DNA of 64,000 bases from a virus: positions 1-64,000 of the IMG/VR virus record IMGVR_UViG_3300034170_000100. One strand, given 5' to 3'. Under the pieces are notes generated by a model that ran no database searches, had not been told where the DNA came from, and worked only from the letters and a program-made list of their open reading frames with translations. Of this stretch, positions 1-64,000 are shown in pieces. The position numbers and the translations under genes are program-made. How positions within the stretch are numbered: position 1 is the first letter of the stretch; each line of letters opens with the position of its first letter.

Positions 1-222
1 TTCTTGCTCACTGAGAATTTCCTCAAGTTGGTTCAATGGGTGGGTGAAAAACGGATAATCGCCATCAGCTTTGAAAGTCACGCTGATATGCTGAATACCC
101 GTATGGCGGGTGTCATCAGAAGCACAACCGTAGTCATGCTTCGCAGATTTGTAGACAACAGAGCCTTTGACCGCTTGCGGTTCAATTTTGCTGTCGCTTA
201 ACAGTTTGTACTGTCGGATCAT
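1..222 (-). CDS. hypothetical protein (3' end outside the window)
   Basis: Open for 74 codons from ATG at 222 and running off the left edge, so the C-terminus is missing. A perfect TAAGGAG ribosome site lies just before the ATG, and the ATG overlaps the stop of the upstream gene as TAATG, so the two are translationally coupled. The product is polar and begins MIRQYKLLSDSK. I do not recognise a domain. It is the leftmost visible member of the leftward early operon. Confidence 0.75.
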   Translation of the reverse strand, partial: MIRQYKLLSDSKIEPQAVKGSVVYKSAKHDYGCASDDTRHTGIQHISVTFKADGDYPFFTHPLNQLEEILSEQE

Positions 223-404
223 TACAGCTCCTTAACTACGACGGAAACGGCTTCCTTTTGGACAGCCGCGAATTGTTTACGGGACAGGCCGTTATATGCA
301 GGTGCAAATGCCCCGGGGATGGTGCAAGCCTCGATACGCACCTCGGCAATTTCACAATTGCCTTGGTCGATCCAGACCACGCTGAATAGCTTCATCTTGG
401 GCAT
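222..404 (-). CDS. hypothetical small protein (60 aa)
   Basis: A 60-residue ORF starting MPKMKLFSVVWID, with an AGGA ribosome site about 8 nt before the ATG. Its stop overlaps the next start (TAATG). No domain, membrane segment or metal site is visible. It belongs to the leftward run of small early genes; function unknown. Confidence 0.65.
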   Translation of the reverse strand: MPKMKLFSVVWIDQGNCEIAEVRIEACTIPGAFAPAYNGLSRKQFAAVQKEAVSVVVKEL

Positions 405-406
405 GT

Positions 407-688
407 TTAATCCTGGGCGCTGGGCGCCCCCATGTAAGGTTTAGGATTTGGGTACTGCTCACGCAGATCCGCGAAGATGGAACCGAAACCCCAAGACATG
501 AAGCCCGGGGATTTGTTTTTGACCACTTCCAACAGACGACCTATGTCGTCGGGCAGGAAGGTGTAGGGCGTTTGCCCCAGGTACATCTTTTGGGTCTTAC
601 CCACATCCGATTCCTCAACGAGGAATGCGATGCGCTGAACTTCTACTGCGTCGACTTCATGCCGACGAGGTTCCCCGATCTTTTTCAC
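407..688 (-). CDS. hypothetical protein (about 93 aa)
   Basis: The frame is open back to 772, but the GTG at 688 with GGAG about 11 nt upstream is chosen because it limits overlap with the preceding gene to about 32 nt. An upstream start at 772 would add 28 residues. The C-terminal half is rich in aromatic residues and Pro (GQTPYTFLP, MSWGFGS). No family recognised. The start is uncertain; the frame and stop are not. Confidence 0.6.
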   Translation of the reverse strand: MKKIGEPRRHEVDAVEVQRIAFLVEESDVGKTQKMYLGQTPYTFLPDDIGRLLEVVKNKSPGFMSWGFGSIFADLREQYPNPKPYMGAPSAQD

Positions 689-932
689 GTTGTCTTGCTC
701 TCCGGGCACGTTGTGCCGATTTAGACATACCTGGTATACGCCGGCCGCGGAATACGACAGGCTCATAGCCAAGGCGTTTGATTACGATGTCGAGACGCTG
801 CTTATCGCAGAAACCAAGGAATTCAGCAGCTTCAGTACCAGTCCGGTTCTCTTTGGCCATGCGATTCAACGCGGCCTGGAAAGATTCCCCTGTGATAGCT
901 TCATACTGCTTAATGATCTTTGTTGCGTGCAT
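657..932 (-). CDS. putative HTH DNA-binding protein
   Basis: Translation from the second Met (MHATKIIKQ) is favoured by AAGGTG 5 nt upstream and by a TAATG overlap with the preceding stop. The middle of the protein (GTEAAEFLGFCDKQRLDIVIK) reads as a helix-turn-helix of the kind seen in small phage regulators. The tail is very basic (SKSAQRARRARQREK), which suits nucleic acid binding. It probably regulates early or middle genes, but no target is identifiable. HTH reading by eye only. Confidence 0.6.
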   Translation of the reverse strand: MHATKIIKQYEAITGESFQAALNRMAKENRTGTEAAEFLGFCDKQRLDIVIKRLGYEPVVFRGRRIPGMSKSAQRARRARQREKDRGTSSA

Positions 933-1156
933 TACGCACCTTGCCAATGCCACTGGCTTTTACGGAATACGACTTTGCCGTCTTTCTTCCACTTTTGCAG
1001 GAGACGATCAGCAGCACGATGAATTGCTTCATCGGTTACACGGAAGAGGCGCAACTGATGCTGCAACTCACCATAGGTGAAATGCAATTGGGTACACGCC
1101 CACACAGTGGCTTTGTCGATAGCCTCTTGGGTTACTTCGAAACCTTCTACGATCAT
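932..1156 (-). CDS. putative winged-helix-like small protein
   Basis: 74 residues with AAGG 7 nt before the ATG. The pattern FTYGELQHQLRLFRVTDEAI, then a helix and KKDGKVVFRKSQWHW, resembles a small winged-helix domain (helix-turn-helix followed by a beta wing). It is coupled to the next HTH-like gene by a TAATG overlap, so the two may act together. It lies directly downstream of a leftward terminator, so it needs readthrough or its own promoter. Confidence 0.55.
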   Translation of the reverse strand: MIVEGFEVTQEAIDKATVWACTQLHFTYGELQHQLRLFRVTDEAIHRAADRLLQKWKKDGKVVFRKSQWHWQGA

Positions 1157-1173
1157 TGGAATGCCTTAATTTA

Positions 1174-1205
1174 GGTAAAAAAATAGGCGTACTAAAAAGT
1201 ACGCC
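1174..1205 (-). terminator. leftward intrinsic terminator
   Basis: An 8-bp perfect stem (GGCGTACT/AGTACGCC, 1186-1205) with a 4-nt loop. On the minus strand it is followed by TATTTTTTTA. It separates the 1222-1662 gene from the HTH-like pair to its left. Confidence 0.8.
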
Positions 1206-1221
1206 TTCGCACAAAGTGCTG

Positions 1222-1662
1222 TTAATAAGAGGTGTGTTTTCTTAACTTTTCGATCAAGTTGCCATCGACCAACATTAGAGGACGTTTAACACCCGTTTGG
1301 GTATTCGTCATCTGTAATACAGTTGCTCGGGCATCTTCGCAAACTGCACAAGCAGCAGCGTGCAGTTCGGTTTGAATTGCGGCTAGTTCGCCGGCTTCTT
1401 CAGCTACTACGTCTTCCACTAACGCAAATTCTTGTGCTTCAGCTACCCGCGCCATTTCATCAATATTGATGTGGTTGCGGAGTACCGAAGCAACTTCATT
1501 GATTTCTGCTTGCAGAATACCCATCTCTTCAAAGATGGCTGCATGCTCAGCGGAGTACGTCGAATGGCTATTATCCAGCCGCTTTTTAAGCGCGGATACC
1601 TTGCCGATAACCTGTGCAGCTACATCACCGTATTGCCCAACAAGTCCCATTAAATCAGCCAT
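1222..1662 (-). CDS. hypothetical coiled-coil protein (146 aa)
   Basis: Starts MADLMGLVGQYGD. Long heptad-like stretches rich in Ala, Glu and Leu (residues about 20-105) predict an extended helical or coiled-coil protein. There is no signal peptide or membrane segment. The start overlaps the end of the zinc-binding gene upstream. A strong terminator follows the stop, making it the last gene of its transcription unit. Function unknown. Confidence 0.7.
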   Translation of the reverse strand: MADLMGLVGQYGDVAAQVIGKVSALKKRLDNSHSTYSAEHAAIFEEMGILQAEINEVASVLRNHINIDEMARVAEAQEFALVEDVVAEEAGELAAIQTELHAAACAVCEDARATVLQMTNTQTGVKRPLMLVDGNLIEKLRKHTSY

Positions 1663-1831
1663 TTAGCTCACCTATCTCACTGGTTTTAAAATTGTCTGCT
1701 GCCAGTCGCCGATGTTTGCGTGTGCGACACCGACTGCGGCAATAAACATGCTTCTCGTTCGTGGAGTGAAAAAACTCACCACACTCTAAGCATGCCTGCA
1801 ATTTGCTTCCGCACATAACACATTTTTTCAT
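1655..1831 (-). CDS. small zinc-ribbon protein
   Basis: The start MKKCVMC is chosen because GGAG lies 6 nt upstream; the frame stays open further 5'. The 58-residue product has ordered Cys pairs (CVMCGSK, CLECGEF, YCRSRCRTRKHRR) typical of a double zinc ribbon or treble-clef finger with a basic tail, as in small phage zinc-finger regulators. It is the first gene of a leftward unit divergent from the gene at 2004. Confidence 0.65.
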   Translation of the reverse strand: MKKCVMCGSKLQACLECGEFFHSTNEKHVYCRSRCRTRKHRRLAADNFKTSEIGELNG

Positions 1832-2003
1832 GTAACACTCCATTGTGACATTTGGCGGAATACTTATATCCCTATTGCCAAATGGAGTAAACAGTGCAGG
1901 AAACACTCTGCTGTTACATTCAAAGAGGTGTGAACTACGCCACCTAAAAATGGTTCATGCTTTTTGAGCGGTACATCTAAAACCGTTTGAAAAGGTGAAC
2001 ATA
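1832..2003. promoter_or_regulatory. divergent intergenic region with inverted repeat
   Basis: This 172-bp space separates the leftward zinc-ribbon gene from the rightward gene at 2004. It holds an 8+8 inverted repeat, CATTTGGC (1849-1856) and GCCAAATG (1877-1884), around an AT-rich centre containing TTATAT. It could be an operator or promoter for either direction. No convincing -35/-10 pair is seen. Confidence 0.4.
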
Positions 2004-2885
2004 ATGACTGACGTAATCGAATTGGCAGGTGGTGGCGGCGCTGGTGCAGGTCTCGGCGCCGGCCTGGGCGGCGGGCTTCTGGGTGGTATTCTGGGCGGTG
2101 CCCTGCTGGGCAACCGTGGTCTCCTGGGCGGCAACGGTGCTGAAGTAGCCCGTGCAGCCGGTGAAGGTTTTGTTACACCAACCCAACTGACTGCTGGGCT
2201 GGCCGGTGTGACGGATGCGCTGCAAAGCACGACTGTCTTGCAGAGCCTGGGCGACATTAAGGCGTCGATTCCTCTAGCGGAAGGTCAGGTACAACTGGCA
2301 TTGGCCGGCTCTCAAGCTGCCATTACTGGCCAGCTGAACACCAACCTGTTGGCTACCTTGACGGGTCAATCGACCATCAACAAAAACGTTTCTGACGCGA
2401 TTGCCACTTCCCTGGCCAGTCAAAACAACCTCAACACCAACATCCTGTCTTCGGCGGCTGCTACTCGTGAGTCTGTCGCCGCATACGGCGTTGCCAACCT
2501 CACCGCTACCAAAGACGCGCAGTTCGCCACTCAAGTGGCTATTTCTTCGAGCACCAAGGAAATCTTGGCAGTGTTGAATGATCAGAACACTGCCAACCTG
2601 CAACGTCAGCTGACTGTGGCTGAAGCCGCCCTGGCAGAGCAACGTTCTACCGGGCGCATTCGTGAGACTGAAATCAATATCACGAACACCAACACTGCTA
2701 CTGCGCAGCAAATGCAGGCGCAAAACCAGTCCCAGCAACAAACTCAGGCCATCATTCAGTTGAATGCGCTGGTCAGCAACCTGGCCAACGACATTCAAGT
2801 CGTGCGTCAAGGTCAGACCATCTTCAACAGCGGCACCATGGCAGCATCTGGTACTCAGACCGCGGCCAACACCCGTGTGAGCTAA
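2004..2885 (+). CDS. Gly/Ala-rich protein with hydrophobic N-terminus, likely structural
   Basis: The ATG at 2004 is preceded by AAAGGTG at good spacing; a GTG at 1995 would add three residues. Residues about 6-45 are a glycine-rich hydrophobic stretch that could insert in membrane. After this come Ala/Ser/Thr/Gln/Asn-rich segments with heptad character (residues about 170-270). This is the only rightward gene in the early block and has its own terminator, so it is separately controlled. A virion or ejected protein is plausible from composition alone; no family recognised. Confidence 0.7.
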   Translation: MTDVIELAGGGGAGAGLGAGLGGGLLGGILGGALLGNRGLLGGNGAEVARAAGEGFVTPTQLTAGLAGVTDALQSTTVLQSLGDIKASIPLAEGQVQLALAGSQAAITGQLNTNLLATLTGQSTINKNVSDAIATSLASQNNLNTNILSSAAATRESVAAYGVANLTATKDAQFATQVAISSSTKEILAVLNDQNTANLQRQLTVAEAALAEQRSTGRIRETEINITNTNTATAQQMQAQNQSQQQTQAIIQLNALVSNLANDIQVVRQGQTIFNSGTMAASGTQTAANTRVS

Positions 2886-3685
2886 AAGCTCCCAAAGGTG
2901 GGCAAAGCCAGCTTAATTGCTGGCTTTGTTTTTTTATGCGTGTTCTTCGGCGCTGTCGCCAGCTTTTTAATTTCCAGGATCTTCAGCGCACAAAGGCGCA
3001 GCATTTCCAGCCTTTGGATCAAACGGCTGTCGTATTTGGAGATTGTGTATTCGTACCACTCAGACCCGAAATTCAACTCATCGTAGTTCTCGGCAATGAA
3101 TGCCTCAACTGCCTGTAGGCCGTTAGGGGCACGATCTTCGATCAGCTCTTCTACACGGTCGCAGAATTCATCGAAGTGGCAGTGTGTCTGCTCATGGGCA
3201 TGCTTTTGCATCTCCATGATAACCATATCGAGGGTGATCGGGGCAGAGCCACCAACCCAGTCGGAAAGTTCGACGTTATCGCCTTCTTCCGAATTTTCAT
3301 CGATATAAGGCACAAACTTGTCTTCCAACAGTTGGCAACCTTGCTCAACGAGCACTTCGCGTAGTCTATCTTCGTCAAGCTCACGCTTCTCGCGGTATTC
3401 CGGCTCCAGCTTGCTGATCATGTACTGACAGACTGACTCGCGGGCTAGGAATGCGATTCCATACTGGGAACCCACACCAAAGACCAGTGAGTCAACATTG
3501 CCATACATGGCAATGCCGAAGCGGCTGATGACAAGGTCAAAGCCGTAGCTGGAACTGCCATTGTTAGTGCAGCGCCAGATTTCGTTGGTGCCGTACTTGC
3601 CGACACCAGAAACCAGTTCGACTGTGTGGTTGGCCACGTTCTCAGCAGCTTGAGCAAGCTCAGCTGCGAATTTGTCTTTGATCAT
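2882..3685 (-). CDS. hypothetical protein (267 aa)
   Basis: The start MIKDKFAAEL is chosen because AAGG lies about 9 nt upstream; an in-frame extension of 18 codons is unlikely to be used. The protein is acidic in its middle and ends in a basic tail (KNTHKKTKPAIKL). It contains HAHEQTHCHFDEF, a His/Cys-rich segment that could bind metal. Its stop codon overlaps the stop of the convergent gene at 2885. No family recognised. Confidence 0.7.
   Translation of the reverse strand: MIKDKFAAELAQAAENVANHTVELVSGVGKYGTNEIWRCTNNGSSSYGFDLVISRFGIAMYGNVDSLVFGVGSQYGIAFLARESVCQYMISKLEPEYREKRELDEDRLREVLVEQGCQLLEDKFVPYIDENSEEGDNVELSDWVGGSAPITLDMVIMEMQKHAHEQTHCHFDEFCDRVEELIEDRAPNGLQAVEAFIAENYDELNFGSEWYEYTISKYDSRLIQRLEMLRLCALKILEIKKLATAPKNTHKKTKPAIKLALPTFGSF
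2903..2935 (+). terminator. rightward intrinsic terminator
   Basis: A 10-bp stem (CAAAGCCAGC/GCTGGCTTTG) with a 6-nt loop, followed by TTTTTTT. It lies inside the coding sequence for the Lys-rich C-terminus of the convergent minus-strand gene. Confidence 0.85.
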
Positions 3686-3689
3686 TGGT

Positions 3690-3845
3690 TTAACCCTTGA
3701 AGAATAGAAAACCTGCCAAAGCCCAGCCGGCCATAGCAAGAATATGGAAAATGTTACGCCAGCGACGATAATCAGCCGCTTCCTTTGTAAGGCGAATAAA
3801 ATTTTCCCTGTTTACGAAAATATCGGGAAGGTCATTCCAGTTCAT
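3690..3845 (-). CDS. small single-pass membrane protein (51 aa)
   Basis: The frame runs from ATG at 3845 to TAA at 3690. The N-terminal half is charged (MNWNDLPDIF, RRWRN); residues about 31-49 form one hydrophobic helix (IFHILAMAGWALAGFLFF). The ATG lies inside the last codons of the upstream gene, implying coupled translation, and the TAA is just ahead of the next gene's ribosome site. Probably an inner-membrane micro-protein; function unknown. Confidence 0.6.
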   Translation of the reverse strand: MNWNDLPDIFVNRENFIRLTKEAADYRRWRNIFHILAMAGWALAGFLFFKG

Positions 3846-4023
3846 TGTCAGGAGTCCACTCGATAGTTACGGTGAATTTGCCGGACCGGAAGCCAGGGAA
3901 TCCATTCATGTCAGGGATTTCATTCACCTTTGGGTTAAAGTCTGAATCCAGGGCCTCGTGAAGATCACGCGACATGTCTACGATAGATTCACCGTCATAT
4001 GCCTTACTGAATAGAGTTTTCAT
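3832..4023 (-). CDS. hypothetical small protein (63 aa)
   Basis: ATG at 4023 has GAGGTG about 9 nt upstream. A GTG at 4035 is an alternative with AGAGGG 6 nt upstream. The product (MKTLFSKAYDGESI) is acidic and has no recognisable domain. It is the first gene downstream of the hairpin promoter at 4098-4122 and the terminator-like hairpin at 4062-4098. Confidence 0.6.
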   Translation of the reverse strand: MKTLFSKAYDGESIVDMSRDLHEALDSDFNPKVNEIPDMNGFPGFRSGKFTVTIEWTPDNELE

Positions 4024-4061
4024 GGGTTTGTTCACCTCAGCCCTCTTCTAGGGCGTCTTCT

Positions 4062-4098
4062 CAAGAAAAAAAGAATCTCCTCCCCCGTGAGGGGAAGG
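4062..4098 (-). terminator. leftward intrinsic terminator after RNAP2
   Basis: A C/G-rich stem at about 4078-4098 (CCCC/GGGG core) is followed on the minus strand by ATTCTTTTTTT. It should end transcripts from the RNAP2 gene. It also sits directly downstream of the hairpin promoter at 4098-4122. Confidence 0.65.
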
Positions 4099-4122
4099 AT
4101 CATCCAACTGCGGGGACCGCAG
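4098..4122 (-). promoter_or_regulatory. hairpin promoter of vRNAP type (site A)
   Basis: On the plus (template) strand: GATCATCCAA, then CTGCGG-GGA-CCGCAG, a 6-bp stem with a GGA triloop. This closely matches the N4 vRNAP promoter P2 as I recall it (CATCCAAAA before a stem with a GGA loop). Leftward transcription would start near 4104. Three further copies with the same geometry lie at 45.7, 46.9 and 51.0 kb. Confidence 0.7.
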
Positions 4123-4131
4123 CCCGTCTTC

Positions 4132-5385
4132 TTACGACAAGCTGTAGTTTGAGTTCAGAATCAGAGCTGCAAGCTCGTCTCCGTCCATTTGGTCTTTGTA
4201 AGTAGGTGTCATACCGGTGATCTGCTCGTAGATGTCCTCCAATACGCGAGCACGGGCCAGGTCGGCCATGATTTGCGCGTAAGTGAGACGCATCCAGTTG
4301 CAGTTATTGGCGTGGCACTTGAATTCATCGTGAACGGTGACGATCTCAAAGGGTTCGCGTTCCAGCAACTGGTTTGCCAATGCAACCATCTGATTAATGT
4401 GCTTATCAGACATGAATTGCACATCTGCACGGGTAAGCTCGTTGAGCAAGCGAGCATCGGGCATTTCACAGCCACCCCACACAGCAATGAGCTGTTGTGC
4501 AAGGTTGGAGGCTTCGCCCAAGTCTTGTTCGACTTCTTCACCCATACGACGACCATCTTGCATCCCGCCCAAGATATATAGGGCAGTTTGCACTTTGGTT
4601 TGATCGTAGTTGCAGCGGCGCTCCATAGAACGGAGCAGGTAGGCGTCCAGTGAGTGAGTCACATTGGCCACTAGCTTCAGGTCAGTTTTGGTGCCTTCGT
4701 TGACGTAATACTCGTAGGTGAACGAGGCGCCGTCGAGTTCATCGACTTCTACACGCTCACCTTCCACCTTCTGCATCACCTTGATGCGGACGTTGAAGTT
4801 GTCCGGGCACACCCAACGGTGTTCCAGGGCAAAGGGTTGCCACGCCATGCGCAGGTCACCCAGCAGTTCAACAGCCTTCGGGGCCACAGCCACCAAGCCA
4901 GCATAGAACGCATCCAGTTCCTCGGTGTCAGTACCGAAGATCTCACGCGGCTTGGCTTGGGAGCCGTACAGCGTGGTCATGGTTGCGTCTTTGGCATCTT
5001 GCCGGGTGACGATCAAGTCGCCATCCAGCATATCGCCAGCGGCGTTGGTGACCATGGTGTAGGCATCGTTCCGGGAATCCGGGTCGATCAGGTTTGTGGC
5101 CAGGCACCCTTTATGGCACTTGGTGACCACGGACATGATGCTCATGCCCGAGCAGGTCGCGTCCAGGCCAACCATGTGGCCGATAGCCTCGCCCTTACAT
5201 GCGCGGTACAGGGCGTTCACAGCCTTGAGGTACAGCGGACGTTCTTTCTTACTGGTTTGGAGGAATAGCAGGCGGTTGAAGTTATCTTTAACCCACTGAA
5301 CTCTTTCCTCAAACAGCTTCTTGTCCATATCTGCTTGGTTTGCGATGTCAATGCACAGAAAATCAAAGCTAGTGTAAAATTTCAC
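4132..5385 (-). CDS. RNA polymerase subunit 2 (RNAP2, N4 gp16-like)
   Basis: This is the catalytic C-terminal half of a T7-type single-subunit RNA polymerase, used in N4 with RNAP1 to transcribe middle genes. Visible motifs: motif A GLDATCSGMSIMS (catalytic Asp), motif B KDATMTTLYGS with the conserved Lys and Tyr-Gly, and motif C VTVHDEFKCH with the catalytic His-Asp. Length (417 aa) fits N4 gp16. A GTG start at 5385 with AAGGA upstream is used; there is no better ATG. It is separated from RNAP1 by three small genes. A terminator and a vRNAP-type promoter follow it. Confidence 0.93.
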   Translation of the reverse strand: MKFYTSFDFLCIDIANQADMDKKLFEERVQWVKDNFNRLLFLQTSKKERPLYLKAVNALYRACKGEAIGHMVGLDATCSGMSIMSVVTKCHKGCLATNLIDPDSRNDAYTMVTNAAGDMLDGDLIVTRQDAKDATMTTLYGSQAKPREIFGTDTEELDAFYAGLVAVAPKAVELLGDLRMAWQPFALEHRWVCPDNFNVRIKVMQKVEGERVEVDELDGASFTYEYYVNEGTKTDLKLVANVTHSLDAYLLRSMERRCNYDQTKVQTALYILGGMQDGRRMGEEVEQDLGEASNLAQQLIAVWGGCEMPDARLLNELTRADVQFMSDKHINQMVALANQLLEREPFEIVTVHDEFKCHANNCNWMRLTYAQIMADLARARVLEDIYEQITGMTPTYKDQMDGDELAALILNSNYSLS

Positions 5386-5404
5386 AGGAATATTCCTTAA
5401 TTAA

Positions 5405-5686
5405 TTAGGGTTTCAACATAAACCAGAGATTTATCATTTCCCGCCAGGGATGGCGATCAAATGTTGGGTAAACACCTATTTCTTTCAGCACATCTCCACA
5501 ATAGTAGTAATTTGTAGGCACCCAATGCATAAAGTAGCCAGAGTCCCCCTCGGTTACCACTATTGCATCACGTCCCCATTCTTGAGGCCACACTTCGTGC
5601 ACTCTTGTCCGTATTCCATGTTCTTGGGTCATTGTGGGTGAAATTATTTCGCGTTGAAACTCACCCTTATAAAATAACCAGCCCAT
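5405..5686 (-). CDS. hypothetical protein, small early paralogue family
   Basis: 93 residues, aromatic-rich (MGWLFYKGEF, HWVPTNYYYCG). The C-terminus WREMINLWFMLKP resembles a divergent copy of the C-terminal motif (hydrophobic-Pro-x-hydrophobic pair-Lys/Arg-hydrophobic-Ala) shared by the tandem genes at 7.4-9.4 and 14 kb. It lies between the two RNA polymerase subunits. Function unknown; family membership is tentative. Confidence 0.6.
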   Translation of the reverse strand: MGWLFYKGEFQREIISPTMTQEHGIRTRVHEVWPQEWGRDAIVVTEGDSGYFMHWVPTNYYYCGDVLKEIGVYPTFDRHPWREMINLWFMLKP

Positions 5687-5694
5687 ATGGCCCC

Positions 5695-5982
5695 CTAATT
5701 GAGAATCATGTCAGCGAGTATCATTTGTTGCCCGCAAGGGTCTTCATTAAATGGAATGCAATTAACACGTACTTGTTTATTGCCCATTACGTTAAAGCTA
5801 CGTGCATCCCAGCATTGTCCGTCACTTACAATACAAACGTAAGTAACATCACAATTGTTTGGACTATACACCTGCAATTTGTGATCGAAGAGTACATGGC
5901 GGTCAAGGTAGAAAACATTGTTGTTAACACTGCTTTCTACCACACAGTCCACCGGTTTGTGCCGAATGAACAGTCTTGCCAT
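5695..5982 (-). CDS. hypothetical protein (95 aa)
   Basis: Starts MARLFIRHKPVDC at an ATG that overlaps the upstream stop (TGATG). Cys-containing and beta-rich in appearance; no domain recognised. It is one of three small genes between RNAP1 and RNAP2, co-oriented and tightly packed, so probably co-transcribed with them. Confidence 0.65.
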   Translation of the reverse strand: MARLFIRHKPVDCVVESSVNNNVFYLDRHVLFDHKLQVYSPNNCDVTYVCIVSDGQCWDARSFNVMGNKQVRVNCIPFNEDPCGQQMILADMILN

Positions 5983-6422
5983 CAATCAGCCTCCAGCGGT
6001 TCGATATAATCGTCACGTTGCCGCTTACGCTTCTCGTAACCACGTTCGTCCATGATGTAGTCACCAATCTCGAATAATTGATGCAACTCCACAAGACTCA
6101 GTGTCATAGCGTTACCCATGTCGGTTATAACACCGAAATGGGAAGTACCTGTGTAGAAGATCATGGCATTGCCATTACGGCGAGGATTCCGGGTGTAAAG
6201 CTGTGCATATGTCACAGGTTCTTGTGCAATGTTGTGGGCAGATGCCCAATCAGGCAACGGGCCAAGGTCCAGTTCAAAGCACGCTAATGCTTCCTCAGCG
6301 TCAGCAATTTCCTTTTTTGTCTGGGCATTTGGCTCACCGCACCAGTCTCCCGATTCCATACCTGAACGGTATGGCTCCAGAATGTTCTTCAGTGCAAGGT
6401 ACAGCTGTTTGTCAGTGCTCAT
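5982..6422 (-). CDS. hypothetical protein (146 aa)
   Basis: Starts MSTDKQLYLALKNILEPY directly after the RNAP1 gene; the ATG overlaps the RNAP1 stop by 4 nt (ATGA). It is soluble and acidic, with a charged C-terminus (ERGYEKRKRQRDDY). No family recognised. Its position between the two RNAP subunit genes suggests co-expression with them, but nothing shows that it joins the polymerase. Confidence 0.7.
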   Translation of the reverse strand: MSTDKQLYLALKNILEPYRSGMESGDWCGEPNAQTKKEIADAEEALACFELDLGPLPDWASAHNIAQEPVTYAQLYTRNPRRNGNAMIFYTGTSHFGVITDMGNAMTLSLVELHQLFEIGDYIMDERGYEKRKRQRDDYIEPLEAD

Positions 6423-7348
6423 AATTGAAACTCCTGGGGAATGTCGGATACGACTTCTTTATTGGCGAACTCAAGCATTGCCTTTTTGTAAGGCGCGCCT
6501 TGAGTCGAGATGTGATAACCATTGGCGTAGATACGCCCACGTTTATCGTACTTGTGGTGCAAGTAGAACTTATTGCCTTGGCCGGCCATGAGCAAGTAGA
6601 ACTCGTGCGATTGGCGCTTCATGTTCAACCACATGGTTTGCTTCTCGGGAGTATCCAGCTCGCTGTTTGGTTCTTCCTCCACTTTGCAGAGGAAGTCCAG
6701 ATCCAGGCTCAATGCCACTGAATTCTTCGAATCCAGCACATCAAGGCACACATCGTCGTTGTGGTGACCCTTATTCAGTATCACCGAGTCTTGACCGATG
6801 GTCAGGTACGGCGTGTCCTTGTTGTGGCGCAGCTTTTTAGGTGGATGCACCAGCGGAGGCAGATATGCACAATTGCTGATGTACTCCTGCAATTGCAAGG
6901 ACAGCGTGATGTTGCTGATGATATTCCAGCTGCCGAACCGGTTGGCCTGGGTCAGGTCATACAGATCGGTGTCGCACAGCACCGCGGTTATTTCCGCAAT
7001 GGTGGTGATGCTGGCCTTCTTGTCGTCCCAGCCGAGTATGCCGGCCATGCGAGCTGTGAAGCTGGTGAACAGTTCTTCCACCTGGCAGAAGGCCGAGGCC
7101 ACGACCAGATCAGTAACGAGCTGACGCAGGTCCATGCCTCGGAGGGCACTGACCCGGAGGTTCTTCGATGCATAGCTGAACTCGGTATTGACCCAGGCGG
7201 TGAGCAAGTCCACGCCTTTGTCCAGCAGGGGCAGGACTTCAGGGTCGTTCAGCACGTAGTCACGCATGTACTTGTCGATATGCTGTTTGGCAAATCGATA
7301 CTCGTTTGCCTTTTGCATGTCGTCAGTGAGCATGTGTGTCAGTTTCAT
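6419..7348 (-). CDS. RNA polymerase subunit 1 (RNAP1, N4 gp15-like)
   Basis: This is the N-terminal half of the split T7-type RNA polymerase. Its C-terminal region carries YDKRGRIYANGYHISTQG, the equivalent of the T7 DWRGRVYA...NPQG segment, after which the protein ends. The catalytic motifs A-C are in RNAP2. Length (309 aa) is near that of N4 gp15. In N4 the two subunits form one enzyme for middle transcription. The start MKLTHMLTDDM follows GGAG. Confidence 0.9.
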   Translation of the reverse strand: MKLTHMLTDDMQKANEYRFAKQHIDKYMRDYVLNDPEVLPLLDKGVDLLTAWVNTEFSYASKNLRVSALRGMDLRQLVTDLVVASAFCQVEELFTSFTARMAGILGWDDKKASITTIAEITAVLCDTDLYDLTQANRFGSWNIISNITLSLQLQEYISNCAYLPPLVHPPKKLRHNKDTPYLTIGQDSVILNKGHHNDDVCLDVLDSKNSVALSLDLDFLCKVEEEPNSELDTPEKQTMWLNMKRQSHEFYLLMAGQGNKFYLHHKYDKRGRIYANGYHISTQGAPYKKAMLEFANKEVVSDIPQEFQL

Positions 7349-7358
7349 GGATCTTCTC

Positions 7359-7616
7359 CTAATCTACGAGCATACGTGCAAATAGCACTTCTTTTGGTAC
7401 TTTTGTGGTGTATACCCATGCAGGGCCATTACCTTTGCTGTCACGATGCAACACATTCCACACAGTTCGCTCCCCTCGTGGAGATCCACGCATTCCGATA
7501 ACTTCTTCACGGAATACCTGACCTTTGTGGTAGTTTTTGTGCGTGTAGTACGGATGTTCGGAAAAAGACTCCGTAACCTCGACAGAATCATCGAATTTCA
7601 GAATGAAGATACGCAT
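7359..7616 (-). CDS. hypothetical protein, small early paralogue family
   Basis: Start MRIFILKFDD chosen because AGGGGA precedes it closely; the frame is open another 16 codons 5'. It ends KVPKEVLFARMLVD, a variant of the family C-terminal motif, and has RTVWNVLHRDSKGN in the middle. It is immediately downstream of the tandem family genes and upstream of RNAP1. Function unknown. Confidence 0.6.
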   Translation of the reverse strand: MRIFILKFDDSVEVTESFSEHPYYTHKNYHKGQVFREEVIGMRGSPRGERTVWNVLHRDSKGNGPAWVYTTKVPKEVLFARMLVD

Positions 7617-7623
7617 ACGTCCC

Positions 7624-7851
7624 CTACAGCAGCATTGCTGCCAGTTTAATTTCTTCTGGTGCATCTTCCACGGTTAACCAACGGTTTCCCGTATAAAGCT
7701 GCAAAGTGCCTAGAATTGCGGTGAGTCTGTAAACCTTTGTGGCCATACAGCCTTGAAGCTGTTTTGCCCTGCGTGCGCCGTCATACCAGACGACAGACTC
7801 AGACTCAATCTTGCCATGATAGAGCCAAATTAACGTGACATGTGCATACAT
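7624..7851 (-). CDS. hypothetical protein, tandem small-gene family
   Basis: Start MYAHVTLIWLYHGK at 7851 is preferred; a GTG at 7869 overlapping the upstream stop is possible. The middle contains VVWYDGARRAK. It ends APEEIKLAAMLL, matching the family C-terminal motif. Member of a run of overlapping co-oriented genes from 9447 to 7359. Confidence 0.6.
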   Translation of the reverse strand: MYAHVTLIWLYHGKIESESVVWYDGARRAKQLQGCMATKVYRLTAILGTLQLYTGNRWLTVEDAPEEIKLAAMLL

Positions 7852-7865
7852 ACTCACTTCTGCTC

Positions 7866-8141
7866 TCACTCGCGCATCAGCGCAACCATTCGTACAATTT
7901 CAGGAATTTGCTCCGGCCAGGCCGGCAATAACGCAGCGTATGTACCAACTAGGCCAGAAGTTGCGCCTGTTTTGGTGCTGCGCTGTAAAACACGCCATTG
8001 GGGAACATCTCCGCCTTCTGAGGCGAGACGGTATACCTCCCCAATAGGGAAATGTATCTCCATGACTTCGGAGTTCATCCAGGTGGTGGTAACGTCGGTT
8101 ATTTCACCGTCAAGCACACCTATGATCAGCTGATAGCTCAT
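7866..8141 (-). CDS. hypothetical protein, tandem small-gene family
   Basis: 91 residues (MSYQLIIGVLDGE) ending IPEIVRMVALMRE, one of the best copies of the family C-terminal motif. The start overlaps the upstream stop by 4 nt (ATGA), the usual join in this array. There is no membrane segment. The conserved tail reads as a short amphipathic helix after Pro; function unknown. Confidence 0.7.
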   Translation of the reverse strand: MSYQLIIGVLDGEITDVTTTWMNSEVMEIHFPIGEVYRLASEGGDVPQWRVLQRSTKTGATSGLVGTYAALLPAWPEQIPEIVRMVALMRE

Positions 8142-8446
8142 TCGAGAACCTCCACCATTTTGACGATTTCAGGGATGGCCATGCAAGCAGACCAGCCTAT
8201 TCCGGTTGGATCGCCATATCCCCAACGGGACATGTCTTCCCAGTAGAAATAGTTGACGAACCACATAGATCTTGTTGCAGGGAGCTTATTGAAACGCATT
8301 ACGTCTTCAGTACGACGACTGAAGACGTTTCCCTGCTTATGCTGGTAAAACTTTTCCCAGTGAGGCTTAGAATCTGCTTCAATAGTTTCAAATGCTTCAA
8401 TCAGTGCAGATTTATCGTCATTCAGGATGACCCACAGAATACTCAC
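8138..8446 (-). CDS. hypothetical protein, tandem small-gene family
   Basis: 102 residues starting at a GTG that overlaps the upstream stop (GTGA). It begins MSILWVILNDDKSAL and ends IPEIVKMVEVLE, close to the neighbouring copy. The middle is aromatic-rich (MWFVNYFYWEDMSRWGYG). Translation is likely coupled to both neighbours. Function unknown. Confidence 0.7.
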   Translation of the reverse strand: MSILWVILNDDKSALIEAFETIEADSKPHWEKFYQHKQGNVFSRRTEDVMRFNKLPATRSMWFVNYFYWEDMSRWGYGDPTGIGWSACMAIPEIVKMVEVLE

Positions 8447-8691
8447 GGTTTCACCACGTTCATCATCAGGATCAGCTGAGGAACAGCTGGCTTACCCACA
8501 GGAGTGAATTTATGCCTGCCGTCTGCGTAGCAATAGTCACCTTTGAACCAAGTTCCCTGCTCAGTAAGCAGAAATACAATAGCAAATGGATCTTCATCCT
8601 TAGCCTCACGGGCAATCTTCAGGTTTGTCTTATAGTATGTGCAATGACATACTTCCGGTATATCGTTCACCACAAGGAACAAAGTTCCCAT
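8443..8691 (-). CDS. hypothetical protein, tandem small-gene family
   Basis: Two starts are possible: ATG at 8733 overlapping the upstream stop (ATGA, as elsewhere in the array), or ATG at 8691 with GGGGAG 6 nt upstream. The second is chosen for its ribosome site, which lies in a 5-bp stem (8698-8711) capped on the mRNA by a UUCG loop and so could be masked. The protein (MGTLFLVVNDIPEV) ends VPQLILMMNVVKP, a divergent family motif. Confidence 0.6.
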   Translation of the reverse strand: MGTLFLVVNDIPEVCHCTYYKTNLKIAREAKDEDPFAIVFLLTEQGTWFKGDYCYADGRHKFTPVGKPAVPQLILMMNVVKP

Positions 8692-8729
8692 GCTGAACTC
8701 CCCGAAGGGAGCAGCGCGTTCGAAAGTCC

Positions 8730-8945
8730 TCATTCGAGCATCACCATTGCTAATTTGACCAGGGCAGGTACGTCACACTCCGCTACTGCGTAATAGTTTT
8801 GCATTTCAGGCGTCCAACGTGACCAATGAGCCCCGCGCAGATTATAAACTTCCATATCGTCACGGATGTACGGAATGTGCAGAATCAGCACATCGAGCAC
8901 GAGTTCTCCTGTCTCACGACAGTAGCCAACTTTTTTCAGGCTCAT
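8730..8945 (-). CDS. hypothetical protein, tandem small-gene family
   Basis: 71 residues (MSLKKVGYCRETGELVLD) ending VPALVKLAMVMLE. The start overlaps the upstream stop by 4 nt. The middle contains YNLRGAHWSRWTPEMQNYYA. Shares the C-terminal motif with its neighbours, while the N-terminal regions have diverged almost completely. Function unknown. Confidence 0.7.
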   Translation of the reverse strand: MSLKKVGYCRETGELVLDVLILHIPYIRDDMEVYNLRGAHWSRWTPEMQNYYAVAECDVPALVKLAMVMLE

Positions 8946-9208
8946 TCGCTCACCATTACAGCAAGACGCACCATTTCAGGTACTTCTGCCTCAAGAAGGT
9001 AGTGAGGGCTGGCATAGGGGTAACGGAGCACCCACCAGCCGGTGACAGTGATACCGTCATAGCAGTAGGTCCACGAGGTGTCGAACAACGAGCACATGCC
9101 ACTGTCTACGACCATTTGCTTCTCGTAATCCCACAGGATTTTGATAGGCATATTGCCCCGGGCAGGCTCGAAGGGATCTTTTTTCCATGGGTCCATGTAA
9201 TCACTCAT
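8942..9208 (-). CDS. hypothetical protein, tandem small-gene family
   Basis: 88 residues (MSDYMDPWKKDPFEPARG) ending VPEMVRLAVMVSE. The start overlaps the upstream stop (ATGA). WDYEKQMVVDSG and GWWVLRYPYASPHY lie in the middle; the aromatic-rich centre plus conserved tail is the family pattern. Function unknown. Confidence 0.7.
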   Translation of the reverse strand: MSDYMDPWKKDPFEPARGNMPIKILWDYEKQMVVDSGMCSLFDTSWTYCYDGITVTGWWVLRYPYASPHYLLEAEVPEMVRLAVMVSE

Positions 9209-9447
9209 TGAATTAACAGATACGCCATGCGTACTGCCTCCGGTAGTTTGCTGTACTCGACAGCGATGGCGTCATGGGCAATGCCATAGACGTACCACCG
9301 CGTATCTTTGAGGTCACCGCTGACAGAATGGAACAAGGCGTAGACCTGTTCCTGATCGGCGCCCGGGCGTCCTACCCAATGGGTGGCCGCCTCCATCAAC
9401 TCCTGCCTGATCATATGGTATCGAGCGGACATGATCATGGTGCTCAC
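9205..9447 (-). CDS. hypothetical protein, tandem small-gene family
   Basis: The GTG at 9447 overlaps the upstream stop (GTGA), the usual join in this array; an ATG three codons later is also possible. The protein (VSTMIMSARYHMIRQELM) ends LPEAVRMAYLLIQ, the family motif, with WYVYGIAHDA in the middle. Function unknown. Confidence 0.65.
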   Translation of the reverse strand: MSTMIMSARYHMIRQELMEAATHWVGRPGADQEQVYALFHSVSGDLKDTRWYVYGIAHDAIAVEYSKLPEAVRMAYLLIQ

Positions 9448-9881
9448 TCCGGTCTCCACACCTGGACGTTGGCCGGCAACCGATCAAGCATCTGGTTTAC
9501 CAGGGTCTCGATCTGCTGGGTGCCAGGCCACTCCAGGGCATATTGCTTTCCTGGGTTGTCCTCTGCCTCGTCTGCCAGCAGGCGCAGGCCAGTAGACAGA
9601 ATGGAGATGCTCACCCCTTGCCGAGGCGCCTGGCTATGCTGTAGCATGCCAACCTTCCCCGAGACACGAAGGTAGAACTCACCTTCACTGCCACACTCCC
9701 CCGCGATCCACGCTCCCATCTTCACCTTTAGGGTAGGGTATTTAAGACCCAACGCCCCGGCCAGACCATTTAACATTATTAGCTCATTGTTCTCACTTCT
9801 GAGCTTACTGCCAACAGATATGATGAAATGATCGACTTTGTCGAAGATACTCATCATGTCACCACGAATTACCTGTTTCAT
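9444..9881 (-). CDS. hypothetical protein (145 aa)
   Basis: Larger than its neighbours and without their C-terminal motif; ends LPANVQVWRPE. Begins MKQVIRGDMMSIFDKVDHF. Its ATG overlaps the stop of a short upstream frame (ATGA) that does carry the family motif. Its centre is rich in Gly and Leu (LNGLAGALGLKYP). No domain recognised. Confidence 0.65.
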   Translation of the reverse strand: MKQVIRGDMMSIFDKVDHFIISVGSKLRSENNELIMLNGLAGALGLKYPTLKVKMGAWIAGECGSEGEFYLRVSGKVGMLQHSQAPRQGVSISILSTGLRLLADEAEDNPGKQYALEWPGTQQIETLVNQMLDRLPANVQVWRPE

Positions 9882-10009
9882 CGTAAAATCTCCGCAGTTC
9901 GTACCATTTCAGGTACATCCTCAGTTCTTGTGGTATCCCAACGAGAGAATCGCAGCTCTGCATGTTCATTGTGCAGCCTGTTTAGCAGCCACAGCAAACA
10001 GATGGTCAT
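9878..10009 (-). pseudogene. short or truncated copy of the tandem small-gene family
   Basis: A 43-codon frame from ATG at 10009 to TGA at 9878. It ends VPEMVRTAEILR, a clear copy of the family C-terminal motif, and includes RFSRWDTTRTED. Its first codons overlap the end of the 9966-10685 gene in another frame and no ribosome site is visible. I read it as the C-terminal remnant of a family member truncated by its neighbour, though a coupled 43-aa peptide cannot be excluded. Confidence 0.5.
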
Positions 10010-10685
10010 TCTCTTCGATTATGGCATGCTTAATCGACTTACGGACGCCTTTAAGGGCTACCTTATCGTTGAGCACATTACGTACAGCAGTCTTATAGGT
10101 GATACGCATTTTTTCAGATGCGCGCACACATTCGTCGTAATGACGAATAGTTGTTGCTTGGTTGTCGATGTACTTCTGCATCTGCTTACGCATCTGTTCA
10201 CGGCCAGCCTTAGCGCCCTTACGGACACCACGAGTGATCAGATTCTTCGCAGGCTTGCTGATTGCCGGGTCCAGCGCCATCTTGGTTTCCCATTTGATAA
10301 TCTCAGCCATCATGGCCACAGGATCATCACCGTGTTCAGTAAACTTCCACAGATGGTTTACTACAAGGTACTCAACGACAGCTTTACGGTAGTTATCAGC
10401 ATATTTCCACTGGTTTTGGTATTTACCTACCTCACGATCTAACATTTCAATAGATTCGTTTGATTTCAGCAGTTGAATCTCCAACGCATGCACAGTCTTA
10501 CGTTCCTGTGCCAGTGCGTTCTCGTAGCTATTGCGGAGAGCATTACGCTCATTGAAGTAACCTTCACGAGAGTCAGCCACCCAACCACGGTGTTGTTTTT
10601 CATGTCGGGCATAGCCGAGCATGTAGGTGATAGGCAAGATGAACACAGCTGCGCCGAGGATCATCAGAATGATATTGAGTTCCAT
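9966..10685 (-). CDS. membrane-anchored coiled-coil protein (239 aa)
   Basis: Start MELNIILMILG chosen because AAGGAG lies 7 nt upstream; the longer frame (to 10883) has no good ribosome site. Residues about 4-24 form one transmembrane helix (IILMILGAAVFILPITYMLGY). The rest is a charged helical region with coiled-coil character (residues about 50-110) and a basic stretch (TRGVRKGAKAGREQMRKQMQK). Probably anchored in the inner membrane with a cytoplasmic helical domain. Function unknown. Confidence 0.7.
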   Translation of the reverse strand: MELNIILMILGAAVFILPITYMLGYARHEKQHRGWVADSREGYFNERNALRNSYENALAQERKTVHALEIQLLKSNESIEMLDREVGKYQNQWKYADNYRKAVVEYLVVNHLWKFTEHGDDPVAMMAEIIKWETKMALDPAISKPAKNLITRGVRKGAKAGREQMRKQMQKYIDNQATTIRHYDECVRASEKMRITYKTAVRNVLNDKVALKGVRKSIKHAIIEENDHLFAVAAKQAAQ

Positions 10686-10696
10686 GTTGTTACTCC

Positions 10697-10759
10697 TTAT
10701 GGGATAAATTGCAATGCAATGAGGGTGAATACAAGGACTGACGCAAGAATGCGCCACAT
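10697..10759 (-). CDS. possible 20-aa hydrophobic leader peptide
   Basis: ATG at 10759 to TAA at 10697 encodes MWRILASVLVFTLIALQFIP, a single hydrophobic helix. The stop lies just before the AAGGAG of the next gene, as expected for a coupled leader or membrane micro-peptide. An AGG lies 8 nt upstream of the ATG. Too short to be sure. Confidence 0.35.
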   Translation of the reverse strand: MWRILASVLVFTLIALQFIP

Positions 10760-10776
10760 GATACTGCCTAGGTCTT

Positions 10777-11106
10777 TTACCACTGGTTTCGCCCCACTGG
10801 CCCACAATTGGGCTGCGGTTTGCGTTTATAGTGACGATCACCCTTACGTGGCAATGCATAAGGCATATTGATGATGTCAGCATAGCTATAGGGCCTTAAC
10901 TCCACCATATCAGGCAATGTCCACACATATTCGATGATTATGGGCCCAGTTACTGCCAGTTGTGCCATGATGCCTGCCGTGAAGTCTTTACCGTTGGCAC
11001 GGTCAACAGCAATCACACGGCACTCGTGCAGGCCAGGGGCCAGCTTAGGTGCTGCATCTGATTTGCCAATGCCCGCTTGAGCACCTAACACGTTCACATC
11101 TTTCAT
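10777..11106 (-). CDS. hypothetical protein (109 aa)
   Basis: Start MKDVNVLGAQAGIGKS chosen for AGGAG 7 nt upstream. The N-terminal GAQAGIGKSD looks slightly like a P-loop but lacks the rest of a nucleotide-binding fold. The segment LPDMVELR is faintly like the small-family motif. The C-terminus is basic (ALPRKGDRHYKRKPQP). It follows a leftward terminator. No function assigned. Confidence 0.65.
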   Translation of the reverse strand: MKDVNVLGAQAGIGKSDAAPKLAPGLHECRVIAVDRANGKDFTAGIMAQLAVTGPIIIEYVWTLPDMVELRPYSYADIINMPYALPRKGDRHYKRKPQPNCGPVGRNQW

Positions 11107-11117
11107 GGATTTGCTCC

Positions 11118-11154
11118 TAAAAATTATGGCCACCACCCCAATGGGATGATGGCC
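11118..11154 (-). terminator. leftward intrinsic terminator
   Basis: On the minus strand a 12-bp hairpin (GGCCATCATCCC-ATT-GGGGTGGTGGCC) pairs fully, using G-U pairs that would be C-A mismatches on the plus strand. It is followed by ATAATTTTTA. It ends the unit containing the 11161-11505 gene. Confidence 0.75.
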
Positions 11155-11160
11155 AGAGGA

Positions 11161-11505
11161 TTACACCAGATCCAGCATCGACTCTTCGTCGGTACGGGTC
11201 GCGTTGAAGCTGAAGGTCAGCTTGGAAGCAACGACACCGAGACGACGTGCTTTTTCAGCAGCCATACCTTCGACCGAAGCGGTCTTGGCAAAGTCAGCAT
11301 CGCACGCCTGGGACACCGAGAGGTACGCAGCCAGTTGCTCATGCTGCTTGTTGCCTTCGATGAAACGGATACCTTCCAGACGCACAGGTGCGCCAGCTTT
11401 GGTCTCGATGTTCACGTTGAAGAACCCGAGGGTTTTCTTCGCGGTACGATCAGCAGCAGTGGAGGTAGCAGGGGCAGTACGGGATGCATTACGTTCAACA
11501 GCCAT
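11161..11505 (-). CDS. hypothetical protein (114 aa)
   Basis: Begins MAVERNASRTAPATSTAADR, a disordered Ala/Thr/Arg-rich N-terminus, followed by a compact region (LGFFNVNIETKAGAPVRLEGIRF). It ends DEESMLDLV. A strong terminator follows. Its base composition is more GC-rich than the small genes around it. No family recognised. Confidence 0.7.
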   Translation of the reverse strand: MAVERNASRTAPATSTAADRTAKKTLGFFNVNIETKAGAPVRLEGIRFIEGNKQHEQLAAYLSVSQACDADFAKTASVEGMAAEKARRLGVVASKLTFSFNATRTDEESMLDLV

Positions 11506-11557
11506 GGGAAATACTCCAGAATAACGGAAAAGATGAGGTTTATTGGCACAATTGCCT

Positions 11558-11836
11558 TTAAAGGGCCGAAGGCCGCTCTTGATTCACCAGCGCAGTCAGC
11601 GCCTTCAATTCGAACTCAGGTAGCTTGAACAGGCCATTTTCAGGCCCGTCCATGAACAAAGTGTTACCGATGTACAGATGCCACTGATTGTTGCCCAGTT
11701 TGAATTTACCGATGATTTCACCTGCTTTATGCAGATAGCCATCGCTATCGACACGATAAATAGGCTCACGCTCACCTAAAATGGTGTAACTGAACGAATC
11801 ATCGGTTAGATCGAGTTCTTGACGTAAACGGTGCAT
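11558..11836 (-). CDS. hypothetical protein (92 aa)
   Basis: Begins MHRLRQELDLTDDSF and ends LPEFELKALTALVNQ plus a short tail, loosely recalling the small-family C-terminal motif. The last codons form a GGCC-TTC-GGCC hairpin (11564-11574). It lies between an XRE-type regulator and a GC-rich gene. Function unknown. Confidence 0.65.
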   Translation of the reverse strand: MHRLRQELDLTDDSFSYTILGEREPIYRVDSDGYLHKAGEIIGKFKLGNNQWHLYIGNTLFMDGPENGLFKLPEFELKALTALVNQERPSAL

Positions 11837-11845
11837 GATTGCTCC

Positions 11846-12106
11846 TTAATTGGGTACGGCCAGCTTCATACTGACAGTCATGCCCGACATAACTGCTGCA
11901 TGATGCAGAATTTCGAAGGACATTTCGTCTTCTTTGAAGTTTGCGATCTTACAGATCGTAGGAATGCTTACATCGAAGATTTCAGACGCTGTCTTATAAA
12001 GCAGTGTATTTGCATTGATATGCGAGCGGATTTCACTCGCAATGATGTGTTTCATATCCTTCAGACACAGAGATGCGAAGGTTTCGAACTTGTTTGCAGT
12101 GGGCAT
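11846..12106 (-). CDS. XRE/HigA-like helix-turn-helix regulator
   Basis: Start MPTANKFETFASL with GAGGTG upstream. The segment LYKTASEIFDVSIPTICKIANFK followed by FEILHHAAVMSGMTVSMKL matches the pattern of HTH_37/XRE antitoxin-like proteins: helix, helix-turn-helix, then a terminal strand. Predicted DNA-binding regulator, 86 aa. No toxin partner is adjacent, so a phage transcription regulator is more likely than a toxin-antitoxin pair. Confidence 0.65.
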   Translation of the reverse strand: MPTANKFETFASLCLKDMKHIIASEIRSHINANTLLYKTASEIFDVSIPTICKIANFKEDEMSFEILHHAAVMSGMTVSMKLAVPN

Positions 12107-12207
12107 AGACACCTCAGTTAGCTTACCGCCAAGGCCCAAAAGGGCCACATAGGCGTATGGTTTTCATCGCCGAATATGGCACTTTCTGTATTCTTGAAAT
12201 ATAGGTA

Positions 12208-12498
12208 TTAGAAGACGAACAATTCGACTTCGATACCTTGGGCACGCAGCTTGTTGTACTCACGTACAGCTACAGCCTCGGCTTCGCCAGGTGTACCGCA
12301 ACCGGACTCCTTGCGCACAGCGATCAGCGACAAGTCGGCAATCAGCACAGACTGAACAGCATCGTTTTGCAGCACAGCAGCAGCGCGAGTGCAGTCGGTC
12401 AGTGTCTTGGCGACACTATCCATTTCAGTGTGGGACACCGAACAGTTCATTGCACCAACAGCATTCATGACACAGGAGACAAAGTAAGCAGCGAGCAT
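12208..12498 (-). CDS. hypothetical protein with possible signal sequence
   Basis: 96 residues. The N-terminus MLAAYFVSCVMNAVGAMN is hydrophobic and ends in small residues, resembling a signal peptide but lacking early basic residues. The remainder is soluble with several Cys. Neighbouring genes also have hydrophobic starts. Function unknown. Confidence 0.6.
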   Translation of the reverse strand: MLAAYFVSCVMNAVGAMNCSVSHTEMDSVAKTLTDCTRAAAVLQNDAVQSVLIADLSLIAVRKESGCGTPGEAEAVAVREYNKLRAQGIEVELFVF

Positions 12499-12500
12499 GA

Positions 12501-12806
12501 TTATTTATCCTGGTTTATGATTGTGAATGTAATGCCAGCCTTCTTGTAGGCCAGTGTAATTCGATTGAGCACAGCATCACGATGTGCCACTGATTCGAAG
12601 CAATTGTGCGAACCGGGGAACAGTTCGTCAGTATCCAAGCGCTTCATCAAATCGGCCGCAGCTTTAAAGCGAATGCGGTCCAACTTGCCATAGCAGATGG
12701 GCTGACTGATCTGGTGATACTTATCTTGCGTGACGATGTCACACACTGCGTTGGTGCCTTCTTTATTCAGGGCACAGACAACAACCATAGTTGCAAACAG
12801 TGGCAT
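12501..12806 (-). CDS. hypothetical protein with hydrophobic N-terminus
   Basis: 101 residues beginning MPLFATMVVVCALNKEG, a short hydrophobic start that could be a signal or partial membrane segment. It contains CYGKLDRIRFKAAADLM and CFESVAHRD, giving four scattered Cys. It is packed between the preceding and following small genes. No family recognised. Confidence 0.6.
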   Translation of the reverse strand: MPLFATMVVVCALNKEGTNAVCDIVTQDKYHQISQPICYGKLDRIRFKAAADLMKRLDTDELFPGSHNCFESVAHRDAVLNRITLAYKKAGITFTIINQDK

Positions 12807-12808
12807 GA

Positions 12809-12934
12809 TTAAGCTCCTATGGCTTGGGCATCAAGATACCCGTCTTGCCAGTCTTGATCTTGAGTGTGGTCGAACTCTTCGTCGTCCATGAATGCTTCAT
12901 AGCCGGCGTTGTAGTTGTTCATGTTGGAAGGCAT
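12809..12934 (-). CDS. acidic small protein (41 aa)
   Basis: ATG at 12934 to TAA at 12809, with AAGGA 8 nt upstream. The product is strongly acidic and rich in Asp, Asn, Gln and aromatics (MPSNMNNYNAGYEAFMDDEE, then DQDWQDGYLDAQAIGA). The composition recalls DNA-mimic or inhibitor peptides, but that is only a suggestion. It fills the space between two recognised frames. Confidence 0.6.
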   Translation of the reverse strand: MPSNMNNYNAGYEAFMDDEEFDHTQDQDWQDGYLDAQAIGA

Positions 12935-12946
12935 AGGAATATTCCT

Positions 12947-13171
12947 TTAAGGTTTATTAAGCAGAGCAGCCTCTATGTGATCAGTAAGTTGATCACGCAG
13001 GCGTTGGCAATCTTCAATATCCAGCAGCACCGACACTTTAGGTGCATTGGCATACTCGGAACTACACACGATAGCAAATGTGTCTTCCAGCCCAGCACCC
13101 TGCACACTGGTGTAAGCAACCAGTACATCAGCAGCAGCCGATGCACATTTATACGATTGACCTTTATCCAC
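12947..13171 (-). CDS. hypothetical protein (74 aa)
   Basis: Starts at GTG (MDKGQSYKCASAAADVLV) with AAGGGG upstream. Soluble, with mixed alpha/beta character (KVSVLLDIEDCQRLRDQL). No domain recognised. Co-oriented and closely spaced with its neighbours. Confidence 0.6.
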   Translation of the reverse strand: MDKGQSYKCASAAADVLVAYTSVQGAGLEDTFAIVCSSEYANAPKVSVLLDIEDCQRLRDQLTDHIEAALLNKP

Positions 13172-13174
13172 GGG

Positions 13175-13504
13175 TTATTCCCCTTTGGCTTTGAGTTTCA
13201 TGCAGAGCATGGCCCAGAATTGAACACGAATATCGTTCTTGCGGCGTTTGTACGTGGAGCACGCTTGGCGGAACCCTTTCACGTCATTCGCCCACAAGTG
13301 GGAGTACAGCGTGCAGCTGCCGTTGATAGCCTCGTCAATTGTTTGACGGGCAGCGTGACATTCCAGATGGGCGATAACACCCTCTATGCGCATACATTCA
13401 AGCATGCGGCACAAGAACATCTCACCGTCATTGCCACGCAAGTAGCGTGGATCATTTACCGCGAGGGCAATTACATCACTAGTTTTGCGTTGTTGCTTAG
13501 TCAT
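13175..13504 (-). CDS. hypothetical protein (109 aa)
   Basis: Start MTKQQRKTSDVIALAV chosen for GGAG 7 nt upstream; it overlaps the upstream gene's end by 8 nt. Several Cys and His (FLCRMLECMRIEG, HLECHAAR) could form a metal site, but spacing is irregular. Basic C-terminus. Function unknown. Confidence 0.6.
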   Translation of the reverse strand: MTKQQRKTSDVIALAVNDPRYLRGNDGEMFLCRMLECMRIEGVIAHLECHAARQTIDEAINGSCTLYSHLWANDVKGFRQACSTYKRRKNDIRVQFWAMLCMKLKAKGE

Positions 13505-13670
13505 GACACTTCTCCGCGGCATTCTGTTTAATCATTTCAATAGCATGGGGTTCAGGAACCTCAAAGCCGTTCTCAAAACAGAATCGGTTGATCTGTTCTG
13601 GTGTCATGTTCTTGATCATTTCATTGTGTAAACGACGATCTAGTTCAACAGCCAGTTGATACGCATCCAT
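13497..13670 (-). CDS. hypothetical small protein (57 aa)
   Basis: Start MDAYQLAVELDRRLHNE with AGGAG 8-9 nt upstream; longer in-frame versions lack a ribosome site. Predicted mostly helical (MTPEQINRFCFENGFEVPEP). Co-expressed with the overlapping downstream gene. Function unknown. Confidence 0.6.
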   Translation of the reverse strand: MDAYQLAVELDRRLHNEMIKNMTPEQINRFCFENGFEVPEPHAIEMIKQNAAEKCHD

Positions 13671-13686
13671 GGATATAGCTCCTATA

Positions 13687-13929
13687 TTAGAGGCGAGAGC
13701 ACAGCACACAGTCACAATTGACAATGTGTGCAAACATACGAGGCTTCGTGACAGTTACTTCACACTCACGATGATCATCATGAATGGCAGCAACAATGTC
13801 AGGTACAGCAATACGACGCATACGCTTAGTACTCAATTGCTTGAGCACACGACGCTCAGTTGCAGTGTTGTACTTACAAATAGGATGTGTAGCATCAGCA
13901 CGAGACAAGCTAGATACATTGCATTGCAT
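13687..13929 (-). CDS. hypothetical Cys-containing protein (80 aa)
   Basis: Starts MQCNVSSLSRADATHPIC with AGGAG upstream and ends FAHIVNCDCVLCSRL. Paired Cys at the end (CDCVLC) plus a Cys/His near the start suggest a metal site. The middle is basic (RRVLKQLSTKRMRRIAV). Function unknown. Confidence 0.6.
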   Translation of the reverse strand: MQCNVSSLSRADATHPICKYNTATERRVLKQLSTKRMRRIAVPDIVAAIHDDHRECEVTVTKPRMFAHIVNCDCVLCSRL

Positions 13930-13981
13930 GGATATAACTCCTGTAGTTGTGGCAATTGCCTACTTCATCCCCGAAGGGGAA

Positions 13982-14233
13982 CTATGTAAGCATTATTGCA
14001 AGTTTGATCAGATCGGGTACATCAGCATAATCTATGCGAGTGTCCCCTTCGTGTTCAAATACAGGAAGCAGTACATACCAACCTTCAACGAGATATTGGA
14101 TAGCCCCTGGCCAATAGTAGGCTATACCACGATATTCAATAAGCAAATACGCTATTTGATGCGCAGTTGGCACACCATTGGGGAATGGGAGTACAGAACC
14201 GTCAGCCAATAGCATGTATTCATACATATTCAT
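13982..14233 (-). CDS. hypothetical protein, small early paralogue family (pair copy 1)
   Basis: Begins MNMYEYMLLADGSVLPFPN and ends VPDLIKLAIMLT, the family C-terminal motif. Its N-terminus is clearly related to the next gene upstream (shared EYMLL-DGSV-PF and GIAYYW), making the two a recent duplicate pair. A GGAG ribosome site precedes the ATG. A TCCCC-GAA-GGGGA hairpin follows the stop (13968-13980). Confidence 0.7.
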   Translation of the reverse strand: MNMYEYMLLADGSVLPFPNGVPTAHQIAYLLIEYRGIAYYWPGAIQYLVEGWYVLLPVFEHEGDTRIDYADVPDLIKLAIMLT

Positions 14234-14236
14234 ACC

Positions 14237-14464
14237 TTACTCCAGCATGGCTGCAAGTTTGATTACAACAGGCAGTTCATCATAGGTTATTTGCTTGTTA
14301 CTCACTTTTGGCGATGTATTAGTAATGCAATTCCAGTTAAAGGTATGGTTGTGCCAGTAATAAGCAATACCATCATAATCAGCCATAGCACCCATAACAT
14401 CTTCATGCATGGCCAGATTGTCGAAGGGTTTTACAGACCCGTCACGAAGCAGCATGTATTCCAT
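14237..14464 (-). CDS. hypothetical protein, small early paralogue family (pair copy 2)
   Basis: Start MEYMLLRDGSVKPFDN at 14464 with GAGG upstream; the frame is open much further 5' without a ribosome site. It ends LPVVIKLAAMLE, the family motif. Paralogous to the neighbouring gene across the N-terminus and the GIAYYW segment. Function unknown. Confidence 0.7.
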   Translation of the reverse strand: MEYMLLRDGSVKPFDNLAMHEDVMGAMADYDGIAYYWHNHTFNWNCITNTSPKVSNKQITYDELPVVIKLAAMLE

Positions 14465-14820
14465 AATTAGACCTCGATTGATACCGCGACAGACCCGAAG
14501 GGATACGGATACACCACAGGTGTGTATAGGAATGATGAATGGTGTTGATAGGATACAGGAAAGGGGAAACCTGCATGTTGATGCCAAGCACATCACAACT
14601 TGATCACTGTTTCACTCCAATTCCCTCTACCCCACTCACATATATACATCGATGAGTGGTAATACTGCCTAATGCCACGCTTCGCGGGCTAGCTGAAGGG
14701 AAAGGGGAAGAAAGGGTGTCTTCCTAACCTACTGTCTCAAAGGCTGGCGCTCTTGACGTGGATGTGTGCTCTTGTTGTGTGATGTTGTGTGTGCTTTTAA
14801 AAAAGAACTGATACCCAGCC
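14465..14820. other. intergenic region without genes, early block
   Basis: About 355 nt with no credible ORF. It holds an inverted repeat CCACTCA (14632-14638)/TGAGTGG (14653-14659) around an AT-rich centre, a CCC-GAA-GGG hairpin (14494-14502), and a repeat of ACACC/GGTGT. It probably contains leftward control signals for the paralogue pair; none can be assigned firmly. Confidence 0.4.
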
Positions 14821-14835
14821 CTATTTAGGGTTTGA
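14797..14835 (-). terminator. possible leftward terminator
   Basis: On the minus strand, CCCTAAATAGGG and an overlapping ACCC/GGGT stem precede TTCTTTTTTAAAA. The stem is weak, so this is tentative. It would close the unit ending with the 28-aa membrane peptide. Confidence 0.4.
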
Positions 14836-14907
14836 GTACCAGAGTGCTACGACCAGCAGTACAGTGATGGCAAAGCATGTGATAGCGAGTGATGTTTCGA
14901 ATGTCAT
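14821..14907 (-). CDS. 28-aa membrane peptide
   Basis: ATG at 14907 to TAG at 14821, with AGGTGA upstream. The product (MTFETSLAITCFAITVLLVV, then ALWYSNPK) is a single transmembrane helix with a short polar tail. It lies downstream of a 7-bp UUCG hairpin. One of several micro-membrane proteins in this block. Confidence 0.5.
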   Translation of the reverse strand: MTFETSLAITCFAITVLLVVALWYSNPK

Positions 14908-14950
14908 GGTGTGTCACCTGAATGGAGGCCCGAAGGCCCCCGATGGAGAG

Positions 14951-15247
14951 TTAAGCAGCTTGAGTGTTCTTGGCTTCAGCGTGGAGCAGACGGAGTTTGG
15001 ACTCAGCGTCAGATGCAGCGAGCTGGGATTCGACAGCACGGATGCGGGAAGCAATGTCATACTTGCCACGGAGAGCGTCGAGTTTCTCGTTACGCTCAAG
15101 AGCAGAGATTTCATTGAAGCCTTCGGCAGCACCTTCGACGTAGGACGCCGTATGTACAGCAGCATTGGACAGCTTGGTGCCAGCAGTGAACAGGTTGGTC
15201 AGCATCAGGGCGAACTGGGCAACCATTGCGAAGATTTGCTTGAACAT
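14951..15247 (-). CDS. hypothetical helical protein (98 aa)
   Basis: Begins MFKQIFAMVAQFALMLTNLF, a hydrophobic or amphipathic start, then charged helical segments (NEISALERNEKLDALRGKYD, RAVESQLAASDAESKLRLL) with heptad spacing. It follows a GGAG ribosome site. It is among the first genes of the leftward early operon, so likely made early. A membrane-associated coiled-coil protein is plausible. Confidence 0.65.
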   Translation of the reverse strand: MFKQIFAMVAQFALMLTNLFTAGTKLSNAAVHTASYVEGAAEGFNEISALERNEKLDALRGKYDIASRIRAVESQLAASDAESKLRLLHAEAKNTQAA

Positions 15248-15317
15248 GGGTGTATCTCCTAGCTAGGGATAAGAAAGTAGTGAACACCGTTATGGTATCC
15301 ACCACATAGCCGAAGGC

Positions 15318-15407
15318 TTAGTTGTTACGACACAGTTGGTAAGTCATGCGTGATACGTCTGCTACGTACAGGGATACGATGGCAATGCATACAAGTTCGA
15401 CGAACAT
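15318..15407 (-). CDS. possible 29-aa membrane peptide
   Basis: ATG at 15407 to TAA at 15318 encodes MFVELVCIAIVSLYVADVSR plus nine polar residues. One hydrophobic helix. No good ribosome site is seen, which lowers confidence. The stop overlaps the start of an AGCC-GAA-GGCT hairpin (15308-15318). Confidence 0.35.
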   Translation of the reverse strand: MFVELVCIAIVSLYVADVSRMTYQLCRNN

Positions 15408-15638
15408 AGTGTGTACTCATGAGTAGGAGCAGGATTACTCCGTTACAGGGCCGAAGGCCCGTACAGACACAGTAGCGTAGCCATTGAGGAAAATGGAAAG
15501 CAAGTGAACCCCGGGGGGGTGGTCGGCTTTGGCTGTGGCCACTACATATGTCCTGCATTGACCAGTCTATGAAAATTTCCCACCCACTGCGACGAACGGT
15601 ATATCATCCCCTATATTCTATCGACGGACGGCTTTCTC
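15408..15638. promoter_or_regulatory. divergent control region between early and virion blocks
   Basis: About 230 nt without a credible gene, separating the leftward early operon from the rightward virion operon. It has a 5-bp triloop hairpin GGGCC-GAA-GGCCC (15448-15460) and, next to the rightward start, an AT-rich CTATATTCTAT (about 15611-15621) that could be a weak -10 element. Promoters for both blocks are expected here. Confidence 0.45.
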
Positions 15639-15935
15639 ATGGCGGATAAGTACAAGCAGGCAGACAAGCCCTATTCCTACATCGCGGCAAGACTCGGCGG
15701 TACGTTCGACCCTTTACCTTATTGGTTTCGCCTTTTGGCAAATACCGGTATGCTAAGGTTCGATTCAGAGTTCAATGTGGAGGTTCAGCTCATTACCGGT
15801 GCCTGGGATCAGGTGAAGGAAGGTGACTGGGTCGTCGTGCAGCGGGCGGAAGTGAATGGGCCAATCGGCTACGAGCGGGCCAACATCTGGCATGTTGAGC
15901 ACGAAGACTTCATAAAAGGGTGGGAGCGAGTATGA
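15639..15935 (+). CDS. hypothetical protein (98 aa)
   Basis: Begins MADKYKQADKPYSYIAARLG. Beta-rich in appearance with TGAWDQVKEGDWVVVQRAEV, reminiscent of small phage proteins that bind nucleic acid, but no family is certain. First gene of the rightward virion operon. Its stop overlaps the next start (ATGA). Confidence 0.65.
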   Translation: MADKYKQADKPYSYIAARLGGTFDPLPYWFRLLANTGMLRFDSEFNVEVQLITGAWDQVKEGDWVVVQRAEVNGPIGYERANIWHVEHEDFIKGWERV

Positions 15936-16198
15936 ATACTGGAAATGTGGTAGATGCAACACGTTATGATCCTTACGGGGAAATGGGCCATGTAAAGGCT
16001 CTGCCTATCGCAGAAGCTGTTGAAGCCTATGTAAAAGCTGTTGAGTACTCAGGCAATGTGGGCCGGGTCACTGGTTATCCAGGTGGCACATTGGCCTGGG
16101 ACTTAGAAGTCCATCACCGTACAAAGCTGGTTGAGGATGCTGCGTACTGCGTACTTCTCTCCGGTTTTGCTGCTCGTACAGAGGGGAAGGTAGAATGA
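15932..16198 (+). CDS. hypothetical protein (88 aa)
   Basis: ATG at 15932 overlaps the previous stop, so a 4-codon longer version is not used. Begins MNTGNVVDATRYDPYGEMG. Helical centre (IAEAVEAYVKAVEYSG). The stop again overlaps the next start by 4 nt. Function unknown; co-transcribed with the terminase genes. Confidence 0.65.
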   Translation: MNTGNVVDATRYDPYGEMGHVKALPIAEAVEAYVKAVEYSGNVGRVTGYPGGTLAWDLEVHHRTKLVEDAAYCVLLSGFAARTEGKVE

Positions 16199-16443
16199 AC
16201 ACACAAGATCCGTACAACGAGTTTGCTGACATATTGCCGCTGACTGTGGCAGATGCTGCCAAAGTACTGCGCATTATGACTGCGGAGTTCGCATTGGCAC
16301 AGGAGAAAGTGGCAGAGGCTCAGCGTATGCTGGCTTTTGTCACCACACAACAGGCCCGTGCGGAGTATGCAGTAAAGCGTGCTGAGCATTGCCTGAAGAT
16401 CTCTGCCCTGGCAGATCTGAAAGATAGTGGCGGTGCCGCATGA
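16195..16443 (+). CDS. hypothetical helical protein (82 aa)
   Basis: Starts MNTQDPYNEFADILPLT. Most of the length is Ala/Glu/Lys-rich helix (MTAEFALAQEKVAEAQRML, QQARAEYAVKRAEHCLK) suggesting a short coiled coil. It is coupled on both sides by ATGA overlaps. Function unknown. Confidence 0.65.
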   Translation: MNTQDPYNEFADILPLTVADAAKVLRIMTAEFALAQEKVAEAQRMLAFVTTQQARAEYAVKRAEHCLKISALADLKDSGGAA

Positions 16444-17132
16444 GTACCGAGGTAATGAGCCCGGATGACTTCAAACTGGCGTTACCTGTGCAGTTCCGCG
16501 GCAATGTGACGCAAGAGGTCATGGATGGGGTCAATGCGCTGTTGGCTGACCCTAACTTGGCGGAAGCGTACCGTGAGCGCATGATCGGGCACACGTCTGT
16601 CTTGCGGGAAGGGAAGTTCAAGCTGGAGAGCTATCTGGCTGCTGTGAAGTTCGTTACGCAGAAGATGATGAACAAGAGCGACATTGATGCGTATATCGGT
16701 ACGTTCCCAGCGAAGTACCAGGACTTTGTCGCCCGGGGCGTAAGCCAGAAGGATATCAGCAGCTACGTGAGTGCGTTCAAGAAGTCGAAGCTCGTGACGA
16801 AGATCATGGAGCAGGCTTTGATCCCGGCGTGGGTCGGCAATGCTGACATGTATCAGCAGGCGCTCAATGCACAGTTTGACCTGGGCATGAATGCTGCCAG
16901 CGAGAAGGTGCGCGTGGAGGCACTCAACAGCGTGCTGGTGCAACTCAAGCAGCCGGAGAAGACCAAGATCACCCTGGACGTTTCCGAGGAAGTGGGCGAC
17001 ACCATGGCGGCTGTGCGCAAGCAGATGCAGGATCTGGCTGACCAGCAGCGGTTGCATATCCAAGGAGGCTTTGCCAATGCCAAGGATGTGGCGGCGCAGC
17101 GCTTGCCGTTTGAGATTGAGGCCCCCCAATGA
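16440..17132 (+). CDS. putative terminase small subunit (N4 gp69-like)
   Basis: 230 residues immediately upstream of and overlapping the large terminase gene, the place of N4 gp69. Mainly helical and charged, as expected for a small terminase that recognises packaging DNA. The N-terminal half (GVNALLADPNLAEAYRERM) resembles HTH-bearing small subunits only loosely. Assignment rests on position and size. Confidence 0.6.
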   Translation: MSTEVMSPDDFKLALPVQFRGNVTQEVMDGVNALLADPNLAEAYRERMIGHTSVLREGKFKLESYLAAVKFVTQKMMNKSDIDAYIGTFPAKYQDFVARGVSQKDISSYVSAFKKSKLVTKIMEQALIPAWVGNADMYQQALNAQFDLGMNAASEKVRVEALNSVLVQLKQPEKTKITLDVSEEVGDTMAAVRKQMQDLADQQRLHIQGGFANAKDVAAQRLPFEIEAPQ

Positions 17133-18790
17133 CAGCCGTTGTTGAAGTTCCTGTCGATGAAGTGCAACGTTCGGTGGATAGCTGGTTGGATAATGTCGAT
17201 TACAGCATCGACCCTCGTTATGTGCCCAGTCAGTTCGCTTTGGAGTTCGTCACCTTCATTAAGCTGGTGAATGGCGGGCAAGGCGAGGAAAACGAAACAC
17301 CTGTGCTCCACTTGAAGATGTTGGACAATATTGACGACATCGAGTACGACGATAAAGGCGAGCTGAACAAGTTCCCTCGCTTGGCAAACATGGTGTTCCG
17401 GGGTGCGGCAAAGACCACACTGATGGGGGAATATCTGTTCCTGTACATCGGAATGTACGGTGGCCTGCCCAACTTCGGCCGAATTGAGCTGGCTCTGTAC
17501 GTCTCGGACTCCATGGAGAACGGCGTGAAGAACATGCGCAAGAACTTGGAGTTCCGCTACGAAGAGAGCGACTTCTTGCAGAAGTACATGCCGAAGAAGT
17601 CGCCTGACTGTCCTAATGGCACCGAGTTCACGGATATGCGCTGGAAGTTCCGTAACCTAGACGGGAACATCTTTATCGTCAAAGGTTACGGCGCCAAGAC
17701 CGGTGTCCGGGGTTCCAAGGAAATGGGTAAGCGGCCACGCCTGGCAGTGCTCGATGACTTGCTATCTGATGATGATGCACGTTCTCCGACGGTAATTGCC
17801 GCGGTTGAGGACACAATCTACAAGGCGGTCGACCACGCACTGCATCCTGAGCGCAACATGATCATTTGGTCGGGCACACCCTTCAACGCGAAAGATCCGC
17901 TATACAAAGCGGTCGAGTCGGGGGCTTGGCGGGTCAACGTGTACCCTGTGTGCAACCAGTTCCCTTGTGCAGAGGAAGACTTCTGCGGTGCGTGGGCTGA
18001 CCGTTTCACCTTCAGCTTTGTAAAAAAGAAGTACGAGACTGCGGTAAAGGTAGGCAAAGTCGACACATTCAACCAGGAACTGATGCTTCGCATCATGTCC
18101 GAGGAGGATCGGCTGATTCAAGACGGGGAAGTAGGCTGGTACAAGCACAAGAACGTGCTGGACTTCAAATCCAACTTCAACTTCTACATTACGACGGACT
18201 TCGCCACATCCGAGAAGCAATCGGCGGACTTCAGCGTGATCAGCGTGTGGGCGTATAACTACAACGGTGACTGGTATTGGGTGGACGGCATCTGCAAACG
18301 GCAGGACATGTCGGCCAACATCAGTGATCTTTTCACTATGGTTTCGCGTTGGCGCCCTCTTGGTGTGGGTGTGGAGGTCTCTGGTCAACAATCTGGTTTT
18401 ATTCCTTGGATTCAGGACCAGATGATGCAGAAGAACATCTATTTCAACCTGACCAGTGAGGGGAACAGCAGTAAGCCGGGTATTCGTCCGAACACGAACA
18501 AGATGGTCCGGTTTAACACCGTGATCCCCTTGTTCAAGCTGCACAAGATCTACTTCCCTCTTGAGCACAAGATGGGGTCGATCATGATGGAAATGATGAA
18601 CGAGATCAGTCTTGCCTCTAGTTCAGGGTTCCGGTCGAAGAAAGACGACTTCATCGACACCATCTCGATGCTCTCGGTGATGAAACCAATTGCCCCGACT
18701 GCCCAGGAGATTGATCATCGCACGGGCGGTGGAATGTGGGATGATGACGACGTATCCACAGCAAGCCCGCTTTCCAATTACTTAGTGTGA
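17129..18790 (+). CDS. terminase large subunit (N4 gp68-like)
   Basis: The packaging motor. The ATPase domain has a Walker A variant FRGAAKTTLMGEY (about residue 90) and a Walker B LAVLDDLLSDDD. The nuclease domain has YITTDFATSEKQSADFSV with acidic metal ligands and a late FIDTISMLSVM. Length 553 aa fits N4 gp68. It translocates DNA into the prohead through the portal encoded at 20047. It overlaps the small-subunit candidate by 4 nt. Confidence 0.93.
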   Translation: MTAVVEVPVDEVQRSVDSWLDNVDYSIDPRYVPSQFALEFVTFIKLVNGGQGEENETPVLHLKMLDNIDDIEYDDKGELNKFPRLANMVFRGAAKTTLMGEYLFLYIGMYGGLPNFGRIELALYVSDSMENGVKNMRKNLEFRYEESDFLQKYMPKKSPDCPNGTEFTDMRWKFRNLDGNIFIVKGYGAKTGVRGSKEMGKRPRLAVLDDLLSDDDARSPTVIAAVEDTIYKAVDHALHPERNMIIWSGTPFNAKDPLYKAVESGAWRVNVYPVCNQFPCAEEDFCGAWADRFTFSFVKKKYETAVKVGKVDTFNQELMLRIMSEEDRLIQDGEVGWYKHKNVLDFKSNFNFYITTDFATSEKQSADFSVISVWAYNYNGDWYWVDGICKRQDMSANISDLFTMVSRWRPLGVGVEVSGQQSGFIPWIQDQMMQKNIYFNLTSEGNSSKPGIRPNTNKMVRFNTVIPLFKLHKIYFPLEHKMGSIMMEMMNEISLASSSGFRSKKDDFIDTISMLSVMKPIAPTAQEIDHRTGGGMWDDDDVSTASPLSNYLV

Positions 18791-18797
18791 GGCAAAA

Positions 18798-19463
18798 ATG
18801 AAACTCTCGACCATCTTCAGTCAGATGGAAACAACTGAGCTGAATCAACTGAGCTGCATCGATAAGGTCACGAAGAAGATCAGCCCGGACAAATACCAGG
18901 CAATCGTCGACGTAATGAACCAGGGTCTTGTTGACTTGAACACTCGCTTCAAATTCCAAATCGGCAAGGTCGAGGTACCGATCGATCCTGCTATTGGCGA
19001 GTATGACCTGAGCAAGTTTGACGCCCAGGTACGCGGACGCTTCATGCAACTGCATGATGTGAAGGATGAGTGTGGTAACACGATCCCGGTGAACACCTTC
19101 ACCGACCGTGGGGTTAACTTCCGCTCGGCCCTGATCATGGAAGTGCCGGCCTACTTGCGGCAGGTGCACCCGATGCGGGTTGTGACAGTGCAGTATCGCT
19201 CACTGCCTAAGAAAATTGGGGACTGCTACGGTGACATCGACCCGGAGATGATCGACGTTGATTTGCCGGTGATGTACGTTTGGGCATTGTGCCTCTATGT
19301 TGCGAGCCGGCTGCACACCCCAGTGGGTTTAACGGACGGAACCTACCGAACCAACGCATTCCTGGGGTTGTACAACGCAGAGTGCAACCGCCTGGAGGAA
19401 GGTGGCTTTGACCTGGACTATCAACAGGACATGGGCCATCACCGTCGAGGCGGCTGGGCATAA
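18798..19463 (+). CDS. tail tube / head-tail adaptor protein (N4 gp67-like)
   Basis: 221 residues directly after the terminase, as N4 gp67 is next to gp68. The layout (MKLSTIFSQMETTELNQLS, then beta-rich segments, then LGLYNAECNRLEEGG) resembles podovirus adaptor/tail-tube proteins that sit under the portal. In N4 the gp67 product forms the tail tube. A strong terminator follows the stop. Confidence 0.75.
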   Translation: MKLSTIFSQMETTELNQLSCIDKVTKKISPDKYQAIVDVMNQGLVDLNTRFKFQIGKVEVPIDPAIGEYDLSKFDAQVRGRFMQLHDVKDECGNTIPVNTFTDRGVNFRSALIMEVPAYLRQVHPMRVVTVQYRSLPKKIGDCYGDIDPEMIDVDLPVMYVWALCLYVASRLHTPVGLTDGTYRTNAFLGLYNAECNRLEEGGFDLDYQQDMGHHRRGGWA

Positions 19464-19468
19464 CGAAG

Positions 19469-19497
19469 AAGGGGACCGTTTGGTCCCCTTTCTTTTA
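19469..19497 (+). terminator. rightward intrinsic terminator (works both ways)
   Basis: A 7-bp GGGGACC/GGTCCCC stem with a 4-nt loop, extended by A-T pairs, followed by TTTCTTTT on the plus strand. It lies between the convergent tail-tube and dUTPase genes and may serve both. Confidence 0.85.
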
Positions 19498-20010
19498 AGT
19501 CGCGGCCACTATGGACACTTGCGTCTGCGGGAGGTCTTTTGCATGCACACGAACAGTGCCATTCTCATCCCGCAAGGTAACATCGACTTTATCAGTGCTA
19601 CCAAACCCGCCGATACCGCGATCACTCGCTTCGCTGAACTTGTCGACGAATACCAGCTCAGGTGTACCAACCGGCACTACAATGAACTGAAACAGACGTT
19701 CGCCTGCTGCCCATTGAATAACATCTCCTGTGCGCCCACGCACGTTCACTTTCCACTCGCCTTCATAGTCGCTGTCGATAACACCAACAGTATTGCCCAA
19801 TTGAATACCGTGTTTCACACCTGCGCTGGAACGTGGCAGAATCAGGGCAACATAACCCTTTGGCACTTTGGCTGCGAAGCCCAAACCCGTCAAATAGGAG
19901 GGGGTGCCCAAGGTAGCGCCTGCTACAGGCATGAACAGGTCATAACCTGCGGCGCCTTCGGTACCGCGTACAGGGGTGATTAAATCCGGGTGAAGTCTAA
20001 CGATTTCCAT
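19495..20010 (-). CDS. dut: dUTPase
   Basis: Deoxyuridine triphosphate nucleotidohydrolase, converting dUTP to dUMP and pyrophosphate. All five trimeric dUTPase motifs are visible: AAGYDL, LPRSSAG, GVIDSDYEGEW, ERLFQFIVVP and the C-terminal RGIGGFGST. There is a 25-30 residue extension after motif 5 (VDVTLRDENGTVRVHAKD). With the dCMP deaminase at 60.1 kb it would feed dTMP synthesis and keep uracil out of phage DNA. It is antisense to the surrounding virion operon, so must have its own promoter. Confidence 0.93.
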   Translation of the reverse strand: MEIVRLHPDLITPVRGTEGAAGYDLFMPVAGATLGTPSYLTGLGFAAKVPKGYVALILPRSSAGVKHGIQLGNTVGVIDSDYEGEWKVNVRGRTGDVIQWAAGERLFQFIVVPVGTPELVFVDKFSEASDRGIGGFGSTDKVDVTLRDENGTVRVHAKDLPQTQVSIVAAT

Positions 20011-20046
20011 TAATATGCTCTCTTTACTGGTTTAGGGGATGTGCAC

Positions 20047-22200
20047 ATGGCACAAGATGAACAACAACCGCTGGATACGCTGAACCAGCATAAACTGACA
20101 GATTGGTCTCACGAACCAACTCTGGCGGAATTAAAGCTCGATGTCGAGAACTCTGCTACTGCGCACAAAACGCAGGTGACGCTAATTGACGGCTGGCTTG
20201 AATATCTACACGCGACTGGTAAAGGTGCGGCGCCGAAGGAGAAGAACAAGTCTCAGGCCCAGCCAAAGCTCATTCGCCAGCAAGCAGAGTGGCGATACGC
20301 TTCTTTGTCCGAGCCTTTCCTTTCTTCCCCAGACATCTTCGAACTGAAGCCGGTTACCTGGGAAGATCGTAATGCTGCGATGCAGAATGGTCTGCTGCTC
20401 AACAACCAGATGAACACCCGCATCGACAAGCAACACTTGATCGACACGATGGTTCGCTGTGCTGTTGATACCGGCGTGGCCTTCCTGAAGACCGGTTGGT
20501 TGCGTGAAGTCAAGAAGGTGAAGCGCCAGGTACCTCAATACGAGCTGACGCAAAATCCTGAATACTTGCAGATCATGCAGGAACTTGATGCACTCAAGGC
20601 TGAATCGCCGTCGCAGTATTACGAAGTCGATGAAGGTTACCGTCTTGCGCATGAAACCTACGAAACCGATGGCATTCCGTATGCTCCGGTGCAAGTAGGG
20701 TTCATTGAAGAAGAACAGGAAGACGTTATTCAGAACCACCCTACGTTGGAGGTGATTTCACACAAGAACATCATCGTTGACCCAACGTGCAAAGGTATCC
20801 TGGAAAACGCCGGCTTTATCGTGCACAAGTTCCTGACCAGCAAGTCCGAGCTGAAGAAGGACGGTCGTTACAAGAACCTGGACAAAATTGTCACTGACAA
20901 GGCCCAGCCACTTTCAGAGCCTGACTTTGATGTGGGCGTAAAAGATCGGACGTTCAACTTCGCGGATAAAGCCCGAACCAAGATGGTTGCCTATGAGTAC
21001 TGGGGCTTCCGTGATATTGACGGCTCCGGTGTAGTGAAGCCGTTTGTGGCTACCTGGGTAGGCGACATTCTGATCCGTATGGAAGAAAACCCGTTCCCAG
21101 ATGAGAAGCTGCCCTTTGTTGCAATTCCATACCTTCCGGTGTACGAATCGGTATATGGCGAGAGCGATGGCTCGCTGCTGATCGAAAACCAGAAGACTGT
21201 TGGTGCAATCCAGCGTGGCATGATTGACGTGTTCGCCAAGTCTGCCAACGGCCAGACCGGTATTGCAAAGGGCGCCCTCGACGCACCGAACAAGCGCAAG
21301 TTTGTTGAAGGTGGTGACTACGAGTTCAACCCGGGCAACGATCCACGGTCGGCGATCCACATGCACACCTTCCAGGAAATTCCTGTGTCGGCGTGGCAGA
21401 TGTTGCAAGCGCAAAACCAGCAAGCTGAAGCAATGACCGGGGTCCAGGCTTTCTCTGCTGGCTTGAGTGGTACGTCTCTGGGCGATACTGCCACTGGTGT
21501 GCGTGGTGCTCTGGATGCTGCGTCGAAGCGTGAGCTGGGCATTCTGCGGCGTCTCGCTGCCGGTGTAGTGAAGGCCGGCCGCAAGATGATCGCCATGAAC
21601 GCGGCATTCTTGGAAGACAAGGAAGTCATTCGGGTAACCAACGATTCGTTCGTGGACATTCGACGTGACGACCTGGCCGGCAACTTCGACATCAGCCTGG
21701 GTATCTCCACGGCCGAGGAGGACAATGCCAAGGCTCAAGAACTGTCCTTCATGCTGCAAACTGTTGGCCCTAACGTAGGCTGGGAAGTGACGGCAATCAT
21801 CCTGGCAGACATTGCACGCTTGCGCAAAATGCCTGACTTGGCCAAGAAGATTGAGGACTATCAGCCGCAACCTGATCCTGTTGCTCAGCAAAAAGCACAA
21901 CTGGAACTCGCCTTGTTGCAGGCGCAGATTGTTACCGAACAAGCGCGCGCCGCACAGTTCGGCTCCAATGCTCAACTGCATCAGGTCAAGCAGGGCACCG
22001 AAGTTGCGAAGGCCAACGCACTCAATGCGAACGCCGACAAAACTAACCTCGACTTCTTGGAACAGGAGTCCGGTGTTAAGCAAGAACGCGATAAGGAGAT
22101 CATGGACAAACAGCACCAGGGTCAGGCACAGTTGCAGGCAGTTCAATCAGCTATCCGGCAACAAGAAGCAAGTCAGATGAATAAACCTGGCGCTACGTAA
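20047..22200 (+). CDS. portal protein (N4 gp59-like)
   Basis: 717 residues from ATG at 20047 (AGGGGAT upstream; a GTG two codons earlier is possible). Size, position after the tail tube and before the capsid, and content (PSYYEVDEGYR-type middle, long helical C-terminus rich in Ala, Gln, Asn) fit the N4 portal. TGVQAFSAGLSGTSLGDTAT resembles the conserved centre of N4-like and related podovirus portals. Forms the dodecameric DNA channel. Confidence 0.88.
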   Translation: MAQDEQQPLDTLNQHKLTDWSHEPTLAELKLDVENSATAHKTQVTLIDGWLEYLHATGKGAAPKEKNKSQAQPKLIRQQAEWRYASLSEPFLSSPDIFELKPVTWEDRNAAMQNGLLLNNQMNTRIDKQHLIDTMVRCAVDTGVAFLKTGWLREVKKVKRQVPQYELTQNPEYLQIMQELDALKAESPSQYYEVDEGYRLAHETYETDGIPYAPVQVGFIEEEQEDVIQNHPTLEVISHKNIIVDPTCKGILENAGFIVHKFLTSKSELKKDGRYKNLDKIVTDKAQPLSEPDFDVGVKDRTFNFADKARTKMVAYEYWGFRDIDGSGVVKPFVATWVGDILIRMEENPFPDEKLPFVAIPYLPVYESVYGESDGSLLIENQKTVGAIQRGMIDVFAKSANGQTGIAKGALDAPNKRKFVEGGDYEFNPGNDPRSAIHMHTFQEIPVSAWQMLQAQNQQAEAMTGVQAFSAGLSGTSLGDTATGVRGALDAASKRELGILRRLAAGVVKAGRKMIAMNAAFLEDKEVIRVTNDSFVDIRRDDLAGNFDISLGISTAEEDNAKAQELSFMLQTVGPNVGWEVTAIILADIARLRKMPDLAKKIEDYQPQPDPVAQQKAQLELALLQAQIVTEQARAAQFGSNAQLHQVKQGTEVAKANALNANADKTNLDFLEQESGVKQERDKEIMDKQHQGQAQLQAVQSAIRQQEASQMNKPGAT

Positions 22201-22218
22201 CGACAAGCGGTAATATGC

Positions 22219-22244
22219 GGGACTTCAAACGAAGTCCCCTTTAA
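22219..22244 (+). terminator. rightward intrinsic terminator
   Basis: An 8-bp stem GGGACTTC/GAAGTCCC with a 4-nt AAAC loop, then CCTTTAATT. It lies just after the portal gene. Confidence 0.65.
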
Positions 22245-22264
22245 TTCACTCAGGAGCACCCCAA

Positions 22265-22606
22265 ATGGGCAATGCAACTAAAGAAATCGAAGTAACCATC
22301 GAGCAGTGCAATGAGCGCATCGAAATGGCACGTAAGCTCGAAAGTCTGCTGAACAACCCCGACTTCAACGATTTGATCATGACCGGTTACATGGAGCGCG
22401 AGTCGCACCGCCTTACCCTCATGCTTGCAGACCCGGCGTGTGAAACTGCCCAAGGTCAGACCAACGTAGTGCGCGACCTGTCCGCCATCGCCCAACTCAA
22501 TGCCTACTTCCGCAAAGTGCGTCTGGCCGGCAAAGTGGCCCTTAACACCAAACGTGACCACGAAGAAGAACTTCAACTGCGTCTGATCGAAGAGTTGGAG
22601 GAATAA
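22265..22606 (+). CDS. hypothetical virion-block protein (113 aa)
   Basis: Starts MGNATKEIEVTIEQCNERIE after GGAG. Charged helical protein ending in a very acidic tail (RDHEEELQLRLIEELEE). Lies between portal and scaffold candidate, the place of N4 gp58. A structural or assembly role is inferred from position only. Confidence 0.7.
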   Translation: MGNATKEIEVTIEQCNERIEMARKLESLLNNPDFNDLIMTGYMERESHRLTLMLADPACETAQGQTNVVRDLSAIAQLNAYFRKVRLAGKVALNTKRDHEEELQLRLIEELEE

Positions 22607-22609
22607 GCC

Positions 22610-23755
22610 ATGGCCGACTTCCTCTCTATGTCTGATGCGGACTTCTTGTCTGCCGGTCCCGCCAAGTTAGTGGAAGCGCAAGCCGCTTCAGAGGTTGCTG
22701 TCGATGCGGAGCCCGTCGTTGTTGCCGAAGTACCTGCCACCGTCGAAAGCACAGAAGTTTCTGCTGACGCTAATACGTCCCCCGAAGCTGAGCAAGAAGG
22801 CGAAACGCAGGGCGAAGTCAGCGAAAGTGCTGAAAGCCAAGCAGCTGACGACCTTACTGACCCGCTTGGCGAAGATGCCGACGTTGAGATTGATGGCCTC
22901 GTAGCTGAAAAGCCCAAAGTAGCGGCGGAGCCTGCTGCTTCTACTGGTTTACCTGAAGGCGTAGAACGTATCTTTGGGACTATCCGGGCCAACGGCCGGG
23001 ACATGCAAGTCAAGAACGTCGACGAAGCTATCCGTCTTATTCAGATGGGTGCCAACTATTCGCAGAAACGTGCAGCTGACAAGAAGAACCTGTCGTATGT
23101 GCGAGTTCTGGAACAAAATGGCATGCTCGACCACGAAAAGTTGTCGTTTGCAGTTGACTTGCTTGCCGGAAAGCCCGAAGCTATCGGCAAGTTGTTGAAA
23201 GACAGCAAGATTGACGTTCATGAACTGGACGATGACAAAGTTGCAGCTTACCGCTCGGAATCTCGGGCACCGTCTGAAGCAACTATGGCCATCGAAGAAG
23301 TTGTCAGTGAGCTGGAAGGCAACGAACACTTCGGTCGTTTGGTTGGCGAAATGAAGAACTGGGATACACAATCCCAAGCTCTGCTGGGTCAACACCCACA
23401 ATCGCTGGCACAACTCACCGAACAGGTCGAATCTGGCGTTTATGACAAAGTCATGGACGAAGTCAATCGCCAACAAGTTTTGGGTAACTTTAAAGGTGTA
23501 CCGCTGATGCAAGTGTACAACCAGATCGGCCAGGAAATGGCTGCTGCTGGCGCCTTTAACGCCCCGGCCCCGAAGGGTCCAGTTACAAAGCTGGTAACTC
23601 CGGGCAAAAAACCTTCCGCAGCCCCAAAAGCTGATGAAGAACGCCGTCGCGCTGCTGCCCCGTCGAAGGGTGTAACGACTGCAACTGAAGAAGCAAAAGA
23701 TCCGAAGTTTCTCGCTATGAGTGACGAGGATTTTATGAAGACCCTTAAACGATAA
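22610..23755 (+). CDS. putative scaffolding protein (N4 gp57-like)
   Basis: 381 residues immediately upstream of the capsid gene. The first ~110 residues are a very acidic Ala/Glu/Val-rich disordered region, followed by helical segments (IRLIQMGANYSQKRAADKK) and a basic C-terminal end (VTPGKKPSAAPK, DEERRRAAAP). This charge layout and position match podovirus scaffolds that guide capsid assembly. No cleavage site identified. Confidence 0.7.
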   Translation: MADFLSMSDADFLSAGPAKLVEAQAASEVAVDAEPVVVAEVPATVESTEVSADANTSPEAEQEGETQGEVSESAESQAADDLTDPLGEDADVEIDGLVAEKPKVAAEPAASTGLPEGVERIFGTIRANGRDMQVKNVDEAIRLIQMGANYSQKRAADKKNLSYVRVLEQNGMLDHEKLSFAVDLLAGKPEAIGKLLKDSKIDVHELDDDKVAAYRSESRAPSEATMAIEEVVSELEGNEHFGRLVGEMKNWDTQSQALLGQHPQSLAQLTEQVESGVYDKVMDEVNRQQVLGNFKGVPLMQVYNQIGQEMAAAGAFNAPAPKGPVTKLVTPGKKPSAAPKADEERRRAAAPSKGVTTATEEAKDPKFLAMSDEDFMKTLKR

Positions 23756-23769
23756 AAGGAAACGCCGAC

Positions 23770-24960
23770 ATGGCAGCGCCAAACGTATATAAACCGATGT
23801 CTTACAACGCCCCACCGGGCACCCCTTCGAGCATCGGTCCACAGGCTTACGAGGAGTTTCACCAGAAACAAGCCCTGATCGAAGCTCGACGTGAACAGTT
23901 CTTTACCCAACTGGCCGACGTGACCGTCATGCCCAAGAACATGGGCAAAAAGATCACCAAGTTCCACTACATCCCGCTGCTAGACGACCGCAACGTCAAC
24001 GACCAGGGTATTGACGCAAACGGCGCCGTAATCGCCAACGGTAACCTGTACGGTTCCAGCAAAGACATCGGTTTGATCCCGGGCAAACTGCCGGCTTTGA
24101 CTGAACACGGCGGTCGTGTTAACCGTGTTGGTTTCACCCGTATCGAGCTGGAAGGCACCCTGGAAAAATTCGGTTTCTACGACGAATTCACCCAGGAATC
24201 GATGGACTTCGACAGCGATGCCGAACTGGATATGCACATCACCCGTGAAATGGTGACCGGTGCGCACCAGATGTCCGAAGCGGCTCTGCAAATCGACCTG
24301 ATCAACGCCGCTGGCGTGATCCGTTACGCCGGTGACGCTACCAGCACCGCAACTATCGGCAAAGATGACTTGGTCACCTACGACGACCTGCTGCGCCTGG
24401 GCATTCAGCTGACCAACAACCGTACCCCGCGTACCATCACGCAGATCAACGGCACCCGTCTGACCGACACCCGTACCATCCCAGGCGCCCGTCCTCTGCA
24501 CTGCGGCTCCGAGCTGATCCCGACGCTGAAAGGCATGAAGGATATGCACGGTAACCCGGCATTCATCTCTGTTGAGAAGTATGCTGCCGGTGGCGAAACC
24601 CTGATCGGTGAAATCGGCCAGATCGATGAATTCCGCATCATCATCGTGCCGGAAATGCTGAAGTGGGCTGGCGCTGGCGCGGCCATCGAAGTTGGTGATG
24701 CTTCCAACCACGATGACGGCGTGAAGTACGACGTGTTCCCAATGCTCTGTATCGGTCAAGGCTCGTTCACTACCATCGGCTTCCAAACTGATGGCCAGTC
24801 GACCAAGTTCAAGATCATCAAGAAGATGCCTGGCGTTGAAACCGCCGACCGTCTGGACCCGTATGGCGAGATGGGCTTCATGGCCATCAAGTGGTACTAC
24901 GGCTTCATGACCCTGCGTTCCGAGCGCATCGGTCTGATCAAGACTGTAGCCCGCCTGTAA
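23770..24960 (+). CDS. major capsid protein (N4gp56 family)
   Basis: 396 residues, HK97-fold capsid protein of the N4gp56 family. Recognised by MAAPNVYKPMSYNAP, MPKNMGKKITKFHYIPLLDD, RVGFTRIELEGTLEKFGFYD and the conserved end WYYGFMTLRSERIGLIKTV. Length fits N4 gp56 (about 400 aa). Highly expressed in N4. Codon use is visibly biased and GC-rich compared with neighbours. A UUCG-loop terminator follows. Confidence 0.95.
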   Translation: MAAPNVYKPMSYNAPPGTPSSIGPQAYEEFHQKQALIEARREQFFTQLADVTVMPKNMGKKITKFHYIPLLDDRNVNDQGIDANGAVIANGNLYGSSKDIGLIPGKLPALTEHGGRVNRVGFTRIELEGTLEKFGFYDEFTQESMDFDSDAELDMHITREMVTGAHQMSEAALQIDLINAAGVIRYAGDATSTATIGKDDLVTYDDLLRLGIQLTNNRTPRTITQINGTRLTDTRTIPGARPLHCGSELIPTLKGMKDMHGNPAFISVEKYAAGGETLIGEIGQIDEFRIIIVPEMLKWAGAGAAIEVGDASNHDDGVKYDVFPMLCIGQGSFTTIGFQTDGQSTKFKIIKKMPGVETADRLDPYGEMGFMAIKWYYGFMTLRSERIGLIKTVARL

Positions 24961-24979
24961 CGGCAAAGTAATACCATTT

Positions 24980-25001
24980 GGGGAGCTTCGGCTCTCCTTT
25001 T
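24980..25001 (+). terminator. rightward intrinsic terminator
   Basis: A UUCG-capped stem (GGGGAGC-TTCG-GCTCTCC) followed by TTTT, directly after the capsid gene. Confidence 0.75.
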
Positions 25002-25035
25002 GGGTACAACCCACACCGTTTCCAGGAGAAACGCA

Positions 25036-25734
25036 ATGTCCGAACAAACTTCGCAAGATCAAGCACCATCCGAACTGGAATTGCTGCAAAAACGTGCAGC
25101 TGCCCTGAACATCACCATTGACGGCCGCTGGGGCGTCGAAAAGCTGCGTGAAGTCGTAGCTGCTGCGTTGGCTGAAAAACCTGCGGCAACTCCTGCACCT
25201 GCGCCTGTTGTTGTACCAGTTGCACAACCTATTGTGGTAGCAGTAGCTAAACCAGTGGAAGAAGACGACAGCGAGATTAAATCTCCTGTTGCTCCTACTT
25301 TGATGCCAAGTCTCGCCGCTGCAACTGCCGCCGCCCTGGCGCCGGAAGAACTGGCCGCTGAAACCGAAGGCCAGAAGAAAAACCGTCTGCGCCGTGAAGC
25401 TCAGGCGCTGGTCCGTGTTCGCATCAGCTGCATGAACCCGACCAAGAAAAACATGAAGGGCGAGTTGATGTGTGTGTCGAACAAAAACTTCGGCACCATC
25501 CAGCGCTTCATTCCGTTCAACCGCGACTGGCATATCGAGAAGGTGCTGTTTGATGCGCTTTCCGAGCGCGAGTACATGGTGTTCGACCGCGAGAAGACTG
25601 GCCGTGCCAACATCGAAGTCGTGACCCCGCGTTGCGTCCCTGAATTCAACATCGCTGTGCTGCCTCCACTGACCAAGGGCGAACTGAAAGACCTGGGTCA
25701 GCGTCAGGCCATGGCCAACGGTACTGGTGAATAA
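25036..25734 (+). CDS. virion protein (N4 gp55-like by position)
   Basis: Start MSEQTSQDQAPSELELL at 25036 has GGAG upstream. Residues about 45-100 are a Pro/Ala/Val-rich linker. The C-terminal half is compact (GELMCVSNKNFGTIQRFIPF, WHIEKVLFDALSEREYMVFD). Placed directly after the capsid gene as gp55 is in N4. Role unknown; possibly a structural accessory. Confidence 0.7.
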   Translation: MSEQTSQDQAPSELELLQKRAAALNITIDGRWGVEKLREVVAAALAEKPAATPAPAPVVVPVAQPIVVAVAKPVEEDDSEIKSPVAPTLMPSLAAATAAALAPEELAAETEGQKKNRLRREAQALVRVRISCMNPTKKNMKGELMCVSNKNFGTIQRFIPFNRDWHIEKVLFDALSEREYMVFDREKTGRANIEVVTPRCVPEFNIAVLPPLTKGELKDLGQRQAMANGTGE

Positions 25735-25736
25735 TC

Positions 25737-26453
25737 ATGGCGCTACCAGATCCAATCACACTGGCTTCGCTTACAGAAGCCCGGGTTGACGGGTCTGGTG
25801 TCTTCGACACGCTTATGCGTGCAATGGCCGGCCACCTGGAACGGGAGTTTGACGACAACCGTTTGCGAGGGGCCGACTATGCCAACGTCTACCTGAACGC
25901 ACTGACCCCGGTATTGCAAAATGCCGTGGGTTTTTTGCTTCAAAAGGATGAAGCTGCGTATAAAGCGCAGTTGGTTGAAGCCCAGATCCGGCTGACTGAA
26001 GTGCAGATCCGTCTGGCCGAGGCGGAACTTGAACGTGAGATTCTGACCAAAGCACTGCTTGCAGCGCAGGTCGATAAGATCACGCAAGAGATTCTGAACC
26101 TGAAGGCCGAAGAATGTGTGCTGAAGGCGCAGTACGACATCGCACTGTCGACCAATCTGCAAACTGTGGCACAGACCTCCCTGGTCAACCAGAAGATCGC
26201 CACCGAGAAGGCGCAGACCTCCGGTATCGGCATTGAGGTGGGTTCGGTAATTGGCAAGCAGGTTGCTCTCTATACCGCGCAAGCTGATGGCTTCCAGCGA
26301 GATGCAGAGCAGAAAGCGGCCAAACTGATGGTCGACTCTTGGAACGTGCGGCGGACCACAGACGTGGGCACCGTAGCGGATGCGACCAACCAACTGAACG
26401 ATGCCAACGTAGGTCGGGCAGTCACTGCTCTACTCGCAGGTGCCGGGGCATAA
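25737..26453 (+). CDS. virion coiled-coil protein (N4 gp54-like by position)
   Basis: 238 residues. A long central helix with striking repeats (AQIRLTEVQIRLAEAELERE, KITQEILNLKAEECVLKAQY) predicts a coiled coil across residues about 75-150. It starts MALPDPITLASLTEARVDGS. In N4 the gp54 protein is a virion component. A terminator follows. Confidence 0.7.
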   Translation: MALPDPITLASLTEARVDGSGVFDTLMRAMAGHLEREFDDNRLRGADYANVYLNALTPVLQNAVGFLLQKDEAAYKAQLVEAQIRLTEVQIRLAEAELEREILTKALLAAQVDKITQEILNLKAEECVLKAQYDIALSTNLQTVAQTSLVNQKIATEKAQTSGIGIEVGSVIGKQVALYTAQADGFQRDAEQKAAKLMVDSWNVRRTTDVGTVADATNQLNDANVGRAVTALLAGAGA

Positions 26454-26470
26454 ACCAAGCGTGATAGGAT

Positions 26471-26495
26471 AGGGGAACTTCGGTTCCCCTTTTTC
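26471..26495 (+). terminator. rightward intrinsic terminator
   Basis: An 8-bp AGGGGAAC-TTCG-GTTCCCCT hairpin with a UUCG loop, followed by TTTTC. Confidence 0.85.
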
Positions 26496-26508
26496 TTTGG
26501 AGTCAATA

Positions 26509-28797
26509 ATGGGGCTATTCAGCAGTAAGAAAAAATACACCGTGAACGTCACGGTGCAGCCCGTATTTCAAGATTCCCAGATCCCTACGAGTGCTCTTAA
26601 TGGCATCATTAAGGGAATCATGCAGGATACTGATCTTGTGCCTACTCTTATGGAGGAACTCACGAACAGTATGGGAATTCGGGCAATGACCGGCTTAGCT
26701 AACACACGCAGCCGTCCTTATGACGTAGGCATCCCAAAAGCCAAAGTAGATACCGTCATTCAAGCGAAAGAGCAGGTAATTGCAGCAATCCAAGCAAACA
26801 TCGGACTAGTAATCGACACCGAGTACTATTACATGGGTCCGCTGAACTCCGTGCACTACGGTTGGCAATATTGCTATGATGCCCTGGGTTACAATCCAAG
26901 CACCAACGAACTTGCTGGACTATCAGCAACTGTGGGCTTTCCATGCTATTTGGCTGACATTATCGCTACATACCTGAAAAGCGATTATGAATGGATGGTT
27001 GAAACCAATGATATGGGGATGCTAGCCCAACTCGGCCCTTCGCCACGTTCCGGCTATCGGCCCTCGGCGCCCTTCAATACTTTGTCGGGTATTGGGCAGT
27101 ATGCAGAACAACCTGCATATGAAGTGAGCGACGTGGCTACTGATGACTTCATCACCATTCAGTACGAATTTAAGAACGAAAACGGCACTATTGTGCAACG
27201 TGGGATGACCGTGTCGATGGCCGCATTTGACAACACAACGGACTTCCACATGTGCCGTTATCAGGACACAACGGGAAAAACTGGATTCTTTACTTACCAG
27301 CATGGTGCAGGCACCTACCCATCTATTGATTTGGCTTATGCTTTGGAAGATTCCACACTAGGCACGTACTTTCCGTGGGCTTATTTCCGCGTGGCGGGGG
27401 AAGACGTATACCAGGTGGAAACTGAACAGTCTATTAACCAAATGAAGGCATGGTGCGACACCTTGGGAGTTAGTTACGACAAGCTGTATGAAGGGGTACA
27501 AGAAGACCCTAATGTGGACGATGTTGCACAAAGCATTTTAATGATGGCTGTTTGGCCTGGGCGGCAGAATATTGCGTGCCAAGAATACCTGTTCAAACAC
27601 TTTTCAGCATTGCATGCTAATTCCATGTCTCAAGAGGCTCTTAGCTCCACCTTGCCCGGCCGTATGCAAAACTTCACGTCTTCCCCATCACAGATGCAAC
27701 GTATAGGGGACAACCGTTTCAATATGTCCTTGCAGTACAGCGGGATTACCAAACGCAGGCTCACGGGCAAGATAGGCAAGCGTGGCACCTACAGTTCTAA
27801 ATATGGGGAGATGTCGCAGAATCAACAGATCTTTATGACACAAACACCGGAAGGCGCAGGAGTCGGTACGACTGCTACCAGTCAGCCTGGTTGGGTGTAT
27901 CAATTCCAGGTAACTGACACCATCTTCGAAGAAGTTATTGTTTATGGTTTACGCTCTAACTATGAAGTGCATAGAAAGAAGGGATTTGCTGCGGGTAACA
28001 ACGAGCGTGAGCTTATTATCCCAGTAGACTCTGCAATTGCACAAACAATGTCAGTAGCTGCACGAGAACAGCTGTTTTGTCGTGCTTTGACTATGATGGT
28101 CAATACTGTGATCGTTACGAAGTCTCCATGGTATGCATCATCAGCGTTCCGCATTATCTTGATAGTTATTGCGATAGTAATCACTATCTTCTCTGCTGGT
28201 ACGGCGTGGCAGACAATTGTAGCTGCGGCGTCGATAAGTATTACTGCACTGGCTATTACGGTGCTTACCATGATTGTGCAAGCTGTTGTGGTGTCTGCTG
28301 CGGTTAAACTGTTTGTTCGTGCAGTAGGTCCGAAGTATGCGATTATTGCGGCAATTGTTGCTGTAATTTATGGCAACTCTGGCTATGCCACTTCACAGCT
28401 TTCGGCTACCTGGGCAGAAAGCATGATTCAAGTAGGCACTGCCTTAGTAAGCGAAGCTGCTACTGTGAGTCAGCAACAGATCGCCGCGGGCATCCAAAAC
28501 ATCGTGGACGATGCGCAGGCATTTTCTGTGTGGGCAGCGGAGCAACTGGATGGGCTTGGTGATAAGATGCAAGCCTTGGGCTTAAACCCGGCTATTGTCG
28601 GGCTGGAAGCCTTTGATGTGGTAAGAATGGGTCCGCGGCTTGTGTTGGGGGAATCCCCTTCTGATTACTACAATCGCACCATTCACGCAGGCAACATTGG
28701 TGTCTTGGGTATCGAGATGACGGAAACCTTCGTATCGGTACAGACTCAGCTACCAACCTTCAACCAAACGCAGGAGACTTTCAACTATGGCGAATAA
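26509..28797 (+). CDS. internal virion / ejection protein with membrane segments
   Basis: 762 residues from ATG at 26509 (GGAG upstream). A large hydrophobic region around residues 545-625 contains several membrane helices (AFRIILIVIAIVITIFSAG, SISITALAITVLTMIVQAVV, YAIIAAIVAVIYG), as in podovirus proteins ejected with DNA to cross the cell envelope. Lies in the N4 gp53/52 position upstream of vRNAP. Inference: helps pass vRNAP and DNA into the cell. Base composition is lower in GC than neighbouring virion genes. Confidence 0.75.
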   Translation: MGLFSSKKKYTVNVTVQPVFQDSQIPTSALNGIIKGIMQDTDLVPTLMEELTNSMGIRAMTGLANTRSRPYDVGIPKAKVDTVIQAKEQVIAAIQANIGLVIDTEYYYMGPLNSVHYGWQYCYDALGYNPSTNELAGLSATVGFPCYLADIIATYLKSDYEWMVETNDMGMLAQLGPSPRSGYRPSAPFNTLSGIGQYAEQPAYEVSDVATDDFITIQYEFKNENGTIVQRGMTVSMAAFDNTTDFHMCRYQDTTGKTGFFTYQHGAGTYPSIDLAYALEDSTLGTYFPWAYFRVAGEDVYQVETEQSINQMKAWCDTLGVSYDKLYEGVQEDPNVDDVAQSILMMAVWPGRQNIACQEYLFKHFSALHANSMSQEALSSTLPGRMQNFTSSPSQMQRIGDNRFNMSLQYSGITKRRLTGKIGKRGTYSSKYGEMSQNQQIFMTQTPEGAGVGTTATSQPGWVYQFQVTDTIFEEVIVYGLRSNYEVHRKKGFAAGNNERELIIPVDSAIAQTMSVAAREQLFCRALTMMVNTVIVTKSPWYASSAFRIILIVIAIVITIFSAGTAWQTIVAAASISITALAITVLTMIVQAVVVSAAVKLFVRAVGPKYAIIAAIVAVIYGNSGYATSQLSATWAESMIQVGTALVSEAATVSQQQIAAGIQNIVDDAQAFSVWAAEQLDGLGDKMQALGLNPAIVGLEAFDVVRMGPRLVLGESPSDYYNRTIHAGNIGVLGIEMTETFVSVQTQLPTFNQTQETFNYGE

Positions 28798-29233
28798 CAG
28801 CTTCATGCCCTTCGATTTCAGCAATCTTTTCGGGGGCTTGTTCGGCAACAATAACAACCAGCAAAATGCAGGCAGCTTCGGCTCCCAGGCAGGCAACTTC
28901 TTGGGTGGGCAATCTGGGTCTACTTCCCCTAGTTTGTTTAGCCGGCAGAGCCTGTTTGGCGGCACTGACGCCACTACCGGTATTTCCTCCGGTGGTTGGG
29001 CACCGGTGGCCCTGGGCGCAGGTCAGGCTATCTTTGGCGCCCTCCAGGGCAACAAAGCAACCAAGCTGGCAGAAAACCAGTTCAAGGAATCGGTTCGCCA
29101 GTTTGACTTGAACTTCAATGCACAACGCAAGTCGATGAACACTGAGTTGGAAGATCGTCAGCGTGCGCGTGTTGCATCCAATGCCGGGGCTTATGAGCCG
29201 GTATCCGACTACCTCAAGAAGAACTCGGTGTAA
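28787..29233 (+). CDS. virion protein (N4 gp52-like by position)
   Basis: 148 residues. The N-terminus is Gly/Asn/Phe-rich and low-complexity (FDFSNLFGGLFGNNNNQQN); the C-terminal half is a charged helix (NQFKESVRQFDLNFNAQRKS). The start overlaps the upstream gene by 11 nt. Similar small proteins precede the large ejected protein in other podoviruses. Likely an internal virion protein. Confidence 0.7.
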   Translation: MANNSFMPFDFSNLFGGLFGNNNNQQNAGSFGSQAGNFLGGQSGSTSPSLFSRQSLFGGTDATTGISSGGWAPVALGAGQAIFGALQGNKATKLAENQFKESVRQFDLNFNAQRKSMNTELEDRQRARVASNAGAYEPVSDYLKKNSV

Positions 29234-29235
29234 TC

Positions 29236-30546
29236 ATGGCCGGACCAATCACTTGGCGGAACATTGGCGGGGGTGGTGGAGGCAACTCCACCGCTTTGCT
29301 TGCCCTCGGCAATCAGCAGGTTCAGCAGAGCTTCAACGCTTTGCAGGACATTTTTAAAAACGAAACGCAGCTGCAAGCTAAAAACCAGCAAGCGTTGACA
29401 GCCAACAATACCGCTCAATATCTGGATGCGGTCAATGCGGCGGACCTCAATGGACTACAAGATCCTGCACAACGCTCGAACCTCGAAGCTCTCCGATCAG
29501 GCTTCGGTGCCGCAATTGATCGCAATGCAACTCGCAATGCAATCGACAACCGAATCGCCGGCATTCAAAAGCAGACCCTGGTCGGAAACCAGTTCCAGGA
29601 TCAAGCGACGGAACGAGAACAACGGGGGCTACTCGACAAAGGTCTAGAGCTGGCCACGTCCGGGGATATGCAGGGCGTGCAGAAATTGCTGTCCGATACC
29701 CAGTTCTTGAACGAAGGCAAAGTCACCAGCGACCTCATGGGAGTGCTGGATGCTCGCACCCGACGTACTTATGCTGCTGAGGACCAACAGCGTCAGGATC
29801 GCGCTGAAGGCCGTCAGATCGCACAATTCCAGGAGAGCATGGCGGCTGCGGCAGAGAACCGTATCATGCGCAAGGAAGATCGTGCTGATCGTGCGGACGC
29901 TCGCGCGTTCACCCAGGGTGCTCGGGTTCTTGACGATGCGTCGAACCAGGCCAAGGAAATCCTGAATTCCCGCCTGGCGGGTAACGAATGGGCAAACGTA
30001 TCGACTGATCCTGCTAAAGATACCCAGGTGCTGTTGAAAACTGCCGGGGGTCTGGATAAGTTCACCTCCTTCCTCAACACTGATGGCACCGATTACAAGC
30101 AGATTCAAACTGGTGTCACAGACCTGCTGTCGAAGGGTATCGAGGTAGAAGGCGAGATCTACAAGGTGCCTCCGGCTATCTTGCAGCAGGTGCTGAACTC
30201 CAAGGCCGCCAATTGGAACATCACTGACAACCCGATGGATGCTATCCGTAACGAAATTAAAAATAGCCTATCGGGTAATGAAGGTGCGGGTAACCGTGCA
30301 AAAGTGCGTGAAGCCGCCGATATTCGGGCCTCTGCGAGCAATTTCATGCAAACAGTTAAACGGGCGAAAACACAATTGGGGTCTAGCTCTTCCCTTGATA
30401 CTTCTGGTATCGTTAGCGCTCTCGCTGAGTTGGCAGGCAAAAAACCGGTCACTTCTTCGAAGTCATCCCAAAACCTCCTGCCAAGTGCAGCTGAGGATTT
30501 ACCAGAATCCTGGCCCCCTAAAGGACAGGAAATGAACTTCCAGTAG
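29236..30546 (+). CDS. internal virion protein (N4 gp51-like by position)
   Basis: 436 residues. Mostly helical and charged, with Gln/Asn-rich stretches (LGNQQVQQSFNALQDIFKNE) and coiled-coil character (QRQDRAEGRQIAQFQESMAA). Starts 3 nt after the previous stop and ends 13 nt before vRNAP, in the N4 gp51 position. Probably packaged and ejected with vRNAP. The role is inferred from context. Confidence 0.72.
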   Translation: MAGPITWRNIGGGGGGNSTALLALGNQQVQQSFNALQDIFKNETQLQAKNQQALTANNTAQYLDAVNAADLNGLQDPAQRSNLEALRSGFGAAIDRNATRNAIDNRIAGIQKQTLVGNQFQDQATEREQRGLLDKGLELATSGDMQGVQKLLSDTQFLNEGKVTSDLMGVLDARTRRTYAAEDQQRQDRAEGRQIAQFQESMAAAAENRIMRKEDRADRADARAFTQGARVLDDASNQAKEILNSRLAGNEWANVSTDPAKDTQVLLKTAGGLDKFTSFLNTDGTDYKQIQTGVTDLLSKGIEVEGEIYKVPPAILQQVLNSKAANWNITDNPMDAIRNEIKNSLSGNEGAGNRAKVREAADIRASASNFMQTVKRAKTQLGSSSSLDTSGIVSALAELAGKKPVTSSKSSQNLLPSAAEDLPESWPPKGQEMNFQ

Positions 30547-30558
30547 GAGCAATGACAT

Positions 30559-33500
30559 ATGGCAAACGGCGATAACAACTTCGGTTTTGACGAATTGTTC
30601 CCTGCCGGCCTGCCTGCTGCAAAAGAAGGGGCGTTCAAGCCCCTTTTTGACCTTTCAGCGAAAGCTGAGTCGGTTGCGGCAGCTTCTGAAGAAAAGAAGC
30701 AGACTCTTATCGGGAAAATGGGTTATGACGCCGAAGATACCGTGGGCACCATCGCTAACTATGGTGCTCGCTTTGCGTCCGGTCTAAGTCGCCAGGTTCT
30801 TGGCAACTTGGCTACCCTGCCTCTCGATGTGATTTCTGGCCTGGCCCAAGGGTCCGTTCCTGAAGAACAAGTGCAAGCGTTCAACCGCATGCAAACCAAT
30901 CAAGCAAGTGACGCGGATATGGCTCTGTTGAACCAGACTGCACCACTTGATGACGGTATCCCGCAGACTTACCTTGAGCGCCTGCAAGGCACCCAGGGCA
31001 TTCAAAAAGTTGCGCAGAATGTCGGTGATTTCTTCGACATCTCTAGCATTGTGGACACCACCCGCTCCGAGCGACTGAGCCGCGATATTCGTGAAGCTGC
31101 TGGCGATGGTACTGCGCAGCTGCGCGGCGCCAAAGAAGCCTTCAACGAAGGCCAGTACCTGGAAGCTGCTGGTGAAGGTATCAAGGGTCTCGGCAATACT
31201 GTTGGCCCTGCTTTGCTTGCTGGTTTGCAGTCTCCTGTCGCTGCCGGTGAATACGTCGCAGAGAACATCCCTCAGATCGTTGCTGCTGCTTACAACCCAT
31301 CCATTCTGGTTGGTACCAACGCCGGCTACGGTTATGACACGTACCGTGAAGGTATCCGTGACTACGCCAAGAAGAACGATGGTCAACTTCCAAATGCCGA
31401 CGAGCGTGCGACCATGGGTCTGTTCGCTGCATCGGCTGCTGGTGCTGAAGTAGTTGGCGATGTTGGGCTGCTCAAAGGTATCCGCGCTGCGGGCACCGGC
31501 TCTGGCAACAAGGCAATGAGCGCTGCTATGGGCATTGGTGGGGCCGCTGCACGCGAAGGCGTGACTGAGGGCTACCAGACCTATGCTGAGAACCGTGCTC
31601 AACTGAAAGACACCACGTTGGAAGATATCGTCGAAGGAGCCACCATTGGTGCGCTGGTTGGCGGTAACTTTCAACTGGCTGCTGAAATTGGTGGGGGACC
31701 GAAAGGTGATGCTGCACCTGCCAGGAAAAACGCTGTAGAAAACGCATTTACTTCCGCTGTGGAATCCGGTGATGTTTCATCCCTGACCGACAGCACTTCT
31801 CCTGCATATAGCCCGGTGCGCGCTGTTGAAGCCCTGCATCAGATGAATCTGCAAGATGGTGCCAAGGCCGAGGAAAACCTCGCTCAAGTCGACCGTATTC
31901 AGCAAGACGTGACAGCAGACCTGTCTTCGATCCAAGCCCGTATGGAATCCACTACGCCTGAGCGTGTGGCCCAGATCGGTGCGCTTGTTCAACAAATGGA
32001 AGTCGCAGGTTCCGACCAAGCCGACATTGCTGAAATGCGCCAGATCCACGAAGCTGTATCGTCGTACACGCCTGCCCAACGTAAGGCTGATGAAACTCGT
32101 GCTGCTCAACTGGAAAGCCAGCTGAGTGAGATTCACACTGCTGCCGAGCGCATGCGCGTAGACGCCAGCCCTGAGCAGGCTGATGTTCAAGCGCTTGCAA
32201 CCGATGCACAGACAGGTGATCAACAAGCGGTTGACCGTTTGCTGACCCTGACCATGACCAATCCTGAAGCCGTCGACACCTCGGTCGCTGAGTCTCTTGC
32301 ACAGAGCGAAGCCTTGACCGAGCCGCAACGTAACGCTATGCGCCTCTTCACAGAAGCACAGGTGGCCGCTAATGCCTTGAAGGGCATGCGTGGTGTTAGT
32401 TCGGAAATTGCCACTGGTGGCGATGGTTTCAAGGGTATCTCGCAATATCGCAATGCAATCCGTATGGCCCTGGCCAATGGCAATGAAAGCGCCGCCCGCT
32501 CGCAAGTCGATGGCGTTCGTGCTTTTGCTGCTAGTCGTGTATCGAAACTGGAAGCTATCACCGCTGCTTATGAGCAAGTGAAGGGCACAGACAACTCGAT
32601 CAACATCGTGCGGAATGAGCAAGGCGAATGGGGTCCGACTTCCTTGAAGGGCACAGCTCTCAAGAAAGCCAAAGGTCTGGTAGTTGATGCCCGTTCCTTC
32701 AACCTACGCGACGGTGTAGCTACTGAAGCGGACGTGTTAGCAAAAACTGCTGATGCATTCGAAGCTATGGTAAATGCTGCTCCATCTCCTGTATCGCAAC
32801 CGGTTGTGCAACCGACTGCGGATCAGGGTGAAGTTGCCGCTGCAACCCCTAAAGCTGATGCAAACGCCCCAGTTGACGCAGCACCGGTAGCTCCGGTCGC
32901 TGAACAGACTGCTGCGCCTGCACCTGCTGAAGAAGTTGTGGCAAAGCCGGAAGATGCCCCGAGCGTGACCGAGAAGGCTCCTGCAAATGCAGGCCAGCTC
33001 ACCACAATCGGCGAGCGAACCGGTGAAGCGGTAACCGCGGACAACTACCGTTCTGTCAATCTGGTTTCCGAGCTGTTCGACCAAAAGGTCGGCTCTGACA
33101 CCGATGCAAGCGTTCGCCCGCTGGTAGCTGTCAAAGACTTCGCTTCGGCCATTAAAGCCGGTGAAGTAACCGTGCAAGACTTCCTTACCCAGGAAGGTCC
33201 ACTGCCGGCCCCACAAGTCACGGCACTCAATGCATTTTTCAACTTTGCTCAATATTCTGAGCAGGCAATCCGCAACCAGTTCAAGGTCACTGCTACTCGT
33301 GCCAAACGCCCGGACTTCTTCTATCGGGACATGGCGCAGTTCATGCAGAACGCGGACGGCCAAATTGACGAGAACTTGGCGACTGCCGTGTCTTACGGCA
33401 TGTTCTCGTGGGCAAACGAAAACGCAACTCAACTGCGTAACAGTCCTGAGTCGATCAACACTATTCTGATGCGCGACCTGGACGATGAAGTCTCCAATGC

Positions 33501-36500
33501 TGCGTATGCGGCGCTATCGGCTATCGGTACACGAGAGTCGGTCGTCGCTTCGCAGCTTGGTGGCCGCATCCTGCAAGCCCTGGGCCTCCAGGTAAATCAG
33601 AACGGTACTCGTGCTGAGCTGAGTAAACTGGAATCGTCCGTAGGCGAGCGAGCCATTGCTGCCATGGTCAAGTTGGGTTTGGTAGAACGTACCCAACTCG
33701 CGGACCAAAAACTGCAAGTGCTGATGGGCAAAACTGAATTTGATCCTAAACTGACCCACAACTTCGTTGTTGTGAAGTCGGTGACCGATGCTGAAGGCAA
33801 ACTGCAACCGGCACCGGTTGTGAAGCGCATTCGTGAGCGTTCGGTGGGTTCCCAGTCGGTTGTGTCCAAACTGTTTGCAGTAGAGGCTGCTGGTGTAGAG
33901 CCGAGCTACAAGCCGATCCCCTTCACCCAAGAATTCGCTAAACGTACTAGGCAAGCTGTGCCTAAGACCCTGGCCAAGATTTTGGACAAGGAAGGTGCAA
34001 AAGCTCACGTTGTTCGCCAGAACATGTGGCACGTTTGGGGCAAACTGAGCAAGCAGGCTCTCTATGAAATGGGCGGCGTGGTCTCGACCACCGATGCACC
34101 AACTCACGTTGAGAACCTGGCTTCACGCCAGGCGAAGAATGATGGCCTGATCCAACAAGTGGACAACTTCGACGCATTCGTTAACGCGATGACCGCCGAT
34201 AGCTCGACTGAGGGTCTGGACCAATCGTTGTACTTCGGCCGCTCCGTTTGGAAACCTCAACGTGTTGGTTTGACTGCAAACGTGATCAACCCGCAGACTT
34301 CGAAGATCCACCGTCACATGCTGGCCATGTCCGGTTGGAATGCTACCGTCAACCTCGACAACAAAGCCGAGATGGACAACTTCAAGCTCCGTGTGTTGGA
34401 AGCGTTCGGCAAGAAGACCGAAGCAACCACTACCGCCAAAGTGTTGGCCGGCTACGATGCTGTCGTGTCCAACCCTGCAATTCAGGCTGGTATCGACGCG
34501 CTGGCTGAAGTCCTGCGCGACAATGGCACCGTGAATGAAGCCGCTATCGTCGACGCTGTAAAAGCGGCCGGCGAGAAGTTCCATTCCTTCGATGCGCTGG
34601 TTGCCTTGGCTGAGCAACGTATTGCCGAGCAAGATGGCAAGCCTGCGTTCGAAACCGCGATGATGGGTGAAGTGGACGGTGTAACCAACGGCCCTATGCT
34701 GTCCCTGCTGATGCTGGGTGCCAAAGGCTTTGAAACTATGAACCAAGGTGGTTTCTTTGAGCTGGGTAGCCAGTTCACACAGTTCAACGACTACAAGGCC
34801 CAGGGCAACCTCGACCTGTACGAGTCGAACATCGCTCAGGCACTGAACCGCCTGCAAGGTCGCCAGCAAGGTCAGCTCGACGCTATGTCGGTCATCACTG
34901 GCCAACTGCAAACTGCCGAAGGCAACGTGACCTCTAAAGGCCGTAACATTATCAAGAAGCCGCTGACCGCCCTGATGTTCGGGTCCAACCCGACTACCGC
35001 GGTACAAGGCATGGCCGACGGCTTCATTGAAGCGATCTACAGCCGTATCGAAGATGCAGCTGCTGCCCGTGACAATGATGCAATCGCCCCCTTGTTTGGT
35101 GCTGTGAATACCCTGACTCGCTCGCCGAAGTTCGCTTTGGATGTGAAGATGGGCTATGAGCGTGCCCTGGAAACCAAGTTGACTACTCAACAGCAAGACG
35201 CGCTGAAACGCTCGTTCTATGAGTTGCTGGGTGAGCCGACTGAGAAAGCTCTGGCCGACAACTACGCTACCTTCATCGCTCGCCGGAACGTGATCAACCA
35301 GACAGCACAACTGTCGTTTGACCTGTTCAACGCTGTGCGTGATGGCGTGACTGAGTTCGTTGAGTCGACCAGCCAGGATGTGCCACGTAACAATGCTGGC
35401 GCCGCCATTCGCACGCTGACTAAAGAGCAACAGGCACAAGTAGATGCACTGATGGGCGACATGGCCCCGATCCTGCAAACTGCTATGTCTCAGGCATCGA
35501 AGCAACGTGAAGCTGGTATGTACATGGCCAAGTCGAAGCGTTCGCTCGATTCGTCTGCTGCCTACGAGCAAGAAGTCGCTTTCGGTGAAATGGTTAACAC
35601 CATTGCCCCGGACGGCTCCATGCAGGGTATCGGCTCGACTCGCCTGTCGTCTTCGCGCACTCAGGACATCGACCCAGGTGTAATGCCTTTCATTACCTCC
35701 ATTCACTCCAGCGACTCGGCTATTGCCTCGACTGTGTACGGAATGATGGAAGCACTGAACGTTCACGACGCCTTGGGCGTAGACCTGAACAATGTGGCCA
35801 AGGTTGGCCAGGAGCTGAACAAAGCGACGTTCAACACCATGCTGGAATACTCGTCCGCGACCGCAATGAGCAACATGCTCGATGAAGTCCTGGCCGGTGT
35901 ATCCAAAGTGATGCAGAACCCTGAGCTGGCTGCACGCATTCAGCCTAAGCTGCGCGAGAAGATGGTTGCCCGGGCTGAGAAGAAGCGTGGCTCTATTGCT
36001 GAGCAACTGACCGCTATTCGTGAGACTGCGACCCAGGCGGACACCGATAAGCTGAATATGCTGAGCAACATGCAGGCAATCGGCCAATACGCTACCGACG
36101 GCGGTTCTTACATCGTGACCGACGCTGACCGTGCAAAAGCACAGGCCAAGTTGGACGAAGTGGGTTCCACCTTCAATGCTGCGGCTGAATCTGTGGCTGA
36201 GCAACTGGACGCCGAAGCAAGCATCGTCTCAGCTGTGTATGTTGCAGGCAAGCAAGCTGAGCTGTCCAACACGTCGGTAACGACTCTGGCGCCGGCCACT
36301 TCTCTCAATACTCTGGCTTCGCTTGAGCAGACCCCGGCTGTTGTGCAGGTAATTGATTCCATGGTTTCGGGTAACCGAACTCTGGCCGATGCCCTGCAAG
36401 TTCTGCCTGAGCATCAAGCTGCCGAAGTAGTTGAAGCGGTAAATGGTGCAAGTGAAGCGAAATTGTCTGTATGGGGCCGCTTGGGCACCCCTGTCGTACA

Positions 36501-39500
36501 GTCCGACGTGAACTTGGTGCAACTGCTGGACACCACGGGCATGACTGCTCACAACCTCGTTGATTCGCTGGTTGAGTACGTACAGAACCCGTTCCAGAAG
36601 ACTGTGCTCAAGATGGCCAAGAAAGGCATCTCTGCTCGTATGCCGGTGACCTACATCACTGCCGAGACCGGACCAGAAGGCGCATTTGGTGAAGGCGTAG
36701 ACAAATCCCGCGGTTGGTACGCACAGCGTAACGACCAAGCCGGGTTGTTCATTAAATCCCCGGACTTCGTTGAATCGGGTATCACCCCTGAGCTGCTGAC
36801 CCATGAACTGGTGCATGCTGCTCTGGCAAACCTGATCGACGCAAACCAAGGTAAGAACACCCTGGCCGGCCGCGCTGTAGCGGATCTGGAAGTGCTGCGT
36901 ACCCAAGCTGAAGACTTCCTCGCCAACAATGGCGCCCTGTCTGCTAAGTACCGCAACGCCACGTCGAACGTGCATGAGCTGGTCTCCTGGGGCCTGTCCA
37001 ACCAAGACTTCCAACGTGAAGTGCTGGGCCAGGTATCGGTGCCACAGAAAGACCGATCGATCCTCGACGGCCTGAAGGGTTTCATCAAGTCGCTGACTGA
37101 AATGCTGTTTGGTGCCAACACTCCGTCGGCAAACAACGGTATGGCCAACTTGATCGCCAACTCTGCTGTTCTGTTCCGTGAAGCGGCCCAGGCGCAAGAG
37201 AAGCGTGCGACTGCAACCCACAAGTACGAAGACGCCATCGACCACATCAACGCTATGACTGCTGAGCAGGTGTTTGACGCTCTGGCTACCGTAGGCAACC
37301 ACAAGACTGATGTGGTCCATGCTGAGTACCTGCGTGACCTGTTGGCGCAGACTGTTAACCCGGTCTACGGCCCATACGGCGCATTCAAAGAGGCAGCATC
37401 GGCAAACCGTGCGCTGACCCCGCTGGATGTGTTCCTGAAAGCGGTGAGCACCGGCCAAACTCCGTTCAGCTCCCAGGCAACAGCCGGCCAGTTCATCCTG
37501 TCCCAGCAAGAAGCATTTGTGCTGGAATCGGTAGAAGCGACCATTTCCCACGCCATGGAAACGAAAGAAACTCTGTTCGTTCGCCAGGGTCTGGAAAACC
37601 TGTTCAAGGAGGCACGTTCGAAGCTGAACCCGGACGGGCGCAACTTGCACGCTGGCGATTGGGCAACCGCAAGCCAGAATGAGAAGGATGTCGCTAAAGC
37701 GAAGTGGGACTTCCTGTTCCGCCCACAAGTGAGCGCAACTGGTCGCAACAATTACTTGGCACGCTTTGCTGCCCTGGGCCTGGCCTCGGCCGAAGTCCGT
37801 AATGCACTTGGTTTCTCGACCAACAACTTCGAGACCCCGTTGAAGGGTCTGCCGATCACCAGCAAGCTGACTGAGTTGTTCCGTCGGGCAATGACAGTCT
37901 TTGCCCGCCTGGCAACCAAAGTCATCCCTGGCACCTCGGGCAACGTCGCACTGAGCACTCTGGTAGAGCAACTGGTGGACATCGAGGCCAAGCGTAAAGC
38001 ACGCATGGACCAGGAGAAGGTGAACCACTTTGACCAGCTCGAAACTGCGCTGGCCGGTGTGGGTGACTCCATCCTGGAAAAAGCTGATGCACTAGGCCGC
38101 GCCGGGTTCATTCGCAAGTCGAAGATCCCGTTTGTCGCCGGTCTCGGCGCTGTGGTATCCACCGCTGCCGGTAACCGCCTGGATGCGGTACTGAATGCCA
38201 TCACAATGATGCGCGATCAGTCTCAAAAGAGCCGGCACGGTGTGGTGATGGGCATGCTGACCGAATGGCGCGGTGTGTACGATTCTCGCCGTTTGGCTGC
38301 TGAATTGTTCAAAGGTGCCAAGGCCAACGAGCAACAGCGCAAATCGGTTATCGAGACCACTGCTGCATCGGTAAACGAAGCATTTGCAAACCAGGGCCAA
38401 GATTTGACCCAGGTGCAACGTGATGCGCTGACTCGTGTGTTTCTGCGGACCAATGCCCAGGCAATCGCCGCTGCTCGTGGTGTCGACGGACTGCGCGACC
38501 TCATGGAAGACCCTGCTGCAATGGCGGCATACCGTTCAGACTTGGAAGCACAGGTAACTGCGCTGACTCCGAACTATCTGTACATGATCAGCCAGGCCAA
38601 AGACTTGGCGCACCACAAGGTGGTGGGCGGCTCGACTTCGGCCAACCTGATGCTGTCGACCGGCAACATTGCGGCCATGTTCGGCACCAAGAAGAAAGTT
38701 GCTGCCAATGCCGCGGTTATCACGCTGCTTGAGCAACTAGTGGGCGTATACGGCCTGGACTACAGCGGTGATGTCGATCTGCGCAATGCTCGTGAAGTTC
38801 TGCGCACTGAGATGAATCGTACCGACGGCAACGGCGTGGACTACATGCTGAAGCTGCACACTGGTCTCCAGGCCAAAGCAACTGCTGACCTGTTCAAAGG
38901 CACCGAAGCGCTGCAACAGACCGGCTATGTGGCGGAGATCCACGACAACAAGATCGAAGTCTTGCTGGTAGCCAAGAGCGACGTAGCTGCACACGAGCGC
39001 GCCGGCTACATCGTGGGCACTGCCCTGCAAATGGACCCGAATGTGAAAGGTCTGAAAACCACAGGCCGTGTACTGATGACTCGCCGTAGCGCCGGTCAAA
39101 CTGCGCTGCTTACTGGTGCCATGTCTTTCACCGGCAACAATGCCAAGGGTTCTAGCCCGGTCACCGAAGCTGTCAACATGATGGCCGGCAACCAGACCTC
39201 TGCCGCTGTACGTCAGCAGATTGCACAGCAGAAGGCCCAGGCAGTGGCTGATTTGTTCCACCGCCCATTGTCTTACGACCCACGCAAGGCACAAGCTGGG
39301 CACATGGTCCCCACCCTGGCGCCTGACGGCCGAATAGCTGACTACCGTCACATGATGACCGAACAAAACCGCGATGTCCTTTTGGACCGCGATAATTCGA
39401 TGGATCAAGTGCTGGGAGTCATGGCTGGTCAAATTGCTGACAAAGTGTCCACTGTTCAACAGAACACTGACGTTGTTCGCTCGATGTATGATCAATACCG

Positions 39501-40695
39501 CGCTGACTACACTTCGCGCCCTTCTTCGTACATTCGTGTGTCCGCGGACAGCAAAGACAAAGGTTTGGCCGAGACTTATCGCCTGTTGCCAGAAAGCACC
39601 AAGCAAGAGATCCGCAAGGTATGGAAAGACGACGCAATGTATGTGCCGGCTGACCAACTCGATCTGATCTTTGGCTATCGCAAGTTCAGCCTGACCAATT
39701 CGTTTGACGAATTGCCAGGTGACCGCAACATGTTTGAAAAGGTGCTGGTTGCTGCTACTTCTGCGATCTACGGCGAGAAAGCTGCGCTTCGCGTAGGTCA
39801 AGCTGAAGACATCATGCAAACCCTCGTTAAAGAGATGAAAGACATTCTTGTTGTTAAGAACATCTTCACTCTGGCGGGCAACATCACGTCGAACATGACA
39901 TTACTGGCTTGGGAAGGTGTTCCATTGCGGAAGGCCGCGGCTTCTCACGCTATTGCTATCAAAGGTGCAATCGATTTCCGTAAGGATTCGAAACGCCTGC
40001 TGCAATTGCAACAAGCTGTAGAAATTGGGTACTTCGCTGATAACACTGCTGCTGGGGCAGAGATTCTGGAAATTCAGGATCGTTTGGCACGTAACCCGAT
40101 CAAACCATTGGTGGATGCAGGCTTGATGCCTACTATCGTGGAAGACGTTGAAGTTGATGACGACCGCTACACCTACAAAGCTCACTTGGCCCGTAAGGTG
40201 GAGAAGTTCACTGATAAGGTTCCAGCTTGGATGCGTACTGTCGGTAAACAGGTCTACATGACCCATGACACCGCCACGTATAAATTCTTGAGCCAAACAA
40301 CTCAGTTGTCTGACTTGGTGGCACGTTATGCGCTATTTGAGCACTTGACTACCCGCACGAAAGATCCTCTGAGTGTTGCTGATGCTTTGCACCAAGCTGA
40401 GGACAGTTTCGTAAACTACGACCTGCCTTCGCACCGCACACTGCAATATCTGAACGATATGGGCATTGTGATGTTTACCAAGTACTACTTGCGTATTCAG
40501 AAGGTGATCATGCGTCTTGTGCGTGAGAAACCTGTACGTGGTCTGATGTTGGCAGCAGTTGGTCATATGTGGGCCGGTCTGGATTCCATCATGGATTCCA
40601 GCTGGCTCAACAAGATTGGCAACAATCCGCTGCAAGATGGAGCACTTGGTTACCTCGGCTCGTTGAAAGAGCTGCCAGCAATCAAGTTCCTGTAA
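30559..40695 (+). CDS. virion-encapsidated RNA polymerase (vRNAP, N4 gp50-like)
   Basis: 3,378 residues, matching the giant N4 vRNAP (about 3,500) that is injected with DNA and transcribes early genes from hairpin promoters. The catalytic domain spans roughly residues 1,100-1,800: a DxxGR-like segment SVWKPQRVGLTANVINPQ, motif A GEVDGVTNGPMLS (Asp 1373), motif B KKPLTALMFGSN (Lys 1466) and motif C-like LNVHDALGV (His 1736, Asp 1737). The motif B aromatic is Phe 1474 instead of Tyr. Flanking N- and C-terminal domains are probably for packaging and ejection. Last gene of the virion block. Confidence 0.93.
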   Translation: MANGDNNFGFDELFPAGLPAAKEGAFKPLFDLSAKAESVAAASEEKKQTLIGKMGYDAEDTVGTIANYGARFASGLSRQVLGNLATLPLDVISGLAQGSVPEEQVQAFNRMQTNQASDADMALLNQTAPLDDGIPQTYLERLQGTQGIQKVAQNVGDFFDISSIVDTTRSERLSRDIREAAGDGTAQLRGAKEAFNEGQYLEAAGEGIKGLGNTVGPALLAGLQSPVAAGEYVAENIPQIVAAAYNPSILVGTNAGYGYDTYREGIRDYAKKNDGQLPNADERATMGLFAASAAGAEVVGDVGLLKGIRAAGTGSGNKAMSAAMGIGGAAAREGVTEGYQTYAENRAQLKDTTLEDIVEGATIGALVGGNFQLAAEIGGGPKGDAAPARKNAVENAFTSAVESGDVSSLTDSTSPAYSPVRAVEALHQMNLQDGAKAEENLAQVDRIQQDVTADLSSIQARMESTTPERVAQIGALVQQMEVAGSDQADIAEMRQIHEAVSSYTPAQRKADETRAAQLESQLSEIHTAAERMRVDASPEQADVQALATDAQTGDQQAVDRLLTLTMTNPEAVDTSVAESLAQSEALTEPQRNAMRLFTEAQVAANALKGMRGVSSEIATGGDGFKGISQYRNAIRMALANGNESAARSQVDGVRAFAASRVSKLEAITAAYEQVKGTDNSINIVRNEQGEWGPTSLKGTALKKAKGLVVDARSFNLRDGVATEADVLAKTADAFEAMVNAAPSPVSQPVVQPTADQGEVAAATPKADANAPVDAAPVAPVAEQTAAPAPAEEVVAKPEDAPSVTEKAPANAGQLTTIGERTGEAVTADNYRSVNLVSELFDQKVGSDTDASVRPLVAVKDFASAIKAGEVTVQDFLTQEGPLPAPQVTALNAFFNFAQYSEQAIRNQFKVTATRAKRPDFFYRDMAQFMQNADGQIDENLATAVSYGMFSWANENATQLRNSPESINTILMRDLDDEVSNAAYAALSAIGTRESVVASQLGGRILQALGLQVNQNGTRAELSKLESSVGERAIAAMVKLGLVERTQLADQKLQVLMGKTEFDPKLTHNFVVVKSVTDAEGKLQPAPVVKRIRERSVGSQSVVSKLFAVEAAGVEPSYKPIPFTQEFAKRTRQAVPKTLAKILDKEGAKAHVVRQNMWHVWGKLSKQALYEMGGVVSTTDAPTHVENLASRQAKNDGLIQQVDNFDAFVNAMTADSSTEGLDQSLYFGRSVWKPQRVGLTANVINPQTSKIHRHMLAMSGWNATVNLDNKAEMDNFKLRVLEAFGKKTEATTTAKVLAGYDAVVSNPAIQAGIDALAEVLRDNGTVNEAAIVDAVKAAGEKFHSFDALVALAEQRIAEQDGKPAFETAMMGEVDGVTNGPMLSLLMLGAKGFETMNQGGFFELGSQFTQFNDYKAQGNLDLYESNIAQALNRLQGRQQGQLDAMSVITGQLQTAEGNVTSKGRNIIKKPLTALMFGSNPTTAVQGMADGFIEAIYSRIEDAAAARDNDAIAPLFGAVNTLTRSPKFALDVKMGYERALETKLTTQQQDALKRSFYELLGEPTEKALADNYATFIARRNVINQTAQLSFDLFNAVRDGVTEFVESTSQDVPRNNAGAAIRTLTKEQQAQVDALMGDMAPILQTAMSQASKQREAGMYMAKSKRSLDSSAAYEQEVAFGEMVNTIAPDGSMQGIGSTRLSSSRTQDIDPGVMPFITSIHSSDSAIASTVYGMMEALNVHDALGVDLNNVAKVGQELNKATFNTMLEYSSATAMSNMLDEVLAGVSKVMQNPELAARIQPKLREKMVARAEKKRGSIAEQLTAIRETATQADTDKLNMLSNMQAIGQYATDGGSYIVTDADRAKAQAKLDEVGSTFNAAAESVAEQLDAEASIVSAVYVAGKQAELSNTSVTTLAPATSLNTLASLEQTPAVVQVIDSMVSGNRTLADALQVLPEHQAAEVVEAVNGASEAKLSVWGRLGTPVVQSDVNLVQLLDTTGMTAHNLVDSLVEYVQNPFQKTVLKMAKKGISARMPVTYITAETGPEGAFGEGVDKSRGWYAQRNDQAGLFIKSPDFVESGITPELLTHELVHAALANLIDANQGKNTLAGRAVADLEVLRTQAEDFLANNGALSAKYRNATSNVHELVSWGLSNQDFQREVLGQVSVPQKDRSILDGLKGFIKSLTEMLFGANTPSANNGMANLIANSAVLFREAAQAQEKRATATHKYEDAIDHINAMTAEQVFDALATVGNHKTDVVHAEYLRDLLAQTVNPVYGPYGAFKEAASANRALTPLDVFLKAVSTGQTPFSSQATAGQFILSQQEAFVLESVEATISHAMETKETLFVRQGLENLFKEARSKLNPDGRNLHAGDWATASQNEKDVAKAKWDFLFRPQVSATGRNNYLARFAALGLASAEVRNALGFSTNNFETPLKGLPITSKLTELFRRAMTVFARLATKVIPGTSGNVALSTLVEQLVDIEAKRKARMDQEKVNHFDQLETALAGVGDSILEKADALGRAGFIRKSKIPFVAGLGAVVSTAAGNRLDAVLNAITMMRDQSQKSRHGVVMGMLTEWRGVYDSRRLAAELFKGAKANEQQRKSVIETTAASVNEAFANQGQDLTQVQRDALTRVFLRTNAQAIAAARGVDGLRDLMEDPAAMAAYRSDLEAQVTALTPNYLYMISQAKDLAHHKVVGGSTSANLMLSTGNIAAMFGTKKKVAANAAVITLLEQLVGVYGLDYSGDVDLRNAREVLRTEMNRTDGNGVDYMLKLHTGLQAKATADLFKGTEALQQTGYVAEIHDNKIEVLLVAKSDVAAHERAGYIVGTALQMDPNVKGLKTTGRVLMTRRSAGQTALLTGAMSFTGNNAKGSSPVTEAVNMMAGNQTSAAVRQQIAQQKAQAVADLFHRPLSYDPRKAQAGHMVPTLAPDGRIADYRHMMTEQNRDVLLDRDNSMDQVLGVMAGQIADKVSTVQQNTDVVRSMYDQYRADYTSRPSSYIRVSADSKDKGLAETYRLLPESTKQEIRKVWKDDAMYVPADQLDLIFGYRKFSLTNSFDELPGDRNMFEKVLVAATSAIYGEKAALRVGQAEDIMQTLVKEMKDILVVKNIFTLAGNITSNMTLLAWEGVPLRKAAASHAIAIKGAIDFRKDSKRLLQLQQAVEIGYFADNTAAGAEILEIQDRLARNPIKPLVDAGLMPTIVEDVEVDDDRYTYKAHLARKVEKFTDKVPAWMRTVGKQVYMTHDTATYKFLSQTTQLSDLVARYALFEHLTTRTKDPLSVADALHQAEDSFVNYDLPSHRTLQYLNDMGIVMFTKYYLRIQKVIMRLVREKPVRGLMLAAVGHMWAGLDSIMDSSWLNKIGNNPLQDGALGYLGSLKELPAIKFL

Positions 40696-40702
40696 CAAGG
40701 AC

Positions 40703-40781
40703 GGGAGGGGCAGGATTCGAACCTGCGGTGACGAAAGTCACGACCTTATGGGAATGCATTAAACCGCTCTGCCACCCTCCC
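40703..40781 (-). tRNA. class II tRNA-like element with defective anticodon arm
   Basis: 79 nt on the minus strand. Seen directly: a 7-bp acceptor stem GGGAGGG/CCCTCCC, a D-arm (GCA-GAGCGGTTTAA-TGC), a long variable arm GTGAC-TTTC-GTCAC and a perfect T-arm GCAGG-TTCGAAT-CCTGC. Between D-arm and variable arm only about 13 nt remain (TTCCCATAAGGTC), too few for a 5-bp stem plus 7-nt loop. No CCA is encoded. It is a tRNA pseudogene or tRNA mimic; amino-acid identity cannot be assigned. Confidence 0.6.
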
Positions 40782-40794
40782 ATGTAAAACAAAC

Positions 40795-40820
40795 AGCCCC
40801 CTTACTTAGGGGGCTTTTTC
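40795..40820 (+). terminator. rightward terminator of the virion operon
   Basis: A 7-bp AGCCCCC-TTACTTA-GGGGGCT hairpin followed by TTTTC, after vRNAP and the tRNA-like element. Confidence 0.85.
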
Positions 40821-41011
40821 ATTGCGTCAATCACGAATTCCTTGATCGCTGCCCAAACCAGGAAGAGTATGAAGGCAAGCACCAACATCACTGCCAAGAC
40901 AAAGCAGACGATCTTGAATGCGTAGCCCAACACTACAATCGTAGTGAGGAAGGCGATCAAGGCACCTAATCCGATACAGACCGAGAAAAGGCGCCTGATC
41001 CCCCGGATCAA
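40802..41011 (-). CDS. small two-helix membrane protein (69 aa)
   Basis: Begins MIRGIRRLFSVCIGLGALIA. Residues about 10-30 and 33-58 are hydrophobic helices (GLGALIAFLTTIVVLGYAF, IVCFVLAVMLVLAFILFLVW). Basic N- and C-termini (MKKPPK) would face the cytoplasm. The start overlaps the preceding gene's stop. The end overlaps the rightward terminator. Could be a holin-like or superinfection protein; not assigned. Confidence 0.65.
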   Translation of the reverse strand: MIRGIRRLFSVCIGLGALIAFLTTIVVLGYAFKIVCFVLAVMLVLAFILFLVWAAIKEFVIDAMKKPPK

Positions 41012-41349
41012 TGCTTGGTCGGGCGACGGATGATCATAGCTTCGCCGACTGCCTTACCGTTCAGGTAAATCAGATCGTCGTCACCGATAGTCATACCTTC
41101 CGGCAACTGGGCGTTGATTTCAGCACGGGCCGCGGCCATAGGGTCGACCGAACCTTCGTGTTTGCTGGCCGTGCCTTTATGGCCTGGAGCCTTTGCTTCT
41201 TCAACTGGTTTGAACAGATCAGCTGCGGCATTGGCCAGGATATTGGCTGCTTCCTGCTGATTGACGTTGTACAGGGTTGCTGATGCCTCTGCGAGCAAAT
41301 TGGCAGCGGTTGCGGCTGCAAGCAGAGCTTCATTACATTTTCGGCACAT
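41008..41349 (-). CDS. hypothetical protein with CxxC start (113 aa)
   Basis: Start MCRKCNEALLAAATAAN chosen because AGAAGGA lies upstream; an in-frame extension of 21 codons lacks a ribosome site. An Ala-rich helical region follows, then a charged linker and GMTIGDDDLIYLNGKAVGEA. It lies immediately downstream of the long structured non-coding region and may share its transcript. Confidence 0.65.
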   Translation of the reverse strand: MCRKCNEALLAAATAANLLAEASATLYNVNQQEAANILANAAADLFKPVEEAKAPGHKGTASKHEGSVDPMAAARAEINAQLPEGMTIGDDDLIYLNGKAVGEAMIIRRPTKH

Positions 41350-41460
41350 ACTGCGTTCCTTCTGTTGGTGGGTGTATTGGTAGTGCAACTGCCGAGCTTC
41401 CCATGGCAACACTCATCGCTGAGTGGCAGTTGCACGACCAAAACACCCTCCATGTGTAAA

Positions 41461-42240
41461 CCTCTCCGAAGAGTCAGCTTACGGCGGTTGATGTTTCGGG
41501 TGAGTTACCAACTCACAAGGTTATAGGTTATTACGCGAGCGTTACGGGCTCGCAAGCACCGGACTTCGGAGAACGATGCTTTATGTCTTTGAATCGGTAA
41601 CCCCACTGTGGGCCTGCAAAGCCAGGGGACGCATAGTGCAGCTTACTCGCTGCGCGTGGATGTGTAACACACAAACAAACAGTATCTCGATGTAACATAC
41701 TCACGAATGAGTATTGGAGAGCATCTGGGCATTGTTTCTGTATCTGCCCTCTAAGTGCGGGCGTTTCTGTAGCCCATCCCAGATGCTTTCCAATACCGAT
41801 TCTGAACTCGATATTGGGTTCGATCTTATGTTCGAACAGACATAACCAGAATCGTTCTGGTGTAGACGGGCCGTTATATCCCGGCTCAAGGATAGGATCG
41901 GGGGCCTCGCAGTAGTTGCGAGATCTTAGCTTTTATCCGGACTAAGCCGGCCCCAATTTGACGGTACACCCAAGAATCGAACTTGGATACCGGGAGCGAC
42001 CCGATATTCACACATAATCACCAGACCTGCTGATGTCACGTCAATTCATGGAGCTACCATGTTTATCAGTGACGGCAGTTGTGTGTATGCACCAAAACTT
42101 CAAAATTCCGGCTCGTTGTTTTCCAAACAGTTTTCGCGGTAACAAACGACGTGCTGTTTGCCAACTTCAGTTGGTTTTGGTGTTCAGTACCGATCACACC
42201 ATTATTCGTTCTTTTTATTCCCGGAGTACGAATGACACAG
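41461..42240 (-). ncRNA. giant structured non-coding RNA candidate (about 780 nt)
   Basis: No credible gene lies here, but long-range stems tile the region: 41463-41471/41564-41572 (9 bp), 41500-41506/41510-41516, 41535-41540/41548-41553, 41711-41729/41778-41796 (19 positions, one A-C or G-U), 41797-41804/41847-41854, 41901-41906/41949-41954 closing a three-way junction, 41958-41963/42039-42044 and 42090-42098/42174-42182. Size, density of helices and tRNA-like neighbours recall GOLLD and ROOL RNAs of phages. Strand is uncertain: flanking genes, the tRNA-like part and A-rich loops favour minus; three G-U pairs favour plus. Confidence 0.6.
41958..42044 (-). ncRNA. tRNA-like domain within the structured region
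   Basis: On the minus strand: outer stem TTGACG/CGTCAA, a D-arm-like CATC-AGCAGGTCT-GGTG, a variable-arm-like CGGG-TCGCT-CCCG, and a T-arm CCAAG-TTCGATT-CTTGG. As in the element at 40703, the anticodon arm cannot form a normal stem, and the acceptor is irregular (an extra GGTA/TACC pair closes the T-arm). Probably a tRNA-derived module of the larger RNA. Confidence 0.5.
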
Positions 42241-42255
42241 TCCCCTCCGTGTTGC

Positions 42256-42459
42256 TTAATCGAGCGTGGTGCGAATTTCACTGCGAGGAGTCCATCCGCT
42301 GCTGGATTGAACCATGCAACCGATAGACCCGCTGAACTTCACAACACGCTCTGTCTGGTAGCCGTACCAACTGCACTTGCCCCATCCAAAGCCCCAACCG
42401 ATACCGATCACGACAATGAAGAAGGCCAGCACAATTAATGTGGCTTTCAGGTGAGCCAC
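42256..42459 (-). CDS. small membrane protein (67 aa)
   Basis: GTG at 42459 directly after the upstream stop, with AAGG upstream. The N-terminus (MAHLKATLIVLAFFIVVIGI) is a membrane helix or uncleaved signal; a polar domain with two Cys follows (GKCSWYGYQTERVVKFSGSI). It lies between the TerB-like gene and the structured region. Function unknown. Confidence 0.55.
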   Translation of the reverse strand: MAHLKATLIVLAFFIVVIGIGWGFGWGKCSWYGYQTERVVKFSGSIGCMVQSSSGWTPRSEIRTTLD

Positions 42460-42903
42460 TTAGGCACCCTTGCGGATTTCGAAGTGTTCTTCGCTCAGGC
42501 GGTAGCCCAGCTCGCGCGCGATCTCTTCGATCACTTTGCGTTCTTCCGGCTCGACTTCGCCGTCAGCCTTGGCGATTGCCAGGACGTTCAGCACCACGTC
42601 TTCGACGTGTTCGTCGTTGCCTTGGATGTCGCGGATTTCGCGCAGGATCTTGCTGCGGCCGACCAGGAAGTCACCTTCCAACAGATCGGTGAAACGACGA
42701 ATCGTCTTACCGATGTCGGCGCCGAAGTGCTTGAGGTTTTCATTACCGGCGATCAGCTTTTCGAGCTTGGTCAGCTCGTCTTTCTCGATGTCGCCATCAG
42801 CTGCGGAGACCAATAGACCGCCGCCGACGATTGCTTCCATCAGGTCGCGGTTTTCGACTTTCTTGGCACCGCGGAACAGCTTGCCAGCGAGTTTACTGAA
42901 CAT
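42460..42903 (-). CDS. TerB-like protein
   Basis: Start MFSKLAGKLFRGAKKVENRD at 42903 has AGGA 8 nt upstream. Two acidic motifs typical of the TerB fold are visible, VSAADGDIEKDELTKLEKL and AIAKADGEVEPEERKVIEEI, with helices between them. TerB-family helical proteins often bind metal ions and occur in phages; a tellurite role is unlikely here. Transcribed with the replication genes. Confidence 0.75.
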   Translation of the reverse strand: MFSKLAGKLFRGAKKVENRDLMEAIVGGGLLVSAADGDIEKDELTKLEKLIAGNENLKHFGADIGKTIRRFTDLLEGDFLVGRSKILREIRDIQGNDEHVEDVVLNVLAIAKADGEVEPEERKVIEEIARELGYRLSEEHFEIRKGA

Positions 42904-43363
42904 GATCATTTTCCTGGATTGGCAGGTCATTGCCTGGGGGCCGGGTTGACGCTGCGACAATTTTGGTACGCATGTCACGGCCAACGGCCGCGCCTAATGC
43001 CCACTCTTGATGATTGAAGGTGTCGTCTTCAGGGAAGGCGTTCACCAACTGGCCTGGGTCGGGCACCGTAAAGGTTTGCTCTAAACCAAGGTTGTAAGCG
43101 GCAGAGGTGACTGACGCTACTGGCGCCTGCGAAGTGCCTGTCAGCTCGAACTCGGTCATGTAGCCAACATAGGCCACGTTGATCAAGGTCGAGCCTTCAG
43201 GGATCTGTCGGCTGGCACGGGCACCATTCAAAATGGGGATCGTGACAGCACGCGACTTCGACCAGACAAATGCACTCAGAGGGACGTAAGCCCCCGGCTG
43301 AGGCACCGACCAGACTGCCAGGAACCAATGCCGCTTTTTATTGCGGTCATCGGCCTGGGTCAT
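42893..43363 (-). CDS. hypothetical protein (156 aa)
   Basis: Begins MTQADDRNKKRHWFLAVWSV. Beta-rich with Gly/Pro/Ser turns (GAYVPLSAFVWSKSRAVTIP); the C-terminus is disordered (STRPPGNDLPIQENDHVQ). It lies 2 nt after the upstream stop and overlaps the TerB-like gene by 11 nt. No family recognised; context suggests a replication-associated accessory. Confidence 0.65.
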   Translation of the reverse strand: MTQADDRNKKRHWFLAVWSVPQPGAYVPLSAFVWSKSRAVTIPILNGARASRQIPEGSTLINVAYVGYMTEFELTGTSQAPVASVTSAAYNLGLEQTFTVPDPGQLVNAFPEDDTFNHQEWALGAAVGRDMRTKIVAASTRPPGNDLPIQENDHVQ

Positions 43364-43365
43364 GA

Positions 43366-43701
43366 TCAGTCGAACAGGTTGTCGGCATCGGAACCGGCAA
43401 CATCGGCGCCAACTTCGGCAGCGGTTTCGACCTGGGCTTCGGTTTGAACTTCAGCCGGGGTTTCGACAACAGGCGCCAGAGCTTCAGTTACCGGGGCCAC
43501 GACGGTCGCTTTGGCAACAACAGGTGCTGCTTCGGCCGGGGCCTTCGGCTCGGTGTCCAGTTCGCACAGCAGTTCTTTCGAGCCGCGCTTGAAAGCGAAA
43601 TCGGCGGTGACTTTGGACGGATCGAACGCAGTCATGCCACGAGTGGCCAGGAATTCGCACAGAGCCAGGGTTACGTCAGCGTGGGAGAGAGTCAGTTTCA
43701 T
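43366..43701 (-). CDS. acidic-tail protein of the replication block (111 aa)
   Basis: A compact N-terminal part (MKLTLSHADVTLALCEFLAT, KVTADFAFKRGSKELLCELD) is followed by about 55 residues of Ala/Glu/Val/Pro linker, ending GSDADNLFD. The last residues resemble the SSB tail (AVDSLFD), suggesting both dock to the same partner. Overlaps the RuvC-like gene by 4 nt. Function unknown. Confidence 0.65.
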   Translation of the reverse strand: MKLTLSHADVTLALCEFLATRGMTAFDPSKVTADFAFKRGSKELLCELDTEPKAPAEAAPVVAKATVVAPVTEALAPVVETPAEVQTEAQVETAAEVGADVAGSDADNLFD

Positions 43702-44261
43702 TGTTTCGTTCCTCGGTAAAATTGGATGATTTGTTTGTAAATTTCGGTCTGGAGACCGGCATAGATGGCGCCCAATGCGTCAGCCATGTGTTCTGCATCG
43801 CACAATAGGATTTCTCCGTTGGATTTCCGTGGCCAGGGGGCCTCGGGGTGTTTCTTTATCGCCCACTCGATCATTTGCTTTTTGGTGGCCTTTCGGTCAC
43901 CTACAGCCGCAAGTTTGACTTCGTTGGGCGTTACTTCGACGAATTGAGAATTGGCGCGGAGACTGCCCAAAACCCCAATGCAGATACCAGAACATAGCGA
44001 GGCGCGGGCGCTTTGACTCCCAACGGGAATTTCGGCGAAGGTAAGGCTCGCTGCTGTGAAGGGAGCTACGCCCTCATATAACTGGTTTGCCGTGCGCAGA
44101 TCTTGTGAGTTCTGCCGTACCTGCTTTCCTTCGAGCGGTTCAGCCCGCACAACCCGGAGGGTTTTGATGGTCAGTTGCCCGGTGTCGGTGTCAATCGTTC
44201 CACCGGCTATGCCCCAGTTACGAGAACTTGGATCGTGTCCCGCTACACTGAGGCGAGCCAT
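43698..44261 (-). CDS. RuvC-like Holliday junction resolvase
   Basis: 187 residues with the RNase H-fold pattern of RuvC: GHDPSSRNWGIA (first Asp), FAEIPVGSQSARA (Glu), and C-terminal AEHMADALGAIYAG (His/Asp). Expected to cut branched DNA before packaging or during recombination-dependent replication. Lies among SSB, the Gp49/66 protein and the exonuclease. Confidence 0.85.
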   Translation of the reverse strand: MARLSVAGHDPSSRNWGIAGGTIDTDTGQLTIKTLRVVRAEPLEGKQVRQNSQDLRTANQLYEGVAPFTAASLTFAEIPVGSQSARASLCSGICIGVLGSLRANSQFVEVTPNEVKLAAVGDRKATKKQMIEWAIKKHPEAPWPRKSNGEILLCDAEHMADALGAIYAGLQTEIYKQIIQFYRGTKQ

Positions 44262-44812
44262 TACACGCCAGCGCGGCTAAGGCGGCGCTGGAGCACAGCA
44301 ACGTAGTCTTTCATCAGACCGTGTTGCGTGCGAAGGTCGGCGATTTCATCGTCCGAAAGTTCCAGAGCTTCCAGAGCACCTGCATCGACTTGAACAAGAA
44401 ACTCGCTCAGGCCCATCAGACGGGAAGCCACTTGGTACATTTCAGTCAGCACACGCTGCACATGATCAGGCAGCTCGCGCTGTTCCTGAGTCAGTGGGCG
44501 ATTGCCGCGATGGATGTCTTCGGCCAACAGGAAACCGGCGAACGGCCACAGTTGGTTCCGGGCATCTTCGTAGGCGAATTTCTTCGCCAACTCTTCGCTG
44601 TAGTTCTCGGCCGAGACCGCGCCCAGGTTTTTGCCCAGGACGGTGAAACCGTTGTGCAGGGTGATTTGGCACAGCATGCCCAGGCCGCCGATCTTGAGCA
44701 GAGACTGCTCTTTGATCATGGCGTCCAGAGCGGCAGGGGTGACCCGTGGCGCCTTGGTAAGGCCGAGGGCCTGGATCTGTGCTTCGGTTGCAGCTTCGTC
44801 TTTGTTAGACAT
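44261..44812 (-). CDS. N4 Gp49/Sf6 gp66 family protein
   Basis: Start MSNKDEAATEAQIQALGL with AGGAG upstream. Residues about 20-95 match the Gp49/66 family pattern: RVTPAALDAMIKEQSLLK, then LCQITLHNGFTVLGKNLGAV, AENYSEELAKKFAYEDARNQ and LWPFAGFLLAE. A C-terminal helical extension follows. Family function unknown. Overlaps the RuvC-like start. Confidence 0.85.
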   Translation of the reverse strand: MSNKDEAATEAQIQALGLTKAPRVTPAALDAMIKEQSLLKIGGLGMLCQITLHNGFTVLGKNLGAVSAENYSEELAKKFAYEDARNQLWPFAGFLLAEDIHRGNRPLTQEQRELPDHVQRVLTEMYQVASRLMGLSEFLVQVDAGALEALELSDDEIADLRTQHGLMKDYVAVLQRRLSRAGV

Positions 44813-44856
44813 GTACAGCTCCTGAGAAGGGCCGGTTACCCGACCCATGGGGGTGT

Positions 44857-45645
44857 TCAGTCGAATAGGGAGTCGACAGCTTCCCCACCGGCAGTGGTAG
44901 GCGTGCCAGCAGGGCCACCGGTACCAGCAGGTGCGACCAGCTTGTCAGCTTTGACTTTGTTCACGACTTTGCCGGTGTTGGCTTCAACCCATTTCGGGTA
45001 GAAGTCGGCGGCGACAGGTTGGCCTTTCTGCTTGGCTTCACGCAGCTCGGCGATGGTCGCATTGTTGTCGGCGAAGAAGATCTTGCCAATCTGGTTTTCG
45101 AACTTGGTGTCCGGTACGCCAGGCTCGCCAGCTTTGTGAACTGGCAGGTATTCGTTGCCGACCTTGATGGTCTTGTTCACTTCGTGCTTTTCCAGGCCCA
45201 AGATGAACTTTTTGCCGATCAGCTCGACCGCCATTGGCACTTCGGTTGGAACGTCTTTCTTCTGCTCGTGGTCGCGCAGTTTCAGGATTTTCGTTTCGAA
45301 AGCCAGAGCGTTCAGCTCTTTCTTCGCGCAGAACATCGAGATCGCGTTGACGTTGTTGAAACCAGGCAGGTAGGACTTCTTACCGTCGCGCTCGTAGTAC
45401 GGCTTGTTGCCTTTGGCATCGCCGGAGGTTACCCACTCGGTGAACTTGAACTTACGACCGTCGTCGCCTTGGACTTCGAAAGACATACTACCGGCGCCGC
45501 CTTTGGACTTGCCAGCGTATGCAGCCAGGATGGTTACAGGGTAAGCACCACCGTCCCAGACGAAACCACCACCGAGACGGTCACTATCCGTTTCGATCTG
45601 TTCGTTCGTGGTATTAACGGTGTTGGCAAAAGGGTTCAGACTCAT
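44857..45645 (-). CDS. single-stranded DNA-binding protein (N4 gp45-like)
   Basis: 262 residues (MSLNPFANTVNTTNEQIETD) with a central OB-like region and a flexible tail (VAPAGTGGPAGTPTTAGGEA) ending VDSLFD, the acidic end typical of phage SSBs. N4 SSB is needed for replication and also activates host RNAP at late promoters, so this gene links replication to the virion block. A hairpin promoter (45681-45704) lies about 45 nt upstream. Confidence 0.88.
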   Translation of the reverse strand: MSLNPFANTVNTTNEQIETDSDRLGGGFVWDGGAYPVTILAAYAGKSKGGAGSMSFEVQGDDGRKFKFTEWVTSGDAKGNKPYYERDGKKSYLPGFNNVNAISMFCAKKELNALAFETKILKLRDHEQKKDVPTEVPMAVELIGKKFILGLEKHEVNKTIKVGNEYLPVHKAGEPGVPDTKFENQIGKIFFADNNATIAELREAKQKGQPVAADFYPKWVEANTGKVVNKVKADKLVAPAGTGGPAGTPTTAGGEAVDSLFD

Positions 45646-45680
45646 GATGTTGCTCCAGTATGGAAGGGAAGTGTTTAAAA

Positions 45681-45704
45681 ATCACAAATGCCACCGGAGG
45701 TGGC
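45681..45704 (-). promoter_or_regulatory. hairpin promoter of vRNAP type (site B)
   Basis: Plus strand: AATCACAAAT then GCCACC-GGA-GGTGGC. Same geometry as sites A, C and D: 10-nt flank with ATCA, 6-bp stem, GGA triloop. Directs leftward transcription into the SSB gene, start near 45686. Confidence 0.7.
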
Positions 45705-45716
45705 CACTGTTATTGA

Positions 45717-46184
45717 TTATGTGGTTTTTGCTTGACGAAACAGAGCATTGACGTACCCCACAGATATTCCGTACTCGGACGCTAGTAAGTTGGTCGGATT
45801 GCCTGCCTTTTTGCGTTCGACAATATCAGACACCTGTTTTGCGTTCAATTTTAAACGCTGGGTGCGGCGTCCTGATTGACGTCCAACGATAGCTATCATG
45901 TTCTCCCTGTGGGGGATATAACAGCACGCTTCAGGGGAATACTTTTTGTTACCCGACACTTTTGTGTCTTTGTCCAAATCATACTCAGGGCGCCACCCAT
46001 TAGTGATAGACCAGTCGTAGAACGCTTTGAAACTATCACGCCACTCTCGACATACCGTCACGCCTTTAGCACCGTACCATTGATACGGGACCGCAGACGG
46101 TACATAACAACGTGCAAGCATGTCTTGCCATTTACGGTAAAGCGGGTGGCGTGACAACCCGTGATTTTCACGGGGTTTACGCAT
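45717..46184 (-). CDS. HNH-type / homing-endonuclease-like protein
   Basis: Begins MRKPRENHGLSRHPLYRKWQ. Pattern WQDMLARCY, YGAKGVTVCREWRDSFKAFY and DKDTKVSGNKKYSPEACCYI is that of freestanding phage HNH/AP2-like mobile endonucleases. A C-terminal HTH (LLASEYGISVGYVNALF) would read the target. It sits between SSB and the ATPase and overlaps the ATPase 3' end by 8 nt. Start codon choice is uncertain. Confidence 0.75.
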   Translation of the reverse strand: MRKPRENHGLSRHPLYRKWQDMLARCYVPSAVPYQWYGAKGVTVCREWRDSFKAFYDWSITNGWRPEYDLDKDTKVSGNKKYSPEACCYIPHRENMIAIVGRQSGRRTQRLKLNAKQVSDIVERKKAGNPTNLLASEYGISVGYVNALFRQAKTT

Positions 46185-46890
46185 AATACGTATCCATCCT
46201 ATCAAGCACTTGTTGGATACAGTTGTCGATGAAGACTTCGTTGTCTGCCCACATCATCATTGGGCCACGGATGCGCGTATTGAGCGTGTCCTTCGTGACT
46301 TCCGTCTGATAGACGTGTTTGAACCCGACGTTACGTTCTTTGTCGGTAATTTTCAGCAAATCGCTGCCTTCAACCAAGTCGTCGATCTTCACCTTCTGGC
46401 ACATGAGCACCAGGGAGAAGTAGGCTTCGATGCCTTGGTTCTTGAGCGAACCGGCGACGGGGATTGCCGTTTCCATGACCATGGCGGTTTCGTTGTACAC
46501 GTCGAGCGTGTGCGCGAGGAAGATCACCTTCTTCGTGGACTTCGCAACGTCAACCTGCATGGTTGCCTTGAAGAACTCAGCAAAGTTGCCCCAGGCTGCG
46601 CGCCCGTCAGTTGCCGGCTTAACGAACTGGCTGATGTACATATCAAGCCAGAAAGTCAAGGTATCGACGACGATGACCTTGATGTGGTCCTGCTTCTCAG
46701 CCCAGGCGAAAGCATCGCGGACTTGAAGCGGGTTGGTCACCGTGCGTTGCACGAACTTGGCAGGGAACGGCAGGCGTTTACCGGCTTCGCAGTTCAGATA
46801 GAGAACTGACTCAGGATCACGCAGATTCCGCAGAGAAGCTGATTTGCCACTGCCGGATTTGCCACAAATAAGTGCCAAATGTTCATTCAT
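46177..46890 (-). CDS. RecA-like P-loop ATPase (Sak4-type)
   Basis: Start MNEHLALICGKSGSGKSASL at 46890; the first residues hold the Walker A motif. Walker B is HIKVIVVDTLTFWLD. A later KKVIFLAHT resembles sensor motifs of phage AAA_24/Sak4 ATPases. Likely promotes annealing or recombination together with SSB and the exonuclease. A hairpin promoter is 20-45 nt upstream. Confidence 0.82.
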   Translation of the reverse strand: MNEHLALICGKSGSGKSASLRNLRDPESVLYLNCEAGKRLPFPAKFVQRTVTNPLQVRDAFAWAEKQDHIKVIVVDTLTFWLDMYISQFVKPATDGRAAWGNFAEFFKATMQVDVAKSTKKVIFLAHTLDVYNETAMVMETAIPVAGSLKNQGIEAYFSLVLMCQKVKIDDLVEGSDLLKITDKERNVGFKHVYQTEVTKDTLNTRIRGPMMMWADNEVFIDNCIQQVLDRMDTYYA

Positions 46891-46908
46891 GAAAAACTCC
46901 AGGTGTAA

Positions 46909-46933
46909 GATCACAAAAGCCCCGGGACGGGGC
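46909..46933 (-). promoter_or_regulatory. hairpin promoter of vRNAP type (site C)
   Basis: Plus strand: GATCACAAAA then GCCCCG-GGA-CGGGGC. On the coding strand the stem is followed by TTTTGTGATC, close to the TTTTG after the N4 P2 hairpin as I recall it. Leftward start near 46915, 25 nt before the ATPase gene. Confidence 0.72.
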
Positions 46934-46944
46934 CAGTGTGAGAG

Positions 46945-49101
46945 TTAAGGACGTGCTGCCAGTTCTTTACCGACAGTGACCATGATAGAGCCGAGAATCT
47001 CGCCCTCGGTGAGTTTGTCTGCCAACTTATCGTTGAGAGACGACACGAGGTCTTTGATTTCAGCCCAGTTCTTGCCGGCTTCGATCAGCAGACGCGCATA
47101 ACGGTGTAACATAACGTTGCGGTTGCCATCGCCGGTGTTGTTGATGATCCAGCGTTCCAGGTTATCCATTTGTTGCTGGGTGCCCAGGCGATCCTGACGT
47201 TCCTGGTTTTTGCTGGTTTTCGGGATGAACGGCAGTACGTCAAACAGTTCACCTTCGGTTTGCTCAAAGTCACCCGGGTTGGACATCCACTTCTTGCTGC
47301 GGTGCGTACACGATTCGTCCACTTGGAACGGCAGAGACTCCAGCACGTTCTTCATGAACTCCTTGTATTCCTTCGCATCCATTTTCAGGACGTAGTTCGT
47401 CGGAAGCAGGATACGGTAGCGGTTTTCCGCTTCCGTGTGACGTTTTGTCGTGTAGTAGATGGCTGCGTAATCTTTCAGCAGCATCTTCGCCGTGGCCAGA
47501 TTCATGGTCCCATCAATGTCCAACACGATCATGTTGAACGCCGGGATGCACGTATCTTCCGTGCGATGGCCACCATGAACATGGTGGTTGAGCCAATGCA
47601 GATCGCCGCCTGTTACCAGACGTTCCAGCATCAGCCATGGCACAGTTTTGTTGAGGTAGCCCTGTGCTGGGTGTTCGCCGGGGTTGCCGCGAGCATACGA
47701 CACAATCATCTTCGTCAGGTCGGTGACCTGTAAGCATTCGCCACGGATAAATTCGATCCCGTCGGTGAACGCCTTTTTGATGACGATGTTGTTCTTGTAG
47801 CCCCAGGCAATTGCCATCTTGACCATATCCGCCCGGATAGCCTGACTTCCCTTGTAATAAGGCAAATCCTGCATCAGGTCGGGCTCGGTGACTTCTGCCC
47901 CGCAGTTACCGAGGTATCGGGCCAATTTGACATACGGCCGCTCACGAGACAGCAGAAGCTCGAAAGCCTTACCGCTTTCTTCAGCCAGCTTCACGGCTTG
48001 GTAAAAATGCTCCGGCAACAGTTCCGGGGAACCGCTGATGAATGCATATGCACCGGCCGCTTTCAAAGCCTTGAAGTAGCGGTGAGAAATTTCCGCTTTG
48101 CGTTGTTCTTCGTGTTCCGGCAGTGCTTCGGCAATACGCTCACAGTCAATCTTGTACTGGATCACCAGCAAGCTGGTTTCCTTGGACATAGTCAAGACTG
48201 TGTTCATGTTGTGTGCGTCGGCCAGGTAACCCAGGCGTTCGCTGAAATCATCGACAAACACGGACGAAGTTTTATTCGTCATGCGGTCGTAGATCTCATT
48301 GGCAGACAACGACAGATCGCGTGTGCTTTCTTTACCGAAGCTGAAGAATGAACGACGTGCATAGCCGGTATCCAGCAACGACATCAGTTCTTCTTCGATC
48401 TTGCCACCGTCAAGCAACTTGGACGGTGTACCGAACATCATGAGGTTCGTTGGCGTGTTGCCATTAATTTCCTCGTGACGGACGTTCTCGGCGGTGACTT
48501 TGGTGATTTTCTGGCGAATGCCCCCAATGTCGTACAACTCCAAGAACGTGGTGAGCACTTCGCTTGCCGAAGTCAGGTTAGACCCGATTTCGTCGATGAT
48601 CAGGTTCAAGGCGCCTGAGTCTGCAAGCAACAGTTTGTGCCGCATCTGCTTCACAGCTGCTGGGGTGCCTGAGTCGAAGCTATACACAAGGGGACCGAGG
48701 GAAGCGAATTCCTTCTTGGTCTTTTCCAGTTCAAAGTCGTAATCCGTCTGGTCACGGCTGGAACGCTTGAGCGCCAGCTTCTCCAGATTCGGTTCGGCGA
48801 TGTACGGGAAGTTTTCCAGGAACTGCTCACGGAATCGGTTGGTGATTTCCTTTTCCAGAATGTTCGTGGAGAAACCCTTACCGGCGCCGGATGTTGCCAG
48901 GTTCAGGGCGTACATGTTGACCGGGATGTCACCGCGGTCGTGTGTGCGAATTAGCACTCGCATCTGCGAAGCAATCATGCACAGGTGGAACGTGGTCAGT
49001 ACCCGGAAGAACAGATGGTTCGAACTCTGTGTCTTTTCACACAGAATTCGTACAACGTCTTCAACGTCAGGGTTATAGGGCATGTCTTCTACAGCAATCA
49101 T
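46945..49101 (-). CDS. primase/NTPase replication protein (N4 gp43-like)
   Basis: 718 residues. An N-terminal P-loop domain has ALNLATSGAGKGFSTNILEK (Walker A) and LNLIIDEIGSNL (Walker B-like), as in DUF3987-type helicases. The C-terminal part has VLDIDGTMNLATAKMLL and NRYRILLPTNYVLK, reminiscent of an archaeo-eukaryotic primase core. N4 gp43 is the closest positional match. Works with SSB and DNA polymerase in initiation or lagging-strand synthesis. Confidence 0.8.
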   Translation of the reverse strand: MIAVEDMPYNPDVEDVVRILCEKTQSSNHLFFRVLTTFHLCMIASQMRVLIRTHDRGDIPVNMYALNLATSGAGKGFSTNILEKEITNRFREQFLENFPYIAEPNLEKLALKRSSRDQTDYDFELEKTKKEFASLGPLVYSFDSGTPAAVKQMRHKLLLADSGALNLIIDEIGSNLTSASEVLTTFLELYDIGGIRQKITKVTAENVRHEEINGNTPTNLMMFGTPSKLLDGGKIEEELMSLLDTGYARRSFFSFGKESTRDLSLSANEIYDRMTNKTSSVFVDDFSERLGYLADAHNMNTVLTMSKETSLLVIQYKIDCERIAEALPEHEEQRKAEISHRYFKALKAAGAYAFISGSPELLPEHFYQAVKLAEESGKAFELLLSRERPYVKLARYLGNCGAEVTEPDLMQDLPYYKGSQAIRADMVKMAIAWGYKNNIVIKKAFTDGIEFIRGECLQVTDLTKMIVSYARGNPGEHPAQGYLNKTVPWLMLERLVTGGDLHWLNHHVHGGHRTEDTCIPAFNMIVLDIDGTMNLATAKMLLKDYAAIYYTTKRHTEAENRYRILLPTNYVLKMDAKEYKEFMKNVLESLPFQVDESCTHRSKKWMSNPGDFEQTEGELFDVLPFIPKTSKNQERQDRLGTQQQMDNLERWIINNTGDGNRNVMLHRYARLLIEAGKNWAEIKDLVSSLNDKLADKLTEGEILGSIMVTVGKELAARP

Positions 49102-49119
49102 CGTATTCTCCGGGTTCTG

Positions 49120-50103
49120 TTACAGGATGAGGTCGCCGGCTGCAATCAGCGCATCCTTTTGCTTGCAAGCAAGGAATGCATTGCAATATTTGCAGCCAGT
49201 TACACCGCCTCGCTTGGTAACGAGGACGCCGCCTTTGGTAGCAACGTGCAGGTCAGCTTCAGCTTTGTCGGTGAAGTTTTTGGAGGAACGAGCACCAGGC
49301 TCATGTGCTTTTTCTGGTTTGGCGAACCACCGGTACGTGTCTTCCTTGCGCCACAGCTCTTTGTCGGTGCATTGAGGCATTTGCTCCTCATCTGCATGTT
49401 CAAGGTCGATCAGCTGCTGAACCTTGCGTTCCACCCACTTATCCGTCTCTTCATAGCTCATAAGCTGGAGCTTGCGAGTATGCATGCGGGCCGGTGGGTA
49501 GTTGTCAGGATTCATGTTGCGGTCCCGGCCATTCCAGTCGGTGAACTGGAACGTCAGGTTCATCCAGTCCTTGGTGACCAAGGTCGGATTCAACCACCGA
49601 TACATGCTGCCCTGCAAGATGTAGTGCTCGAAGTCAGCGTTCAGGAACTTCCACACGGATGTGTTCTTCAAGTCCTCGACGGCACCGTCGCCGATGAAGT
49701 CGAACTTGCCGGTCACACGGACGCCTAGGACTGTCTTGGCGCTGCGGATCTCCGTATAGACGGCGATGATTCCGCCTGCGGCTACTTCCTCGGCAGAGGG
49801 GTTCACACGCACCTTGCTGGCCACACCCTTCGGGTAACCCAGGCGAATAAGTGTGTTTACCAGCTTGGGGGATTTCCAGGCCGCTTCGAAAGCGTCGTGG
49901 ATCGCGGTGCCATTACTGGATGCAGCTAGATCAGCCACATCGGTGGACGCCATGCCCTCGGGCACTCGACGGGCCAGGATGATTTGCTTTACTGGTTTCA
50001 GCAGTGCTGTTACCGACAAGCCGGCCTCTTCCCGGTCATACGTCTCGTGTGCCAGGTAAACCTGGGCGAACAGCGACAAACCAGTGTTATTGGTGTACTT
50101 CAT
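49120..50103 (-). CDS. Cas4/RecB-type PD-(D/E)xK exonuclease (N4 gp42-like)
   Basis: 327 residues. The nuclease core reads GKFDFIGDGAVEDLKNTSVW (Asp, then E-x-K-like DLK) and HYILQGSMYRWL (Q-Y motif). A C-terminal CKYCNAFLACKQ cluster suggests an Fe-S or zinc site as in Cas4/AddB-like nucleases. Probably resects DNA ends for recombination with the ATPase and SSB. Confidence 0.82.
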   Translation of the reverse strand: MKYTNNTGLSLFAQVYLAHETYDREEAGLSVTALLKPVKQIILARRVPEGMASTDVADLAASSNGTAIHDAFEAAWKSPKLVNTLIRLGYPKGVASKVRVNPSAEEVAAGGIIAVYTEIRSAKTVLGVRVTGKFDFIGDGAVEDLKNTSVWKFLNADFEHYILQGSMYRWLNPTLVTKDWMNLTFQFTDWNGRDRNMNPDNYPPARMHTRKLQLMSYEETDKWVERKVQQLIDLEHADEEQMPQCTDKELWRKEDTYRWFAKPEKAHEPGARSSKNFTDKAEADLHVATKGGVLVTKRGGVTGCKYCNAFLACKQKDALIAAGDLIL

Positions 50104-50462
50104 GCGTTGTGCTCCGGTTGTTCAGCCAGCCACGCCCCAAGGGTGCGATGGGCTTCTTTGAGATCTTGGTAGACAGTTTTACCTCCCGTGCGGCACCCGG
50201 GCACCAGCAATTTCTTGCGTGTGTGGTACAGGCGGGACGAAGGCAGTGGGAACAGGTCATCGATACGGTAGGTATCGATAGCTGCCCAGTGAGCTGGAAG
50301 GACTTTCCAGTACGCCGGATAGTCCTTGGCGAGCTGAGCAGCTTCTTTGTCGTTTAACCCTTTGGTAACCAGCGGAACGACGAGGGTCGAGTTTTCCCCC
50401 TTGTTGATCGTTACATGGTATATGCCGGATTCGAAAATCTGGGCGTGCAGGGACTCACTCAT
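50100..50462 (-). CDS. hypothetical protein (120 aa)
   Basis: Begins MSESLHAQIFESGIYHVTIN, overlapping the exonuclease start by 4 nt. Ends with a basic middle (LYHTRKKLLVPGCRTGGK) and a polar tail. No family recognised. Second gene of the leftward replication operon. Confidence 0.65.
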   Translation of the reverse strand: MSESLHAQIFESGIYHVTINKGENSTLVVPLVTKGLNDKEAAQLAKDYPAYWKVLPAHWAAIDTYRIDDLFPLPSSRLYHTRKKLLVPGCRTGGKTVYQDLKEAHRTLGAWLAEQPEHNA

Positions 50463-50920
50463 GAGGTTTCCTTCTTCAGTTGGTGGCGTTGGCGCAGTTC
50501 GGCCAACGATGGTTCATGACGCACCAAAGAGCGGGGCTCCAGGTGCTTTGTCATACGGAGGATGACCAGCTTTGCCGCTGCCATGTACCGGCGTGCTTGC
50601 CGGTCCGATAGGCGCAGTACGCTGGCCAGATGCTCGCTTGAGATGTTCTCCATGTAGGAGAGCACGGCGAACAGGCGCGTCGGTGACAAGTTGCCACCGG
50701 AACCATGATCCAAGGTGCAGACACCGGTCACGATATTTTCGATTAGCGTGTTGTCGCCCAGGCGTTTGAAAAACGCGAAGCGTTGGTGATGCGGGTTCTG
50801 TAGAAAGCGCACACGGTTGGAGCTTGGCGTGTACTCGCGCTGCAAGTGCATGTTCACTCGATCCGTTCCTGATTGGCCCAACGATGCGGCCAGCGATGGG
50901 TAGCTATCCTGCAAATTCAT
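50459..50920 (-). CDS. HTH-containing protein, first gene of the replication operon
   Basis: 153 residues. SPTRLFAVLSYMENISSEHL then ASVLRLSDRQARRYMAAAKL reads as a helix-turn-helix/winged helix of the type that detects repeated DNA sites. Its position as the first gene after hairpin promoter D suggests a replication or transcription regulator. No close family recognised. Confidence 0.65.
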   Translation of the reverse strand: MNLQDSYPSLAASLGQSGTDRVNMHLQREYTPSSNRVRFLQNPHHQRFAFFKRLGDNTLIENIVTGVCTLDHGSGGNLSPTRLFAVLSYMENISSEHLASVLRLSDRQARRYMAAAKLVILRMTKHLEPRSLVRHEPSLAELRQRHQLKKETS

Positions 50921-51001
50921 GGGGTCACCTGTGGTTAATTTTTGGTCAATCGAAACGGACCCATGTATATAGAGGGGACTCTCCTCCCCGATTCGCTATG
51001 C

Positions 51002-51026
51002 GATCATGAAGGCTCCCGGAGGGAGC
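51002..51026 (-). promoter_or_regulatory. hairpin promoter of vRNAP type (site D)
   Basis: Plus strand: GATCATGAAG then GCTCCC-GGA-GGGAGC. Same layout as sites A-C. Leftward start near 51008, about 90 nt before the first replication gene. Confidence 0.68.
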
Positions 51027-51038
51027 GACTCCCCTCAT

Positions 51039-51059
51039 CCCCCACACCCACACCCACCC
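51039..51059 (-). other. potential G-quadruplex next to promoter D
   Basis: Minus strand reads GGGTGGGTGTGGGTGTGGGGG: four G-runs with loops of 1, 3 and 3 nt. It lies about 30-50 nt upstream of the predicted start of promoter D, on the non-template strand. Confidence 0.55.
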
Positions 51060-51162
51060 ACGGACTCGACACGCCGAGCGGGGTGCCAGGAGGGTCGCGC
51101 AGCGAACCCGACGCCCGCACCGTAGCGGAGGCGGGGAGAGGCCAAAAGAGATAAAAAATAGA

Positions 51163-51195
51163 CAACAAAAAACCCGCCAGAGTAGTGGCGGGTTT
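51163..51195 (-). terminator. leftward intrinsic terminator (may act both ways)
   Basis: AAACCCGCC/GGCGGGTTT stem with an 8-nt loop; minus strand continues TTTTTTGTTG. It would stop leftward antisense transcripts from the appendage block before they reach the replication operon. Confidence 0.75.
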
Positions 51196-51381
51196 CGGTC
51201 TAGAGCACTGATTTTCAAGGAGAAAGATAGGATTTTGCTGCTGACCGTGGATGCAGAGTATTACGGTAATAGCGCTGCGTCAAGCACGCAAACCCCACCG
51301 TCTTACCCATCCCGGCACTCGTTCGCTACGCTCACTCGATTGGGCGGGACGACGGATGGTGTTTGCTAAGGGAAAGGGGTG

Positions 51382-51387
51382 TAGAAT
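51382..51387 (+). promoter_or_regulatory. possible late -10 element
   Basis: TAGAAT preceded by TG, 28 nt before the ATG at 51415, with no clear -35. N4 late promoters are weak sigma70-type sites activated by SSB, so a poor -35 would be expected. Confidence 0.35.
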
Positions 51388-51414
51388 CCCGTTCAATTAT
51401 GTTAAGGGGGCTTT

Positions 51415-52707
51415 ATGAGCCAAGTTTGTTCAATCACCCCAACCGGTGACTATGTTTGCGGTACAGGGGACTGGACCGGGCCAAAGCCTGGCGATCCAAA
51501 CACATCCGATATTCTGCTGACGGCAGTGCCTGCCTTTGGTGGCATTGACGTGAACTGGACATGGCCAGATACCTACCCGGAGGCTGTTGCGTACACCACT
51601 ATTTATCGTGGCACTGGCAATGACTTTAATGCGGCAACTGTCCGTATTGCAGCTGCCTCCGGCAATTTCTTTTACGATGCTGTCGAAGATGCTGTAGCAA
51701 CTCGGTACTACTACTGGATCATGCTCACGTCTATTTATGGTACCAAATCTCAGTTGATCGGCCCTACCTGGGCAGTTGCGAAGCCTCGCATCGAACAAAT
51801 GATCGAAGATTTGACAGGTCAGATCGATAATGGTGTTTTGGCTCCGGCCCTCAAGAATGAGATTGCCCGGATCGAATTGAACGCTCTGGGGATTACCCAG
51901 GAGATTCTTGATCGTGCTGCCGAAGACGAAGCCATTGGCGCTGAAGTGCGCACAGTAGGCGCGTACACGGGTGAAACCCGGGCGCTGCTGCAAGAGGAAG
52001 TGCTAGCGCGTACCGAGCAAGGCAGTGCTTTCGTTTCCACGGTAAACACGTTGTGGGCTGAGGTAAATGGCAACATTGCCTCTATCCAAGTGCAGCAGAC
52101 AGCCTTGTCTAGCCAAGTGCAGACTTTGGCACAGCAATTGACCACCTTGGAGTCACAGGTGGGCGAGGATTTAGCCCAGGTACTGCAAACAATGCAGACC
52201 AAGATTGATGTGGTTGACGGCAAAGTCGTCGCTATCGGCGCCTTGTACACAGCACAAGTGAACGTAAATGGGCTGATCGGCGGCTTTGGTGTTTACAACG
52301 ATGGTACTACAGTAGAAGCCGGTTTTGATGTCGATCGGTTCTGGATTGGGCGCACTGGCACCAATAAGCGGAAACCTTTTATCATTGATAACAACGTCGT
52401 CTATATCGACGATGCTGCGATCAATAAGTTGGTATTTAGCAAGCTCCGTGATGAATCCGGTAGCTTTGTTGTCGCCAATGGCAAGATCCAGGCACAATAC
52501 CTGTCTGTCGACACCCTTGTTGTAAACCAGGCACAATCTCTGAATTTTGTTTCTGGTATATCAGGTTGGTCTTTCAACCGTGACGGTACAGTGGAAATTA
52601 ATGGTCCTACTGGTGGTGGTGGGCGACTTGTAATCACCAACAGGGCAATTAAAGTATTTGACGGGAATAACGTCAAACGTGTTCAGTTAGGGGACATGAC
52701 AGCATGA
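51415..52707 (+). CDS. appendage protein with FN3-like and DUF1983-like domains
   Basis: 430 residues. Residues about 35-115 look like a fibronectin type III domain (LTAVPAFGGIDVNWTWPD, YTTIYRGTGNDFNA). A coiled-coil middle follows (IQVQQTALSSQVQTLAQQL). The C-terminal part (FGVYNDGTTVEAGFDVDRFW, VVYIDDAAINKLVFSKL) matches the DUF1983 region found at the end of tail-tip/J-like proteins. Probably a host-contact appendage protein. Confidence 0.78.
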   Translation: MSQVCSITPTGDYVCGTGDWTGPKPGDPNTSDILLTAVPAFGGIDVNWTWPDTYPEAVAYTTIYRGTGNDFNAATVRIAAASGNFFYDAVEDAVATRYYYWIMLTSIYGTKSQLIGPTWAVAKPRIEQMIEDLTGQIDNGVLAPALKNEIARIELNALGITQEILDRAAEDEAIGAEVRTVGAYTGETRALLQEEVLARTEQGSAFVSTVNTLWAEVNGNIASIQVQQTALSSQVQTLAQQLTTLESQVGEDLAQVLQTMQTKIDVVDGKVVAIGALYTAQVNVNGLIGGFGVYNDGTTVEAGFDVDRFWIGRTGTNKRKPFIIDNNVVYIDDAAINKLVFSKLRDESGSFVVANGKIQAQYLSVDTLVVNQAQSLNFVSGISGWSFNRDGTVEINGPTGGGGRLVITNRAIKVFDGNNVKRVQLGDMTA

Positions 52708-53033
52708 CTTATAGTCTAGGTACTTGGGGGCCGACAGGCGGGGCTGAAATAACTGATGATTCTTTTACAGTTAGCACTACTTACACGGCTATCATCTCTA
52801 AAGGTGCAGGGCGTTCGGTATTTATACCAATTACGGGCGTAAGTCCGTCTACGCACTCTGCTGTGTGTATTCCGGTGACTGACTACCCTACAGATGGTCA
52901 ATTTACTCAGGCTATTCAGTTCACCCCTATTGTTTCGGAGGGGGGCGTAACTGTTTATTTTGGATCGCCTGCGGCTAACACTGGGCCTACAGGAAGTACC
53001 CCACAACGGCTTCTTGTAATGAGGTTTCGATAA
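52704..53033 (+). CDS. hypothetical appendage-block protein (109 aa)
   Basis: Begins MTYSLGTWGPTGGAEITDDS, coupled to the previous gene by a 4-nt overlap. Beta-rich with small residues, typical of tail decoration or fibre tip proteins (IPITGVSPSTHSAVCIPVTD). It overlaps the next gene's start by one base. Function inferred from context. Confidence 0.65.
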   Translation: MTYSLGTWGPTGGAEITDDSFTVSTTYTAIISKGAGRSVFIPITGVSPSTHSAVCIPVTDYPTDGQFTQAIQFTPIVSEGGVTVYFGSPAANTGPTGSTPQRLLVMRFR

Positions 53034-53689
53034 TGTCCTATGGTTTGGCTTTTACCAATAACGATAGCACTGTTATTCTGGACTCGGAGTTTGCACGCCT
53101 GGTTATTGTGCAACAGGGCACGTGGTCAGGCACTGGGGCGGGTGTGGGCGTGGCTTTCACTGTGCCTGTTACTACAGCAGAGCCGCCTTTGGTATTTGTG
53201 CGTCCGGCGCAGTCAAATGTATTTTGTTTCTGTAAAATATTAGGAACTCCAGGTAACTGGACAGGTTTCTCTTTTGTTGGCATTACAGGCCAAGCCACAT
53301 CAGGTTCCTGGTTTTCTGGTGTCTTTAAATCTCAACCGTTAGAAGACTACGGATTACGCTTGTGGGATGCCGCTTCGACATTGCTTTTTGACTCCGGGAC
53401 ACCCGTAGCACAATTCACACGGATTTTATCTTCGTGGCAGTACTTAGGGTCTGTACCAACTTCTCAAGGTGTATCTATGTTGTCATGGACTGCACCTTCA
53501 CCCCTTAATACAGGGGATTTTATGTTATTAAACAATATTGCAATGGATATGGCAGGTATCACATCCAGGCAGGGTAATATGTACGCTTACTGGGAATACA
53601 ACAACAATAGGCTTGTTATTAAAGCTGTTGGTGTGGATTTGCCTATAGCCTTTTATATGCCTGTTGTGTTTGCAAAAGCACCTGCATAA
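53033..53689 (+). CDS. hypothetical appendage-block protein (218 aa)
   Basis: Begins MSYGLAFTNNDSTVILDSEF. Beta-rich, Gly/Thr/Val-heavy. Related in style to the preceding short protein (both start with a MxYxL motif and beta repeats). Low GC (many ATT/TTT codons) compared with the virion genes suggests separate acquisition. Likely tail decoration; not assigned. Confidence 0.68.
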   Translation: MSYGLAFTNNDSTVILDSEFARLVIVQQGTWSGTGAGVGVAFTVPVTTAEPPLVFVRPAQSNVFCFCKILGTPGNWTGFSFVGITGQATSGSWFSGVFKSQPLEDYGLRLWDAASTLLFDSGTPVAQFTRILSSWQYLGSVPTSQGVSMLSWTAPSPLNTGDFMLLNNIAMDMAGITSRQGNMYAYWEYNNNRLVIKAVGVDLPIAFYMPVVFAKAPA

Positions 53690-53711
53690 TGCTGCGTAAC
53701 TGGATTTTGTG

Positions 53712-53717
53712 TATACT
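53712..53717 (+). promoter_or_regulatory. possible late promoter -10 for the tail fibre
   Basis: TATACT 40 nt before the ATG at 53758, in the only gap of this operon, with no recognisable -35. Consistent with a weak SSB-dependent late promoter. Confidence 0.4.
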
Positions 53718-53757
53718 ATTTTTCGTAGTGCCATGATAAACACATAGGAGACAGTCG

Positions 53758-56001
53758 ATGACTGCCGTTATTTTCAAATTTCAAAAGCCTGATGGCGAAC
53801 CGGTGGTGGGGGCACCCTTCACGGTTACGTTACGTAAGCCTACATTCGACGAAACAACTGAGGAGGGCATTCTGCTGCCTGGCGTTATCGAAGGCATTAC
53901 TGATGCCCAAGGCGTGTGTACGCTTGAATTGGCGCCAGGCTATGGCCTGTATTACCTTTCCATGGTCACGCCTGGGGCGGTTGAAGATGTTGAAGGATGC
54001 GTATCCGGGTTGCATTACAAATTCATCGTCCCTGAAGGACTGGTCACTGCCCGGGTAGAAACCCTGATTGTTACCTCACCAACATGGTCACGGCCCTGGG
54101 ATGAACAGGCTTTGGTTGTTATCACTGAGGCAAAGGTGTCAGCCTTGGCTTCGGCTGAGCGTGCTGAGACAGCTGCGCAAACCATTGAAGGCGATGCTGA
54201 ATCTGCCCGAGATAGTGCGGTAGAAGCACTGCTCAGCAAAAATACTGCTGTTGCCGCCGCTTCCATAGCCTCCGATGCAGCTACTGCTGCCGGGCTCTCT
54301 GAGGTTGCAGCCAAGGCCAGCGAAGACGCGGCTGATGCATCTGAACTTGCTGCCTGGCAGTCTGCAATTACGGCAAGCACTCAGGCGGGTATTTCCATAG
54401 ATGCAAGCAACCTGGCAAAACGCTGGGCGTCTGAAAATGAAAACGTAGTGGTAGCCGACGACAAAGAGTCGTCCTACTCCTATTCGCGCAAAGCTGCTAC
54501 CAGCGCTACGGATGCTGCTGCATCTGCGGGCACTTCGGGTACTCAGGCTGGTCTGGCAACTGCCGCTAAAATGGCTGCTGAAGCTGCGGCGGTCACTGCT
54601 ACAGATGGAGCCAATGTGGCATCGGGTTCTGCTGCTACTGCATTGACTGAAGCCAACCGCTCCAAGGTAGAAGCGGATCGTGCAGAGGGGTATGCAAGTG
54701 CGTTGACGGGTTCGTTGGTTGAGGCCGGCTCTGTTGATCTGTCCAGTAACCAGTATCCTGCAAAACCCGTTTTTTCCAGTTTTTGGAAGGTGGTTATAGG
54801 TGGTGCGGTCGGCGGTGTTGACTACGGCATCGGCGACACTCTCGTTTATTCCAAGACCCTGGACCAATTCTACAAGATCGACAATACCGAGTCTGTCAGC
54901 TCTGTAAACGGTAAAACCGGTGCGGTGACTCTGGTCAAGGCTGATGTGGGTCTGTCCCAGGTTGATAACACGGCCGATGCAAACAAGCCTGTCTCTGCGG
55001 CGCAGCAAACTGCTTTGAACGGTAAACAGGCAAGCGCAGCCAACCTCACTGCATTCGCTGGTTTGACTGGTGCTATTGACCAGCTCCCTTATTTCACCGG
55101 CGCCGGGGCATTGTCGCTGTCAACCCTGACTGCTAAAGCGCGTCTGCTTAATGCCCGCACTGATGCTGCTGGTATGCGCACTGAGATATCCGCCGCATCA
55201 AGCGGGGCGAATAGTGATATCACCAGTCTATCAGCAATGACTACCCCGCTATCTGTTACACAGGGAGGCACAGGGGGAAGTTCGCAAGCAGGTGCTCAGG
55301 CGGCCTTGGGGCTAGTTCCAGTTTCTTCTAATGTTGATACCACCCCAGGTAGGGTATTAACCACTGGCTGGATGGGGTTGGGTGGTAATGTTTTACCGTG
55401 GAGTGGTAACGCACAAAACCCTGACGTGTACCTGACCGGTGGATCATACTGGGGCGAGTTCACTATGGTCGACTGGAATGGTACCGGGACAGGATCAAGT
55501 CCTGTTGCTGGGTATCTGGTTGTCACTTGTGGTGGTGATGATACATTTAAGGATCAAGTATTTAAAAACGGCGCTAATGGTACGATGTTTACACGTTCGC
55601 GTAATAGCTCTACAACATGGAGTGGATGGGCGAAAACATACAATAGTATTAATGCCACGCAAGACCCACAAACACTATTTGGCCTTATGTCTTCTACAGT
55701 AGTTAGTGGTTGGACAATTGAAAAATTTGCAAATGGTACTTGTATTGTCGCGGGCACCTTTACTAGCGCTAGTCTCGCCGCTAACTCGGTAACATATGCG
55801 GATATAACTGTACCCACTGTTTTAGTTAACGGAGCCGTGGCGGGAGTTACAGCGTCAGCAACTCCAACTATAAATTCGGATATTTCGGCGATAAACGCCG
55901 TTATGAGTACCGATACTTTGGCGCGTTTAACTATACGTAATGGATCTTCCCCTCAGTCATCGCTATTTCGTATAAAAATTATTGGACGGTGGAAAGCATG
56001 A
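53758..56001 (+). CDS. tail fibre protein (747 aa)
   Basis: The N-terminal ~110 residues are a compact beta domain (MTAVIFKFQKPDGEPVVGAP) for virion attachment. Residues about 125-310 are an Ala/Ser/Thr-rich coiled coil with repeated AxxA patterns. The segment VSSVNGKTGAVTLVKADVGL and QVDNTADANKPVSAAQQTAL is the classic phage fibre repeat. The C-terminal ~220 residues form the receptor-binding tip. Followed by two small genes in the place of fibre assembly factors. Confidence 0.85.
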   Translation: MTAVIFKFQKPDGEPVVGAPFTVTLRKPTFDETTEEGILLPGVIEGITDAQGVCTLELAPGYGLYYLSMVTPGAVEDVEGCVSGLHYKFIVPEGLVTARVETLIVTSPTWSRPWDEQALVVITEAKVSALASAERAETAAQTIEGDAESARDSAVEALLSKNTAVAAASIASDAATAAGLSEVAAKASEDAADASELAAWQSAITASTQAGISIDASNLAKRWASENENVVVADDKESSYSYSRKAATSATDAAASAGTSGTQAGLATAAKMAAEAAAVTATDGANVASGSAATALTEANRSKVEADRAEGYASALTGSLVEAGSVDLSSNQYPAKPVFSSFWKVVIGGAVGGVDYGIGDTLVYSKTLDQFYKIDNTESVSSVNGKTGAVTLVKADVGLSQVDNTADANKPVSAAQQTALNGKQASAANLTAFAGLTGAIDQLPYFTGAGALSLSTLTAKARLLNARTDAAGMRTEISAASSGANSDITSLSAMTTPLSVTQGGTGGSSQAGAQAALGLVPVSSNVDTTPGRVLTTGWMGLGGNVLPWSGNAQNPDVYLTGGSYWGEFTMVDWNGTGTGSSPVAGYLVVTCGGDDTFKDQVFKNGANGTMFTRSRNSSTTWSGWAKTYNSINATQDPQTLFGLMSSTVVSGWTIEKFANGTCIVAGTFTSASLAANSVTYADITVPTVLVNGAVAGVTASATPTINSDISAINAVMSTDTLARLTIRNGSSPQSSLFRIKIIGRWKA

Positions 56002-56378
56002 AAATTAAACTTTGGCCTGATCTTGTAAGTTGGCCACTTGCAGCCTCAGTAAGTGGTGATGTAATCACCATTAATGGTGAAAAGATCGATCTTTCTGGTA
56101 TTCCTGAAGGATTTCGCTTACCGGGTAGCGCAGTTGGCAATAACTGTTTTGTAGGCACCGAATATGTGGAACGTATTAACGGAGTGCTACATTTCACCTT
56201 GTTCTTACCGGTTGCTTGGGAAAGCCCAGAACATCTGCGTAATCCGGCTACTCCAATTATTTTGGATGTAACTGAAGGTGATGTACCATTCCCGGTCACT
56301 GCCCCACCAGTGGTGGATGTATTTGAACCAACACCAGTATTGGAGGAACCAGAAGATGGTGGACTTGAGCCAGCTTGA
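55998..56378 (+). CDS. fibre-associated protein (126 aa)
   Basis: ATG at 55998 overlaps the fibre stop (ATGA), so the longer frame is not used. Begins MKIKLWPDLVSWPLAASVSG, with a Pro/Glu-rich end (VFEPTPVLEEPEDGGLEP). Genes in this position after tail fibres often encode assembly chaperones. Overlaps the next gene by 23 nt. Confidence 0.68.
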   Translation: MKIKLWPDLVSWPLAASVSGDVITINGEKIDLSGIPEGFRLPGSAVGNNCFVGTEYVERINGVLHFTLFLPVAWESPEHLRNPATPIILDVTEGDVPFPVTAPPVVDVFEPTPVLEEPEDGGLEPA

Positions 56379-56556
56379 AAAAGTGAAAACTGTGGCAGAC
56401 GTTGAAGCTGAAAATGCTAGAACTGCTGCCATCCAGTATCTGAATGACACTGATTGGTACATTATCCGCTTGATTGAAACACAAGCGGCTGTGTCAGGCG
56501 AAATCACAGCTAACCGGGCAGATGCCCGCAAAAAGATTAAGGATGCAAGCAAATGA
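56356..56556 (+). CDS. small helical fibre-associated protein (66 aa)
   Basis: Start MVDLSQLEKVKTVADVEAEN with GGAGG about 10 nt upstream. A single long charged helix (ARTAAIQYLNDTDWYIIRLI) typical of fibre assembly chaperone tails. The stop overlaps the endolysin start. Function inferred. Confidence 0.6.
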   Translation: MVDLSQLEKVKTVADVEAENARTAAIQYLNDTDWYIIRLIETQAAVSGEITANRADARKKIKDASK

Positions 56557-57083
56557 CACTTAAAGAAGTAAATCAAGTCCTTAACCGGATGTTCAGCTAC
56601 TTTCCGGCCAACTATGACAGTTTGGCTGTGCGCGTCCTCCTTTTCACCATTGGTTTGCAGGAATCGCGCTTTACTTCGCGTCGTCAGATGATCAGCAAGA
56701 TCGTCGACGGCAAGAAGGTGCTTGTACCCGAAGGGCCGGCAATCGGCTTCTGGCAGTTTGAACTTGGCAACGAGGTCAGTCGTGGTGGTGTATGGGGTGT
56801 CCTTAACCACTTCCGGGTTGGTCCAATCGCCAAGCAGTTCTGTCGCCAGATGGGTATCGCTGCCGATCCGAAGACTGTCTGGTTGGCCTACCAGACCAAC
56901 GATGTGCTGGCCGCTGGTTTCGCTCGCTTGTTGCTCATGTGCGATGCCCAGGCGCTGCCAAAGATCGGTGATGAAGAGGCTGCATGGAAATGCTACGCTG
57001 ATCGCACCTGGCGCCCGGGTAAGCCTCACCGCGAGACTTGGGACGGGTTCTATGCTCAGGCACGCAAGGAATTGGGGGTCTAA
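56553..57083 (+). CDS. endolysin, transglycosylase-like (N4 gp61-type)
   Basis: 176 residues, no signal peptide. IGLQESRFTSRRQM presents the catalytic Glu context and GPAIGFWQFELGNEVSRGGV the following substrate-binding motif of lysozyme-like transglycosylases. Degrades peptidoglycan at the end of infection. Followed at once by Rz/Rz1, giving a compact lysis cassette; a holin candidate lies opposite at 58294. Confidence 0.85.
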   Translation: MTLKEVNQVLNRMFSYFPANYDSLAVRVLLFTIGLQESRFTSRRQMISKIVDGKKVLVPEGPAIGFWQFELGNEVSRGGVWGVLNHFRVGPIAKQFCRQMGIAADPKTVWLAYQTNDVLAAGFARLLLMCDAQALPKIGDEEAAWKCYADRTWRPGKPHRETWDGFYAQARKELGV

Positions 57084-57595
57084 TGAACTGGAAGGTACTG
57101 GCGGCTGTGGTCTCCACCCTTTCACTCCTGGCTTGGATACACTTTGACGGTGTATCCCGGGGGGAACTGAAAGGGAAGCTGGAAGTCACAGATTTACGGG
57201 AGCAGTTGGCAACGGCCAGGGCCGATGCCCAAACTGCGTTGATTGCACACCAGCGTCAGATTGACGCTCAAGCCAAAGAGATGACCGATGTACATAATCA
57301 AGAAATGGGCGATTTGCAACGCAGTGCTGTTGACAGTCGCAATGCTGCTGACGGCATGCGGGGTGAACTCGCCGCACTCCAAAGCCGACTGCGAAACCAG
57401 CCAACTGACAGTACCGGCACTGGATTCCAGCTATCGGCAGCAACCAAAGCCGCAATGGTGCTCTCCGAGTTGCTCAGTAGCTGTAGCGCTGAAAGATCGG
57501 AACTCGCAAGAGCTTTTGATGACTCTCACGCCCGCGGAGTAGGGCTGGAGAAGCAGTATGATTCACTGTTCAATTCGCTGAACAAAGCCCCCTGA
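57083..57595 (+). CDS. Rz: Rz-like inner-membrane spanin
   Basis: 170 residues. Starts MNWKVLAAVVSTLSLLAWIH, one N-terminal membrane helix, then a long periplasmic coiled coil (DLREQLATARADAQTALIAH). The ATG overlaps the endolysin stop (TAATG). With the embedded Rz1 it spans the periplasm and fuses inner and outer membranes in the last lysis step. Confidence 0.88.
   Translation: MNWKVLAAVVSTLSLLAWIHFDGVSRGELKGKLEVTDLREQLATARADAQTALIAHQRQIDAQAKEMTDVHNQEMGDLQRSAVDSRNAADGMRGELAALQSRLRNQPTDSTGTGFQLSAATKAAMVLSELLSSCSAERSELARAFDDSHARGVGLEKQYDSLFNSLNKAP
57288..57542 (+). CDS. Rz1: Rz1-like outer-membrane spanin lipoprotein (embedded)
   Basis: A different frame inside Rz. MYIIKKWAICNAVLLTVAML ends in the lipobox LLTAC, so a mature lipoprotein of about 60 residues starts at that Cys. 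Pro- and Ser-containing downstream part as in Rz1 proteins. Nested Rz1 genes are the rule in lambda-like spanin pairs. Confidence 0.8.
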   Translation: MYIIKKWAICNAVLLTVAMLLTACGVNSPHSKADCETSQLTVPALDSSYRQQPKPQWCSPSCSVAVALKDRNSQELLMTLTPAE

Positions 57596-57609
57596 TTGGG
57601 GGCTTTTTA
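57584..57609 (+). terminator. terminator between convergent operons
   Basis: AAAGCCCCC-TGATT-GGGGGC stem with TTTTTAT after it on the plus strand. Ends the lysis operon. The leftward operon ends at the same place. Confidence 0.85.
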
Positions 57610-57873
57610 TTACCCCAGAATTTCATCGCCGTCTAGGTCGTTGTTTTCCGCCCACTCTCGCACGATTTCATCGGGGTCATGGCCGATCTCCAATGCGAAC
57701 TCGTTCAAGGCATCCGCCTGGGACATTGCGTCACCTTCACCACAGGCCGTCACGCGAACGCCGTCAATCGGGCCAGTCCCTGTATCCATACTGCCGGAGG
57801 CGGCACTGGCTACACGTTTAAACGCCTCGTCGTTGTGGATCTCATAGACCACGGTGTAATAACGCTTACTCAT
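57610..57873 (-). CDS. hypothetical acidic protein (87 aa)
   Basis: Start MSKRYYTVVYEIHNDEAFKR chosen by the ATGA overlap with the upstream stop. Very acidic C-terminus (HDPDEIVREWAENNDLDGDE). Last gene of the leftward operon. Function unknown. Confidence 0.65.
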   Translation of the reverse strand: MSKRYYTVVYEIHNDEAFKRVASAASGSMDTGTGPIDGVRVTACGEGDAMSQADALNEFALEIGHDPDEIVREWAENNDLDGDEILG

Positions 57874-58253
57874 TTGAATATCTCGATGATGAATGGCGCC
57901 GACAATGCGGTCAGCCAGAGTTGAACTGCAAAGGGGATGTTCCAAAGGGCTCGCAAAGCGCGCTCCGGCTGGTACCGGTCCCATTCTTGAAGGGTCATGA
58001 CGTAGTGTTTATCACTTGGTTTCGCCATGCGATAAGTGCCTGCGTCAAGGCCGGTGCATAGCCCCACAGAGCCTGGCATAAGGCTGCATCCTTGCACATC
58101 CCCATCGAGATGCGGGTTGTTGACGATAAGCATGTCGCCTACCGCCTGGGACTGTTTACCCTCGGCACCTTTATGGGTGTAGAAGGCAATGTCAGTGGCG
58201 ATCACTATGTCACCATGCAGCAGGTTCATAGGCCCGCGGCGCTCTCGTTTCAT
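57870..58253 (-). CDS. hypothetical membrane-associated protein (127 aa)
   Basis: Start MKRERRGPMNLLHGDIVIAT with GGAG upstream. The C-terminal end (ALWNIPFAVQLWLTALSAPF) is one hydrophobic helix; the rest is beta-rich. A terminator precedes it, so it needs its own promoter; the sequence just before its ATG resembles that before the ATPase gene (AAACTCCAGG then GTAA). Function unknown. Confidence 0.6.
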   Translation of the reverse strand: MKRERRGPMNLLHGDIVIATDIAFYTHKGAEGKQSQAVGDMLIVNNPHLDGDVQGCSLMPGSVGLCTGLDAGTYRMAKPSDKHYVMTLQEWDRYQPERALRALWNIPFAVQLWLTALSAPFIIEIFK

Positions 58254-58266
58254 AGAAACTCCAGGC

Positions 58267-58291
58267 GTAAAAAAGCCCCTTTCGGGGCTTT
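58267..58291 (-). terminator. leftward intrinsic terminator
   Basis: AAAGCCCC-GAAA-GGGGCTTT hairpin with a GAAA tetraloop on the minus strand, followed by TTTACG. Confidence 0.82.
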
Positions 58292-58293
58292 GG

Positions 58294-58620
58294 TTAGTTG
58301 GCAGATGGGGGAGGTGTGTACCCGATCCGTTTACCGAGCACAAACTCGGCGATGTTGAACAACTTGCCACCAAAGTGGGCAGCGATGGACGTTGCGATTG
58401 GCTGAGTCAGCCAAGCCGGCACAGTTTCATCAATTGCTGGGTACATGTCCCAAACAAGCCATCCTGCGATGACAGCCCCGAGGAGCTGTGCAATCAGCCA
58501 GAAGATGGAGAATTTGTGGCCGGTTGCCAGTGCCTGGGCTACCGATAAAACACCAGTGCCAAGACTGATAACAAACGCAATGACCGCACCGGTAATGGTA
58601 GGATCGTCTTTCCAGGGCAT
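58294..58620 (-). CDS. holin (phage LydA-like family)
   Basis: 108 residues with three membrane helices: about 10-32 (ITGAVIAFVISLGTGVLSVA), 38-60 (FSIFWLIAQLLGAVIAGWLV) and a weaker third. The C-terminal KLFNIAEFVLGKRIG is typical of the phage holin family with LydA-like members. Would time lysis by the endolysin at 56553, though it is in the opposite operon. A terminator follows the stop. Confidence 0.8.
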   Translation of the reverse strand: MPWKDDPTITGAVIAFVISLGTGVLSVAQALATGHKFSIFWLIAQLLGAVIAGWLVWDMYPAIDETVPAWLTQPIATSIAAHFGGKLFNIAEFVLGKRIGYTPPPSAN

Positions 58621-58694
58621 ACAACTCTCCAGTCAAAATTGGCCTAAAATGTAACAGCGCACATGATAGTGGCATTTTGACTGGAGCGGAACAT

Positions 58695-59216
58695 TTAACC
58701 GACCAGAGCACTGCGAATTGTGGAAATTCGCTTGAACAGTTCGGTATAGTTTGGGTGCTGGCCCAGGAAGCGTTCGTTTACCTGATTGGACCACATAGGG
58801 CCGTAGATCTCGACCATAAGCGGGCCATTCAAGGCAACAAGACCGTTCACGTCGGAGATCGGTGACAACTCCACCAAACGGCTGGTCAATTCCAGCTTTT
58901 GATTATCGTCCAGTTGTTCCGAATTGCTGATGTCCATGGCGATGATCCCTTTCAGAATCTGTGGGTCGATCTTGCGGAACAAGGTGCCGAAAGGGTCGAG
59001 ACAGCCAACGACATAAGCGTCAGTGGCGAGGGCGAAGAACTCGCGCACAGTCCGGTCGCCCATGGCGTTCCAATAGCATGAATAGCTCATGCCGTTGCAC
59101 ACCACGGAGAATCGGCCTTTACCGGGTGCCTCGTCCGTCATGCTGACCGTGGCGACCCGGGAACCATCGTCATCGGTGATGGTATATTCTTGCGTACTGC
59201 GGGTGGTTACTTGCAT
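58695..59216 (-). CDS. hypothetical protein (173 aa)
   Basis: Begins MQVTTRSTQEYTITDDDGSR. Mixed alpha/beta; middle contains GRFSVVCNGMSYSCYWNAMG. Co-oriented with dCMP deaminase and DNA polymerase. No domain recognised. Confidence 0.68.
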   Translation of the reverse strand: MQVTTRSTQEYTITDDDGSRVATVSMTDEAPGKGRFSVVCNGMSYSCYWNAMGDRTVREFFALATDAYVVGCLDPFGTLFRKIDPQILKGIIAMDISNSEQLDDNQKLELTSRLVELSPISDVNGLVALNGPLMVEIYGPMWSNQVNERFLGQHPNYTELFKRISTIRSALVG

Positions 59217-59219
59217 GGT

Positions 59220-59381
59220 TTACAGCTCCATAAGGGCGTCGGCCACCGCCTGGATGATCGAGATGCTCTCTTCGGGCATCTGGCCGGTAGCAATGCTAAC
59301 AGCCTGAGCCCGGGAAGTGAGCGGGAAGTATTCGGGATGCTGCTCTTTAATGACCGCAGCTACTTCGTCGGCCTCGCTCAT
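59220..59381 (-). CDS. hypothetical small protein (53 aa)
   Basis: ATG at 59381 overlaps the upstream stop (ATGA). The product (MSEADEVAAVIKEQHPEYFP, later ISIIQAVADALMEL) is acidic and helical. Fills the gap between two recognised genes. Function unknown. Confidence 0.6.
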   Translation of the reverse strand: MSEADEVAAVIKEQHPEYFPLTSRAQAVSIATGQMPEESISIIQAVADALMEL

Positions 59382-59596
59382 TTCACTTCTTCGAACGAGT
59401 GACGGACTTCGGTGCCAACGATGGTGTCGAAACTGGCGCAGTTGGCTTGCGAGGATTGGATGTCCTCGATTTCGTAGTTGTCCCCGTCGAGTTTGTCTCC
59501 GTAGCGGCTGAAGATTTCCGCACGCGCTTCTTCGAAGCTGGCGCCGGAGGTGACTTCGATGAGGGTGCTGATCGTGGTCGTGAGTCGGACTTGCAT
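59378..59596 (-). CDS. hypothetical protein (72 aa) overlapping another frame
   Basis: Start MQVRLTTTISTLIEVTSGAS with GGAG 7 nt upstream. Mixed alpha/beta with an acidic centre (KLDGDNYEIEDIQSSQANC). Nearly the whole gene lies inside the 59383-59832 frame on the same strand. Both have good ribosome sites. Confidence 0.65.
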   Translation of the reverse strand: MQVRLTTTISTLIEVTSGASFEEARAEIFSRYGDKLDGDNYEIEDIQSSQANCASFDTIVGTEVRHSFEEVK

Positions 59597-59832
59597 GGTA
59601 ATTCTCCGTAGAGTGAGGCGTGAAGCGCTTTGCGCTTTTTCAGTGGAATGAGCAGGGTCTCTTTGCGGAATTGAATCCATTCCTCAAGAGATACCTGCTC
59701 CCAGTTGCCTGGAACCGGCAGGCTGTCCATGTCCCAGCTCCGCACGCAGCGGCTGGAACGATGAACGAAGAAATACCGGCCATTGACTGGTGCGTTACCG
59801 TATCGGCCGGGCGAGTGCAGAGACTTGGACAT
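59383..59832 (-). CDS. hypothetical protein, 3' half overlaps another gene
   Basis: Start MSKSLHSPGRYGNAPVNGRY with AAGGA upstream. The first ~75 residues look like a real protein (YFFVHRSSRCVRSWDMDSLP, WEQVSLEEWIQFRKETLLIP). The rest is Ser/Pro/Thr/Lys-rich low complexity, the signature of a shadow frame across the 59378-59596 gene. Either a true dual-coding overlap or an original stop lost. Confidence 0.5.
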   Translation of the reverse strand: MSKSLHSPGRYGNAPVNGRYFFVHRSSRCVRSWDMDSLPVPGNWEQVSLEEWIQFRKETLLIPLKKRKALHASLYGELPCKSDSRPRSAPSSKSPPAPASKKRVRKSSAATETNSTGTTTKSRTSNPRKPTAPVSTPSLAPKSVTRSKK

Positions 59833-59846
59833 TTTATTTCCTTGGT

Positions 59847-60119
59847 TTAGAAAGTCAGGTTTTTCAGTTTGACCAGGGTTTTTTCAACAGAGGCGATCTT
59901 TTTGATCACCATCTCATTGGCGCGAGCTTTCGCATCAGCCAGTGTGCGGTGAAAATCTTTACCGTGGACATATTGAGTCCAGCCATTAACCTTGTAAGAG
60001 GCCATGGATCCTTCATTGCTAATTTCAGCAGTTACTTGCTGAATGCCTTTGGTAAGCGCATATCGAGTTACCCAAATCTGCGCCATTTCTTTTTTTGGTG
60101 CTTCGTGCTTTTTCTGCAT
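59847..60119 (-). CDS. hypothetical protein (90 aa)
   Basis: Begins MQKKHEAPKKEMAQIWVTRY, basic at both ends. The centre (KVNGWTQYVHGKDFHRTLAD) suggests a small beta sheet followed by a helix (AKARANEMVIKKIASVEKTL). It starts 2 nt after the deaminase stop. Function unknown. Confidence 0.65.
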   Translation of the reverse strand: MQKKHEAPKKEMAQIWVTRYALTKGIQQVTAEISNEGSMASYKVNGWTQYVHGKDFHRTLADAKARANEMVIKKIASVEKTLVKLKNLTF

Positions 60120-60121
60120 GA

Positions 60122-60577
60122 TTACTCCGTAGGGCGTTTCAATTGGAAGACTCCCAGCCCGGCTTGAGCCATAAGCTCAATGCCGGTCATGTCGTCATGA
60201 ACACGGTGGAAATACACCCGCTTAATACCGGATGGGATGATTGCACGGGCACATACGTCGCAGGGTGCTACAGTGGAGAACAGCCAGGCACCATTGAGTG
60301 ATGTACCGCTGCGCATAGCCCAGCCCATAGCGTTATTTTCTGCGTGAAGCACAGAACGATCGGTCTTCATCCGCTCTCTGCCATCTTCCACCACAGGTGT
60401 GTTTTCGCAGCAGTTGGTGTGGTGACCAGCAGGCTGTCCATTCCAACCGGTGACCATAGCCCCGGAAGGGGACACGATGACACAGCCAACGCGCTCACGT
60501 AGGGCTTCAGTCTGGGCTTCAGCTGCATAAGCCTGGGACATGAACATCTGAAGATACTTGTCACGCAGCGGAGTCAT
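60122..60577 (-). CDS. dCMP deaminase-like zinc enzyme
   Basis: Start MTPLRDKYLQMFMSQAYAAE at 60577 overlaps the upstream stop (ATGA). Zinc motifs are clear: HAENNAMGWA (His, catalytic Glu) and APCDVCARAI (PCxxC), as in ComEB/dCMP deaminases. Converts dCMP to dUMP for dTTP supply together with the dUTPase at 19.5 kb. Confidence 0.88.
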   Translation of the reverse strand: MTPLRDKYLQMFMSQAYAAEAQTEALRERVGCVIVSPSGAMVTGWNGQPAGHHTNCCENTPVVEDGRERMKTDRSVLHAENNAMGWAMRSGTSLNGAWLFSTVAPCDVCARAIIPSGIKRVYFHRVHDDMTGIELMAQAGLGVFQLKRPTE

Positions 60578-60744
60578 ACGCAATCCTCGAAGGTGGTGGT
60601 GACGTGGCTCACGCCACTGATAAGACCACGCCCGATTTGATCTTCCAGCAGGTCATTCACGATGGTCTCGTATTCCTCACCTGTCAGCTCTTTACCGGAG
60701 CCTTCAGGGACGTTCAGTGCAACTTGAATAATCACTTGCATCAT
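60574..60744 (-). CDS. hypothetical small protein (56 aa)
   Basis: ATG at 60744 with AAGGAG upstream, ending in an ATGA overlap with the deaminase start. MMQVIIQVALNVPEGSGKEL then an acidic helix (EEYETIVNDLLEDQIGRGLI). Similar in its first residues to the 59378 gene (MQVRL...), perhaps distant paralogues. Function unknown. Confidence 0.65.
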   Translation of the reverse strand: MMQVIIQVALNVPEGSGKELTGEEYETIVNDLLEDQIGRGLISGVSHVTTTFEDCV

Positions 60745-61067
60745 TTTGCTCCTTTTTCAAAGCAATTGACGCAATTGACGCCATGTTGGGGGCCACCCAT
60801 ACCACGGATGACCGTATGGCATTCAACGCAGGAGATGACACAGGCAGTGGTTACCCTTCCTGGTTTTATTGCGAAGATTGGGGCACCATTTTTGGAATAG
60901 CCCAGCGGGGTATCCTCACCGATTTCGATGTACGAAATTTCGGTTGTACCTTGTTCATCCTGCGAAACTACACGAATAGCCGGGCCTAATGCACGGGTAA
61001 GTGTATCCATGACGCGAGTCTTACCGGAGCCGGTAGGGCCGGAGATTTCAATTTTAATACTGATCAT
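60741..61067 (-). CDS. small P-loop protein with zinc ribbon
   Basis: 108 residues. ISGPTGSGKTRVMDTLTRAL is a perfect Walker A with the following helix. The C-terminal CVECHTVIRGMGGPQHGVNC and VNCFEK give a CxxC...CxxC zinc ribbon. No Walker B is obvious; too short for a kinase. Next to the DNA polymerase 3' fragment. A nucleotide-dependent accessory is a guess. Confidence 0.65.
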   Translation of the reverse strand: MISIKIEISGPTGSGKTRVMDTLTRALGPAIRVVSQDEQGTTEISYIEIGEDTPLGYSKNGAPIFAIKPGRVTTACVISCVECHTVIRGMGGPQHGVNCVNCFEKGAK

Positions 61068-61660
61068 GCTGCGTCCTTCTCACGAATTTTGACCATATGC
61101 GCTTTGCACACGGCCTTGATGGTTGGAATGTCCGCGTTCACAGGCAGAGTCACAGGAGTTGCCCAGTTCGGATAGAACAGGTCCAGTGCAGCGCCCAGTT
61201 TCACGGTGTCATGTTCAAGCTCCGGCAGTTCCTGCCAGGACATTTCTTCGATCAGCACCCGGTTGGCAAACTCCACCACTACTGGGTCATTTTTGATCAA
61301 GAGGTAGATAGAGTCATGAATCATAGCAACTGGTTTAATGTCGTACCGAAACGGGCTATCGTGCACACGTTTCATGAAAGCCACGGCAGCGCGGTTATTG
61401 AGCAGCCCATATGACTGTCCCATGGCATTACCGGCAGAACGGCCTTCAGCAGCGACTTCTTTAGGTGTACAATCCAGCCCTAGTACAGAACGGCCTAGCA
61501 TTGGGGTACGTAAACGTAAACCAAAGGCTACAGTTACGTACCCATCGACTGTTGCTTGTTTTAGGCGGTCCATGATGTATTCAGTGGAGGCTTTATACAA
61601 ATCGTGAAAATTTGCTTCGATGCGCTTGGCTTTATCTTCTGCCCAACCAAGATTCTTCAT
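61064..61660 (-). CDS. DNA polymerase, C-terminal fragment
   Basis: Starts MKNLGWAEDKAKRIEANFHD and contains VAMIHDSIYLLIK (motif C, catalytic His-Asp) near residue 127. This is the end of a PolA/T7-type polymerase. Upstream of the ATG, the same frame reads YQGTFATL, the natural continuation of motif B, but the ribosome site is poor and the frame is disconnected from the preceding fragment by five nucleotides (61685-61689). Must join with the other fragments to be active. Confidence 0.85.
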   Translation of the reverse strand: MKNLGWAEDKAKRIEANFHDLYKASTEYIMDRLKQATVDGYVTVAFGLRLRTPMLGRSVLGLDCTPKEVAAEGRSAGNAMGQSYGLLNNRAAVAFMKRVHDSPFRYDIKPVAMIHDSIYLLIKNDPVVVEFANRVLIEEMSWQELPELEHDTVKLGAALDLFYPNWATPVTLPVNADIPTIKAVCKAHMVKIREKDAA

Positions 61661-61686
61661 TAATGTCGCAAAAGTGCCTTGATAAG

Positions 61687-61830
61687 CTAGGTGAGAGCAA
61701 AGGTTGGGGCTTTGCTCTCTTGGCGTTCCTCCTTATAAAGTTTTGCGATGGAGTTAATACGGAACGTGTCATGCTCCGTACTTTCAATTACTTTGATGCC
61801 CTCAATGGGCGTGTTGATTTTTAGCACCAT
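61687..61830 (-). CDS. DNA polymerase, middle fragment (motif B) with unexplained N-terminal tail
   Basis: 47 residues from ATG at 61830 (AAGGA upstream), overlapping the HNH gene's end. Residues 1-26 (MVLKINTPIEGIKVIESTEH, then DTFRIN) are not polymerase-like. From residue 27, SIAKLYKEERQESKAPTFAL-T is the polymerase O-helix region with Arg, Lys and Phe of motif B (R-x3-K-x3-F), then TAG. The Tyr expected next is encoded 5 nt further on. A perfect 10-bp hairpin (61693-61719) covers this coding stretch. Confidence 0.7.
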   Translation of the reverse strand: MVLKINTPIEGIKVIESTEHDTFRINSIAKLYKEERQESKAPTFALT

Positions 61831-62398
61831 TTATCCTTGCGCGGGTTACGCGCTGCAAATAGAGAGATTCGTCCAATTCACCTTCCAATCCCAACTCTTG
61901 TGCTATTTTCCGCACCTTAGTTGATAGAAAGGGTACTTTATATGGGACTCTTGATGTTAGGCTCTGATAAGACTCACCTTCGATGACGGCGTACAGACAA
62001 TCCACAAATTCTTCTTTAGTGAGTCTGGTTGTGTACACACGCAGCCCTTCGCCAATAGCGTGCAGCTTATTTTCTAGCGAGGTGACCCATTCAAGATTGG
62101 TGCGCGCGTTATTACTACGTACCCCATCCTTATGATTAACCTCTGGTTTGTTTTCTGGGTTGGGTATATGCGCAAGTGCTACAAGCCTATGTACATAAAA
62201 CGATGTGCCTACATTGCCTGCCCACAAGCTAACTTGAGGGTATTGGGTGTCTTTGTGTGGACTTTGACGTAGCACACGCCCCTTACGGGGGTAAGTCACA
62301 CCATCCCGTCCTACGATGATGCGATCTATTGACCGCACCACACCACAGTCACTTACTTCGTAAAGTCCCGTGTAATCAGGCACATTGGAGAAGTTCAT
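61802..62398 (-). CDS. HNH homing endonuclease (NUMOD4 type)
   Basis: 198 residues. NUMOD4-like start YTGLYEVSDCGVVRSID, then the HNH core HRLVALAHIPNPENKPEVNH-KDG and NARTNLEWVT. The C-terminal half carries an HTH-like region (EGESYQSLTSRVPYKVPFLS) for site recognition. It lies inside the DNA polymerase gene, overlapping both flanking fragments. Freestanding: too little extra sequence remains for a group I intron core. Confidence 0.9.
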   Translation of the reverse strand: MNFSNVPDYTGLYEVSDCGVVRSIDRIIVGRDGVTYPRKGRVLRQSPHKDTQYPQVSLWAGNVGTSFYVHRLVALAHIPNPENKPEVNHKDGVRSNNARTNLEWVTSLENKLHAIGEGLRVYTTRLTKEEFVDCLYAVIEGESYQSLTSRVPYKVPFLSTKVRKIAQELGLEGELDESLYLQRVTRARINGAKNQHAH

Positions 62399-64000
62399 AC
62401 AGTTCCTTACCGGTCATTAAATTACCCAGGTACTCTACTTCCTCCGTAGCGTAAAAGCAAACGTCGGTATCACCAACCTTTGCTCGGTAACACACGGCAT
62501 TCTCCGGTGCCGTTTTAATATCTGACATCCGTTCAGGAAAGTATGCAAAAGCGCGTAAGCAGTGCCCATCATAACCGTCGATGTATACTTTCAGTTTGTT
62601 TGGGTCGCGTGTCGTCAAAGCAGAGATGTAATCTTCCAAAGATGCAAAATCTGCGCCTGCAAAGATCCATCCTGGCGGCCCCATGAACAGTTCCTTGATT
62701 AACTTACCGTAAGCGCTACCACTTGGTATATTTTGCATGTTTGGGTCGGAAGACGACAAACGTCCTGAAATTGTGCCGCCCAGGTTGAATACGCCATGCA
62801 AATAGCGCATGCCGTCGGCTTTGAGGATGCCATTCTCGAATGCAGGCATGAATGCCTGAATGATCTTGGTTACCGCTGAATAGTCGATCAATGCTTGCAG
62901 CAATACCACATATGGCTTGGCCGCTTCGTGATCGAGCAACTGCTTGATGATCTTGCCCCCGGTGGCTGGCGCCTTGGTGGGTGTCCGTGCAAGCACAGGC
63001 AAGTCCATCAGTTCGTACAACAGGCGGGCCAATTGCAATGGCGAGCCTGGGTTGAAGATCGTGTCGCTGAATTTCTCCAGCGGGTGCTGTTTCGTCTTCA
63101 GTTTGGCGTTGGCCGCCTCCATTGCAGATACCTGCAACAGATAGTTCAGCTTGGCCACCATCGGATCACTTTGGATAACGAGCAGGTATTCCTCCTGCAT
63201 CTTCTCCAGTTTTTCCTTGGTTTCGGTGACCTTCTTCGGGTCCATTGGCAAGCCCACCAACTCGACGTTGATGATCAGCTTCATGGAATCCTTCATCAGG
63301 CCGTCGTACAACTCCAGCTGCTGATCCTGCACCACGACAGGCATATGCTTGTCATAGGTGAAGTTCGTGGCCATACAGTCCACTCCGTTGTAACGGAGTA
63401 GGTTTGGCAGTGGAATTTTGCGGATGTCCTTGATGTCGTCCTCTGCGTAGTTGCCGGTGAACTCCTGGGACTGGTACTTCAAGCCGAGGGTGTTACCCGA
63501 GCATGAGTTGACCGAAAGGTAGCTGAGGATCTTGGTGCAATCCAGATTGCTACACATGATGTCCAGACCTTCCAGACAGCTCACGTAATCCAGCGGATCA
63601 CGCATCCAGAGGTTGTAAATCAGGTGCTTCACGTCAAACGTGGCACTGTGGAACCGCTTGGCGCCGATGTACTTCTTGAGGAAGTCCTTGAGTATTTCAC
63701 GAACCTCGACGTTGTCCTTGCGGTAGTGATAGTTCCCATCTTCGTCCTTTGCGCCCAGATCGTTCAAATCGACAGGGAATGCAATGAAGTCGTGGTGGGT
63801 CCAGGCTAAAGCGAAGGTGGCAATACCACATTCGTCCAGACGCAGGCTGTAGCCCTCGATGTCCATGGCAAGGTGGGGGAACTTGTGCAGTTCCATCAGC
63901 GCGTTGCGGATTTCGTTCGGGGTCTTGGGGTAGAACTCCGAATGGATGATCTTGTCACCAGGCGGCACGTAGTTGCCCAGCACTTTGCTGCACAGCGCGT
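62376..64000 (-). CDS. DNA polymerase, N-terminal fragment (5' end outside the window)
   Basis: The frame is open to the right edge. Exonuclease motifs: LAMDIEGYSLRL (Exo I), HSATFDVKHLIYNL (Exo II) and LLRYNGVDCMA (Exo III). Polymerase part: SGRLSSSDPNMQNIPSG and motif A FAGADFASLEDYISAL. After ERMSDIKTAPENAV a 38-residue tail begins at Cys (CYRAKVGDTDVCFY, 62376-62492) that is not polymerase-like, then TGA. N4-type PolA-family replicative polymerase, split at the HNH gene. Confidence 0.88.
   Translation of the reverse strand, partial: ALCSKVLGNYVPPGDKIIHSEFYPKTPNEIRNALMELHKFPHLAMDIEGYSLRLDECGIATFALAWTHHDFIAFPVDLNDLGAKDEDGNYHYRKDNVEVREILKDFLKKYIGAKRFHSATFDVKHLIYNLWMRDPLDYVSCLEGLDIMCSNLDCTKILSYLSVNSCSGNTLGLKYQSQEFTGNYAEDDIKDIRKIPLPNLLRYNGVDCMATNFTYDKHMPVVVQDQQLELYDGLMKDSMKLIINVELVGLPMDPKKVTETKEKLEKMQEEYLLVIQSDPMVAKLNYLLQVSAMEAANAKLKTKQHPLEKFSDTIFNPGSPLQLARLLYELMDLPVLARTPTKAPATGGKIIKQLLDHEAAKPYVVLLQALIDYSAVTKIIQAFMPAFENGILKADGMRYLHGVFNLGGTISGRLSSSDPNMQNIPSGSAYGKLIKELFMGPPGWIFAGADFASLEDYISALTTRDPNKLKVYIDGYDGHCLRAFAYFPERMSDIKTAPENAVCYRAKVGDTDVCFYATEEVEYLGNLMTGKELYELLQCA

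Follow-up and report, generated by a model that had tools for sequence, protein, structure and literature searches.

A structured RNA with a conserved 3' core and exchangeable parts encoded by N4-like phages

Results

Genomic setting

We analysed a window of 64,000 nucleotides (positions 1 to 64,000 of IMG/VR record IMGVR_UViG_3300034170_000100, a virus record of 74,794 bases). The window belongs to an N4-like phage (Schitoviridae; N4 itself is a phage of E. coli) and carries on its plus strand, at 30559-40695, the virion RNA polymerase gene of N4-like phages, here an ORF of 3,378 codons. The C-terminal part of this ORF gave an 83% match to the annotated virion RNA polymerase of phage phCDa and matched 465 phage records in all. 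Beyond the polymerase gene follows a run of leftward genes: an SSB-like gene (44860-45645), a Gp49/66-like gene (44264-44848), a RuvC-like gene (43701-44261), a TerB-like gene (42460-42984) and a gene for 67 amino acids (42256-42459, minus strand). The last of these lies directly upstream of a stretch of about 900 bases without a conserved ORF (41353-42255), which is flanked on the other side by a leftward gene for a 113-amino-acid protein of unknown function (41008-41349, minus strand). A 69-amino-acid ORF lies between the 113-amino-acid gene and a tRNA-Leu (aag) gene, which ARAGORN placed at 40699-40782 on the minus strand, 0.6 kb downstream of the non-coding region.

The 113-amino-acid gene is kept beside the non-coding region in relatives. 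Its products form a family with N-terminal helices rich in alanine and a beta piece at the C terminus, and distant members show a CxCG motif. The upstream 67-amino-acid gene is absent in some relatives, and such variability of the upstream neighbour is as expected if the region is an independent unit. We also observed that the 67-amino-acid and TerB-like genes (42256-42984) are gained or lost among relatives; where they are missing, a gene of the RHWFLAVWSV type adjoins the region.

The tRNA-Leu gene is missing in L001, a relative with 94% identity whose match begins just past the tRNA. A strong bidirectional terminator-like hairpin (40791-40819) separates the convergent polymerase gene and leftward operon. 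No self-standing promoter was recognised for the non-coding region, but promoters of a phage RNA polymerase would escape detection.

A non-coding region conserved in position

Relatives were collected by a search with the polymerase C-terminus, which yielded 25 viral contigs. A gap of 0.7-1.1 kb without a conserved ORF was found at the same place in the nearest relatives (L001-L009, L012 and L020) and also in the more distant L011, L013 and L014. The named relatives are phCDa (Shizishanvirus) and Littlefix and 98PfluR60PP (both Littlefixvirus). Within the region of the window, the longest ORF on the minus strand has 62 codons. No ORF is common to the family, every frame being broken by gaps and swapped modules. 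An initial annotation, made from sequence alone, had described an almost continuously base-paired stretch without a credible ORF at 41461-42240. Both parts of this description held, and the boundaries are corrected to the wider interval of about 41353-42255. Position, lack of a conserved ORF and covariation define 41353-42255 as the region that encodes the RNA; the exact ends of the RNA are not defined.

Compared with shuffled sequences, 791 nt folded with z = -8.1 on the plus strand and z = -3.7 on the minus strand, and the 905-nt region (20 shuffles) with z = -7.5 and -5.9, respectively. Some adjacent coding windows likewise reached z = -4 to -7, and we therefore regard folding energy as weak and non-specific evidence. 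The decisive evidence for a structured RNA is covariation across relatives.

Covariation and strand

In an alignment of the 3' core (A2; 11 sequences, three helices), 95.8% of cells were standard pairs and 15 of 26 pairs had changed on both sides. When the partner was slid by 1-3 columns as a control, pairing fell to 39-50%. The 3' domain (A3; the last ~360 nt) was 93.1% paired, with changes on both sides in 17 of 54 pairs; one of its helices (columns 204-222) is compatible with the window, L001 and L002 alone (52% paired), and relatives have a shifted hairpin there. For the 5' part (A4; seven sequences) the values were 98% and 5 of 28 pairs. As a phylogeny-aware control, the observed number of substitutions was placed randomly along the tree in 1000 runs, none of which reached the observed counts for A2, A3 or A4. 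These compensatory base changes show that the region encodes a structured RNA.

Read on the minus strand, the A2 helices contain 48 G-U cells and one A-C cell, and the A3 helices 60 and one. The same G-U pairs would read as A-C mismatches on the plus strand, so the RNA is the minus strand, which the initial annotation had left unstated. Although the plus strand has the slightly better fold in the window, covariation and the G-U asymmetry speak against it as the RNA. The RNA runs leftward from 42255 to 41353, in the same direction as the neighbouring genes and the tRNA.

The conserved 3' core and the terminal hairpin

The 3' core (41430-41545, minus strand; 26 pairs) is supported by covariation. 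It comprises a hairpin (41516-41511/41505-41500), a long helix (41499-41490/41447-41438), a further helix (41482-41476/41462-41456) and, in the window, a small UUCG hairpin (41473-41464), whose loop is UUCG, GUAA, GAAA or longer depending on the phage. The minus-strand 3' end common to relatives reads GCUGAC-hairpin-GAGGU, with a hairpin such as GUGAGU-UGGUA-ACUCAC in front of this motif.

Just upstream of the start of the next gene lies a long 3'-terminal hairpin (41366-41452, minus strand). The lower part of this hairpin and the core's long helix compete for the strand 41438-41447: it pairs either with 41490-41499 or inside the terminal hairpin, and the two states are mutually exclusive. Both are conserved, with 99% of cells paired in the long helix and 93% in the terminal hairpin.

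A hairpin at 41637-41654 (minus strand) is closed by the hexaloop GAGUAA, a loop also found elsewhere in the family. This hexaloop and its variants GAGCAA, GAACAA and GAGUGA cap several different hairpins, up to three per RNA. Its recurrence may reflect a repeated tertiary contact.

Central stem, 5' half and exchangeable modules

The central 18-bp stem (41796-41779/41728-41711, within 41711-41796 on the minus strand) had 99.4% of cells paired and changes on both sides in 10 of 18 pairs. Its tip is formed by an exchangeable module A (41729-41778, minus strand), composed of CAGAAACG, a hairpin and GCAGGUACAGAAACAA. The location of module A varies: the window, L001, L003 and L012 carry it in the central stem, L004-L007 in another stem, and in L002, L006, L007 and L020 a module B occupies the central stem instead. 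The apex of module A is palindromic in six relatives (CUGUCGCGACAG, CCGUCGCGACGG or CUGUUAGCUACAG) and not palindromic in the window, so that palindromic loops can be taken only as a hint of possible self-association.

Next to the central stem lies a 35-nt block (41810-41844, minus strand) containing the 10-nt palindrome UGUUCGAACA. The block is 100% identical over 35-36 nt in the otherwise diverged L003, L006, L007 and L020, and its 21-nt core is present in 8 contigs. It adjoins a local hairpin, ACCAGAA-CGA-UUCUGGU (41845-41861, minus strand), to which CCGAC..GUCGG corresponds in relatives; this hairpin was read from the sequences.

The 5' half, all on the minus strand, begins with an H-type pseudoknot (42204-42249) supported by covariation in seven sequences. 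Its P1 helix (42249-42245/42226-42222) is 100% paired with changes on both sides in 2 pairs, and its loop pairs at 42233-42228/42209-42204. Three hairpins follow within 42124-42200, with stems 42200-42196/42183-42179, 42174-42170/42165-42161 and 42160-42154/42130-42124; 98-100% of cells are paired, and two of the three show compensatory changes. Two unrelated versions of the 5' half exist: the window, L001, L003, L004, L005, L007 and L035 have type I, and L002, L006, L012 and L020 have type II. Our results demonstrate that the RNA is built from interchangeable parts, with a constant 3' core and an exchangeable 5' half and tip modules.

The stems proposed in the initial annotation fared unevenly. 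All of the complementary stretches that it named are present in the sequence. Its 19-position stem 41711-41729/41778-41796 held as the strongly covarying 18-bp central stem, and CAAACAG/CTGTTTG (42124-42130/42154-42160) is supported by the A4 covariation. Three further pairings failed: TCTCCGAAG/CTTCGGAGA (41463/41564) is lost in relatives, its first arm being part of the small hairpin with the UUCG, GUAA or GAAA loop, CGATTCTG/CAGAATCG is replaced by the local hairpin 41845-41861, and CACCAAAAC/GTTTTGGTG by the local hairpin 42179-42200. The pairing of GGGGCC/GGCCCC, present in the sequence, remains unresolved. More broadly, the annotation had proposed a giant ornate phage RNA without settling its class, and two of the three observations that it named as refuting this proposal were a lack of covariation across homologous regions and inverted repeats unconserved between close relatives. 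Covariation was found and the main stems are conserved, and the proposal is supported.

Link to tRNAs

The initial annotation had also mentioned a tRNA-like part. This held: an element at 41958-42044 (minus strand) combines a D-arm-like hairpin (42035-42032/42022-42019), a long variable arm (42006-42000/41994-41988) and a T arm (41986-41982/41974-41970), and has no ordinary anticodon arm. Its arms covary, the T arm and long variable arm among them, with changes on both sides in 4 of 16 pairs, in three sequences only (the window, L001 and L035). ARAGORN did not call this element. Other members carry related features: a real tRNA-Arg lies within the RNA of L008 and L009, a T-arm motif inside that of L002, and two T-arm motifs just downstream of the 3' core in L014. 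The 3' core is kept in L003, L004 and L006, in which no tRNA is recognisable.

Range of the family

We derived a covariance model (R1) from the 3' core alignment and used it to search the records. It found exactly one strong copy per member genome and no match in the N4, KPP21, Ka3, Litunavirus-like and Luzseptimavirus records tested. Outside the group, matches to the pattern in L037 (within a capsid gene) and L062 (within an acetyltransferase gene) were judged to be chance, as were matches in L053-L060 to the small hairpin only (12-15 bits). The RNA had no match in a plasmid collection. Rfam searches at gathering and permissive thresholds returned nothing except the tRNA and chance hits, and no Rfam family matches the RNA. 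The family spans N4-like phages of Pseudomonas together with related contigs from metagenomes and was previously uncatalogued. We found no paper on a structured RNA in N4-like phages in the open-access literature searched; most subscription papers were outside its scope.

Other non-coding gaps occur at the same place. L010 (812-1722 past the polymerase gene) and L022 have a structured gap of 911 nt with a long central stem and a tip module, yet without an R1 match; this may be a diverged member or an analogue. KPP21 (L045, 2446-2842) and L016 (~918-1196 past the polymerase gene) have shorter gaps of 0.3-0.4 kb. These shorter gaps of Luzseptimavirus and Litunavirus-like phages contain strong inverted repeats, e.g. 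CAGTAAAAAGAGT/ACTCTTTTTACTG.

Discussion

In this study we show that N4-like phages encode, on the minus strand within a leftward operon, an RNA with a conserved 3' core, exchangeable parts and a link to tRNAs; its strand and the secondary structure of its main domains are established. With several hundred nucleotides of covarying structure and no ORF, it meets the criterion for a large ornate phage RNA, and no catalogued class fits.

GOLLD, a large structured RNA of phages and prophages, has a conserved 3' and a variable 5' part, carries tRNAs in a linker and forms an RNA-only cage (PMC12286853). Its further hallmarks are an increase in expression at phage lysis and a homo-oligomeric make-up of the cage. 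The RNA described here shares this plan: its 3' region is conserved (the R1 core, in all members), its 5' region is less so (two exchangeable halves), and tRNAs lie nearby or inside the variable part. In contrast to GOLLD, it has a much narrower range and swaps modules. ROOL is a large ornate phage RNA with pseudoknots, found near tRNA genes, which also forms RNA-only cages (PMC12286853). It is marked by a highly abundant RNA of 0.6-0.7 kb. Our RNA likewise has a pseudoknot and a tRNA gene nearby, but ROOL has ~660 nt compared with ~900, and no common sequence or motif was found. Neither the window nor the region was hit by the Rfam models of GOLLD and ROOL, with which the initial annotation had proposed a search, and the L014 and L008 regions gave no hit at permissive E-values either. 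As no Rfam family matches, we did not file the RNA under GOLLD or ROOL; the resemblance to GOLLD in general plan is clear, and any likeness in function rests on analogy. As in tmRNA, the tRNA-like part lacks a normal anticodon arm, but here it is internal, and ARAGORN found neither a tmRNA nor a tag peptide. A weak permuted-tmRNA score in L008 overlaps the tRNA-Arg of that contig.

On balance, we favour the view that the minus strand of 41353-42255 gives rise to a large, stable, free-standing non-coding RNA of a new family that acts as a scaffold, with a modest margin over the alternatives and without data on transcript, size or stability. In this view, the RNA would be co-transcribed with the leftward genes and then processed out of the transcript around the terminal hairpin and, where present, embedded tRNAs. 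By analogy with GOLLD and ROOL, it may then act as a free-standing scaffold, in which a constant 3' assembly core would be combined with variable arms, and these arms would hold tRNAs or other partners or make contact with them. It might form a multimer via self-complementary loops, or a complex with the small protein of the adjacent gene.

The main rival is a giant cis-acting leader controlling the downstream small gene, which we cannot exclude. The alternative helices at 41438-41447 could switch access to the downstream ribosome-binding site, or processing near it. In favour of a leader, every member examined has the small gene directly downstream, and both mutually exclusive helices are conserved. 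However, ~0.9 kb far exceeds the size of ordinary leaders, conservation is poor in the downstream protein whereas the loops and helices of the 3' core are kept, and internal tRNAs and swapped 5' halves are unlike a dedicated sensor.

A less likely but also viable rival is a ribonucleoprotein that the RNA forms with the small downstream protein, like OLE RNA with the Oap proteins. OLE is a large ornate RNA with protein partners encoded in its genomic neighbourhood. A conserved neighbourhood of RNA and protein gene is also seen here, including in L008 (E = 2e-5); L010 and L014 may be further cases. OLE, however, occurs in Gram-positive extremophiles, and our RNA has no Rfam match. Against this rival, a search for known RNA-binding domains in the 113-amino-acid protein found none, and its predicted structure is of low confidence (mean pLDDT 64).

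Two further explanations have little left in their favour. A tRNA-bearing precursor in slow decay, with incidental structure, would account for the tRNA and T-arm-like pieces in several members, but covariation is strongest outside the tRNA parts and the core is kept in L003, L004 and L006 without a recognisable tRNA. A DNA element (an origin, a packaging or recombination site, or hairpin promoters used by the virion RNA polymerase) would fit the many inverted repeats and the good folding of the plus strand. It is already disfavoured by the 48:1 ratio of G-U to A-C, a sign of RNA-level pairing on one strand, and by the interchange of UUCG, GUAA and GAAA tetraloops on the minus strand. An overlooked coding region can practically be ruled out: single members do contain isolated ORFs, with up to 132 codons, but the window offers at most 62 codons on the minus strand and the family has no common ORF in frames broken by gaps and modules.

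Returning to the free-standing scaffold, a bolder reading is conceivable, in which this RNA of N4-like phages constitutes an RNA-only assembly of a new, independent class. The 3' core would multimerise via self-complementary loops (the UGUUCGAACA block, UAGCU and CGCG), and swappable arms would carry different cargo, tRNAs included. GOLLD and ROOL form RNA-only cages whose role in phages is unknown. The presence of members in the isolated Pseudomonas phages phCDa, Littlefix and 98PfluR60PP makes the family accessible to experiments. Finding this general plan again in an unrelated family, and in a different lineage of phages, would suggest a shared need that is met by big RNAs and, if the bolder reading is true, phages trade RNA modules as they trade protein domains.
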